From the NCBI RefSeq assembly GCF_001553035.1, contig NZ_KQ959982.1, forward strand, positions 1-46,876: 46,876 nt of DNA, read 5' to 3'. Below are positions 1 to 46,876 of this stretch, piece by piece (within the stretch, counting starts at the first letter, position 1; each line of letters opens with the position of its first letter). The position numbers and the translations under genes were made by a program. Source of the stretch: Gemella haemolysans (GTDB lineage: Bacteria > Bacillota > Bacilli > Staphylococcales > Gemellaceae). The notes below the pieces were generated by a model. That model did not search any database. It saw nothing but the letters and a program-made list of their open reading frames with translations, and was not told where the DNA came from.

Positions 1-60
1 TGTATATAAAAATTGAAATCCGGGGCTGGAATCTTTTCCATGCCCCGGATTTAGTATACA
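1..60. repeat. GC-rich long hairpin at window edge
   Basis: Arms AAATCCGGGGC (16-26) and GCCCCGGATTT (42-52) pair perfectly. They enclose a second stem, TGGAA/TTCCA, with a TCTT loop and one bulged T. The outer ends TGTATA and TATACA also pair. There is no T-tract on either side, so it is not a typical intrinsic terminator. Its GC content is far above the surrounding DNA. It could be a small dispersed repeat or the end of an upstream transcription unit; the upstream gene is outside the window. Confidence 0.6.
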
Positions 61-64
61 ACCT

Positions 65-93
65 AAAAAAACTACTCAGAAGTCTGAGTAGTT
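65..93 (-). terminator. rpsT intrinsic terminator
   Basis: AACTACTCAGA (70-80) pairs with TCTGAGTAGTT (83-93). On the minus strand the stem is followed by a run of seven T (A65-A71 on plus). It lies just past the rpsT stop codon. Confidence 0.9.
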
Positions 94-100
94 AATATAA

Positions 101-343
101 TTATTTAGCTAGGTTTGATTTATATCTAGCAGCTGCGTTTTTGTGGATTAAGTTAGTTTTAGCAGCTTTATCGATTTTTTTGTAAGCAAGGTTTACTAAC
201 TCTGCAGCGTTAGCAGCACCTTCAGATTTAGCTACTTTAGCTTTTTTAATAGCTGTACGCATTTCAGATTTTTTAGCTGTGTTAGCAGCATTAGTTTTAG
301 CATCTTTTCTTACGCTTAATACTGATGATTTAATATTTGGCAT
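101..343 (-). CDS. rpsT: 30S ribosomal protein S20
   Basis: Small basic protein (80 aa) of the 30S subunit that binds 16S rRNA and assists early assembly. It begins MPNIKSS and is rich in Lys and Ala (RTAIKKAKVAKSEG, HKNAAARYKSNLAK), which is the S20 pattern and length. The frame also opens at a GTG at 352, but AGGAGG (358-353) abuts that codon. The ATG at 343 sits 8 nt after AGGAGG and gives the conserved S20 N-terminus, so I take it as the start. Monocistronic on the minus strand, with its own promoter (439-467) and terminator (65-93). Confidence 0.96.
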   Translation of the reverse strand: MPNIKSSVLSVRKDAKTNAANTAKKSEMRTAIKKAKVAKSEGAANAAELVNLAYKKIDKAAKTNLIHKNAAARYKSNLAK

Positions 344-438
344 TCGATTCACCTCCTGATTATAATTTTTATTACTAAGAAATATTAATTAATATTCTTA
401 ATTACAATGAATTAAGTGTTGTTAGATACAACTACCTC

Positions 439-467
439 ATTTTAACATATTAAAATTGTAAATGCAA
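439..467 (-). promoter_or_regulatory. rpsT promoter and leader
   Basis: On the minus strand TTGCAT (467-462), a 17-bp spacer and TAAAAT (444-439), with a TG one base before the -10 (extended -10). The leader of about 75 nt (to 359) contains the palindrome AATATTAATTAATATT near 380-397, which could fold in the mRNA. I see no second gene in 344-526. Confidence 0.7.
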
Positions 468-526
468 GATATTTTTATAAAAATTTTAGGATTACATTAT
501 TTTTTTATAATTTTTTTATATTTTTA

Positions 527-556
527 TTGACTAATGGATATAATATGTGTTAGTAT
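527..556 (+). promoter_or_regulatory. Putative queT promoter
   Basis: TTGACT (527-532), an 18-bp spacer and TAGTAT (551-556), upstream of the preQ1-like aptamer. The -10 is only a moderate match. The 60 nt between the promoter and the aptamer show nothing I recognise. Confidence 0.45.
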
Positions 557-621
557 AAATGACGTTGATATTTAATTTTACATAGGTAAGGTTATTTGTC
601 TTCTGACTTTATTATAATAAA

Positions 622-657
622 AGATGTTTGAGAGATCCATCTATAAAAAAAACTTGA
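622..657 (+). ncRNA. preQ1-class riboswitch aptamer (class I-like)
   Basis: The short stem AGATG (622-626)/CATCT (638-642) closes an 11-nt loop and is followed directly by the A-rich tail ATAAAAAAAACTTGA (643-657). This is the compact H-type pseudoknot layout of preQ1-I riboswitches. CTTGA in the tail can pair with TTGAG of the loop. The loop differs from the classic consensus, so I cannot assign the ligand-contacting cytosine with certainty. An intrinsic terminator follows at once and the downstream gene is a QueT transporter, which fits ligand-dependent transcription termination by the queuosine precursor preQ1. Confidence 0.8.
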
Positions 658-693
658 AGTACTGATTTCTCTTAATCAGTACTTCTTTAATTT
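656..693 (+). terminator. Riboswitch expression-platform terminator
   Basis: GAAGTACTGATT (656-667) pairs with AATCAGTACTTC (674-685) around TCTCTT, followed by TTTAATTT. It starts inside the 3' end of the aptamer tail, so folding of the pseudoknot can be coupled to termination before queT. Confidence 0.85.
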
Positions 694-720
694 CTCTTAA
701 ACAAGACAAGGAGATATATA

Positions 721-1248
721 ATGAGAAATAATACAGTTAAAGTATTAACTATTCAAGCATTAATAGCAGCTATCTATGTTGTTTTAACAGTTGCTATCGC
801 ACCATTTTCATACGGTGCTATTCAATTACGTATTAGTGAATCACTATCTCAATTAGTGGTATTTAGTAAAAAATATTGGTTCCCTATAACTTTAGGTGTA
901 GCAATAGCAAATATTTTTAGTCCACTTGGTATAGTAGATGTGTTCTTTGGAACACTAGGAACAGGTTTAGCATTAGCTATCAGTGTTTTTGTATTCAAAT
1001 TCGTAAAAAATAGAATCGCTAGACACATCCTTAATATTGTTATTTACTTAGTGGTTTGTATGCCAATAATTGCATATGAAATTGCTATTTTTAGCGGTGA
1101 AAACTCTGCAAGAGTGCCATTCGACTTTGAAGCGTTCACAGCAATTTATGGATCGCTTTTATTATCACAAGTTGTTGTAATGGTAATCGGTATTGTTATT
1201 ACAGAAGCCCTAAATAAAGCTATTGATCTTAAAAAAGTATTTGAATAA
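721..1248 (+). CDS. queT: QueT-type queuosine precursor ECF transporter S component
   Basis: Integral membrane substrate-binding (S) subunit of an energy-coupling-factor transporter, predicted to import a queuosine precursor (preQ1/preQ0 type) for tRNA modification. The 175-aa protein is almost all hydrophobic, with about five to six membrane segments (roughly 8-28, 52-68, 72-95, 103-124, 141-162). It carries the family's YGAIQLRISE segment (31-40) after the first helix. It has no ATPase of its own; shared EcfA/EcfT modules would be encoded elsewhere. AAGGAG lies 7 nt before the ATG. The preQ1-like aptamer and terminator directly upstream strongly support the assignment. It is the only gene of its unit and ends at a terminator. 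Confidence 0.88.
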   Translation: MRNNTVKVLTIQALIAAIYVVLTVAIAPFSYGAIQLRISESLSQLVVFSKKYWFPITLGVAIANIFSPLGIVDVFFGTLGTGLALAISVFVFKFVKNRIARHILNIVIYLVVCMPIIAYEIAIFSGENSARVPFDFEAFTAIYGSLLLSQVVVMVIGIVITEALNKAIDLKKVFE

Positions 1249-1255
1249 TATTCAT

Positions 1256-1292
1256 AAAAAATCGTTAAGAAATTTACTTAGCGATTTTTTTT
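1256..1292 (+). terminator. queT intrinsic terminator
   Basis: AAAAAATCGTTAAG pairs with CTTAGCGATTTTTT (one G-T pair) around AAATTTA, then eight T. Confidence 0.9.
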
Positions 1293-1301
1293 GTTTTTGT
1301 A

Positions 1302-1332
1302 TTGACCTTTACGTAACGTGATAGTATATAAT
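1302..1332 (+). promoter_or_regulatory. MerR-type promoter with 19-bp spacer
   Basis: TTGACC (1302-1307) and TATAAT (1327-1332) are separated by 19 bp, longer than the usual 17. The spacer contains the near-palindrome TTTACGTAACGTGA. Long spacers carrying an ACGTnnCGT-type dyad are the hallmark of promoters activated by MerR/TipA regulators. The gene immediately downstream is such a regulator, so autoactivation is the simplest reading. Confidence 0.8.
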
Positions 1333-1375
1333 AGGTATATTACTGGTGAAATATATTGAGAATTTAGGAGCGAAG

Positions 1376-2113
1376 ATGAGAATAAATGAAGTCGCAAAAC
1401 TTACAGGAGTTAGTGCAAGAACGTTGCAATATTATGACGAGATAGGATTATTGATTCCAGAAAAATTAAATAATGGGTATAGAGATTATTCAGATGAGAA
1501 TTTAGATAAACTTCAAAAGATTCTATTTTATAGATTTCTAAAGTTTAAGTTAAATGATATAAAAGAATTACTTGATGCAGATATTGATAGTTTAAAAATA
1601 CTTGAACAGCAACGTGAATTAATTTTAAAAGAAAAAGAGAATTTTGAAATAATTCTTCATAATATAGAAAAAACAATAAAAACATATAAAGGAGAACAAA
1701 AAATGACTATAGAAGAAAAATTTAACGGATTTAAAAAAGAGGACTTGAATAAGTATGAAGATCAAGCTATAGAAAAATATGGAAAAGGAACAATAGAAGA
1801 ATCTAAAAAAAGACAGAGTGGTAAAGAAGATATCGTTTCTGAGAAATTTAATAGTGTTTTTCGTTCAATGGCTGAATATAGAAAAAATAATATAGATATA
1901 GAAGAAAAAGAAGTTCAATCGAAAGTCGAAGAATTATATAACTATATGAATAAGTATGCTTTTGATTGTAGTGTAGAAGTATTCTCCTATATAGGAAAAG
2001 GATATTCTCAAAATCCAGAATTTAAAAATAATATAGATAAATTTGGAGAAGGGGTGGCTGAATATACTTCAAAAGCCATAAATGCATATTGTAAAAGTAG
2101 ATTAAACAAGTAA
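1376..2113 (+). CDS. TipA-like MerR-family transcriptional activator
   Basis: DNA-binding regulator of 245 aa. Residues 1-68 form the winged-helix MerR domain (INEVAKLTGVSARTLQYYDE, then YRDYSDEN), 75-105 a helix likely to dimerise, and about 115-245 a TipAS-type ligand-recognition domain. TipAS domains bind thiopeptide or other bulky antibiotics; ligands of this homologue are unknown. The frame opens earlier at a GTG (1346), but AGGAG is placed 5 nt before the ATG at 1376, which also gives a canonical MerR N-terminus. A second strong ribosome binding site lies inside the gene before Met110. Transcribed alone, with an overlong-spacer promoter. No resistance or efflux gene is adjacent, so its targets besides itself are not visible here. 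Confidence 0.88.
   Translation: MRINEVAKLTGVSARTLQYYDEIGLLIPEKLNNGYRDYSDENLDKLQKILFYRFLKFKLNDIKELLDADIDSLKILEQQRELILKEKENFEIILHNIEKTIKTYKGEQKMTIEEKFNGFKKEDLNKYEDQAIEKYGKGTIEESKKRQSGKEDIVSEKFNSVFRSMAEYRKNNIDIEEKEVQSKVEELYNYMNKYAFDCSVEVFSYIGKGYSQNPEFKNNIDKFGEGVAEYTSKAINAYCKSRLNK
1691..2113 (+). CDS. Internal TipAS-like ORF (probable second product)
   Basis: Inside the MerR gene and in the same frame, AAAGGAG ends at 1694 and is followed 8 nt later by ATG (1703). This would produce a free 136-aa ligand-binding domain beginning MTIEEKFNGF. In Streptomyces tipA the same arrangement yields the abundant TipAS protein, which sequesters antibiotic without binding DNA. The site sits exactly at the linker between dimerisation helix and ligand domain. 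Translation from it is an inference. The feature start includes the ribosome binding site; coding begins at 1703. Confidence 0.6.
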   Translation, partial: GEQKMTIEEKFNGFKKEDLNKYEDQAIEKYGKGTIEESKKRQSGKEDIVSEKFNSVFRSMAEYRKNNIDIEEKEVQSKVEELYNYMNKYAFDCSVEVFSYIGKGYSQNPEFKNNIDKFGEGVAEYTSKAINAYCKSRLNK

Positions 2114-2167
2114 TCTATAGAAGAAATGGATAATTTAGAATTCTTTTAAAATTTTTTTAAAAAACTA

Positions 2168-2196
2168 TTGACAAATGAAATTATATATATTAGAAT
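2168..2196 (+). promoter_or_regulatory. rplJ operon promoter
   Basis: TTGACA (2168-2173), 17-bp spacer, TAGAAT (2191-2196). A strong vegetative-type promoter about 170 nt before rplJ. Confidence 0.85.
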
Positions 2197-2204
2197 AAAT
2201 AAGT

Positions 2205-2287
2205 CAGTTGAAAATGTACCGTAGACAGTAGGGGGAGAAATCCTTAATTAACCTACCGAGGACAAAATTCGAAAAGAAACTTATGTG
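2205..2287 (+). ncRNA. Ribosomal protein L10 leader
   Basis: The leader contains the conserved L10-leader elements ACCGTAGACAGTAGGGGGAG and TTAACCTACCGAGGAC, which pair through GTAGG/CCTAC and mimic the 23S rRNA site for L10(L12)4. Located between a strong promoter and rplJ, as in other Bacilli. When L10-L12 is in excess it should bind here and favour the attenuator that follows. Confidence 0.85.
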
Positions 2288-2324
2288 CCTTTTTGTATGT
2301 TCTCGCATGCAAGAAGGTTTTTTT
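2288..2324 (+). terminator. rplJ leader attenuator
   Basis: CCTTTTTGTATG (2288-2299) pairs with CATGCAAGAAGG (2306-2317), with G-T pairs, and is followed by seven T. It lies 41 nt before the rplJ start, so it is an attenuator rather than an operon end. Confidence 0.85.
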
Positions 2325-2365
2325 AATGGTACTGAAATTGATAAATCTACTTAGGAGGAAGTTCA

Positions 2366-2866
2366 ATGTCAAAAGCTATTGAGAGAAAACAAGAGTTAGT
2401 AAATCAAATCGCAGAAGAAATTAAAGCAAGTTCTTCAGTTGTTATTGCTGACTACCGTGGATTAAATGTTGCGGAAGTAACAGAATTACGTAACAACATG
2501 CGTAACGAAGGTTTAACTTTTAAAGTTTATAAAAACTCATTAGTTCGTCGTGCGATGGAGCAAGCAGGAATTGAAGGATTAGACGAAGTTCTAACTGGAC
2601 CAAATGCTTTCGCTTTCTCAGCAGACGATGCTGTAGCTCCTGCTAGAGTTTTAAACGATTTCGCTAAACAACACGAAAACTTAGAACTAAAAGCTGGTGT
2701 TATAGAAGGAAAAGTAGCAGATCAATCTGAAATTAAAGCTATCGCGTCATTACCAAGCCGCGAAGGATTACTTTCAATGTTACTATCTGTGTTAACAGCG
2801 CCAATGCGCAATACTGCTTTAGCTGTTAAAGCTGTTGCAGACCAAAAAGCTGAACAAGAAGCTTAA
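2366..2866 (+). CDS. rplJ: 50S ribosomal protein L10
   Basis: Base of the ribosomal stalk. Its N-terminal domain binds 23S rRNA with L11 and its C-terminal helix carries L7/L12 dimers. The 166-aa protein begins [12 protein letters not shown] and has the family blocks [32 protein letters not shown] and [10 protein letters not shown]. The tail [20 protein letters not shown] gives the L12-binding helix. AGGAGG lies 8 nt before the ATG. First gene of the rplJ-rplL unit, behind an L10 leader and attenuator. In many Bacilli rplK-rplA precede it; here the preceding gene is a MerR regulator. Confidence 0.97.
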
Positions 2867-2917
2867 TAAATAAAAAATATTAAAAATATATAATTTAAAA
2901 ATCGGAGGAAATTTATA

Positions 2918-3280
2918 ATGACTAAAGAACAAATTTTAGACGCTATCAAAGAAATGTCAGTTTTAGAATTAAACGACTTAGTAAAAGCAATTGAAGAAGA
3001 ATTCGGAGTAACTGCTGCTGCACCTGTAGCTGTAGTTGGTGGAGCTGCTGCTGGAGCTGCTGAAGAAAAAACTGAATTTGACGTAGTTTTAGCTAACGCT
3101 GGAGACTCAAAAATTAAAGTAATCAAAGTTGTTCGTGAAATCACTGGAGACGGACTAAAAGAAGCTAAAGAAAAAGTTGATGGTGCGCCAGCAACACTTA
3201 AAGAAGGAGTTTCTAAAGAAGAAGCTGAAGAAATCAAAGCTAAATTAGAAGAAGTTGGAGCAACTGTAGAAGTTAAATAA
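2918..3280 (+). CDS. rplL: 50S ribosomal protein L7/L12
   Basis: Multicopy stalk protein that recruits and stimulates translational GTPases. Residues 1-30 form the dimerisation domain that binds L10, 32-50 an Ala/Gly hinge, and 52-120 the globular C-terminal domain with [19 protein letters not shown], the helix contacted by EF-Tu and EF-G. The 120-aa length is normal. CGGAGG precedes the ATG. Separated from rplJ by 51 nt without a terminator, so co-transcribed. Confidence 0.97.
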
Positions 3281-3363
3281 TTTCTATTCTAAGTAGATAA
3301 AAAGATAGATGTAAATAAACAATAATATTCTATTTGAGAATATTTGATACGATGATAATAACA

Positions 3364-3417
3364 AAAATAGTATATCTCAAGTGTCTAGCTATGGGATATA
3401 CTATTTTCTTTCATTTT
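3364..3417 (+). terminator. Terminator after rplL
   Basis: AAAATAGTATATC (3364-3376) pairs with GATATACTATTTT (3395-3407), then CTTTCATTTT. The T-tract is interrupted, so some readthrough into the methyltransferase gene is likely. A smaller perfect hairpin, AATATTCT/AGAATATT, lies at 3324-3344. Confidence 0.7.
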
Positions 3418-3433
3418 AAGAGGTGTCTTTATT

Positions 3434-4030
3434 ATGGAACATTATTATACAAATAATCCGACGACCGAAAGTCGTGAAAAAATTATCAACTCAACAATAG
3501 CGAATGAGAATTTGAAATTTTATACAGATAATGGAGTATTTTCTAAAGAGAGTGTAGATTTTGGAACTAAAACAATGTTAGAAAGTTTCACTACGAATAA
3601 AGAAAATGCTAAGGTAGCGGATATTGGATGTGGCTATGGAGTAATATCTATATTCTTAGCAAAAAAATACCCGACATACAAGTTTACTATGGTAGATGTA
3701 AACAATAGAGTATTAGAATTATCTAAAAAAAATATTGAACTAAACAAAATAGAAAATGAAGTAGAAGTACTGGAAAGTAGTTCCTTTGACAATGTTGTAG
3801 GAACATTTGATATAGTTTTAACAAACCCGCCTATAAGAGCAGGGAAAAAAATTGTACATAAAATAATGACAGATAGTTATGAACATCTAAATGCTCAAGG
3901 TGAGCTTTGGGTGGTTATACAAAAAAAACAAGGAATGGCTAGTTGTAAAAAATTATTAGAAGATACATTTTCAATGGTAGAAGTAGTAACGAAAAATAAG
4001 GGTTACTATATCCTGAAAGCCGTAAAATAA
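3434..4030 (+). CDS. ybxB: Class I SAM methyltransferase, RsmC-like (YbxB type)
   Basis: SAM-dependent methyltransferase of the RsmC/RlmG-related small-domain family, likely acting on rRNA. The 198-aa chain has motif I VADIGCGYGV (61-70), an acidic ribose-binding residue in MVDVNNRVLE (86-95) and the catalytic-type motif LTNPPIRAGK (129-138), NPP being usual for N-methylation of bases. AGAGGTG lies before the ATG. Its place between rplL and rpoB is the same as ybxB in Bacillus subtilis, which supports the name. The exact modified nucleotide cannot be read from sequence. Confidence 0.88.
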   Translation: MEHYYTNNPTTESREKIINSTIANENLKFYTDNGVFSKESVDFGTKTMLESFTTNKENAKVADIGCGYGVISIFLAKKYPTYKFTMVDVNNRVLELSKKNIELNKIENEVEVLESSSFDNVVGTFDIVLTNPPIRAGKKIVHKIMTDSYEHLNAQGELWVVIQKKQGMASCKKLLEDTFSMVEVVTKNKGYYILKAVK

Positions 4031-4059
4031 TTGACAACTTGCTATGACTATGATAAAAT
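4031..4059 (+). promoter_or_regulatory. rpoBC promoter
   Basis: TTGACA (4031-4036), 17-bp spacer, TAAAAT (4054-4059), starting immediately after the methyltransferase stop codon. It gives a leader of about 115 nt before rpoB. Confidence 0.85.
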
Positions 4060-4073
4060 GATATATTGCAAGT

Positions 4074-4147
4074 AATTCTATTTTCTTTTAGATAGGATTG
4101 CCAAAATTATATAAGTAAGTAAGAGAAAATATATATATTTTCTTTTT
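4074..4147 (+). promoter_or_regulatory. rpoB leader with two hairpins
   Basis: AATTCTAT (4074-4081) can pair with ATAGGATT (4092-4099). AGAAAATA (4124-4131) pairs with TATTTTCT (4136-4143) and is followed by TTTT, so the second hairpin resembles a weak attenuator about 20 nt before the ribosome binding site. The leader is unassigned; control of RNA polymerase synthesis at this point is an inference. Confidence 0.45.
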
Positions 4148-4180
4148 AGTTTTTAAGAGAAAAGCTGAGAGGTGACACAG

Positions 4181-7100
4181 TTGCAAAAAGTTAAATTTGG
4201 TAAGCACAGACAAAGACGTAGCTATGCTAGAATATCAGAGGTAATTGATTTACCGGACTTAATTGAAATTCAAACCTTATCTTATGATAAATTTTTAGAA
4301 ACTGGTCTAAAAGATGTTTTTAAAGATGTATCACCAATAGAAGGTAATAATGATAAATTAAGTTTAGAATTTATCGACTATAAATTGGGAACTCCTAAAT
4401 ATGATGTTGATGAGTCTAAAGAACGTGACGCTACATATTCAGCACCTTTAAGAGTGCGCGTACGTTTAATTAATAAAGAACGTGACGAAATTAAAGAACA
4501 AGAAGTATTTATGGGTGAATTACCGTTGATGACTGAAACTGGAACGTTTATCATCAATGGTGCAGAACGTGTAATTGTATCTCAATTAGTACGTTCGCCT
4601 TCTGTATATTTTACAGAAGATGACAAACTTAAAGTTAAAAATATTCCAAATGCCTATAAAACAACTGTTATTCCTAACAGAGGAGCTTGGTTGGAATTTG
4701 AAAAAGATATTAAAGGATTAGTTTATGCTCGTATTGACAGAACTAGAAAAATTCCTTTAACAACGCTTATTAGAGCGTTAGGTTTTGAATCTGACGAATC
4801 TATTATTAAATTATTCGGTGAAGATACAGAACTATTAAACACATTAGAAAAAGATGAAAACCTAGACACAGGAACTGCGTTAAAAGTAATTTATGATAAA
4901 TTACGTCCTGGAGAGCCAGCTAACGTAGAAACTGCAAAAGCAACTTTACACGGTAGATTCTTTGATCCAAGAAGATATGACCTTGCTAAAGTAGGACGTT
5001 ATAAATTAAATAACAAACTTCACGTTGGTGAACGTCTAGAAAACCAAATTCTAGTTGAACCGATCGTTGATACAGAAACAGGAGAAATTTTAGTAGAAAA
5101 AGGTACTAAATTAACACGTGAAATCATTGATGGAATTTATGAAGAATTAGGAACTACAGCTAACGTAGTTGAATTCGATATGAATGAAAGTCTTGATGGA
5201 AGTGATAGCCTAAAATTACAATTATTCAAAATTGTAAACCAAGTTAAAGTAGGTAATGACTATGATATCGATGAATTAACTGATGATCAAGTATTACACG
5301 TAATTGGTAATGGAGCACCTAATAAAGATGTTCTAACATTAACAATTGCTGATATCGTAGCAAGTATCAACTACTATCTATTATTAATCAGAACTCGTAG
5401 AAATAATGACGGATTTGAATTTGAATTAATCGGACGTGTAGATGATATTGACCACCTTGGTAACCGTCGTCTACGTTGTATCGGTGAATTATTACAAAAC
5501 CAAATTCGTGTAGGTATTTCTCGTATGGAACGTGTTGTTCGTGAACGTATGAGTATTCAAGATACAAACGAAATTACTCCACAACAACTAATTAACGTAA
5601 GACCAGTTACAGCAATTATCAAAGAATTCTTTGGAAGTTCTCAACTTTCACAATTCATGGACCAAGTAAACCCATTAAGTGAGCTTACTCACAAACGTCG
5701 TTTATCAGCACTTGGACCTGGTGGTTTAACAAGAGAACGTGCTGGAATGGAAGTACGTGACGTTCACTATTCACACTATGGTCGTATGTGTCCGATTGAA
5801 ACACCAGAGGGACCAAACATCGGTCTTATCAACTCACTTTCATCATTTGCGCGTATAAATGAATTTGGATTTATTATGACTCCATATAGAAAAGTTGAAT
5901 TTGATGGAGAAGGTCGTCCATACGTAACTGAAAACGTACAATATTTAACAGCTGATCAAGAAGATAAATACGTAGTAGCACAATCAACAGCTAATGTTGA
6001 TGAAAAAGGTTACTTCGTAGATGAAGAAGTAGTATGTCGTTTCAGAGGAGATAACACAGTTAAACCTCGTGAAATGATGAACTTTATGGACGTATCGCCT
6101 AAACAGGTAGTATCTGCTGCCACTGCATGTATTCCGTTCTTAGAGAATGACGACTCTAACCGTGCCCTAATGGGAGCGAACATGCAACGTCAAGCAGTAC
6201 CATTAATGATTACTGAAGCACCATTCGTTGGTACGGGTATGGAGCACCTAGCAGCACGTGACTCAGGAGCTGCGGTTATCGCTAAATATCCAGGTATCGT
6301 TGAATACGTAGATGGAGCGAAAATTAAAGTACGTCGTATTGAAACTCTAGAAGGTAAAGAAATTAAAGGTGATTTAGATACATACGTAATTCACAAATTC
6401 GTACGTTCTAACCACTCTACTGCTTACAACCAAAAACCAATCGTAAAAGTAGGAGATAGAGTAGAACCTAAAGATATCCTTGCAGATGGACCATCTATGG
6501 ATAAAGGAGAATTAGCTTTAGGTAAAAACCTTGTAGTAGCATTCGTAAACTGGGATGGATATAACTATGAGGATGCTGTTATCATGAGTGAACGTCTTGT
6601 AAAAGATGATGTTTATACTTCTATTCACGTAGAAGAGTATGAAACAGATGCTCGTGATACAAAACTTGGGCCAGAAGAAATTACTCGTGAAATTCCAAAC
6701 GTAGGTGAAAATGCACTTAGAAACTTGGATGCACGAGGAATCATTCGCATTGGTGCTGAAGTTAAAGATGGAGATATCTTAGTAGGTAAAGTTACACCGA
6801 AAGGATTAACTGAACAAACTCCAGAAGAAAAATTATTATATGCTATCTTTGGAGCTAAATCTAAAGAAGTACGTGATACTTCATTACGTGTACCTCACGG
6901 TGCTGATGGAGTAGTTGCTGATGTTAAAATCTTTAAACGTGAAGATGGTGCTGAATTACCTAACGGTGTAAATGAACTTGTACGTGTATTTATCGTCCAA
7001 AAACGTAAAATCCGTGTAGGAGATAAAATGGCCGGTCGTCACGGTAACAAAGGGGTTATTTCAAACATCTTACCAGAAGAAGATATGCCTTACCTACCAG

Positions 7101-7987
7101 ATGGTACACCAGTTGACGTAATGTTAAACCCACTTGGGGTTCCATCTCGTATGAACATTGGGCAAGTATTAGAGCTACACTTAGGTATGGCTGCTAAACA
7201 ACTTGGAATTCACGTAGCTACACCAGTATTCGATGGTGCTACTGATGAAGATGTTTGGTCTACAGTTGCGGAAGCTGGAATGGCAAAAGATGCTAAGACA
7301 GTTCTTTATGATGGACGTACAGGTGAACCATTCGACAGCCGTGTATCTGTAGGGGTAATGTACATGATTAAACTTGCACACATGGTTGATGATAAACTTC
7401 ACGCTCGTTCAATTGGACCATACTCATTAGTTACTCAACAACCACTTGGAGGTAAAGCTCAATTCGGTGGACAAAGATTTGGTGAGATGGAGGTATGGGC
7501 ACTTGAAGCTTATGGTGCTGCATATACTCTTCAAGAAATCTTAACGTACAAATCAGATGATACTAATGGTCGTGTTAAAACATACGAAGCTATTGTTAAA
7601 GGTGAAAACATTCCACGTCCAGGAGTTCCTGAATCATTCCGAGTACTTATGAAAGAACTTCAAGCACTAGGTATGGACTTCAGAGTAATGGATAATGAAG
7701 ATAACGAAGTAGACATGGGTGATATAGATTTAGGAGATACAATTGATTTCCACGAATCACACCACCACAACCACAATGAAGAAGAAGCTACTGATACTGA
7801 AAAAGCTTCAAAAGAAAACACTGAAAATGGATATCAAAGTTTAGCTAACTTAATTCTATCTGATTCAGAAGAAGAAGTTGAAGAAGAATCAAGTGAAGAA
7901 ACTTCAGGATATCAAGCATTAGCTAGTCTTTTAATGTCAGATACAGATGAGTATGAAGACGTTGAAGATGATACTGATGAAGAATAA
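4181..7987 (+). CDS. rpoB: RNA polymerase beta subunit
   Basis: Catalytic-core subunit of RNA polymerase, 1268 aa from a TTG start. A GTG nine bases earlier overlaps the GAGAGG ribosome binding site, whereas TTG at 4181 is properly spaced and puts [14 protein letters not shown] near the N-terminus as in relatives. The rifampicin pocket SQLSQFMDQ (487-495) with Asp494, His504 and Ser509 is of the sensitive type. GNKGVISNI and the C-terminal anchor region are intact. Beyond about residue 1180 there is an unusual tail: a His-rich patch (1191-1199) and two 26-residue GYQxLA repeats followed by acidic stretches. Relatives such as B. subtilis RpoB are near 1190 aa, so this chain is longer by about 75 residues. 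First gene of rpoB-rpoC. Confidence 0.97.
7829..7984 (+). repeat. 78-bp tandem repeat in the rpoB 3' end
   Basis: Two adjacent units, 7829-7906 and 7907-7984, each encode 26 residues. They start [13 protein letters not shown] and [13 protein letters not shown] and continue into acidic residues; 10 of 26 positions are identical, 8 of them in the first 13. The last unit ends exactly at the stop codon. The units have diverged, so the duplication is not recent. Confidence 0.85.
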
Positions 7988-8058
7988 TATAAATTTTACA
8001 ATTAATCACAAAGAACTATTCAAGGCATTTATACAAAAAAATAAAGGAGGTATGCTCC

Positions 8059-11000
8059 TTGATAGACGTAAATAATTTTGCATATATGAAAATTAGTTTA
8101 GCTTCTCCTGAAAAAATCAGAAGTTGGTCTTATGGAGAGGTTAAAAAACCTGAAACAATTAACTATAGAACTTTAAAACCGGAAAATGATGGGCTATTCT
8201 GTGAAAGAATTTTTGGTCCAACAAAAGACTGGGAATGTGCTTGTGGAAAGTACAAAAGAGTTAGATATAAAAACATTAAATGTGATAAATGTGGAGTTGA
8301 CGTAACTTTAGCTAAAGTTCGTCGTGAAAGAATGGGGCACTTAGAATTAGCTGCCCCAGTCAGCCACATTTGGTATTTCAAAGGTATTCCAAGTAGAATG
8401 GGTCTTCTACTTGACCTTAGTCCAAGACAATTGGAAGAAGTAATTTACTTTGCTTCTTACATTGTTATTGATCCAGGTGAAACTGACTTCATGAAGAAAC
8501 AAATTGTATCTGAGCGTGAAGTACGTGAAGCACGTAGCACATTTGGAGCAAACTCTTTCGTAGCTAAAATGGGAGCTGAAGCGATTCGCGATCTATTAGC
8601 TGAACTAGATATTGAAAAAGAACTTAAAGACCTTAAAAATGAACTTAAAGAATTAAGTGAAAGCAACTATAAATCTGGTCAAAAAGTTGTAAAAATCATC
8701 AAACGTGTTGAAGTATTCGAAGCGTTTAAGCACTCTGGAAATAAACCAGAATGGATGATTATGACTGTATTACCAGTTATCCCACCTGAATTAAGACCTA
8801 TGGTTCAATTAGATGGTGGACGTTTTGCAACAAGTGACTTAAACGATTTATACAGACGTGTAATTAACCGTAACAACCGTCTGAAAAAACTTATCGAACT
8901 TAAAGCTCCAGGGTTAATTGTACAAAACGAAAAACGTATGTTACAAGAAGCTGTTGATGCATTAATCGATAACGGACGTCGTGGTCGTCCTGTAACAGGT
9001 CCTGGTAACAGAACATTGAAATCATTATCTAATATGTTAAAAGGTAAACACGGTCGTTTCCGTCAAAACTTATTAGGTAAACGTGTTGACTACTCTGGAC
9101 GTTCAGTAATCGTAGTTGGTCCAAACTTAAAAATGTACCAATGTGGATTACCTAAAGAAATGGCACTTGAATTATTCAAACCATTCGTAATGCGTGAATT
9201 AGTTAAACGTGAGTTAGCTAATAACATTAAAAATGCTAAAAACCAAATCGAAAGAATGGAAGATCATGTATGGGATATCTTAGAAGATATTATTCGTGAG
9301 CACCCGGTATTACTTAACCGTGCCCCGACTCTTCACAGACTAGGTATTCAAGCATTCGAACCAATCTTAGTTGAAGGACGTGCAATTCGTCTTCACCCTC
9401 TTGTAACAACAGCGTTTAACGCCGACTTCGATGGTGACCAAATGGCCGTTCACGTACCTTTATCAAAAGAAGCACAAGCAGAAGCACGTATGCTTATGCT
9501 AGCTGCACAAAACATCCTTAACCCTAAAGATGGTAAACCAGTAGTTACTCCATCTCAGGATATGGTATTAGGTAACTACTACCTAACACTTGAAAGACCT
9601 GGAGCAGTAGGGGAAGGTATGATTTTCAAAGATGCCGATGAAGCAAGAATAGCATATCAAAATGGATATATTCACCTTCACACACGTGTTGGTATCGCGG
9701 CTAAATCATTTGAAAACCCAACGTTCACAGAAGAACAAAACAAAAAATTACTTGTTACTACAATCGGTAAAGTAATCTTTAACGATATATTACCAGAAGG
9801 ATTCCCTTATCTAAATGAACCTACAAAAGATAATTTAGAATCAGAAACTCCTGATAAATATTTCGTATCACCATCCGATTTATCAGAAGGTGGATTAAGA
9901 GAATACATTGCTGAACAAGAAGCTGTAACACCATTTAAAAAAGGTTTCTTATCGAAAATCATTTCTGAAATCTTTAACAGATTCCACATTACTGAAACAT
10001 CTATGATGTTAGACAGAATGAAAGATTTAGGATTCAAATACTCTTCAAGAGCTGGTATTACAGTAGGGGTAAGTGATGTATTCGTCTTACCTAATAAATA
10101 TGAAATTTTAGCAGACTCACAAGCTAATGTTGATAAAATCACAACATTATACAGACGTGGTCTATTAACTGAAGAAGAAAGATATCAAAACGTTATTGCT
10201 CAATGGGCAAAAGCAAAAGATATCATCCAAGATCAACTTATGGACTCTCTTCCAGCTACTAACCCAATCTACATGATGAGTGACTCTGGAGCCCGTGGTA
10301 ACGCGTCTAACTTTACTCAGTTAGCCGGAATGCGTGGTCTGATGGCATCTCCATCAGGACGTATCATGGAAATGCCTGTACGTTCATCATTTAAAGAAGG
10401 ACTAACAGTATTAGAGTTCTTCATCTCTTCTCACGGAGCGCGTAAAGGTCTTGCCGATACTGCGCTTAAGACAGCCGACTCAGGTTACTTAACTCGTCGT
10501 CTTGTAGACGTTGCACAAGATGTTATCGTTCGTGAAAACGACTGTGGTACATCTCGTGGATTAAGAGTTGCTGCACTTAAAAATGGAACAGATGAAATCG
10601 AAAGCTTACAAGAACGTCTTGAAGGTAGATACAGTAAAGAAACTGTTGTTCACCCAGAGACAGGAAAAGTTATCGTTGAAGATGGTCAATTAATCACTCT
10701 AGATACAGCTAAAGAAATTGAAGCAGCTGGAATCGAAAGTGTTGTTATAAGATCAGCATTTACATGTAACTCTCGTCACGGAGTTTGTGAGAAATGTTAT
10801 GGTAAAAACTTAGCTACAGGTGAAAAAGTAGAAGTTGGGGAAGCAGTTGGTACAATTGCCGCTCAATCTATCGGAGAACCTGGTACACAGCTTACAATGC
10901 GTACGTTCCACACAGGTGGGGTTGCCGGTGCCGATATCACTCAAGGTTTACCTCGTATTCAAGAGTTATTTGAAGCGCGTAATCCAAAAGGTAAGGCATT

Positions 11001-11739
11001 AATCTCAGAAGTAGATGGAACAGTTACAAAAGTTGAAATCGATAATAATCACGTACGTAGAATTTACGTATTAAGTGAAATCGGTGAAGAAAGAGAATAT
11101 CAAGACTACGGAGCAAGCCGTATGTTAGTTAAAGAAGACGACAAAGTTAAACGTGGTCAAGCTTTAACAGAAGGTTCTATTGAACCAAAAGAATTACTAT
11201 CAATTGCTGGATTAGAAGCTGTACAGAGTTACTTATTAACTGAGGTACAAAAAGTTTACCGTATGCAAGGGGTAGAAATCAGTGATAAACACGTTGAGGT
11301 TATGGTACGTCAAATGTTAAGAAAAGTACGTGTAATCAATGCTGGAGACACTGACTTACTTCCAGGTTCATTAGTTGATATTCACAAATTCACAGATGAA
11401 AACAAAAAAATCCTTGCGGTACGTGGAAACATGGCTACAGCTAAGCCTGTAATTCTAGGTATTACTAAAGCATCATTAGAAACTGAAAGTTTCTTATCTG
11501 CAGCTTCATTCCAAGAAACTACTCGTGTTCTTACAGACGCAGCTGTTAAAGGAAAAGTTGATAGACTTATGGGACTTAAAGAGAACGTTATTATTGGTAA
11601 GCTAATTCCAGCAGGAACAGGAATGGCAAGATATAATGACGTAGATATCAAAGCTGAAAATGAGCTTGAATTAGAAATGGATAACGAATTAAGTAGACCA
11701 ATTGAAGAAGAATTACACGAAGAATTAGGATCTATTTAA
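8059..11739 (+). CDS. rpoC: RNA polymerase beta' subunit
   Basis: Largest catalytic subunit, 1226 aa, from TTG at 8059 with AAAGGAGG 8 nt upstream; [10 protein letters not shown] matches the Bacilli N-terminus. An ATG at 8052 is out of frame. The N-terminal zinc site is Cys60, Cys62, Cys75 and Cys78. The magnesium-binding loop NADFDGDQ starts at residue 454 with Asp456, Asp458 and Asp460. The second zinc cluster is around [11 protein letters not shown], and the trigger-loop region follows in [15 protein letters not shown]. Seventy-one bases separate it from rpoB with no terminator, so the two are co-transcribed. Confidence 0.97.
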
Positions 11740-11760
11740 TTTAGAACATAGAAAAGTTAA

Positions 11761-11789
11761 TAGGAATATAAAAAAATATTATATTCCTA
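11761..11789 (+). terminator. Hairpin between rpoC and infC
   Basis: TAGGAATATAA (11761-11771) pairs with TTATATTCCTA (11779-11789). It has no T-tract because the -35 box of the infC promoter starts at its last base. It may act as a weak terminator of rpoBC or as an mRNA 3' end. Confidence 0.5.
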
Positions 11790-11818
11790 TTGACAAATCT
11801 ATAAAAAGTATGTAAAAT
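11790..11818 (+). promoter_or_regulatory. infC operon promoter
   Basis: TTGACA (11790-11795), 17-bp spacer, TAAAAT (11813-11818), with TG directly before the -10 hexamer. Gives a leader of about 160 nt. Confidence 0.85.
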
Positions 11819-11839
11819 AGATAATGTTGAATACAAAAG

Positions 11840-11910
11840 TAGAAGCACCCGTTTCTCACCTGCCAATAATGATTGTTCAGGTTTATGTAGATGAAATGTA
11901 GAATTTTATG
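11840..11910 (+). ncRNA. Ribosomal protein L20 leader
   Basis: The leader of infC-rpmI-rplT contains AGAAGCACCCGTTTCTCACC followed by a downstream CAGGT that can pair with ACCTG, the arrangement of Bacilli L20 leaders that mimic the L20 site on 23S rRNA. It ends at a strong terminator. Identification rests on position and these short elements; I could not fold it computationally. Confidence 0.75.
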
Positions 11911-11937
11911 CTGGGTGTTTTGCACTCAGTTTTTTTT
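11911..11937 (+). terminator. infC leader attenuator
   Basis: CTGGGTG (11911-11917) pairs with CACTCAG (11923-11929) around TTTTG, then eight T. It lies 46 nt before infC, as expected for L20-dependent premature termination. Confidence 0.88.
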
Positions 11938-11983
11938 AATGCTTTTAGTATTTAATGAATTTTATAAATAGGAGGTGCTGATC

Positions 11984-12502
11984 ATTAGTAAAGATACTGC
12001 ACAAGTAAATGAAGGTATTAAAGCGAAAGAGTTTCTTTTAATTAGTCAAAATGGAGAACAATTAGGAGTTAAAACTAAGGCAGAAGCGATGCAAATTGCA
12101 GAGCGTATGAACTTAGATGTTGTTCTAGTAGCTCCAAATGCTAAAACACCAGTTGCTAAAATTATGAACTACGGTAAGTTCAAATTCGAACAACAAAAGA
12201 AAGAAAAAGAAGCACGTAAGAAACAAAAAATCGTAACAACAAAAGAGATAAGATTATCTCCAACAATTGAAAAACACGATTTTGAAACTAAGTTGAAAAA
12301 TGCACGTAAATTCTTAGCAAAAGAAGACAAAGTTAAAGTTTCTATTCGTTTTAAAGGGAGAGCAATCACCCACAAAGAAATTGGACAGAAAGTTTTAGAA
12401 AACTTTTCTAACGAAGCTAGCGATATAGCTACTGTCGAACAAAAACCTAAAATGGAAGGTCGCAGTATGTTCTTAGTTCTAGCACCAAAAAAAGAGAAAT
12501 AA
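11984..12502 (+). CDS. infC: Translation initiation factor IF-3
   Basis: Binds the 30S subunit, prevents subunit joining and proofreads the start codon. The 172-aa protein starts [17 protein letters not shown]. The start is an ATT codon at 11984, 8 nt after AGGAGG (11970-11975); the GTG at 11975 overlaps the ribosome binding site and gives a non-family N-terminus. AUU starts are a known feature of infC and allow IF3 to repress its own translation. The N-domain (1-75), basic linker ([15 protein letters not shown]) and C-domain ([15 protein letters not shown] onward) are complete. First gene of infC-rpmI-rplT, behind an L20-type leader. Confidence 0.96.
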
Positions 12503-12528
12503 AGGTTTAATATAGGAGGAATTTGATA

Positions 12529-12723
12529 ATGCCAAAAATGAAATCTCACCGTGGTTTAGCAAAACGTGTGAAAAAAACAGCTAGCGGTAAATTAAAACGT
12601 AGCCGTGCTTATACTTCTCACTGGTTTTCAAGAAAAACTACTAAACAAAAACGTCACTTACGTAAAGCTTCATTAGTATCTCGTGGTGATTACAAACGTA
12701 TTAGAACTTTATTAGTTAAATAA
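12529..12723 (+). CDS. rpmI: 50S ribosomal protein L35
   Basis: Small, very basic large-subunit protein of 64 aa: [20 protein letters not shown], then [16 protein letters not shown], which is diagnostic for L35. AGGAGG lies 9 nt before the ATG at 12529; a TTG two codons earlier is in frame but too close to the ribosome binding site. Lies between infC and rplT, 26 nt after infC, and is translated from the same mRNA. Confidence 0.96.
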
Positions 12724-12786
12724 TATTAAAGAAGATTAATTATAGCGTAAATACTTATTTAAGTTATACATAAGGAGGAATTAGAT

Positions 12787-13146
12787 ATGCCACGTGTTAA
12801 AGGTGGAACTGTGACTCGTCGTCGCCGTAAAAAAGTTTTAAAACTAGCTAAAGGATATTTTGGTTCAAAACATACATTATTCAAAGTTGCTAAGCAACAA
12901 GTAATGAAATCAGGAATGTATGCTTTCAGAGACCGTCGTCAAACAAAACGTAACTTCAGAAGATTATGGATCGTTCGTATTAATGCAGCTGCAAGATTAA
13001 ATGGATTATCTTACAGCCGTCTAATGAACGGACTTAAAGTTGCTGGAATCGATATTAACAGAAAAATGTTATCAGAAATCGCTATCCACGACGCAGCAGC
13101 ATTCACAAGCATTTGTGAACAAGCTAAAGCAGCTTTAGCTAAATAA
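12787..13146 (+). CDS. rplT: 50S ribosomal protein L20
   Basis: Assembly-initiating large-subunit protein and autogenous repressor of this operon. The 119-aa sequence [20 protein letters not shown] has a long basic N-terminal extension that threads into 23S rRNA, and [19 protein letters not shown] is the conserved C-terminal domain. AAGGAGG precedes the ATG. Last gene of the operon, ending at a strong terminator. Confidence 0.97.
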
Positions 13147-13161
13147 TTAAAGATAATTTAT

Positions 13162-13197
13162 AGAATACTTGCAAAATTTTGTAAGTATTCTTTTTTT
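13162..13197 (+). terminator. infC-rpmI-rplT terminator
   Basis: AGAATACTTGC pairs with GTAAGTATTCT (one G-T) around AAAATTTT, followed by seven T. Confidence 0.92.
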
Positions 13198-13204
13198 ATA
13201 TTAT

Positions 13205-13247
13205 AAAACACCTTACAGAGTCATTTATAAGCTCTTTAAGGTGTTTT
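13205..13247. terminator. Hairpin between convergent units, probably bidirectional
   Basis: AAAACACCTTA (13205-13215) pairs with TAAGGTGTTTT (13237-13247), with an inner AGAG/CTCT pair. A-rich and T-rich flanks allow termination in both directions; it lies just past the stop codon of the minus-strand kinase gene. Confidence 0.75.
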
Positions 13248-13252
13248 ATTGA

Positions 13253-14071
13253 TTAATATACTATCTTTCTAGGATTAATTAATCTATGAAGCTTTGCTTG
13301 AGCAATTTCATTATATATTTCTTCTCTTCGTTTTTCATATAATAAAATTGCCCACGTATACCATAATAAATCACAAAACTGTAAAAATACATCTAGTTTC
13401 TTATAATTGCATTCTTCATTACTAAAATAAGCTTTTAAGAAGGTAATTGTTTCCTCGTAGTTTAAATCATTTTCTGAGATGAAACTCGCTATATCGAAGT
13501 AATAATCATTAAATCCTGCATATTCAAAATCTATTAAATATAATTTATCTCTTGAAAATAAGAAATTACCTTCAACTAAGTCATTGTGACATAATCTGTC
13601 AGGTTCATAGAACTTTCTAAATTCATCTATAATGTACAAGTATTGATCTAAAATATTCTTTTTTTCATCTATTTGATTATAATAATTATAAAATTGTTTA
13701 ATAGGATCAAATATATGCTCAGCTTGAAATTTTTTTGAATGAAAGTTATTAAGAAGTTTACCTATTCTTATGATAGTTGATAATTTTCTTTGTGAAATAA
13801 ATGTTTTCGGATTAGGTTGAAATTCTGTAATTAGATTATCATTATTGAAGAATATTGGTTTAAGAAAGTAATTTTCATTAGCTAGAAGATTAATAGCTTC
13901 TCTTTCGTTATCTTTATTTACAATATTTGTAGAATCTTTAGAAGTTCTGTAGAAATATTTATTATTGTCCGTTATAATAATATAGTTCTTATTGGTGATT
14001 CCATAACTCGTTTCTTCTAATGAGATTACTTTTCCTTTTAAAATTTTTTCTAATTTATCTAAATTGTACAT
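13253..14071 (-). CDS. Choline/ethanolamine-kinase-like phosphotransferase
   Basis: Cytoplasmic kinase of the aminoglycoside phosphotransferase/choline kinase fold, 272 aa. The catalytic loop LCHNDLVEGNFL puts Asp164 as base with Asn169, and the metal-binding LIDFEYAGFNDYYFDIA (179-195) is the choline-kinase version of the DFG motif. The N-terminal lobe (ITNKNYII...YFYRTSK) resembles LicA-type choline kinases more than antibiotic-modifying enzymes. AAGGAGG lies before the ATG. It stands alone, without licB/licC or teichoic-acid genes nearby, so choline decoration of a surface polymer is only a possibility and the substrate is open. Family assignment is firm; substrate is not. Confidence 0.8.
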   Translation of the reverse strand: MYNLDKLEKILKGKVISLEETSYGITNKNYIIITDNNKYFYRTSKDSTNIVNKDNEREAINLLANENYFLKPIFFNNDNLITEFQPNPKTFISQRKLSTIIRIGKLLNNFHSKKFQAEHIFDPIKQFYNYYNQIDEKKNILDQYLYIIDEFRKFYEPDRLCHNDLVEGNFLFSRDKLYLIDFEYAGFNDYYFDIASFISENDLNYEETITFLKAYFSNEECNYKKLDVFLQFCDLLWYTWAILLYEKRREEIYNEIAQAKLHRLINPRKIVY

Positions 14072-14119
14072 ATCAATATCCTCCTTAGTTTCTGAAATAT
14101 AAAATCCTTTTTCACTATA

Positions 14120-14148
14120 ATTATATAATAAACTAACTAAAGTTGAAA
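14120..14148 (-). promoter_or_regulatory. Promoter of the choline-kinase-like gene
   Basis: On the minus strand TTTCAA (14148-14143), 17-bp spacer, TATAAT (14125-14120). The -35 is weak and the -10 perfect. Together with the yaaA promoter it accounts for the divergent 14072-14448 gap; I see no DnaA-box cluster or other gene in that gap. Confidence 0.5.
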
Positions 14149-14355
14149 GAAAAACGATTACATTGTTTATAAAATTAATTTTTAAATTTTTATTAAAATA
14201 CTATTTTTTTTTATAATATATTTCCATTAGTTTTGAAATAAATTTATAAATACACACTATATTATTTATGTGAACTTAAATTGATACTAATCTTTAAAAA
14301 TAGCTGGTATATATAGATATTTTAAATTGAAAATTTATAAAAAAAATGGTGGTTG

Positions 14356-14384
14356 TTGAAAAAAAATAAGAAATTTGATATAAT
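14356..14384 (+). promoter_or_regulatory. yaaA-recF-gyrBA promoter
   Basis: TTGAAA (14356-14361), 17-bp spacer, TATAAT (14379-14384) with TGA directly before the -10 (extended -10). Transcription would start about 60 nt before yaaA. Confidence 0.85.
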
Positions 14385-14448
14385 TATAATGTATAAAATA
14401 TATTTATATACACATAGTTTCATTTTTAAATATCATAGGAGGTGTGAA

Positions 14449-14653
14449 ATGAAAGAAGTTTTTATTAATAGTGAGTATATTACATTAGCTCAATTCTTAA
14501 AATTAGAAGGATTTATAGGTTCAGGCGGAGAAGCTAAATACTTTTTACAAGAAGTAGAAGTTGAGCTTAATGGAGAGCTAGAAAACAGACGAGGGAAAAA
14601 GTTATATTCAAATGATGTGATAAAATTAGAAGGAAATGAATTTATAATAATTA

Positions 14654-14664
<11 letters not shown>
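14449..14664 (+). CDS. yaaA: S4-like RNA-binding protein YaaA
   Basis: Small RNA-binding protein of 71 aa with a single S4-like domain (ITLAQFLKLEGFIGSGGEAK, then VELNGELENRRGKKLYSNDVI). Homologues always sit just before recF and are linked to ribosome assembly; the precise role is not established. AGGAGG (14437-14442) lies 6 nt before the ATG at 14449. A longer frame from a TTG at 14353 runs through the promoter and is rejected. The end overlaps recF by 11 nt, so the two are translationally coupled. Confidence 0.93.
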
Positions 14665-17747
<3,083 letters not shown>

Positions 17748-17763
17748 AAAGAAAGGATAGAAC

Positions 17764-20211
17764 ATGGAAGATAATAAAAATAATATTACCTTAAGAAACA
17801 TAACGACTGAAATTGAAAATTCATTCTTAGATTATTCAATGAGTGTTATTGTATCGCGTGCATTACCAGATGTTCGTGACGGGTTAAAACCAGTTCATAG
17901 AAGAATACTTTATGCTTTTAATGATTTAGGATTAACATATGATAAACCTTACAAAAAAAGTGCCTTCGTTGTAGGGGAAGTTATGGCGAAGTATCACCCT
18001 CATGGTGACTCTGCAACATATGGAACAATTGTACGTTTAGCACAAGATTTCAATAGTAGATATCCTTTAGTAGATGGTCAAGGGAACTTCGGTTCTATTG
18101 ATGGAGACGGTGCTGCTGCAATGCGTTATACTGAAGCTAGAATGAGTAAAATAGCTTCTGAGTTATTACGTGATATTAACAAAGATACTGTTGATATGCA
18201 AGATAACTATGATGGAACAAAACAAGAACCAAAAGTATTACCAGCAAGAATTCCAAACTTATTAGTTAACGGAAGTAGCGGGATTGCCGTTGGTATGGCG
18301 ACTAATATTCCACCTCATAACTTAGGTGAAGTTATCGATGGGGTAATCGCATTAGCTGATAACTCAGAAATAACGATTGCTGAGCTAATGTCTAAAATTA
18401 AAGGACCTGACTTCCCAACAGGATCATTCCTATTAGGACGTAGTGGTATAGTTAAAGCATACACAACAGGACGTGGTTCTGTAATTATGCGTGGTAAAAC
18501 TGAAATTGAACAAATGAAAAATGGTAAGGAAAGAATCATTATTACAGAAATTCCTTATCAAGTAAACAAAGCAAAATTAGTTGAAAAGATTGCTGAACTA
18601 GCTCGTGATAAGAAAATTGAAGGTGTTACAGACCTTCGAGATGAAAGTAACTTAAAAGGTATGAGAATTGTAATTGAATTACGTCGAGATGTTAATAGTA
18701 ACGTAATTTTAAACAATTTATACAAATTAACACCATTACAAAGTTCATTCGGTGTTAACATGATTGCGCTTGTAAATGGAGTACCTAAGTTATTAAATCT
18801 TAAAGAAGTACTTTATTACTACTTAGAGCACCAAAAAGAAGTAGTAGTTAGAAGAACTAAATTCGATCTAAAAAAAGCACAAGCTCGTGCTCACATATTA
18901 GAAGGTTTACGAATTGCTTTAGATAATATAGACAGAATAATTAGCTTAATTCGTGGTTCTCAAACTGCTGAAGAAGCGAAAGCTGGGTTAATTGACCAAT
19001 TTGGATTAACTGAAATTCAAGCCCAAGCTATTCTAGATATGCGTCTACAAAGACTTACAGGGTTAGAACGTGATAAGATTGAAGAAGAGTATAGTAAACT
19101 TATGGAACTTATCGCTGACTTAGAAGATATTCTAGCTAAACCAGAACGTGTAATTCAAATCGTTAAAGATGAGTTATTAGAAGTTAAGGAAAAATTCGGA
19201 GACAAACGTCGTAGTGTAATTATTGAGGGACAAGTAGATCAAATTGAGAACGAAGATTTAATTGAAAAAGAACAAATCATAATTACTCTATCTCATAACC
19301 AATACATCAAACGTCTTGCTGCAAGTACATATAAATCACAAGGTCGTGGTGGACGTGGAGTAAATGGTATGACTACAAATGATGAGGATAATGTGGCTTA
19401 CATGCTAAGTTGTTCAACTCATGATCATATCCTATTCTTTACAGATAAAGGTAAGGTATATACTCTTAAAGGTTATGAAATTAACCAAATGAGTAGACAA
19501 TCTAAAGGAATACCAATTATTAACCTATTAGAAATTGAAAAAGAAGAAAAAGTAAACTCTATTATTGCTATTTCTGATTTACAAGAAGAAGGAACAAACC
19601 TAATATTCTCAACTAAATATGGTATCATTAAGAAATCTAAATTAGGAGATTACGCAAGTATTCTTAAGAAAGGTAAGATTGCCCTTAAACTTGATGAAGA
19701 TGATGCATTAATCGATGTACAGAGAATTACAGATGATCAAGATATTATGATTGTTACAGCAAATGGGCAAGCAATCAGAATTAATGCTGAAAAAGTTCGT
19801 ACGATGGGACGTGTAAGTCGTGGTGTTAAAGGTATTACACTTTCTCCAGATGACTACGTAGTAGGTATGGAAGTAGTTGATGAATCTAAGAAAATTTTAA
19901 CAGTAACAGAAAATGGTATTGGTAAAATTTCTAAATCTACGGAATTCAATGTAATTAACCGTGGAGGAAAAGGTGTTAAAGTAGCAAAAGTTACGAAGAA
20001 AACAGGTAAGATTGTAGCGGTTAAATCAATCGCAGGAAATGAAGACTTAATGATAATGACTGATCAAGGAATTATTATTAGAATAGATGTTTCTACAATC
20101 AGTACATTAGGAAGAACAGCGACTGGAGTTAAGGTTATTAACCTAGTTGATAATCAAAAAGTAGCAACTGTAACTTTAGCAGCTAAAGAAGAAAGCTACG
20201 AAGAAGAATAG
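17764..20211 (+). CDS. gyrA: DNA gyrase subunit A
   Basis: Breakage-reunion subunit of gyrase, 815 aa. The catalytic Tyr122 is in AMRYTEARM. The C-terminal half has six beta-pinwheel blades and the gyrase-specific box QGRGGRG, which separates it from ParC. The quinolone-determining segment reads [11 protein letters not shown]: Ser83 is present but residue 87, normally Asp or Glu, is Gly. Numbering coincides with E. coli because Tyr122 aligns exactly. AAAGGA precedes the ATG. Last gene of the cluster, followed by a terminator. Confidence 0.97.
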
Positions 20212-20236
20212 GAAGTAAATATCAAAAAACTAGGAG

Positions 20237-20275
20237 AACTCTATAAATGGTAAAATACTATTTATAGAGTTTTTT
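20237..20275 (+). terminator. gyrA terminator
   Basis: AACTCTATAAAT (20237-20248) pairs with ATTTATAGAGTT (20260-20271), then T-run to 20275. The rest of the 20276-20462 gap is AT-rich with no feature I can support. Confidence 0.92.
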
Positions 20276-20462
20276 CATGAAAATAAAGAATGGAATAATA
20301 GTATTTTCAAAATAATATTTGATGTGAAAATTATAATATAATGAAGGTTTCTAAGCGGTTTAAAATAAATAATTAAACATAGTGAAATAAGAACAATAAA
20401 AACAGATTTCTAAAAAAAGTTAGTAAAATAATTAAGAATATAAAAAAAATATCTAAAATTCA

Positions 20463-20491
20463 TTGTTTTATTAGAAAAAAAGTTTTATAAT
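20463..20491 (+). promoter_or_regulatory. ppc promoter
   Basis: TTGTTT (20463-20468), 17-bp spacer, TATAAT (20486-20491), 64 nt before the ppc start codon. Confidence 0.75.
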
Positions 20492-20555
20492 GGATTATGT
20501 AGTTAAAACTGATAAATATACTTTATTAGTAAAAATCTTATCAAGGAGTAACTAA

Positions 20556-23246
20556 ATGCAAAACACAAGATTAGAAAGCAATGTGAATGAAAATATTATA
20601 CAAGAAGAGATTCAAATTCTTACAGAGATGCTGCTAAAAGCAACAAAAAAAATGATTTCTGAAGATACATTTGAAAAAATTGTAGAATTAAAAGCATTAG
20701 CAGATGAAAAAAATTACGAAAAATTAAATCTTATAATTAAAGATTTAACTCAAGAAGAAATGGAAATTGTTGCAAATTTCTTTTCAATTTTACCATTATT
20801 AATTAACATAGCTGAAGATGTCGATTTAGCATATGAAGTTAACTATAAAAATAATATAGGTGAATCATATGTAGGGAAATTATCTGAGTCTATTAAAAAT
20901 ATTAAAGATAAAAATATCTTAGAAAATATCAATGTAGTACCAGTATTAACAGCTCACCCAACACAAGTTCAACGTAAAACAGTTCTTGATTTAACAGAAA
21001 AACTTCACAGTTTATTAAGAAAACATCGTGATGTGAAAAATGGATTAATCAATGAGAGAAAATGGAAAAATGCAATCCAAAAACATATCGAAATATTAAC
21101 ACAAAGTGATATTATTCGTGAGAAAAAATTAAAAGTAGCTAACGAAATCACAAACGTGTTAGAGTATTATAACTTATCATTTATTAAAGCAATTGCAAAA
21201 ATAATGACTGAGTATAAATTATTATTAGAAGAAAATAATATAGAATTAAAAAATGAAACACCTATAACAATGGGAATGTGGATCGGTGGAGACCGTGATG
21301 GAAATCCATTTGTAACAGCTGAAACATTAAACCTATCAGCTATGAAGCAATGTGAGCTTATTACAACGTATTATATTGAAAAGTTAAATAGTTTATATAG
21401 AACATTCTCAATGTCATCTCATGTTACTAAAGGAAGTAAAGAATTAGAAGAATTAGCAAATCGTTCAAGTGATACTTCTGAGTATAGAGAAAAAGAATTA
21501 TACAGAAAAGCAATATCGTACATTAAAGAAAAACTTGAAAACACAAGAGAGTATTTATTACAAGATAAAGAACTTGAAGATAAATATTTTACAGCTGATG
21601 AGTTTATTGATGATTTAACAATAATTGAAAAATCATTATTAGAAAACAAAGGTGAAATATTAGTAACTGGAGAATTTGAAGAATTACTTAATGTGGTTAA
21701 AATCTTTGGATTTTATTTAGCGAGTATTGACATGCGTCAAGACTCAAGTGTCTATGAAGCATCAGTGGCTGAATTATTAAGTAGTGCTAATATCGAAAAA
21801 GACTACAGTTCGCTAAGTGAAGAAGAAAAATGTGAACTTTTATTAAAACAACTAAAAGAAGATCCACGTCCGCTAAGTATAAACGATGAAAATAAACAAT
21901 CAGAAGAATTAAGAAAAGAATTAGCAATATTTAGAACAGCTAGAAAATTAAAAGATAAACTAGGTGATAATGTTATTAAACAAAATATTATTTCACACAC
22001 AACAAGTGTCTCTGACTTATTAGAACTTGCAATTATGCTAAAAGAAGTAGGTTTAGTAGGAAGTGACTTTGCAAGATTACAACTTGTACCATTATTTGAA
22101 ACAATTGAAGACTTAGAGAATTCATATGAAGTAATGGATAAATATTTAAGCTTAGATATTGTGAAAAAATGGGTAAGAGATAATAGAAGCTATCAAGAGA
22201 TTATGTTAGGATACTCAGATAGTAATAAAGATGGAGGATACCTATCATCAGGATGGTCGCTTTATAAAGCGCAACAAGAGTTATCATCACTGGGAGAAAA
22301 ACACAATATTAAAGTTACATTCTTCCATGGTCGTGGTGGTACTGTTGGTCGTGGTGGTGGACCAAGTTATGATGCGATTATTTCTCAACCTCTAGGAAGT
22401 GTACAAGATAGAATTCGTCTTACAGAACAAGGTGAAATCATCGCAGCTAAATATGGAAATAGTGACGCGGCATACTATAACTTAGAAGCTTTATTCTCTG
22501 CCGTAATTCAAAGAATGAATACAGATAAAATTAATACAGATATAAGAGATATACCTGAAATCCAAATTATTATGGATGAAATAGTAGAAGATAGTTACAA
22601 CAAGTATCGAGAATTAGTCTTTAAAAATCCTAACTTCTACAATTATTTCTTTGAAGCAACACCAATTAAAGAGATTTCAAGTTTAAACATTGGTTCACGT
22701 CCAGCATCACGTAAAAAAATTACTGATATTGGTGGCTTAAGAGCAATTCCATGGGTATTTTCATGGTCACAAAGTAGAATCATGCTACCTGGTTGGTATG
22801 GAGTAGGAACAGCATTTTCTAATTACATAAACAAAGATAAAGGTAATATTGAAAAGCTTCGTAAAATGTATAAAGAGTGGCCATTCTTTACATCTCTACT
22901 TTCAAATGTAGACATGGTTATGGCGAAATCAGATATGGATATAGCTAGAGAATATGCTAACTTGTGTAAAGAAGAAGAAACTAAAAAGGTATATGAAGAA
23001 ATTTTAAGAGAATGGAATTTAACAAAACAAGTAGTTTTAGAAATTTCAGAACATAAAGAATTCTTAGAAGATAATACTTATTTAACTCGAAGTTTAGAAA
23101 ATAGGTTACAGTACTTTAATACATTAAACCTAATTCAATTAGAGTTAATTAAACGTTCAAGAGAAGGTAAATTACCTGAATCACAAATTAATACAATTCA
23201 CATAACAATTAACGGAGTAGCTACAGGACTTAGAAACTCAGGATAA
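20556..23246 (+). CDS. ppc: Phosphoenolpyruvate carboxylase
   Basis: Carboxylates PEP with bicarbonate to oxaloacetate, the anaplerotic route to aspartate-family compounds when the TCA cycle is incomplete. The 896-aa protein has all core motifs: catalytic His134 in [23 protein letters not shown], Lys558 in YSDSNKDGG and the mobile loop [14 protein letters not shown] with His591 and Arg593. It ends with GLRNSG, close to the usual C-terminal [11 protein letters not shown] instead of TAHPTEV is also seen in streptococcal enzymes, as I recall. AAGGAG precedes the ATG. Single-gene unit with its own promoter and a strong terminator. Confidence 0.96.
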
Positions 23247-23247
23247 T

Positions 23248-23286
23248 AAAAAGATAGAGGATTCATGTTGAATCCTCTATCTTTTT
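23248..23286 (+). terminator. ppc terminator
   Basis: A perfect 18-bp stem, AAAAAGATAGAGGATTCA against TGAATCCTCTATCTTTTT, with a 3-nt loop. A and T ends could also terminate minus-strand transcripts. Confidence 0.93.
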
Positions 23287-23350
23287 AGAAGTTTAATGCT
23301 TAATAATTATATAATTAGATATGAATTTTGATTGCATAAATAAATGGAAT

Positions 23351-23495
23351 TGACTCAGAAATCGATTTTGTCGAGTTTCTCCGCACAGTTTATTGATATC
23401 TAAAAAGTTTTCATAAAGGGAATTTAGATATCAATAAACCATTGCGTCCATGAGTTTTTATATAAACTTATAAAAAGCTTAGGATTTTTGAGTCA
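23351..23495. repeat. 145-bp nested inverted-repeat element (MITE-like)
   Basis: Outer arms TGACTCAGAAATC (23351-23363) and GATTTTTGAGTCA (23483-23495) pair at 12 of 13 positions. Inner arms GTTTATTGATATCTAAA (23388-23404) and TTTAGATATCAATAAAC (23423-23439) pair perfectly over 17 bp, and CGCA/TGCG flank them. No ORF of note and no clear target-site duplication. It lies between the convergent ppc and GH13 genes. A short non-autonomous element is one reading; a complex bidirectional terminator or structured RNA is another. Confidence 0.6.
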
Positions 23496-23508
23496 CTCTC
23501 GTTTTAAA

Positions 23509-25359
23509 TTATTTAATTTTCATAGCGACATAACACTTAGGTGGAACAACTGTTCCGAAAGGTGTCGAATAAACTTCATTATTTCCAAATAGTTTTTCAC
23601 CAGAGAAATTCTCAATAAAATGTGCTTTAGAATTAAGATTTACTACACAAAGAATACTATTTCGTCTATATGCAACACAATTATCATTTGTATATACAAA
23701 TTCAAAGTTTGTAATAAAGTCATCTTTATTTTTATTTCTAAAGTTTGATAATTCAATATAGTGATTTAACAGATCTTCATCCTTATCATTATGTGTAAAT
23801 CCTAAACGATTATAAGGATCTCTAAAGCCGTACATTCCAATTTCATCACCATAATAAATACAAGGAACACCAGGTAGAGTAAATTGAATAAAACTAGCAT
23901 ACTTAAGAAGTTCTTTCGCTTTAGCATATTGTTCATTAGACATTTTATATGTCGGTCTTTCATGAACAGGAACATCTTCAGGATTGTCAAATGCTAGCAT
24001 AGTTAATACTCGTTCTGTATCATGACTTCCTAATAAGTTCATTATAGCATCAAGAGCTGGGCGTGGATAATTTTCTACTAGTTTTAAAACTTCAAGAGTA
24101 AAGTCTTCTGCATTTTTATTTTTTACGAAGTTAATAATTGCGTTCTTCCAAGGATAATTCATAGCGCTGTCAAGTTGATCACCTAAGAAATAACGACGAC
24201 GAGTATTGTATGAAATTTTATTAGTTGCATCTTCCCAAACTTCACCGATGATTAGAGCATCTTTGTCATAGTATTTCGCACTTTCACGAATTCTATCTAA
24301 AAATTCATCAGGGAACTCATCAGCAACATCAAGTCTCCATCCAGCAATTCCAAGTTTTTGCCAAAAGTTGACAACACCACTATCCTTATTATTAATAAAA
24401 TCGCTGTATTCTTTATTTTCTTTTATCACCGTAGGTAAGTTATCAAATCCCCACCACGAATGGTATTCATTAGGGAAATTTATGAAATTAAACCAAGAAT
24501 AATATGGTGAATTTTGTGAATTATAAGCTCCGATGCTATCATAGTTATTATACCTATTGAAATAGATACTATCTGAACCGGTATGACTAAATACACCGTC
24601 TAGTATGATTCTAATATTATCTGCTTTAAAATCTTTACAAAATTTTTCGAATTGTTCATTAGTACCAAAATATGGATCAACGTTAAAATAATCTGAAGTA
24701 GAATAACGATGGTTTTCTGGACTTTCAACGATTGGGTTAAGATATATACTCTCGATATTTAATTTTTTGAAATATTCTTTTTCTTCTTCAATGCCTAGTA
24801 GATTTCCCATTAGAAAATCTTTAGCTCCATAATTTTCATGAGTAATAGATGAATGCGGAATACTATTCCAATTTTCATGCCTAATTCTCACATTTTCATT
24901 CTTTGCGACTTTTTCTGTAAATTTTTCACTGCGTTTAAATCTATCAGGGAAAATTTGATACATTATAGAACCTTTATACCAATCTGGTGTAGTGAAGTTT
25001 TTATCGTAAACTGTCAACTGCCAATCGGGTAGGTCATCTTTGCTATTCACCAATTTAGCGTCAAGTTTATCATTTTTTAAATAAACATAAAAACTATCAA
25101 AGTGAACTTCAAAATGATAAAAATAAAGACCAGTGTTAAATGGTTCAAAAGTTACATGATAAGTAGAGTAGTTCTCTATAGTTTTTTCTTTGAACTCTAA
25201 ACTCTTAGAAATAAGTTCACCTGTATATTCATTTTTAATAATTATTTTGAAGTCGTTAAAGTAAAAGTCATCCTTTATGAATACTTCAAAATAGAAATCG
25301 TCATTATTTTTTAATGCCCCCTGAGGGTATTTATTTTTTATTGGATTAAATTTAATCAT
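23509..25359 (-). CDS. GH13 alpha-glycosidase (neopullulanase/cyclomaltodextrinase type)
   Basis: Cytoplasmic alpha-amylase-family enzyme of 616 aa without a signal peptide, expected to hydrolyse maltodextrins, cyclodextrins or pullulan-type linkages. Residues 1-115 form a beta-rich N-terminal module. The (beta/alpha)8 barrel starts with WYKGSIMYQIFPDRF. The catalytic triad is Asp344 (GWRLDVADEF), Glu373 (IIGEVWED) and Asp447 (LLGSHDTERV). YYGDEIGMYGFRDPYNR closes the active site. GGAG abuts an ATG at 25368, so the ATG at 25359, nine bases on, is the better start. It diverges from the glg operon, suggesting a role in trimming glycogen or maltodextrin; exact specificity cannot be read. Confidence 0.85.
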   Translation of the reverse strand: MIKFNPIKNKYPQGALKNNDDFYFEVFIKDDFYFNDFKIIIKNEYTGELISKSLEFKEKTIENYSTYHVTFEPFNTGLYFYHFEVHFDSFYVYLKNDKLDAKLVNSKDDLPDWQLTVYDKNFTTPDWYKGSIMYQIFPDRFKRSEKFTEKVAKNENVRIRHENWNSIPHSSITHENYGAKDFLMGNLLGIEEEKEYFKKLNIESIYLNPIVESPENHRYSTSDYFNVDPYFGTNEQFEKFCKDFKADNIRIILDGVFSHTGSDSIYFNRYNNYDSIGAYNSQNSPYYSWFNFINFPNEYHSWWGFDNLPTVIKENKEYSDFINNKDSGVVNFWQKLGIAGWRLDVADEFPDEFLDRIRESAKYYDKDALIIGEVWEDATNKISYNTRRRYFLGDQLDSAMNYPWKNAIINFVKNKNAEDFTLEVLKLVENYPRPALDAIMNLLGSHDTERVLTMLAFDNPEDVPVHERPTYKMSNEQYAKAKELLKYASFIQFTLPGVPCIYYGDEIGMYGFRDPYNRLGFTHNDKDEDLLNHYIELSNFRNKNKDDFITNFEFVYTNDNCVAYRRNSILCVVNLNSKAHFIENFSGEKLFGNNEVYSTPFGTVVPPKCYVAMKIK

Positions 25360-25422
25360 ATTTTTCATCTCCGAAACATAAAATTTTCATTACTAAACTG
25401 TTTTCTAAAATCAATCAGTTTA

Positions 25423-25451
25423 ATTTTAATATAAAAGTTTTTAAAAGTAAA
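25423..25451 (-). promoter_or_regulatory. Promoter of the GH13 gene
   Basis: On the minus strand TTTACT (25451-25446), 17-bp spacer, TAAAAT (25428-25423). Between it and the gene lies a spaced dyad, AAACTG/CAGTTT (25395-25400 and 25416-25421 on plus), that could be an operator. Confidence 0.6.
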
Positions 25452-25538
25452 TATTTTAAATAAAAAATAAAGAAAAATAATTAATATAAAAGCAATGTAA
25501 GGGGTATAATTCTTTATAGAAAATAACTAAAGAAAACA

Positions 25539-25567
25539 TTTACATCAAGGCTTCATTGTGTTATACT
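25539..25567 (+). promoter_or_regulatory. glg operon promoter
   Basis: TTTACA (25539-25544), 17-bp spacer, TATACT (25562-25567) with TGT just before the -10 (extended -10). Gives a leader of about 118 nt. A weaker TATGAT at 25630-25635 could serve a second start closer to glgB. Confidence 0.75.
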
Positions 25568-25652
25568 ATAGGTATAAAAAATAAAGAAATAATTAGTGAT
25601 AAAATAAACTGTTTTTATTCATATTTCTTTATGATAAAAATTTTTACCAACT

Positions 25653-25670
25653 AAAGTAAACGTTTACTTT
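25653..25670. promoter_or_regulatory. LacI-family operator (cre/MalR-like)
   Basis: AAAGTAAACGTTTACTTT is a perfect 18-bp palindrome centred on CG, the form bound by LacI/GalR proteins such as CcpA and MalR. It lies between the main promoter and the glgB ribosome binding site (AGGGGG), so a bound repressor would act as a roadblock, or directly on a second nearby promoter. Confidence 0.75.
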
Positions 25671-25691
25671 TAGTCAAAAGGGGGTTATTTA

Positions 25692-27545
25692 GTGAGTAAT
25701 AATATGGCAGAATATTTATTCCATGAAGGGACTAATTACCATAGCCATAAATATTTAGGATCGTTTTTAGATGGGGATAAATGTACATTTCGAGTATGGG
25801 CGCCAAATGCAGTGAAGGTATTTGTAACTGGTGAGTTTTGTTCTTGGCATCCGCATACTCATGAAATGAAATTAATTAATGATAAAGGTATATTTGAAGT
25901 TGAGATTAGTGGTATTAAACAATATGATGCATATAAATATGTAATAGTTACTAAAAGTGGAACTGAATTATGGAAAGCAGATCCTTATGCAAAACATGCT
26001 GAAACCAGACCTTTGACTGCTTCGAAAGTTTATTCACTACCTAGCTATGAGTGGAAGGATAGTAAATGGATGAAATCTAGGGAGGTTCCATATCATGGAC
26101 CAATGAATATTTATGAAGTACACTTAGGTTCATGGAAACATCATGAAGGTGGTAAGGAATTAAGCTACAGAGAGTTAGCCCATACTTTAGTAGACTATGT
26201 TAAAGATATGAACTATACTCATATAGAATTGTTACCTGTGACTGAATACCCATATGATAAATCTTGGGGATATCAGGCAACTGGATATTTTTCACCGACT
26301 TCGAGATATGGTACACCAGAAGATTTTATGTATTTTGTTGATTGTTGTCACCAAAATAATATTGGAGTAATTTTGGACTGGGTACCAGGACATTTTACTA
26401 AAGATGCACATGGATTATACGAATTTGATGGAACCCATTGTTATGAATACTCAGATACAAGAAAGATGGAGCACGAAGGTTGGGGAACTAGAGTCTTCGA
26501 CTATGGACGAAATGAAGTAAGATCATTTTTAACATCAAGTGCAGTTTCTTGGATAGAAGATTATCATATTGATGGAATTCGAGTAGATGCGGTTAGTTCG
26601 ATGATATTTTTAAACTACTGCCGAGATGAAGATAAATCTGCAAGGAATATCTATGGCGGTTTTGAAAATTTAGAAGCAATTGACTTCTTAAAAAATTTAA
26701 ATCTTTACGTAAAAGAAAACTATCCTGGTGTTTCTATGATAGCGGAAGAATCAACAAGTTATCCAAAAGTAACAGCAGCAGTTGAACATGGTGGTTTAGG
26801 ATTTGACTTTAAGTGGAATATGGGATGGATGAATGATAGTCTTGATTATTTAGAAACAGATCCTTTCTTCAGAAAAGGAGTTCATAACAAATTTACTTTC
26901 TCAATGCATTATGCATTTTCAGAAAATTTCATCTTGCCGATTTCACATGATGAAGTAGTACATGGGAAAAAATCGTTATTAGATAAAAGTCCTGTTCCTT
27001 ATGAAGATAAGTTTGGTAATTTTAAAGCATTTTTAGGATATATGTATGCACATCCTGGGAAAAAACTAACATTTATGGGAATTGATATTGCTCAATTTAT
27101 TGAATGGGATGAAGAAAGAGAATTAGATTGGTTATTAATGCTTTATCCAAAACATGTATTTACACATAGATATGTTAAAGAGCTTAACAAGTACTATAAA
27201 TCTACACCTGCATTATGGGAAAACGACAGCGACTGGGACGGATTCAAATGGCACGTAGTAGATGATAATAACAACAATGTTTTTGCTTTCTCACGTATAG
27301 ATAAATCTGGTAAAGAACTCCTAGTAGTTACTAACTTTTCAAATCAAATATTAAAACATTATGAAATAGGAGTAAATACTTGGGGAAGTTACAAAATAGC
27401 ATTGAACTCGGATGCTAAGAAATACGATGGATTAGCAATTTCAAATAGAAATTTAAAAACTATTAATAAAGAGAAAAATGAATTTAAATATACTTTGAGT
27501 ATAAACATACCACCTTATACAACGATGTATATAGAAAAAAAATAA
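25692..27545 (+). CDS. glgB: 1,4-alpha-glucan branching enzyme
   Basis: Transfers alpha-1,4 glucan segments to form alpha-1,6 branches in glycogen. The 617-aa protein has an N-terminal CBM48 module (roughly 20-115, FRVWAPNAVKVFVTGEF), then the GH13 barrel with Asp299 (DGIRVDAV), Glu352 (MIAEEST) and Asp420 (SHDEVVHGK), and a C-terminal beta domain. It starts at GTG 25692, 7 nt after AAAGGGGG; a later in-frame ATG (25704) has no spacing advantage. First gene of glgBCDAP, the same order as in Bacillus, 28 nt before glgC. A LacI-type operator lies just upstream. Confidence 0.96.
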   Translation: MSNNMAEYLFHEGTNYHSHKYLGSFLDGDKCTFRVWAPNAVKVFVTGEFCSWHPHTHEMKLINDKGIFEVEISGIKQYDAYKYVIVTKSGTELWKADPYAKHAETRPLTASKVYSLPSYEWKDSKWMKSREVPYHGPMNIYEVHLGSWKHHEGGKELSYRELAHTLVDYVKDMNYTHIELLPVTEYPYDKSWGYQATGYFSPTSRYGTPEDFMYFVDCCHQNNIGVILDWVPGHFTKDAHGLYEFDGTHCYEYSDTRKMEHEGWGTRVFDYGRNEVRSFLTSSAVSWIEDYHIDGIRVDAVSSMIFLNYCRDEDKSARNIYGGFENLEAIDFLKNLNLYVKENYPGVSMIAEESTSYPKVTAAVEHGGLGFDFKWNMGWMNDSLDYLETDPFFRKGVHNKFTFSMHYAFSENFILPISHDEVVHGKKSLLDKSPVPYEDKFGNFKAFLGYMYAHPGKKLTFMGIDIAQFIEWDEERELDWLLMLYPKHVFTHRYVKELNKYYKSTPALWENDSDWDGFKWHVVDDNNNNVFAFSRIDKSGKELLVVTNFSNQILKHYEIGVNTWGSYKIALNSDAKKYDGLAISNRNLKTINKEKNEFKYTLSINIPPYTTMYIEKK

Positions 27546-27573
27546 TAAGTTTTAGAAGAAGGGGGTCAAATTT

Positions 27574-28746
27574 ATGGCACGAAAAAAAGAAGTAGTAGCT
27601 ATGCTACTAGCAGGAGGACAAGGTACGAGGCTTCAAGTATTAACAAAAGATATGGCTAAACCAGCCGTACCTTTTGGTGGGAAATATAGAATTATCGATT
27701 TTCCATTATCAAATTGTGCGAACTCTGGAATTTCAACAGTTGGGGTATTAACACAGTTTATGCCACTTGAGCTTAACTCATACATGGGTAATGGTCAACC
27801 ATGGGATTTAGATAGAATGGATGGTGGATTATCAATTTTACCACCTTATACTGCAGGTAAAACGGGAGAATGGTACAAGGGAACAGCAAATGCTATTTAT
27901 CAAAATATTAAATACATAGAGCAATACAATCCTGAATACGTACTTATCTTATCTGGAGATCACATTTACAAAATGAATTATAAAGAAATGTTAGATTTCC
28001 ATAAACAAAAAGGTGCTGACTTAACAATAGCACATATAAATGTTCCTCTTGAAGAAGCGAGCCGTTTTGGTATTTTAAATACAAATACAGATTTAAAAGT
28101 AACAGAGTTTCTAGAAAAACCAGAAAATCCAATATCTACAAAAGCATCAATGGGTATTTATATTTTTAGTTGGAAAGAACTTAGAGAATACCTGATACGT
28201 GATGAGGAAAATCCTGATAGTGAAAAGGACTTCGGTAAAAATATTATCCCAATGATGTTAAACGAAGGTAAAAACATCTATGCTTATCCATTTTATGGAT
28301 ATTGGAAAGATGTTGGTACAATAGAAAGCTTATGGGAAGCTAATATGGATCTTATTAAAAATAAAGAGAACTTCAATATTGATGATAGATTATGGAGAAT
28401 TTACTATCGTCATGAAGGTGCTATGCCACAATACTTAGGACATAGTGCAAATGTAAAAAATTCTATGATTTCTGATGGGACTGCAGTTTATGGTACGGTT
28501 TCTGAATCTATTATTTCTTCAGGTGTTAGAATTGAAGAAGGTGCGGAAGTTGTAGGAAGTATAATAATGAAAGATGTTCTAATTGAAAAAGGTGCTAAAG
28601 TTTACAATTCGATTGTTGCTGAAGGAGCAGTAATAAAAGAAAATGTAGAAGTTGGTCACAGAGAAATAGTTTTAGGAAAAGAACAAATAACAGTAATCGG
28701 TAGGGATGAAGTTGTAAATGACAATAGGAAAGTAGAGGGAAAATAA
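27574..28746 (+). CDS. glgC: Glucose-1-phosphate adenylyltransferase, catalytic subunit
   Basis: Makes ADP-glucose from glucose 1-phosphate and ATP, the committed step of glycogen synthesis. The 390-aa chain has the nucleotide-binding loop AGGQGTRL (13-20), the [19 protein letters not shown] block, [10 protein letters not shown] with the catalytic Asp, and a left-handed beta-helix C-terminal domain from about residue 295. GGGGG precedes the ATG. Paired with glgD, whose start follows the glgC stop by one base, which suggests equal synthesis of the two subunits. Confidence 0.96.
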
Positions 28747-28747
28747 T

Positions 28748-29863
28748 ATGGTAAATGCGTTTTGTGTATTATTTGCAGATAACTATCGTAATGATGATTT
28801 GCAAGGATTAGTAAGAAATAGAACACTAGCATCTTTAGCTGTTGCATCAAGGTATAGAATGATTGATTTCATGTTATCTTCTTTAGTAAAAGCTGAAGTA
28901 TCAAATATTGCAGTAGTAACAAATTATCACTATAAATCATTAATGGATCACCTTAGTTGGGGAAAAGACTGGGATTTAAATAGAAAAAATAGTGGTCTTA
29001 AGTTTATTACACCAATGTCAAACCATCATTCAAACCGTGTAGCTCAAAACAAGATTGAGGCATTAGGGGATGCTTCTAAATATGCAGATACATTGTTAGA
29101 AGAATATTGTATTTTAGCTGATGGGAACATTGTAGGGAATATTGATTTTAGAGATATGGTAAATTACCATAAATCAACAAATGCAGATATAACGTTAGCT
29201 TATACTTATAGAAAACCTCAACAACGTGAATCGCAAATAATTTTTGATGACAAAAATAGAGTTTATGACAGTTTATATCATTATGATGGATATGATCAAG
29301 TGTGCCCGACACAGGTTAAAATCTATATAATGTCTAAACAAATGTTTAAAGAATTAGTTAAAAAAGGGACGACATTGGGATGGCAAGACCTTCTATTAGA
29401 CTTTATTACAAAGAACTTCCATCGTTTAAATGTTTATGGATATGAAATTAAGAATTACAACAGAACAATTAATAGCGTACAAGAATACTACAATTTCAAT
29501 AGAGACTTATTAAATCCAGAAAAGTTAAATGAATTGTTCTTATCAGGAACTGATATTCTAACAAGAGTAGCAGATAGTGTGCCAACTACATATGGAGATG
29601 GAGCAATAGTTAAGAATTCTATACTAGGTGATGGTTGTGAAATTAACGGAATTGTAGAAAATAGTATCCTGTTTAGAGATGTTGTAGTTGAAGAAGGGGC
29701 AGTAATTAAAAACTCAATAGTACTTCCTAATTGTGTGATTAAAAAATCAGCATACTTAGATTGTGTGATTTTAGATAAATATGCAGTAGTTTCAGAAAAA
29801 GTTGAATTAAAAGGAACAGAAAACTGCCAAGTTATCGTTGAAAAAGGTAAAATAGTAGAATAA
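28748..29863 (+). CDS. glgD: GlgD, regulatory-type ADP-glucose pyrophosphorylase subunit
   Basis: Paralogue of GlgC, 371 aa. The N-terminus VNAFCVLFADNYRNDDLQGL has lost the AGGxGTRL nucleotide loop and SGD is replaced by LADGNIVGNID, so catalysis is unlikely. In Bacilli such GlgD proteins form GlgC/GlgD hetero-oligomers with altered activity. The beta-helix domain (from about 285) is retained. Translation is coupled to glgC (spacing one base, GAGGGA before the ATG). Confidence 0.95.
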   Translation: MVNAFCVLFADNYRNDDLQGLVRNRTLASLAVASRYRMIDFMLSSLVKAEVSNIAVVTNYHYKSLMDHLSWGKDWDLNRKNSGLKFITPMSNHHSNRVAQNKIEALGDASKYADTLLEEYCILADGNIVGNIDFRDMVNYHKSTNADITLAYTYRKPQQRESQIIFDDKNRVYDSLYHYDGYDQVCPTQVKIYIMSKQMFKELVKKGTTLGWQDLLLDFITKNFHRLNVYGYEIKNYNRTINSVQEYYNFNRDLLNPEKLNELFLSGTDILTRVADSVPTTYGDGAIVKNSILGDGCEINGIVENSILFRDVVVEEGAVIKNSIVLPNCVIKKSAYLDCVILDKYAVVSEKVELKGTENCQVIVEKGKIVE

Positions 29864-29867
29864 TAAA

Positions 29868-29971
29868 AAAAGGGTTAGATTAACATGTGGGAGAGATTTG
29901 TAAAACTTTCGATTTTCAAAAGAAAAAAGAGTATAATATACAGATAGACTACATCTAAAACTAACCCTTTT
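29868..29971 (+). repeat. Inverted repeat flanking an internal -10 box between glgD and glgA
   Basis: AAAAGGGTTAG (29868-29878) and CTAACCCTTTT (29961-29971) are perfect 11-bp complements 82 nt apart. TATAAT (29932-29937) lies between them without a convincing -35. The stem could shape the mRNA (processing, partial termination) or bracket an internal promoter. No gene is present. Confidence 0.5.
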
Positions 29972-30006
29972 AGTATGAAAGTAAATTACGAATAAGGAGA
30001 AATATA

Positions 30007-31425
30007 ATGAAAATTTTATTCGTGGCAGCTGAAGCGGCACCGTTTGTTAAGGTTGGGGGTCTAGGTGATGTTATAGGTTCATTGCCCAAAGCCCTTCAAG
30101 ATGAAAATGTAGAAGCAAGGGTTGTACTGCCGTTGTATTCTTCAATAGACAGAGATAAGTACGATTTAAAATACAGACAACATATTTTTATTAATTTAGG
30201 ATGGAGAACAGTTTACTGTGGAATCTTTGAGACTGTAGTAAATGGAGTAACATACTACTTTATTGATAATGAACAATATTTCAATAGAGATAGTGTATAC
30301 GGCCAAGAAGATGATGGGGAGCGTTTTGCATTCTTTTCAAAAGCAGCATTAGAAATATTACCTCATATTGACTATAAACCAGATGTAGTAAACGCTAATG
30401 ATTGGCATGCGGCATTATCGATTATTTATTTGGATGATCTTAAAGCAAGAGCAGAAGGCTTCTATCAAAATATTAAAAGTGTAATTTCAATTCATAATAT
30501 TGAATTCCAAGGTAAATTCAATCCTTATGAAATGGATAACTTATTCGGGCTAGATAATAAGTACTTTGATGCACTAATTTACAAAGGTGATTTAAATTTA
30601 TTAAAAGGAGCCATACAATTAGCTGATAGAATTAATACTGTAAGTGAAACATATGCTCATGAAATATTAGACCCGTACTTCTCATACGGATTAGATGATA
30701 TTTTAAGAATAGAACAAGGGAAACTTCATGGTATAATTAATGGTTTAGATATTGATAAATTTAATTCAAAAACTGATAAACTAATTTTTAAAAATTTTGA
30801 TTCTAAAACATTAAAAAATAAAGTGAAAAACAAGTTGAAATTCCAAGAAGAATTAGCATTAGAAGTGAATGAAAATATTCCAATGATTGGAATGGTTACA
30901 AGATTAACTCATCAAAAAGGTATAGATTTAGTCCTGCATGTAGCAGATGAGATTTTAAAAACTGGAGCACAATTAGTAATTTTAGGAACAGGTGATAGAC
31001 ATTATGAAGATGCACTACGTTCATTAGAATATCGTCGTCACGATAAAGTAAGAAGCTTAATAATGTTCTCTTCAGAAGCGTCTTCGAAAGTATATAGTTC
31101 TTGTGATATGTTCTTAATGCCTTCTAAAACTGAACCATGCGGTTTATCTCAATTAATTTCAATGAGATATGCCACAGTACCGATTGTTCACAGAGTAGGT
31201 GGTTTGAGAGATACGATAGAACCATTTGACGGTAATTCTGGAACAGGATTTACATTTGAAAGTTTCGACGCGTATGATATGCTAGATGCTGTATACAGAG
31301 CGACATACTGCTATTACCAAGAACGTCATATTTGGAATAAAATTATGAAAAATGCGATTAAACAAGATGTAAGTTGGAAAAAATCAGCTTTACAATATAT
31401 AGATATGTACAATGAAATAGTTTAA
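30007..31425 (+). CDS. glgA: Glycogen synthase (ADP-glucose)
   Basis: GT5 glycosyltransferase that extends alpha-1,4 glucan from ADP-glucose. The 472-aa protein opens MKILFVAAEAAPFVKVGGLG, with Lys15 of the KxGGL donor-phosphate motif. The second Rossmann domain carries SKTEPCGLSQLISMRYATVP with the conserved acidic and Gly residues. AAGGAG precedes the ATG. A 143-nt spacer with an inverted repeat separates it from glgD, so its expression may differ from the first three genes. Confidence 0.96.
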   Translation: MKILFVAAEAAPFVKVGGLGDVIGSLPKALQDENVEARVVLPLYSSIDRDKYDLKYRQHIFINLGWRTVYCGIFETVVNGVTYYFIDNEQYFNRDSVYGQEDDGERFAFFSKAALEILPHIDYKPDVVNANDWHAALSIIYLDDLKARAEGFYQNIKSVISIHNIEFQGKFNPYEMDNLFGLDNKYFDALIYKGDLNLLKGAIQLADRINTVSETYAHEILDPYFSYGLDDILRIEQGKLHGIINGLDIDKFNSKTDKLIFKNFDSKTLKNKVKNKLKFQEELALEVNENIPMIGMVTRLTHQKGIDLVLHVADEILKTGAQLVILGTGDRHYEDALRSLEYRRHDKVRSLIMFSSEASSKVYSSCDMFLMPSKTEPCGLSQLISMRYATVPIVHRVGGLRDTIEPFDGNSGTGFTFESFDAYDMLDAVYRATYCYYQERHIWNKIMKNAIKQDVSWKKSALQYIDMYNEIV

Positions 31426-31449
31426 TAAACTAGACTATAGGAGAAAATA

Positions 31450-33843
31450 ATGAAAAATCAAGAATTTGAACAAAGAATAGAGAAGTATTTAAAAAGACAA
31501 TTTGGGATTACTATATCGGCAGCTAGTAAACGTCAAGTGTATGAAGCGTTGATGAGTACGGTAAGAGAAAAATTATCTGAGAAAAAATTTTCTTACGAAC
31601 AAGAATTGAAAAAAACAAAGCAAAAACGTGCTTACTACATGTCAATGGAGTTTCTAGTAGGTAGAACTTTAAGAAATAACTTATTTAATCTAGGAATTGA
31701 AAAGGAAACTAAAGAATATCTAGAAAAAAATAATTTTAATCTAGATGATATCTATGATATTGAGCCAGACCCAGGTTTAGGAAATGGTGGACTTGGAAGA
31801 CTTGCTTCATGTTATCTAGATGCCTTAACTAGTAGTGATTATCCAGTAACTGGCTTCTCAATTTTATACGAATATGGAATTTTCAAACAAGTTATCAACA
31901 ATGGTTGGCAACAAGAATTTCCAGATTACTGGTTAGACTTAGGAAAATACGGTCTTGTTTATAGAAATGATGAAGAAATTGAAGTAAGATTCTACGGTCA
32001 TGTAGAAGAAAAAATGACAGAAGATGGATTTAAAGTTGAGCACAAAGATTACACATCAATCCAAGCAGAACCATATGATTTATTAATCTCTGGATATAAA
32101 ACTAAAACAGTTAATACATTACGTCTTTGGGAAGCAAAAGCGAAAACTGGTTTTAATATGAAATTATTTGAACGTGGAGAATATTCTAAGTCTTCAGAAG
32201 CAGAAGCAATTGCCTCATCGATTTCTAAATTATTATACCCTGCAGATAGCACAAATGAGGGTAAAGAATTACGTATAAAACAGCAGTACTTCTTTATTAG
32301 TGCATCTCTTCAACAACTAGTAAAAAATCACTATAATGAATTTGGTACATTAGAGAATTTAAGTGAGCATGTAGCATTACATATTAACGACACTCATCCG
32401 GCTATGGGAGTTCCAGAATTAATGAGATTATTACTTGATGAATATGGATATTCTTGGGTCAAAGCTTGGGAAATTACAACTAAGACATTTGCTTACACAA
32501 ACCATACAATTATGGCAGAAGCTTTAGAAAAATGGTCTGTAGATTTATTCAAGCCGTTATTACCACGTATTTACTCAATTATTGAAGAAATTAACAAACG
32601 ATTCTGTCAGTGGGTAATTGATCAAGGTAAACACTATACATTAGCAGAAACTGCAATTATATATGATAATCAAATCAGAATGGCTAACTTATCTATCATA
32701 GGAAGTCATAACGTTAATGGTGTATCAAAATTACATAGTGATATCCTTGTGGATTCTACGTTTAGAGCATTTAACGAATTATATCCAACAAAATTTGGTA
32801 ATGTTACGAATGGTATAGCTCACCGCAGATGGTTAGGGCAAGCAAACCCTGAGTTAGCATCTTATCTAAAAGATTTAATTGGTGATGATTTTGTTAAAGA
32901 TTTATCTAAGATTAGTAAATTAAATGACTACAAAAATGATAAGAAAGTTGTAGCAAAACTTCAAGAAATTAAAAAAGTTAAAAAAGAACAACTTGCTACA
33001 TATATTCAAAATACTACAGGTATAACTGTAAATCCAGACTCTATCTTTGATGTTCAAGTTAAGAGACTTCACGAATACAAACGCCAATTACTTAATGCAT
33101 TACACATTGTATACTTATATAGAGAAATTAAGTACAATGGATTACGTCCAGTGCCAAGAACATTTATCTTCGCAGCAAAAGCATCTTCTGGATATCAAAT
33201 GGCTAAAAATATCATCAAATTTATCCACTCAATATCTCAAATGATTGAATGTGATGAATTAGTTCGTGATTACATCAAAGTTGTATTCCTTCCAGATTAC
33301 AAAGTTACTCTTGCAGAGAAAATAATACCTGCAGCTGATATTAGTGAACAAATTTCACAAGCAGGTAAGGAAGCAAGTGGTACAGGTAATATGAAATTAA
33401 TGCTGAACGGTGCGTTAACATTAGGAACACTTGATGGAGCAAATGTGGAAATTCATGAAGCGGTAGGAGATGAAAATATATTTATCTTTGGTCTGGAAAC
33501 ACCAGAAGTAGATGCACTAAATGCGCAAGGATACAAACCATGGGAATACTACAATAATTCAGTCAAAATTAAAGAAACACTAGATTTCATTAGAACTATG
33601 ACTGTAGGTGGAATGAATTTCAACTTTATTGTGGATTATCTACTAACTCAAGATAATTACATGTGTTTAGCAGACTTTGAAAGTTATGTTGCAGCTCAAG
33701 AAAAAGTAGCAGAAACTTATCAAGATAAAGAAAAATGGGGACAAATGAGTTTAGTTAATACAGCTAATGCTGGAATCTTCTCTGCAGATAGATCAGTAGA
33801 AGAATACGCAAAAGACATTTGGGATATAAAAAAAGTAAAATAG
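31450..33843 (+). CDS. glgP: Glycogen phosphorylase
   Basis: GT35 enzyme that releases glucose 1-phosphate from glycogen or maltodextrin using pyridoxal phosphate. The 797-aa chain has GLGNGGLGRLASCYLDAL near residue 110 and the PLP-binding Lys649 in EASGTGNMKLMLNGAL. Length is typical of bacterial GlgP/MalP. AGGAGA lies before the ATG, 24 nt after glgA. As last gene of glgBCDAP it links degradation and synthesis in a single transcript. MalP is an alternative name, but the operon favours GlgP. Confidence 0.95.
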   Translation: MKNQEFEQRIEKYLKRQFGITISAASKRQVYEALMSTVREKLSEKKFSYEQELKKTKQKRAYYMSMEFLVGRTLRNNLFNLGIEKETKEYLEKNNFNLDDIYDIEPDPGLGNGGLGRLASCYLDALTSSDYPVTGFSILYEYGIFKQVINNGWQQEFPDYWLDLGKYGLVYRNDEEIEVRFYGHVEEKMTEDGFKVEHKDYTSIQAEPYDLLISGYKTKTVNTLRLWEAKAKTGFNMKLFERGEYSKSSEAEAIASSISKLLYPADSTNEGKELRIKQQYFFISASLQQLVKNHYNEFGTLENLSEHVALHINDTHPAMGVPELMRLLLDEYGYSWVKAWEITTKTFAYTNHTIMAEALEKWSVDLFKPLLPRIYSIIEEINKRFCQWVIDQGKHYTLAETAIIYDNQIRMANLSIIGSHNVNGVSKLHSDILVDSTFRAFNELYPTKFGNVTNGIAHRRWLGQANPELASYLKDLIGDDFVKDLSKISKLNDYKNDKKVVAKLQEIKKVKKEQLATYIQNTTGITVNPDSIFDVQVKRLHEYKRQLLNALHIVYLYREIKYNGLRPVPRTFIFAAKASSGYQMAKNIIKFIHSISQMIECDELVRDYIKVVFLPDYKVTLAEKIIPAADISEQISQAGKEASGTGNMKLMLNGALTLGTLDGANVEIHEAVGDENIFIFGLETPEVDALNAQGYKPWEYYNNSVKIKETLDFIRTMTVGGMNFNFIVDYLLTQDNYMCLADFESYVAAQEKVAETYQDKEKWGQMSLVNTANAGIFSADRSVEEYAKDIWDIKKVK

Positions 33844-33852
33844 AATAAACAT

Positions 33853-33904
33853 AATCAGAGTAACTTAGAAAATTTATTTTATAAGTTGCTCTGATTTATT
33901 TTTA
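33853..33904 (+). terminator. glg operon terminator
   Basis: AATCAGAGTAACTTA (33853-33867) pairs with TAAGTTGCTCTGATT (33882-33896), one G-T pair, followed by a T-rich stretch. Confidence 0.88.
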
Positions 33905-33968
33905 TTATGAGTGAAAAATAAATATATTTGTTTTTAATCATAAAGTGTATATAAACACGACGTACTCA

Positions 33969-33997
33969 TAGATAAAAAGTAATTATTATGGTAAAAT
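33969..33997 (+). promoter_or_regulatory. Putative tlyA-recN operon promoter
   Basis: TAGATA (33969-33974), 17-bp spacer, TAAAAT (33992-33997) with TGG before the -10. A second candidate, TTGTTT at 33928 with TATAAA at 33950, has a 16-bp spacer. Confidence 0.5.
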
Positions 33998-34076
33998 TAG
34001 AAGGAAAGACTGTTTAAAATTGAAAAATTAAAAAAATTTCAAAAGAAAACAACTAGTAAATTAAAAAGAGGTAATT

Positions 34077-34886
34077 ATGGCAAAAGAGAGAGCTGATGTC
34101 CTTTGTGTGAGTCAAGGATTATTCGAATCACGTGAAAAAGCAAAACGAGCGATAATGGCTGGTATTGTTTATAATGATAATATAAGAATCGACAAAGCAG
34201 GAGAAAAGGTTGAATCAACTGCTGAACTAAGAATTAAAGGTAAACAGATGCCTTATGTAAGTCGTGGGGGGCTTAAATTAGAAAAAGCAATTAACGAACT
34301 AAATTTTGATGTTAAAGATAAGGTAATGATTGATATTGGATCTTCAACTGGTGGATTTACGGACTGTGCTTTGCAAAACGGAGCGAAATTCGTCTATGCA
34401 TTAGATGTTGGGACAAATCAACTTGTTTGGAAATTACGTAATGATGATCGTGTAAAAGTAATGGAGCAAACTAACTTCAGACACTCAGTAAAAGAAGACT
34501 TTGATGTATATGATATAGATATAGCATCAATCGATGTTTCATTTATTTCATTATCATTGATACTACCAAATCTTGCAGAAATTATAAAAGATAGTGGAGA
34601 AGTTTGTGCTCTTGTAAAACCACAATTCGAAGCTGGAAAAGATAAGGTAGGAAAAGGTGGAATAGTTCGAGATAAAAAAGTTCAACTTGAAGTAGTAGAA
34701 AAGGTATTACTTTTAGCCAATAGTGTTGGCTTTAGTATGACGAATCTATCTTATTCTCCAATAACAGGAGGAGAAGGAAATATTGAATTTCTAATGATAT
34801 TAAAATACAATGAAACTAAAGAAGTAGAAAATAAAAATATAAATATCGAGCATATCGTAAACAATGCTCATAATCACTTTAAATAG
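34077..34886 (+). CDS. tlyA: TlyA-family rRNA 2'-O-methyltransferase
   Basis: Predicted rRNA ribose methyltransferase of 269 aa. An S4 RNA-binding domain (5-62) precedes a class I SAM domain with motif I MIDIGSSTGGFTD (84-96). VSRGGLKLEKA (61-71) carries the catalytic-type Lys. In Mycobacterium TlyA methylates 16S and 23S rRNA at capreomycin-contact cytidines; in Bacilli the homologue is YqxC. Older annotation as haemolysin is not supported by any membrane-lytic feature. GAGG precedes the ATG. Lies 11 nt before recN; the argR/ahrC gene usually found between them is absent. Confidence 0.92.
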   Translation: MAKERADVLCVSQGLFESREKAKRAIMAGIVYNDNIRIDKAGEKVESTAELRIKGKQMPYVSRGGLKLEKAINELNFDVKDKVMIDIGSSTGGFTDCALQNGAKFVYALDVGTNQLVWKLRNDDRVKVMEQTNFRHSVKEDFDVYDIDIASIDVSFISLSLILPNLAEIIKDSGEVCALVKPQFEAGKDKVGKGGIVRDKKVQLEVVEKVLLLANSVGFSMTNLSYSPITGGEGNIEFLMILKYNETKEVENKNINIEHIVNNAHNHFK

Positions 34887-34897
34887 AGGAGGAACCA

Positions 34898-36598
34898 ATG
34901 TTAATTCAGTTAAATATTAAGCAATTTGGAATAATTGAAAAAGCAACTATAGAACTAAAAAATGGTTTAACTGTCTTAAGTGGAGAAACAGGTGCCGGTA
35001 AATCAATGATTCTAGCGGCAATTTCGCAATTATCAGGTCAAAGAACCTCAACTTCCTATATTCGATATGGTGAAGATAAGGCTAGTGTAGAAGGAGTATT
35101 TGATTTTCCAAAGAGTAAGGAAGTTAAGGAAATTTTTAATGAATTAGACTTAGATCTAGAAGATGAGGTAATTGTAGTTCGTCGTGACATTTATAGTAGT
35201 GGAAAGAGTGTCTGTAGAATAAATGGAACTATAGTTAACCTATCGACATTAAAAAAAGTAGCTGCTCATTTATTAGATATCCATGAACAACACGATAATC
35301 AAGTTCTATTAGTAGAGAAAAATCATCTTAATTTAGTAGATTCTTTTAATCGTGAAAAAATACAACCTGTGTATATAAAATACAAAGAGAAGTATAAAGA
35401 ATATCAGATAATAAAAGAAAAAATTGATAACTTAAAACAACAAGAGAGTGATGTTCTTCAAAAAGTAGATTTCTTGAAATTCCAATATAAAGAATTAAGT
35501 CAGATGAAACTAAAAAAAGATGAAGACTTAGAACTTGAAAAAGATATTGACTATCTGGAAAACTTCGAGAAGGTGAATAATCTTGCTCATAGTATTACTG
35601 AAGGAATCGATGGGGAATATGGTGTTATTTCTAAACTAGCAGAAATCAGATCTAATCTAGGAGAGTTAACTAGATATAACTCAAACTTTGAAGAAAAGTA
35701 TGAAGAAATTACAAATTTATACTATATCTTAGACGATTTGAAATATGAAGTATCTAGTTATACTGATGTTATCGAATATGATGAAGAAAAATTAGATAGA
35801 TTAATCTATAGATTAGATAAGATAAAAACTTTAGAGAAAAAATATTCAAAACCATTAAATGAACTAATAGTTTTCACAGAAACTATAAAAGAAGAATTAA
35901 ATGAGTTGGAAAATTATGAAGAAAACTTCGAAAATTATCTAGAAGAAAGTAAAAAAATTGAGGAAGAATTAACAGTTTTAGCTGAAGAGTTAAGTTCTTT
36001 AAGAAAAGATACAGCTTTAAAATTAGAAAAACTTATCCAAGATGAGTTGAAATTCTTATATATGGAAAAAAGTACAATTAAAGTTGACTTTAAAGAAAAA
36101 GAATTCTCATCAACAGGAAAAGATGATGTTAAGATTCTGATTAGCGCAAACTTAGGAGAACCTTTAAAATCATTATCTAAAGTAGCCTCAGGTGGTGAAC
36201 TTTCTAGGGTGATGTTAGCACTAAAAATAATCTTCTCAAGAAGTATAGAGGCTACTTCAATTATCTTTGATGAAATCGATACTGGTGTAAGTGGAAGAGT
36301 GTCACAACGAATGGCTGAAAAGATGTATCAACTAGGAGTAGGATCACAAGTATTATGTATTTCGCACTTACCTCAAACAACAGCTTTGGCGGATACTAAT
36401 TTACTAATTAGTAAAGAAATCATTGATAAGAGAACATTAACTGTCATAAGAGAGTTGACTGAAGAACAAAAGATTGCAGAGGTAGCAAGAATGGTATCAG
36501 GAGATACTATGACAAAACTTTCAGAAGAACACTCTATTGAAATGTTAAGATTAGCTGAAAAAATTAAAGAAGAGATAAAAGAAAAACTAAATAAGTAG
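34898..36598 (+). CDS. recN: DNA repair protein RecN
   Basis: SMC-like ATPase acting early in double-strand break repair. The 566-aa protein has Walker A GETGAGKS (29-36), a long coiled-coil middle (about 150-370, rich in Glu and Lys), then the signature ASGGELSRVMLALK and Walker B ATSIIFDEIDTGVSG. AGGAGG precedes the ATG. Follows tlyA in the same unit. Confidence 0.96.
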   Translation: MLIQLNIKQFGIIEKATIELKNGLTVLSGETGAGKSMILAAISQLSGQRTSTSYIRYGEDKASVEGVFDFPKSKEVKEIFNELDLDLEDEVIVVRRDIYSSGKSVCRINGTIVNLSTLKKVAAHLLDIHEQHDNQVLLVEKNHLNLVDSFNREKIQPVYIKYKEKYKEYQIIKEKIDNLKQQESDVLQKVDFLKFQYKELSQMKLKKDEDLELEKDIDYLENFEKVNNLAHSITEGIDGEYGVISKLAEIRSNLGELTRYNSNFEEKYEEITNLYYILDDLKYEVSSYTDVIEYDEEKLDRLIYRLDKIKTLEKKYSKPLNELIVFTETIKEELNELENYEENFENYLEESKKIEEELTVLAEELSSLRKDTALKLEKLIQDELKFLYMEKSTIKVDFKEKEFSSTGKDDVKILISANLGEPLKSLSKVASGGELSRVMLALKIIFSRSIEATSIIFDEIDTGVSGRVSQRMAEKMYQLGVGSQVLCISHLPQTTALADTNLLISKEIIDKRTLTVIRELTEEQKIAEVARMVSGDTMTKLSEEHSIEMLRLAEKIKEEIKEKLNK

Positions 36599-36631
36599 TT
36601 AGTAAAAATACCGTAAAGGTAAAGGAGGACT

Positions 36632-37513
36632 ATGACTAAAGAAGGAAAAATTTTAAAAGCACTTAGTGGATTTTATTATGTAGACTGCTCTGGAGAAGTG
36701 ATTACTTGTCGTGCAAGAGGAAACTTCAGAAATGAAAATATCACGCCGTTAGTAGGAGATGATGTAAAAATTCAATTAAGTGATAATAATACAGGGTATG
36801 TTGTAGAAATATTAGAAAGAAAAAATGAATTACTACGACCTAAGGTAGCAAATATAGATTATAGTATTATCGTAGTATCTGTAAAAGATCCAGAGTTTTC
36901 TAGTAAATTACTGAATAAAACAATTTGTTTAAATGAAAATAGTAATGTAGATATCATTATTGTCTTTACAAAGCTTGATTTATTAAATGACGAAGAGCTT
37001 AATAAAATGAAAGAAATAATAAACTATTACTATGAAATAGGATATCAAGTATTTACAAACTCTGATGAAGATATTGAAAAATTAAAACAAGTCATTTCAG
37101 AGAAGTATGTAGCTATTTCAGGACAATCTGGAGCAGGAAAGTCGACGTTTATTAATAAGCTTGCAGAACATTTAGATATTGAAACTGGAGAAATCTCTAA
37201 ACATCTAGGACGAGGACGTCATACTACGAGACATACGGAATTTTATCAAATCGATGATTTCTATATCGCAGATACTCCAGGATTCTCTTCATTAGATATT
37301 ACATTTATTGAAAAAGAAGATTTACAATATTTATTTAGAGAATTTAACGATTATGATTGTAAGTTTAAACCGTGTAATCACATGGAAGAGGTTCAATGTG
37401 GAGTCAAAGAAGCGGTGGAAAGTAAAGAAATATTAGAAAGTCGTTATGAAGACTACAAAGTGTTATTTACGGAAAAACAAAATCAAAAGAGAAAATATAT
37501 AAAGGAGAGATAA
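36632..37513 (+). CDS. rsgA: Ribosome small-subunit GTPase RsgA
   Basis: Circularly permuted GTPase that checks late 30S maturation. The 293-aa protein has an N-terminal OB fold (1-65), then G4 FTKLDLL, followed by G1 GQSGAGKST (164-172), G3 ADTPGFSSLD and a C-terminal zinc finger, Cys-Cys-His-Cys, in DCKFKPCNHMEEVQC. The G4-G1-G3 order is the hallmark of the family. AAAGGAGG precedes the ATG. The next gene, rpe, starts 2 nt after the last base, as in B. subtilis. Confidence 0.96.
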   Translation: MTKEGKILKALSGFYYVDCSGEVITCRARGNFRNENITPLVGDDVKIQLSDNNTGYVVEILERKNELLRPKVANIDYSIIVVSVKDPEFSSKLLNKTICLNENSNVDIIIVFTKLDLLNDEELNKMKEIINYYYEIGYQVFTNSDEDIEKLKQVISEKYVAISGQSGAGKSTFINKLAEHLDIETGEISKHLGRGRHTTRHTEFYQIDDFYIADTPGFSSLDITFIEKEDLQYLFREFNDYDCKFKPCNHMEEVQCGVKEAVESKEILESRYEDYKVLFTEKQNQKRKYIKER

Positions 37514-37514
37514 G

Positions 37515-38159
37515 ATGAAGAAAATATTACCTTCAATTTTATCAGCAGATTTTGCTAACTTAGAAAGAGATATTAAAGAATTAGAAAGTATCGGTGTTGA
37601 TATGTTTCACATCGATGTAATGGATGGAAACTTTGTTCCAAATATTTCATTTGGATTCCCAATAATTGAATCAATCCGACCTAAAACAGCTAAAGTTTTT
37701 GATTGTCATCTTATGATTGCAAATCCAGAAAACTACGTTGAACAATTTTGTAAAGTAGGTTGTGATATGGTATCGTTCCACATCGAAGCTACTAATCATG
37801 CAGATAGAGTTATTCAAGTAATTAAAAACAATGGAAAAAAAGCTGGTATTGTACTAAACCCTCAAACACCAATCGAGAGTATTAAATACCTATTACCAAA
37901 ATTGGATTATGTTTTAATTATGACTGTGAATCCAGGGTTCGGTGGACAAAAATTCATTCCTGAGATGTTAGAAAAAATTGAAGAACTAGCAAAACTTAGA
38001 GAAGAAAAAAATTATAACTTCTTAATAGAAGTAGACGGTGGAATAAATATAGAAACGTCAAAATCTTGTCGAGATAAGGGAGCGGACTTATTAGTTTGTG
38101 GTTCATTCTTATTTGGAGCAAATGATAAAGAAAAAACATTAGGTGAGTTGTTGAAATAA
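37515..38159 (+). CDS. rpe: Ribulose-phosphate 3-epimerase
   Basis: Interconverts ribulose 5-phosphate and xylulose 5-phosphate in the pentose phosphate pathway. The 214-aa TIM barrel shows all signatures: PSILSADFANLERDI, FHIDVMDGNFVPNISFG (metal-binding His and Asp), CHLMI, TVNPGFGGQKF and IEVDGGI. AAGGAGA precedes the ATG. Its stop codon overlaps the thiN start by one base (TAATG). Confidence 0.97.
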   Translation: MKKILPSILSADFANLERDIKELESIGVDMFHIDVMDGNFVPNISFGFPIIESIRPKTAKVFDCHLMIANPENYVEQFCKVGCDMVSFHIEATNHADRVIQVIKNNGKKAGIVLNPQTPIESIKYLLPKLDYVLIMTVNPGFGGQKFIPEMLEKIEELAKLREEKNYNFLIEVDGGINIETSKSCRDKGADLLVCGSFLFGANDKEKTLGELLK

Positions 38160-38791
38160 TGAATATAAAAAAAATAAACATAATGTTAGGAGGAGTATTT
38201 CCAAAAGAATTCCCTTTTTCTAACTTATGGTGTGGAGTAGATAAAGGCGCGTTGTACTTGCTTAATAATGGAATTAATCCAATATTAAGTTGCGGGGATT
38301 TTGATTCGATAACACTTGAACAAAGAAAGGAAGTTGAAGAAAAATCTAAGTACTGTAAAGTGAAAAGTAGTGAAGATTTAACAGATGCAGAATTTGCGTT
38401 AGAACATATTTTAGAATTATTTAAAGAGGTTGAAGAAATAGATATTTACGGTGCTACTGGAAGAAGACTTGATCACTTTTTTGGTAATATACTTTTACTT
38501 AATAATAAGAAATATCAACAGATTAAGATTAGAATAATAGATGATAATAATATTATTACAGTAGCTAAAAAAGGTCTAACTATCTTTGAAAGTATAGAAG
38601 GATATAAGTATTTCTCAATAGTACCTATTTATGAAGATACTTTAATGACAATAAAAAATTCTAAATATGAAGTTAAAGATCTAATGTTGACATTAAATCG
38701 TCCTAACGCTACTAGTAACGAATTTAAAAGTAATGAGGAAATAAAATTAGAAGTTAGTAATAATGTACTAGTACTATACTCAAAAGATTAA
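38159..38791 (+). CDS. thiN: Thiamine pyrophosphokinase
   Basis: Transfers pyrophosphate from ATP to thiamine, giving the cofactor thiamine diphosphate. The 210-aa protein has the family motifs WCGVDKGALYLLNNG, SCGDFDSI, SSEDLTDAEFALEHIL and YGATGRRLDHFFGN; the C-terminal thiamine-binding beta domain follows. Start overlaps the rpe stop; coupling is likely. The rsgA-rpe-thiN order is standard in Bacilli. Confidence 0.94.
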   Translation: MNIKKINIMLGGVFPKEFPFSNLWCGVDKGALYLLNNGINPILSCGDFDSITLEQRKEVEEKSKYCKVKSSEDLTDAEFALEHILELFKEVEEIDIYGATGRRLDHFFGNILLLNNKKYQQIKIRIIDDNNIITVAKKGLTIFESIEGYKYFSIVPIYEDTLMTIKNSKYEVKDLMLTLNRPNATSNEFKSNEEIKLEVSNNVLVLYSKD

Positions 38792-38802
38792 AAGGAGAAA
38801 CA

Positions 38803-39651
38803 ATGGTAGAAATATTACAATTTATGTTGATAGCTGTTTTTGCAGGTTTCTTAGGCTCTTTAGTAGGGTTAGGCGGTGGAATTATTATTACTCCTGCATT
38901 AACAATACTATTTGGATTTGATATTAAATATGCTATAGGAGCAAGTATTGTCGCGGTTATTGCAACAAGTAGTGGTTCAGCAATAGCATTCGTAAAAGAT
39001 CATGTTAGTAACATGCGAGTAGGTATGCTTTTAGAGGTGTTTACTACAGCAGGAGGAGTAGTAGGTGCGCTTATGGCAGGAGTATTTTCGTCTAAATTAT
39101 TATATATTTTCTTCTCTTTAATACTGTTAAATTCTTTTTATGGAATGTTGAAGAAAACAGGTTTAATAACTAAATTGAAAAAAGAAGAAGAAAAAGTAGA
39201 AAATGATAAGTACGCTGACAAATACAAATTAAATTCAACATACTATGACAAGGCTACAGGTGAAACTGTAAAGTATAATGTTACTAATGTCCCTCAAGGC
39301 TCACTTGTTATGTTTGGTGCAGGATTTGCTAGTGGATTACTTGGAATTGGTAGTGGAGCATTTAAAGTAGTTGCCTTAGACACTTATATGAAACTTCCGA
39401 TAAAAGTAAGTACTGCAACAAGTAACTTTATGATGGGAGTTACTGCAACAGCTAGCGCATTAATATATTTCTTTAATGGAACTATTAATCCAGCAGTAGC
39501 AGCACCAATAGCGATTGGAACGCTGATTGGATCAAGAACTGGCGCGAAAGTAATGCAAAGATTAGATGCAAAGTATATCCGTTATATTTTCCTTCCAATC
39601 TTACTATTTACTATTATAAACATGCTTCTAAAAGGTCTGGGGGTACTTTAA
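38803..39651 (+). CDS. TSUP-family permease (TauE/SafE)
   Basis: Integral membrane protein of 282 aa with about eight hydrophobic segments in two homologous halves. Each half starts with a Gly-rich signature: FAGFLGSLVGLGGGIIITPAL (about 14-34) and ASGLLGIGSGAFKVVAL (about 180-196). The family moves sulfite, sulfonates, sulfoacetate or other organic anions; the substrate here is not readable. A hydrophilic loop of about 50 residues separates the halves. AAGGAG precedes the ATG, 11 nt after thiN, so co-transcription with thiN is likely. It pairs with the DUF1634 gene that follows after one base. Confidence 0.85.
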   Translation: MVEILQFMLIAVFAGFLGSLVGLGGGIIITPALTILFGFDIKYAIGASIVAVIATSSGSAIAFVKDHVSNMRVGMLLEVFTTAGGVVGALMAGVFSSKLLYIFFSLILLNSFYGMLKKTGLITKLKKEEEKVENDKYADKYKLNSTYYDKATGETVKYNVTNVPQGSLVMFGAGFASGLLGIGSGAFKVVALDTYMKLPIKVSTATSNFMMGVTATASALIYFFNGTINPAVAAPIAIGTLIGSRTGAKVMQRLDAKYIRYIFLPILLFTIINMLLKGLGVL

Positions 39652-39652
39652 T

Positions 39653-40006
39653 ATGAATGAAAAAAGAGATATAAATATAGTAATTGCAAATATTATAAAA
39701 ACGGGGGTTTTTGTAAGTTCATTCTTTATTATAACAGGAATTATACTTAGTTTTATACAAGGAGCAGATGGAGTATTAACTTTAGAAAGATATACTTTTA
39801 ATGAAATGCTAAGAGGTTTAGTATCGTTTAATTATTATTCATACTTAATGTTTGGTATATTTCTTTTAATATTAACACCTGTTCTACGTATATTAGGTTT
39901 ACTGTATGTCTATATTGAAGAAAAAGATTACAAATTTGTAAGAATTTGTATTTTAGTACTAGTAATACTAATTGTGAGTTTATTATTGGGAGTAACACAT
40001 AGCTAA
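39653..40006 (+). CDS. DUF1634 membrane protein
   Basis: Small membrane protein of 117 aa with three hydrophobic helices (about 11-33, 57-81, 92-115) and SFNYYSYLMFGIFLLILTPV. Proteins of this family regularly follow a TSUP permease gene, and the one-base spacing here suggests that the two form a complex. Function is unknown. Last gene of the run that begins with tlyA. Confidence 0.75.
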   Translation: MNEKRDINIVIANIIKTGVFVSSFFIITGIILSFIQGADGVLTLERYTFNEMLRGLVSFNYYSYLMFGIFLLILTPVLRILGLLYVYIEEKDYKFVRICILVLVILIVSLLLGVTHS

Positions 40007-40066
40007 AATATAAAAAAAATTAAAAAATAAAATGTTCAACTATATGATAATATAGAATTTATCGCT

Positions 40067-40088
40067 AATTGTGAACAAATTGTGAACG
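40067..40088 (+). promoter_or_regulatory. 11-bp tandem direct repeat upstream of cydA
   Basis: AATTGTGAACA and AATTGTGAACG are adjacent, one helical turn apart. TTGTGAA resembles the half-site reported for ResD/SrrA response regulators and the half-site of Rex; here the halves are direct, not inverted. Lies about 80-105 nt upstream of the predicted cyd transcription start. Confidence 0.6.
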
Positions 40089-40130
40089 AAAAGTGGTAAA
40101 ATGTAGGAAAAATACTACTTTTTATCATTT
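40089..40130 (+). terminator. Possible terminator after the DUF1634 gene
   Basis: AAAAGTGGTA (40089-40098) pairs with TACTACTTTT (40113-40122), one G-T pair, followed by TTATCATTTT. The stem is moderate; it may separate the tlyA unit from cyd. Confidence 0.5.
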
Positions 40131-40135
40131 TTGTT

Positions 40136-40164
40136 TTGCCATAATAAAAACTATGTTATACAAT
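40136..40164 (+). promoter_or_regulatory. cydABDC promoter
   Basis: TTGCCA (40136-40141), 17-bp spacer, TACAAT (40159-40164), about 48 nt before the cydA start. Confidence 0.75.
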
Positions 40165-40218
40165 AATAATATAATATTTACAATTAAATATAAATAACAC
40201 ATATAAGGAGGTATATCT

Positions 40219-41601
40219 ATGTTGGATCCACTATTACTTGCAAGGATACAATTCGCAGCAACAACAGTGTTCCACTTCTTCTTTGTACCTATTACTATAG
40301 GTATGGTGTTCTTAATCGCAATTTTTGAAAGTATTTATGTTAAAACTGGCGATGAGCATTACAAAAGAATTACGAAGTTCTTTGGGCACTTATTCCTAAT
40401 TAACTTTGCTGTTGGGGTTGTTACAGGTATTCTTCAAGAGTTCCAATTTGGTATGAACTGGTCTGAATATTCTTCATTCGTAGGGGATGTTTTTGGACCA
40501 TCACTTGCGATAGAAGCCTTACTTGCATTCTATCTTGAGTCTACATTTATCGGTATTTGGATTTTTTCTTGGGAGAAAATTAACAAAAAATTACACGTAA
40601 TGTGTATTTGGTTAGTAAGTATAGGAACACTTATGTCAGCGTTCTGGATTTTATCAGCTAACTCATTCATGCAACACCCAGTAGGTGTTAAGTATGTTGA
40701 GAATGGTGTAATTGGTAAAAAAGCAGAAATGATTGACTTCTTTGCAATCGTTAAAAACCCATACTTATGGAACCAATTCCCTCACGTAGTAACAATGGCG
40801 TTAACAGTAGGGGCGTTCACAATTGCAGGTATTGCATCTTGGAAAATGTTACGTAAACATGAAGTTGAAATGTTTAGAAAAGCATTTAAAGTTTCAATCG
40901 TAGCAGCTCTAATTGGTTCACTTGGATTATTTGTAACTGGACATTCTCAAATGCAATACTTAGTAAGAGAATATCCTATGAAAGTAGCAGCTGCTGAAGC
41001 TCTATATGAAGATACTGGAAATTCAGCACCGTTCTCAGTGTTAGCAACAATCGATCAAAAACAACAAAAAGCAGAACATTACCTTGAAGTACCTGGTATG
41101 TTGAGTTTCTTAGCATACGACAAGTTTGAAGGAAGCCTAAAAGGTATGAAATCTCTTCAAAAAGAAATGGATGAAAAATATTATCCAGTAGTTGGAAAAC
41201 ATATCGATTACACACCGCATGTACCAACAATTTACTACTCATTCAGAATTATGTCTGGTTCTGTAGGTATCTTAATACTGATGGCATTACTTGGAACAAT
41301 TTATTCATTCAAGAGAACTGAAACTAAGAAACGTTGGTTCTTACAACTTATGCCATGGACTTTACTAGTAGCTGAAGTTGCTACTGCTTGTGGTTGGATA
41401 ATGGCTGAAATGGGTCGTCAACCATTCTTAATCTTTGGTGTAATGGCTACTGAATCAGGAGTTTCTCCAAATTCAGGAGCGTCAGTATTATTCTCACTAT
41501 TAGTATTCTGTGTATTATATACAATCTTAGGTATTACACAATATATCGCATTTAGATATGCAATGAATAAAAAAGAAACAACTGTGAAGGAGGTAGCATA
41601 G
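40219..41601 (+). CDS. cydA: Cytochrome bd quinol oxidase subunit I
   Basis: Haem-bearing subunit of cytochrome bd, which oxidises quinol and reduces oxygen with high affinity. The 460-aa membrane protein has the haem ligand His19 (ATTVFHFFFVP), the conserved acidic residues in LAIEALLAFYLEST and the haem b558 Met in GWIMAEMGRQP. The length matches the short Q-loop class of Gram-positives. AAGGAGG precedes the ATG. First gene of cydABDC. Confidence 0.97.
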   Translation: MLDPLLLARIQFAATTVFHFFFVPITIGMVFLIAIFESIYVKTGDEHYKRITKFFGHLFLINFAVGVVTGILQEFQFGMNWSEYSSFVGDVFGPSLAIEALLAFYLESTFIGIWIFSWEKINKKLHVMCIWLVSIGTLMSAFWILSANSFMQHPVGVKYVENGVIGKKAEMIDFFAIVKNPYLWNQFPHVVTMALTVGAFTIAGIASWKMLRKHEVEMFRKAFKVSIVAALIGSLGLFVTGHSQMQYLVREYPMKVAAAEALYEDTGNSAPFSVLATIDQKQQKAEHYLEVPGMLSFLAYDKFEGSLKGMKSLQKEMDEKYYPVVGKHIDYTPHVPTIYYSFRIMSGSVGILILMALLGTIYSFKRTETKKRWFLQLMPWTLLVAEVATACGWIMAEMGRQPFLIFGVMATESGVSPNSGASVLFSLLVFCVLYTILGITQYIAFRYAMNKKETTVKEVA

Positions 41602-41602
41602 T

Positions 41603-42631
41603 ATGGATTGGTCAGTAGCTTTACCAAATATTTGGTTCTTACTTATAACAATACTATTTACAGGATTCTTCGTATTAGAAGGATATGACTTCGGAGTTGG
41701 TGTACTAGCTCAAGTACTAGGTAAGACTGATGAAGAAAAACGTGTTTACTTCAATACAATCGGTCCTTTCTGGGATGCAAACGAAGTTTGGCTATTAACA
41801 GGTGGTGGAGCGATGTTCGCAGCTTTCCCAATCTGGTATGGTAAATTATTCAGTGGTTACTATATCGCGTTCGTGTTAATGTTAGTGGCGTTAATCTTAC
41901 GAGGCGTATCATTTGAATTTAGAGGTAAATTAGGAGATAATAGAACTTGGATTAAATCATATGATATAGCAATGTTTGTTGGTAGCTTACTTCCTCCAGT
42001 ATTATGGGGAGTTGCAGTAGCTAACTTCATGACAGGAGCAAACCTTGACGCTAAGAAAAACTTAGTTGATGGTTTCTTAGGTTTATTATCACCATTTACT
42101 ATCCTTGGAGGAGTAATGATGTTACTTCTAATGTTAGTTCACGGAGCTCAATTCTTAGCTCTTAAAACTACAGGAGAATTAAGAAATGCAGCTCGTGCAA
42201 CATCTGCATTATTATTCCCATTTGCTGCGGTAGTAACATTAGTATTTGCTATTTGGGCATTATTTAAAACAGATATCTTTACAACAAACTACTATGTTGG
42301 TTTAGTATTAGCATTAGTAGCGGTAGCATTCTTTGTGTTATCATTTGTTTTAAACTTTAAAGGTCGTGACTTAGGTGCATTCTTAAGTACATCAGGAACA
42401 TTAGCGTTCCTAACTCTAAGTGTCTTCGCAGGTATGTTCCCACGTGCTATAATAAACAGTAATGATGTTAGTCAATCACTATTTATTTATGATGCTGCGA
42501 GTGGAGTATACACTCTAAGACTTATGACAATAGTTGCATTATTCCTATTGCCATTCGTTTTAGGATACCAAGTTTGGTCATATTCTATTTTTAGAAAACG
42601 ACTAACTAAAGAAGATAAATTGGAGTATTAG
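41603..42631 (+). CDS. cydB: Cytochrome bd quinol oxidase subunit II
   Basis: Second core subunit of cytochrome bd, 342 aa with about eight to nine membrane helices. FFVLEGYDFGVG and GPFWDANEVWLLTGGGAMFAAFP are the family signatures. AAGGAGGT lies at the end of cydA, and the ATG follows the cydA stop after one base. The cydD start comes three bases after its stop codon. Confidence 0.96.
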   Translation: MDWSVALPNIWFLLITILFTGFFVLEGYDFGVGVLAQVLGKTDEEKRVYFNTIGPFWDANEVWLLTGGGAMFAAFPIWYGKLFSGYYIAFVLMLVALILRGVSFEFRGKLGDNRTWIKSYDIAMFVGSLLPPVLWGVAVANFMTGANLDAKKNLVDGFLGLLSPFTILGGVMMLLLMLVHGAQFLALKTTGELRNAARATSALLFPFAAVVTLVFAIWALFKTDIFTTNYYVGLVLALVAVAFFVLSFVLNFKGRDLGAFLSTSGTLAFLTLSVFAGMFPRAIINSNDVSQSLFIYDAASGVYTLRLMTIVALFLLPFVLGYQVWSYSIFRKRLTKEDKLEY

Positions 42632-42634
42632 TCA

Positions 42635-44350
42635 ATGAAAAAAAAGGAAGCAAAATTAAAACTTCCTGTTAAAAAAAGTCTTACATTGACACTATTAATA
42701 TTATCAATATTCGAAGCAGCTTGTATAATTATACAAGCTGCTTTTTTAGCAAAAGCCATAGTGGGACTTTTTGATAAAAATTTTGATAATGTAGTAAGAG
42801 ATAGTGTTCTTTTTTTAATAGGTTATATTTTTAGAATAGTGTTTTTACACTTACAACAATATTTTACAGAAAATCATGCAATTAAATTTGAAACAGAACT
42901 TAGAAGAAAACTACTTCAGAGTTACTTTGACTTAGGACCTGATTTCACATCAAGAGAAGGATCAGGAAAGCTAGTAACCCTAGCGATTGATGGAATAGGA
43001 AAAGTAAAACAGTATTTTGAATTAAATGTATCAAAACAAATCCGTGGAGCTATTATCCCAACCTTAGTAGTGATTTTTATATTCTATACAGATTATGTAT
43101 CAGCCTTAATGATAATATCAGTAATACCAGTTATCGTTATTTTTATGATACTATTAGGAATTAACGCTAGAGATATGGCGAATAGACAATATAAAAAATA
43201 TAGAGCATTATCTAATAACTTTATCGATACAATTCGAGGGGTAGAGACTCTTAAATTCTTAGGTGTAAGTAAAAACTACTTACCAATCATGGAAAAGAAA
43301 AACAGAGAATATCGTCAGAGTACTATGAAGACACTTAGTGTAGCTTTTTTAAATAGCTTTGCACTTGATTTTTTAACAACAATAGCAATTGCACTTTTAG
43401 CAGTTAGATTAGGAATCTTATTATTAGATGGAAGTACTGTGTTGTTACCTTCACTTACGGTATTATTAATCGCACCAGAGTTTTTCCTTCCAATGAAACA
43501 AGCTGCCACAGACTACCATGCAACACTTGATGGTCAAATGGCTTATGAAGATATTAATCGAATGATAGTGGATAACGAGAAGAATAAATCGCAGAAATCT
43601 TCTATCAATAGTGTAGAAAGTATAAAACTACAAAATGTAGGATTAATAAAAGATGACAAAAAAATTCTTGATAACATTACTTTATCAATAAACAAAGGTC
43701 AAAAGATTTGTCTTGTAGGACAAAGTGGAAGTGGAAAAACTTCATTAATCTCATTATTATCTGGTTTTAATGAACAGAGTGAAGGTGAGATATTAATTAA
43801 TGATGAAGTTACAAATCTAAAAAATGTTCACTGGTCAAATAATATCTCATATATATCACAATTCCCTTATATTTTCCCAGATACAATTCGCAATAATATA
43901 TTATTCTATTCTAATGAAAATATAAGTGAAGATCACTTAAAAGAAATTAGTAAGTTAGTAGGTTTAGATAAATTCATTTCTACATTACCACAAGGTTATG
44001 ACACTAATATTGGAGAAGGTGGTCAAGAATTAAGTGGTGGTCAAGCACAACGTATTGCTATTGCCAGAGCATTAATTAGTAATAGAGAAGTAATTATTTT
44101 AGATGAACCTACAAGTCACCTGGATATAGAAACAGAGTTTGAGATTAAAGAAAAACTACTAGAATTATTTAAAGGTAGAACTGTTATTATAGCTACACAT
44201 AGACTACATTGGTTGAATAATGTAGATTATGTATTAAATCTAGAACAAGGAAAGGTTAGTGATTTTGAGAAAGTTGACGAATTTAAAAATTCACCACGTT
44301 TCAAAGAATTGAAAGCTAATCTAGTAGGAGGTAGCTATAGTGAACAATAA
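42635..44350 (+). CDS. cydD: Cytochrome bd assembly ABC exporter, CydD
   Basis: Half of the CydDC transporter, needed for haem insertion into cytochrome bd and reported to export cysteine or glutathione in E. coli. The 571-aa protein has six transmembrane helices (about 15-290) and an ATPase domain with Walker A GQSGSGKT (362-369), signature LSGGQAQRIAIARALI and Walker B EVIILDEPTSHLD, all intact. GGAG at the end of cydB serves as ribosome binding site. Overlaps cydC by 11 nt. Confidence 0.93.
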   Translation: MKKKEAKLKLPVKKSLTLTLLILSIFEAACIIIQAAFLAKAIVGLFDKNFDNVVRDSVLFLIGYIFRIVFLHLQQYFTENHAIKFETELRRKLLQSYFDLGPDFTSREGSGKLVTLAIDGIGKVKQYFELNVSKQIRGAIIPTLVVIFIFYTDYVSALMIISVIPVIVIFMILLGINARDMANRQYKKYRALSNNFIDTIRGVETLKFLGVSKNYLPIMEKKNREYRQSTMKTLSVAFLNSFALDFLTTIAIALLAVRLGILLLDGSTVLLPSLTVLLIAPEFFLPMKQAATDYHATLDGQMAYEDINRMIVDNEKNKSQKSSINSVESIKLQNVGLIKDDKKILDNITLSINKGQKICLVGQSGSGKTSLISLLSGFNEQSEGEILINDEVTNLKNVHWSNNISYISQFPYIFPDTIRNNILFYSNENISEDHLKEISKLVGLDKFISTLPQGYDTNIGEGGQELSGGQAQRIAIARALISNREVIILDEPTSHLDIETEFEIKEKLLELFKGRTVIIATHRLHWLNNVDYVLNLEQGKVSDFEKVDEFKNSPRFKELKANLVGGSYSEQ

Positions 44351-46073
44351 TTCAATAATAAGAAAAGAACTTAAAAAGAATAAAGGTGTGATGAGCGGTG
44401 TAGTCTTTTTAGGATTAATGTCTGTTATTAGTGGAGCAGCGTTAATGTACGTATCAGGTTACTTAATAAGTAAAGCATCATTACAAATAGGAAATATCCT
44501 AATGCTACAGGTACCTACAGTATTGACAAGAACATTCTCGTTAGCACAATCTACATTTGCTTATATTCAAAGGCTAGTTAGTCACAATTTAGTTTTAGGG
44601 ATAATAGAAAAAATGCGTAGTAGAGTATATAAAATATTAGAACCTAAAGCATTGAAATTGAAAAAAGAATATAAATCTGGAGATTTACTAGGTATTATTT
44701 CTGAAGATATTGAAAATATGCAAAATATCTATCTAAAAACAATATTCCCAAGTATCATCTCATTAGTATTATATGTACTTTTCATTACAGTAATGTTTGG
44801 GTATGATATGAATTATGCTCTATTAGCAACACTATTTGGAATTTTTATAATTTTTGTAGTACCATTCGCTTCACTTACAATTACTAGAAAGAACTTCCAA
44901 ATTATGAAAGAAGCTAAATATAACCTATATCGTGATTTTACTAGTGCTATTTTTGGATTAAGTGATTGGATTTCTTCTAATAAAGTAAATGAATTCATGG
45001 ATGACTACCAAGTTAAAGAACAAAAACTTTTAAAACGTGAAAGAAAAATTAAAACATTCGTTCACTTAAGAGAAAACTTTGTTAACCTACTTGCAGGTGC
45101 CACAGCTTTCTTAATGATATATAGTTGTTGGAATATGACAGTTAACAATGTAATTGAAAATGTCTATATTGCATCATTCTGTATGATGGTGTTATCGGTT
45201 CTTAGTGTGGCTGTAATGACGAGTGAAGCAGTAGCTCACATTCCAGGTTATGAAGTTTCAATAAATAGAGTAAAAGAATTTTATGCTCAAGAAGATGATG
45301 AAAAAGTCGAAGTAGTTAATGCAAAAAATTCTGATGGTAATATTATTGATGTCAAAAACTTAACTTTTGAATATGAAAAAGGTAAAACTATTTTAAATAA
45401 CTTATCACTTTCTATTAAAAAAGGTGAGAAAGTAGCAATATTAGGAAGAAGTGGTGTAGGGAAATCTACATTGGTGAAGTTATTAACAGGTACTTATACA
45501 GATTATCAAGGTGAGATTATTGTTCTTGATAAAAAACCAACAGAAACAATGTTAGGTACAGAGATTTCACTTTTAAACCAAAAACCATATCTATTCGATA
45601 TGACGATTAGAGAAAATCTTAAACTTTCACTTTTAGATTCGGGAATAGAAGAAGATGAAATTGAAGATAAAATTAACGAGAGTTTGGAAAAATCTCAATT
45701 GTCTAAACTACTACAAAGCCTTCCTGATGGAATAGATACAAATGTATTTGAAACAGGAAGTAGGTTCTCTGGAGGAGAGCGTCAACGTATAGCATTCGCT
45801 AGAAGTATAATTCAAAATAATGAATTATTACTATTAGATGAACCGACTGTAGGATTAGATCCAAAGACAGAACATGAACTGTTAACTACAATTTTTGAAT
45901 CTAGTAAAGATAAAACAATTGTATGGATTACCCATCATTTAAACTCTATCGAATATATGGATAGAATAATATTCATTAAAGATGGAGAAATAGAGATGGA
46001 TGGGACTCATAGTGAACTTTATGCAACAAATGATAAGTATAAGAAATTGTATGATATGGATAATATAGCGTAA
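44340..46073 (+). CDS. cydC: Cytochrome bd assembly ABC exporter, CydC
   Basis: Partner of CydD, 577 aa. Transmembrane domain about 15-300; ATPase domain with Walker A GRSGVGKS (369-376), signature FSGGERQRIAFARS and Walker B LLLLDEPTVGLD. Start is GTG 44340, 8 nt after AGGAGG (44326-44331), inside the end of cydD, so translation is coupled. Both halves appear catalytically competent. Last gene of the cyd operon. Confidence 0.93.
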   Translation: MNNNSIIRKELKKNKGVMSGVVFLGLMSVISGAALMYVSGYLISKASLQIGNILMLQVPTVLTRTFSLAQSTFAYIQRLVSHNLVLGIIEKMRSRVYKILEPKALKLKKEYKSGDLLGIISEDIENMQNIYLKTIFPSIISLVLYVLFITVMFGYDMNYALLATLFGIFIIFVVPFASLTITRKNFQIMKEAKYNLYRDFTSAIFGLSDWISSNKVNEFMDDYQVKEQKLLKRERKIKTFVHLRENFVNLLAGATAFLMIYSCWNMTVNNVIENVYIASFCMMVLSVLSVAVMTSEAVAHIPGYEVSINRVKEFYAQEDDEKVEVVNAKNSDGNIIDVKNLTFEYEKGKTILNNLSLSIKKGEKVAILGRSGVGKSTLVKLLTGTYTDYQGEIIVLDKKPTETMLGTEISLLNQKPYLFDMTIRENLKLSLLDSGIEEDEIEDKINESLEKSQLSKLLQSLPDGIDTNVFETGSRFSGGERQRIAFARSIIQNNELLLLDEPTVGLDPKTEHELLTTIFESSKDKTIVWITHHLNSIEYMDRIIFIKDGEIEMDGTHSELYATNDKYKKLYDMDNIA

Positions 46074-46178
46074 CAGTATTTGCAAAACTTTACAAATATA
46101 GAGCAGTTACAGGAACAAGAAAAATGACTAACACAGGTAAAGAGAAACGAGTTAGACCTATAAATTTTGATTGGAAAA

Positions 46179-46187
46179 TGCTATAAT
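46179..46187 (+). promoter_or_regulatory. Extended -10 promoter of the DUF1697 gene
   Basis: TGCTATAAT: a perfect -10 with a TG extension, 41 nt before the start. No clear -35. No strong terminator is visible between cydC and this box; TATTTG/CAAATA near 46079-46100 is weak. Confidence 0.6.
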
Positions 46188-46228
46188 ATAACTTGTATAA
46201 AAGTGTAAAGTATTTGGAGGTTTAGAAT

Positions 46229-46762
46229 ATGGAAGTAATTGCACTATTGAGAGGAGTAACACCAACAGGAAAAAATAGAATACCTAAAATGTCATTTTTG
46301 GTAGAGATACTTGAAAAAGTAGGACTAAAAAAAGTAAAGACTTATATTCAAAGTGGTAATGTTATTTTGGAAACAGAGTTGTCAAAAGGGGAAACAGCAA
46401 AGTTAATTCATGACACAATAGCTAAAGAAATAGGAGCAGATTTAAGTGTCATTATAAAAGAAAAAAATCAATTACAGATAGCTATTGAGGAAAATCCGTT
46501 TAATGAAAATTATGATTTTTCAAGAATACATTTAGTATTCACTAACGATAGTATGGGAGAAGATGAACTAAAAAAACTGGAAAACAAAGACTTTGGAGAT
46601 GAAAAGTTTATTATTGGTTCTGAATGTTTATATTTGTATCTTCCAAGAGATGCAAGTCCCAAAAGATTGAATACTAATTATCTTGAAAAACAGCTTTCAA
46701 TAACCATGACAATGAGGAAATTAAATGTTGTTGAACATTTAGTCGAATTATGTAAGAAATAG
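46229..46762 (+). CDS. DUF1697 family protein
   Basis: Cytoplasmic protein of 177 aa with an intact family pattern: LLRGVTPTGKNRIPKMSFLV (7-26) and VKTYIQSGNVILET (about 36-49), then LYLPRDASPKRLNTNYLEK toward the end. The family adopts a compact alpha/beta fold and has no established biochemical role. GGAGG precedes the ATG. It appears monocistronic, with its own extended -10 promoter and terminator. Confidence 0.85.
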   Translation: MEVIALLRGVTPTGKNRIPKMSFLVEILEKVGLKKVKTYIQSGNVILETELSKGETAKLIHDTIAKEIGADLSVIIKEKNQLQIAIEENPFNENYDFSRIHLVFTNDSMGEDELKKLENKDFGDEKFIIGSECLYLYLPRDASPKRLNTNYLEKQLSITMTMRKLNVVEHLVELCKK

Positions 46763-46811
46763 GAATAAACACCAGCTTATTGAAGTAACAATTAAACATA
46801 ACTAATACAAG

Positions 46812-46845
46812 AACAGTAAATCAAAAAAGGTTTACTGTTTTTTCT
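46812..46845 (+). terminator. Terminator after the DUF1697 gene
   Basis: AACAGTAAATC pairs with GGTTTACTGTT around AAAAAA, then a T-run. The last 30 bases of the window show nothing further that I can assign. Confidence 0.85.
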
Positions 46846-46876
46846 GGGTCTATAATAAATACGGTTGATAATAAAT

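Follow-up and report, generated by a model that had tools for sequence, protein, structure and literature searches.

In the available accounts of Streptomyces lividans tipA, one gene joins a MerR half to a TipAS domain, gives two in-frame products and is subject to autoregulation (PMC7762955, PMC6078987, PMC2893106). For the albA gene of K. oxytoca, a short form, AlbAS, is stated to arise from an in-frame start (PMC12531866), and in the account available to us both forms of AlbA were still awaiting in vivo identification (PMC6078987). Production of two proteins from one reading frame is therefore already known in the case of tipA and has been stated of albA; what is new here is the spread of the internal start and the constraint upon it. 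Searches of the open-access literature found no report of a Gemella tipA gene, or of translation starting inside TipA-class genes in Bacilli, which is not proof of absence. The gene described below comes from Gemella haemolysans and lies in a stretch of 46,876 nucleotides that was analysed as a whole (hereafter the window). From its sequence and by analogy with S. lividans tipA, we read it as one autoregulated gene that would yield a full-length sensor together with a shorter protein that binds the drug, a reading to which we assign a probability of about 0.82.

The tip gene (1376-2113, on the + strand like every feature of the gene given below) encodes a predicted MerR-type regulator with a TipAS domain, of 245 aa and 28.9 kDa. 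An N-terminal MerR-type helix-turn-helix is present at residues 1-68 (1376-1579), which match Pfam MerR_1 (PF13411) at 63.7 bits against a cut-off of 21.6; PF00376 also scores above its cut-off, at 55.8 bits. The TipAS domain occupies residues 127-238 (1754-2089), where PF07739 is matched over its entire profile (1-117) at 77.6 bits (cut-off 23.8). Translation of the long product would start behind AGGAG at 1366-1370, with an anti-Shine-Dalgarno duplex of -6.5 kcal/mol. A stronger candidate, AAAGGAG at 1688-1694 (-8.8 kcal/mol), is separated by 8 nt (AACAAAAA) from an ATG at 1703-1705 that is in frame with 1376, encodes Met110 of the long product and lies 17 residues upstream of the TipAS profile start. 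In the predicted fold both this internal Shine-Dalgarno sequence and its ATG are mostly unpaired, with a mean probability of 0.84 each. The gene thus carries an internal in-frame start with its own Shine-Dalgarno sequence at the domain boundary, the sequence signature of a two-product gene. The predicted short product (1703-2113) is a free TipAS protein of 136 aa and 15.93 kDa, which on its own matches PF07739 at 80.6 bits. This motif, its 8-nt distance from an in-frame ATG at 1703 on the MerR/TipAS boundary, and an open frame for a 136-aa, 16-kDa product had all been put forward in the preliminary description and are borne out; of the coordinates given there, those of the ATG stand, whereas the start of the site at 1691 had cut off three bases of a motif that begins at 1688.

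Upstream of the gene, a putative MerR-type promoter/operator at 1302-1332 was found by reading and by promoter scan. It comprises TTGACC, a 19-nt spacer with the imperfect dyad ACGTAACGT, and TATAAT. Long spacers are the arrangement of MerR-controlled promoters, and it is on this geometry that the gene is assigned a MerR-type promoter of its own. A promoter with a 19-nt spacer was found by the scan upstream of all 12 tip genes listed for the family to which the window belongs. With up to two mismatches, the operator pattern occurred at one site genome-wide, at the tip gene, as did the reversed control pattern, also at one site. The gene is flanked by a gene for a QueT-like transporter and, beyond an L10 leader, by what we take to be rplJ, a name that we assign from the leader and from its sequence; no drug transporter adjoins the tip gene. 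Because there is no adjacent drug transporter and a single operator site at the stringency used, the short protein itself would, if made, be the plausible output of the circuit. Among RNA families, the search at the tip gene returned the L10 leader downstream and no other. The position of the tip gene directly before this leader and rplJ-rplL (2201 onward) is likely a coincidence; thiopeptides act near the ribosomal stalk, and the stalk genes are close by. The QueT-like gene has a long leader (540-720) with a terminator-like hairpin at 656-685 and no Rfam family at threshold; perhaps it is an attenuator or riboswitch not yet described, which might respond to a queuosine precursor.

Instead of arising from a start within the long mRNA, a short protein could be made from a promoter of its own inside the gene. 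A weak pair (TTTAAA or TTAAAA, 17-18 nt, AATAAT, with a TG) does lie at 1624-1653, but the stretch scanned there holds 18 such sites where shuffled sequences hold 13.4 (sd 4.2), and the -10-like AATAAT is not conserved in the Gemella alignment, where it reads, for example, GTGATT in locus L004. With a site count near that of the shuffles and an element that is not kept, an internal promoter is not supported and we consider it very improbable.

When the internal site was judged within the window and the gene alone, it was unexceptional. AAAGGAG followed after 4-10 nt by ATG occurs four times in the window against 1.31 expected, and four occurrences were reached in 2 of 100 shuffles, so that local over-representation beyond chance is weak. 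An anti-Shine-Dalgarno duplex of -8 kcal/mol or better precedes 3 of the 290 internal in-frame ATGs of the window, at two sites. The second of these, at 42116 and 42119 inside cydB (41603-42631), is probably there by chance. Synonymous shuffling of the Gemella gene by itself produced an equally strong site in 66% of shuffles, which is not significant. Statistics at the level of the window or of the single gene were accordingly rejected as proof, and the argument rests on comparison between genomes.

Full-length homologues were found in all nine genomes of the genus, with protein identity down to 45%, and each of the nine has an intact copy with an in-frame boundary ATG and a Shine-Dalgarno sequence (duplexes of -5.9 to -9.0 kcal/mol). 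AAAGGAG itself is present in G000, G001, G003, G004, G005, G006, G008 and the second copy of G007, while G002 has a weaker AAAGGA (-5.9). The motif lies one base off its usual position, and encodes R-R or R-K, in the second G007 copy, G002 and G010. That close relatives might lack the site had been named beforehand as the observation that would speak against an internal start, and this was not encountered.

Beyond the genus, PF07739 was matched in 128 of 157 genomes of the host order and in 307 of 398 genomes sampled from the class Bacilli. A total of 217 TipAS loci were placed and 211 kept; clustering at 75% identity left 124, and 117 of these were full-length, with at least 110 codons upstream. 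Locus L232 was left out for want of an open TipAS frame that was long enough; a filter or a decision by hand removed L058 (solely because its frame was longer than the filter allowed), L089, L213, L240 and L241. The sample is uneven: the searches of order and class gave 30 loci plus 60 hand-chosen each, among the matches listed, the weakest class-level matches are under-sampled, and all 24 loci from the 22 genomes of genus g41 were included.

An in-frame ATG 9-75 nt upstream of the TipAS profile was present in 113 of these 117 non-redundant full-length genes and lacking in four. When each boundary was scored by the best ATG of a 23-codon window, 89 of 117 genes had a duplex of -8 kcal/mol or better, compared with 4 of 931 windows of equal size taken from other parts of these genes; in the other 28 genes the boundary duplex fell short of this value. 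The value was reached in five of seven genes from the Gemella family, 39 of 53 from the rest of the order, 41 of 51 from other Bacilli and four of six from g41. Before clustering, the figures were 166 of 204 full-length loci at -8 kcal/mol or better and 197 of 204 with the ATG. In 12 genomes of the order, MerR genes without TipAS had such a site at codons 80-140 in 1 of 19 cases, against 8 of 10 for TipAS genes; this comparison used 30 loci of 41 matches, less L251, whose position in the locus was cut. Conservation among homologues, which the preliminary description had proposed to look for, is thus widespread, and its idea of a design special to an AT-rich coccus falls away, since the arrangement is common among Bacilli and occurs in some other phyla too.

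Eleven homologues from named plasmid-collection records, hand-chosen among 40 of 669 records, gave a similar picture, with a boundary in-frame ATG in nine and duplexes of -5.9 to -11.6 kcal/mol. The values were -9.4, -8.6, -8.5 and -7.4 for four Streptomyces genes, -11.6 for Rhodococcus, -8.9 for Pelagibacterium, -8.9 for Acetoanaerobium and -5.9 for Legionella. A Listeria gene (L281) has the boundary peptide KGEITM and an internal Shine-Dalgarno sequence of -8.9 kcal/mol. In the Nonomuraea homologue, whose boundary sequence resembles S. lividans TipAS, no boundary start was found. The Tsukamurella gene, of the S. lividans TipAS type, has an ATG with a Shine-Dalgarno duplex of -9.3 kcal/mol six residues upstream of the GITLT stretch.

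A motif at a domain boundary may be kept because the protein needs it. Under this explanation, K-G-E-x-x-Met is retained at the junction between coiled coil and helix, the Shine-Dalgarno sequence is a by-product of the Lys-Gly-Glu codons, and no translation starts there. KGE is indeed the commonest peptide at the boundary, the preferred codons of an AT-rich Gemella gene yield AAAGGAGAA anyway, and the helices right after the boundary are described, in the part of the structural work available to us, as contacting the DNA-binding domain and lying in the dimer and DNA-binding interface (PMC7762955). However, when codons of the 117 genes were shuffled synonymously and scored by the same best-of-window statistic, a mean of 47.3 genes (sd 4.5, maximum 59 in 500 shuffles) had a duplex of -8 kcal/mol or better, never matching the 89 observed. 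The amino acids therefore account for roughly half of the strong sites, and the remainder is due to codon choice. Nor is the core tied to one peptide: a core was recognisable in all but one (L035) of the 113 genes with an ATG, and in 9 of these 112 a plain AGGAG stands in another reading frame, where it encodes RRIN, NEEIN, KEEKH, QEEAE and the like and not KGE. This count rises to 21 of 112 if runs of G are included, the placing of which is ambiguous. The motif also persists at a free TipAS gene (in G051, described below) from which the coiled coil is entirely absent. At the level of sequence, the internal site is conserved across the family beyond amino-acid needs, and an explanation from protein needs without a start is unlikely.

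Shine-Dalgarno-like motifs within genes have also been proposed to slow ribosomes, and the internal site could be a pause between the two domains that helps folding, again with no start. Such a pause would not require an in-frame ATG at a set spacing, yet the ATG is almost always there and the first G of the GGAG core lies exactly 12 nt upstream of it in 86 of the 112 genes. In G051, moreover, the site is the only visible ribosome binding site of a gene. We regard a pause as slightly less probable still than an internal promoter, and return to an internal start as the preferred account of the motif.

Genes for TipAS without a MerR half were found at several loci. Compared with the syntenic loci of G049 and G057 (L285 and L286), that of G051 (L284) lacks about 333 bp, from the first ribosome binding site to the internal one, which is the MerR half. 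The deletion junction reads AAAGGAG; the motif is present at both ends in G057, and in G049 the first ribosome binding site is AATGGAG. G051 retains a MerR-type promoter (TTGACC-19-TAATTT), followed by AAAGGAG and by an intact TipAS frame of 139 aa, with a dN/dS of 0.17 to G057, a pairwise value that also covers the time before the deletion. A profile search of the order found no further TipAS gene in G051. Recombination between the two ribosome binding sites would explain this deletion. A free TipAS gene preceded by a Shine-Dalgarno sequence of its own is likewise present in G072, and in genus g12 seven genomes have a free-standing TipAS paralogue (L292-L298) beside the full-length gene, with pairwise dN/dS of 0.08-0.29 in those 20 of the 21 pairs for which an estimate was obtained. 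The constraint on these free genes indicates that selection can maintain TipAS by itself as a gene product. GGGTAAA occurs upstream of all seven g12 free genes and by eye recalls promoters of general-stress sigma factors.

These genes could also be taken to mean that the MerR half is being lost and that TipAS is the sole useful product, at least in some Gemella. In the G007 copy next to rplJ (L011/L290), the MerR half is broken by a stop at codon 8 and by a shift of frame immediately upstream of the internal Shine-Dalgarno sequence, with the TipAS frame, its Shine-Dalgarno sequence and its ATG still open. A second, full-length copy is nevertheless retained elsewhere in the same genome, the MerR half has low dN/dS among intact copies, and in eight of the nine Gemella genomes, that of the window included, the full-length gene is intact and is the sole TipAS gene. 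This explanation by loss of the MerR half is about as improbable as a pause site. The broken copy of G007 was also considered as a natural experiment and rejected as proof, because both halves have low dN/dS and the TipAS half is itself broken in G128 and G416; the lesions in G007 look recent.

The 136-aa product was modelled with AlphaFold2 at a mean pLDDT of 87.6, with residues 1-7 below 50. The best PDB folds for the model were TipAS (2mbz and 1ny9), followed by AlbA; matches ranked below these were helical folds only, without evident relation. Against 2mbz the model gave a Foldseek probability of 1.00 and a TM of 0.75, and a VIA Z of 12.3 with rmsd 3.1 over 126 aligned residues. The low-confidence N-terminal residues fit the loose N-terminal residues described for apo TipAS in the account available to us. 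In S. lividans TipAS, we take the second cysteine to be Cys214 of TipAL and the thiostrepton acceptor; it aligns with Tyr96 of the Gemella short form, and a cysteine stands at this position in 1 of 55 Bacilli sequences (alignment A1). With a Tyr where a thiostrepton-type acceptor would have its cysteine, we do not expect Gemella to capture thiopeptides covalently in the S. lividans manner, judging by the alignment. In view of this Tyr, the predicted short product is best called a putative antibiotic-binding protein.

Taken as an autoregulated gene with two products, the locus would work as follows. The MerR-type promoter at 1302-1332 would give one mRNA, on which initiation at 1376 would make the long form, a MerR activator with a C-terminal TipAS domain as its small-molecule sensor, and initiation at 1703 from the internal AAAGGAG would release the free 136-aa TipAS domain. 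Ligand on the long form would raise transcription of the tip gene and with it the amount of short form, which would bind and soak up further ligand; as both forms would come from one mRNA, induction would raise sensor and sponge together. Gene anatomy, promoter geometry, conservation of the site and free TipAS genes elsewhere are what was seen in the sequences, and they carry the half of this reading that concerns production of two forms. Initiation in vivo, activation by ligand and sequestration are what we infer from them, and the ligand-binding half leans on the analogy with S. lividans tipA, drawn from those parts of the published record available to us (PMC7762955, PMC6078987, PMC2893106, PMC12531866, PMC9909328, PMC3917276).

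Beyond the one gene, it seems likely that the internal ribosome binding site is a standing, RNA-selected part of TipA-class genes and that in Bacilli almost all of these genes are sensor-plus-sponge pairs from one frame, in which the two ribosome binding sites act as direct repeats and a deletion between them frees the sponge, as in G051. If initiation is real, TipA-class genes of Bacilli make a free drug-binding protein that has been missed by annotations and by studies of a single protein. For S. pneumoniae D39, profiling with the initiation inhibitor retapamulin is reported to show peaks at internal starts (PMC9426450). What was an assumption taken from one Streptomyces gene thereby becomes a prediction for TipA-class genes of Bacilli generally.

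Among known systems, S. lividans tipA shares the two-product anatomy that the preliminary description had drawn from it, but not the position of the start codon: Gemella Met110 aligns with residue 114 of TipAL, whereas the solved TipAS construct, as described in the source available, starts at G111, so that the Gemella start lies four codons downstream of the G111 region. The TipAS halves also have weak sequence similarity (phmmer E 2.3e-5). The best solved relative is the full-length Lmo0526 of Listeria (PDB 3qao, E 1.5e-46), which, unlike the gene considered here, is treated just as a full-length regulator in the available text, where an internal start goes unmentioned. SkgA of Caulobacter crescentus (7cla, E 5.7e-26) is a TipA-class protein similar over its full length, and Mta of Bacillus subtilis (1jbg, E 1.2e-20) one similar over the MerR half; both differ in being handled, in the accounts available, as full-length proteins and truncation constructs. 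The AlbAL/AlbAS pair has the same combination of a MerR half and a drug-binding half, the latter presumed for Gemella. AlbAS as described in the part of the source available has 221 aa and two tandem TipAS-like domains, whereas the predicted Gemella short form has 136 aa and a single domain, with one full-length TipAS match.
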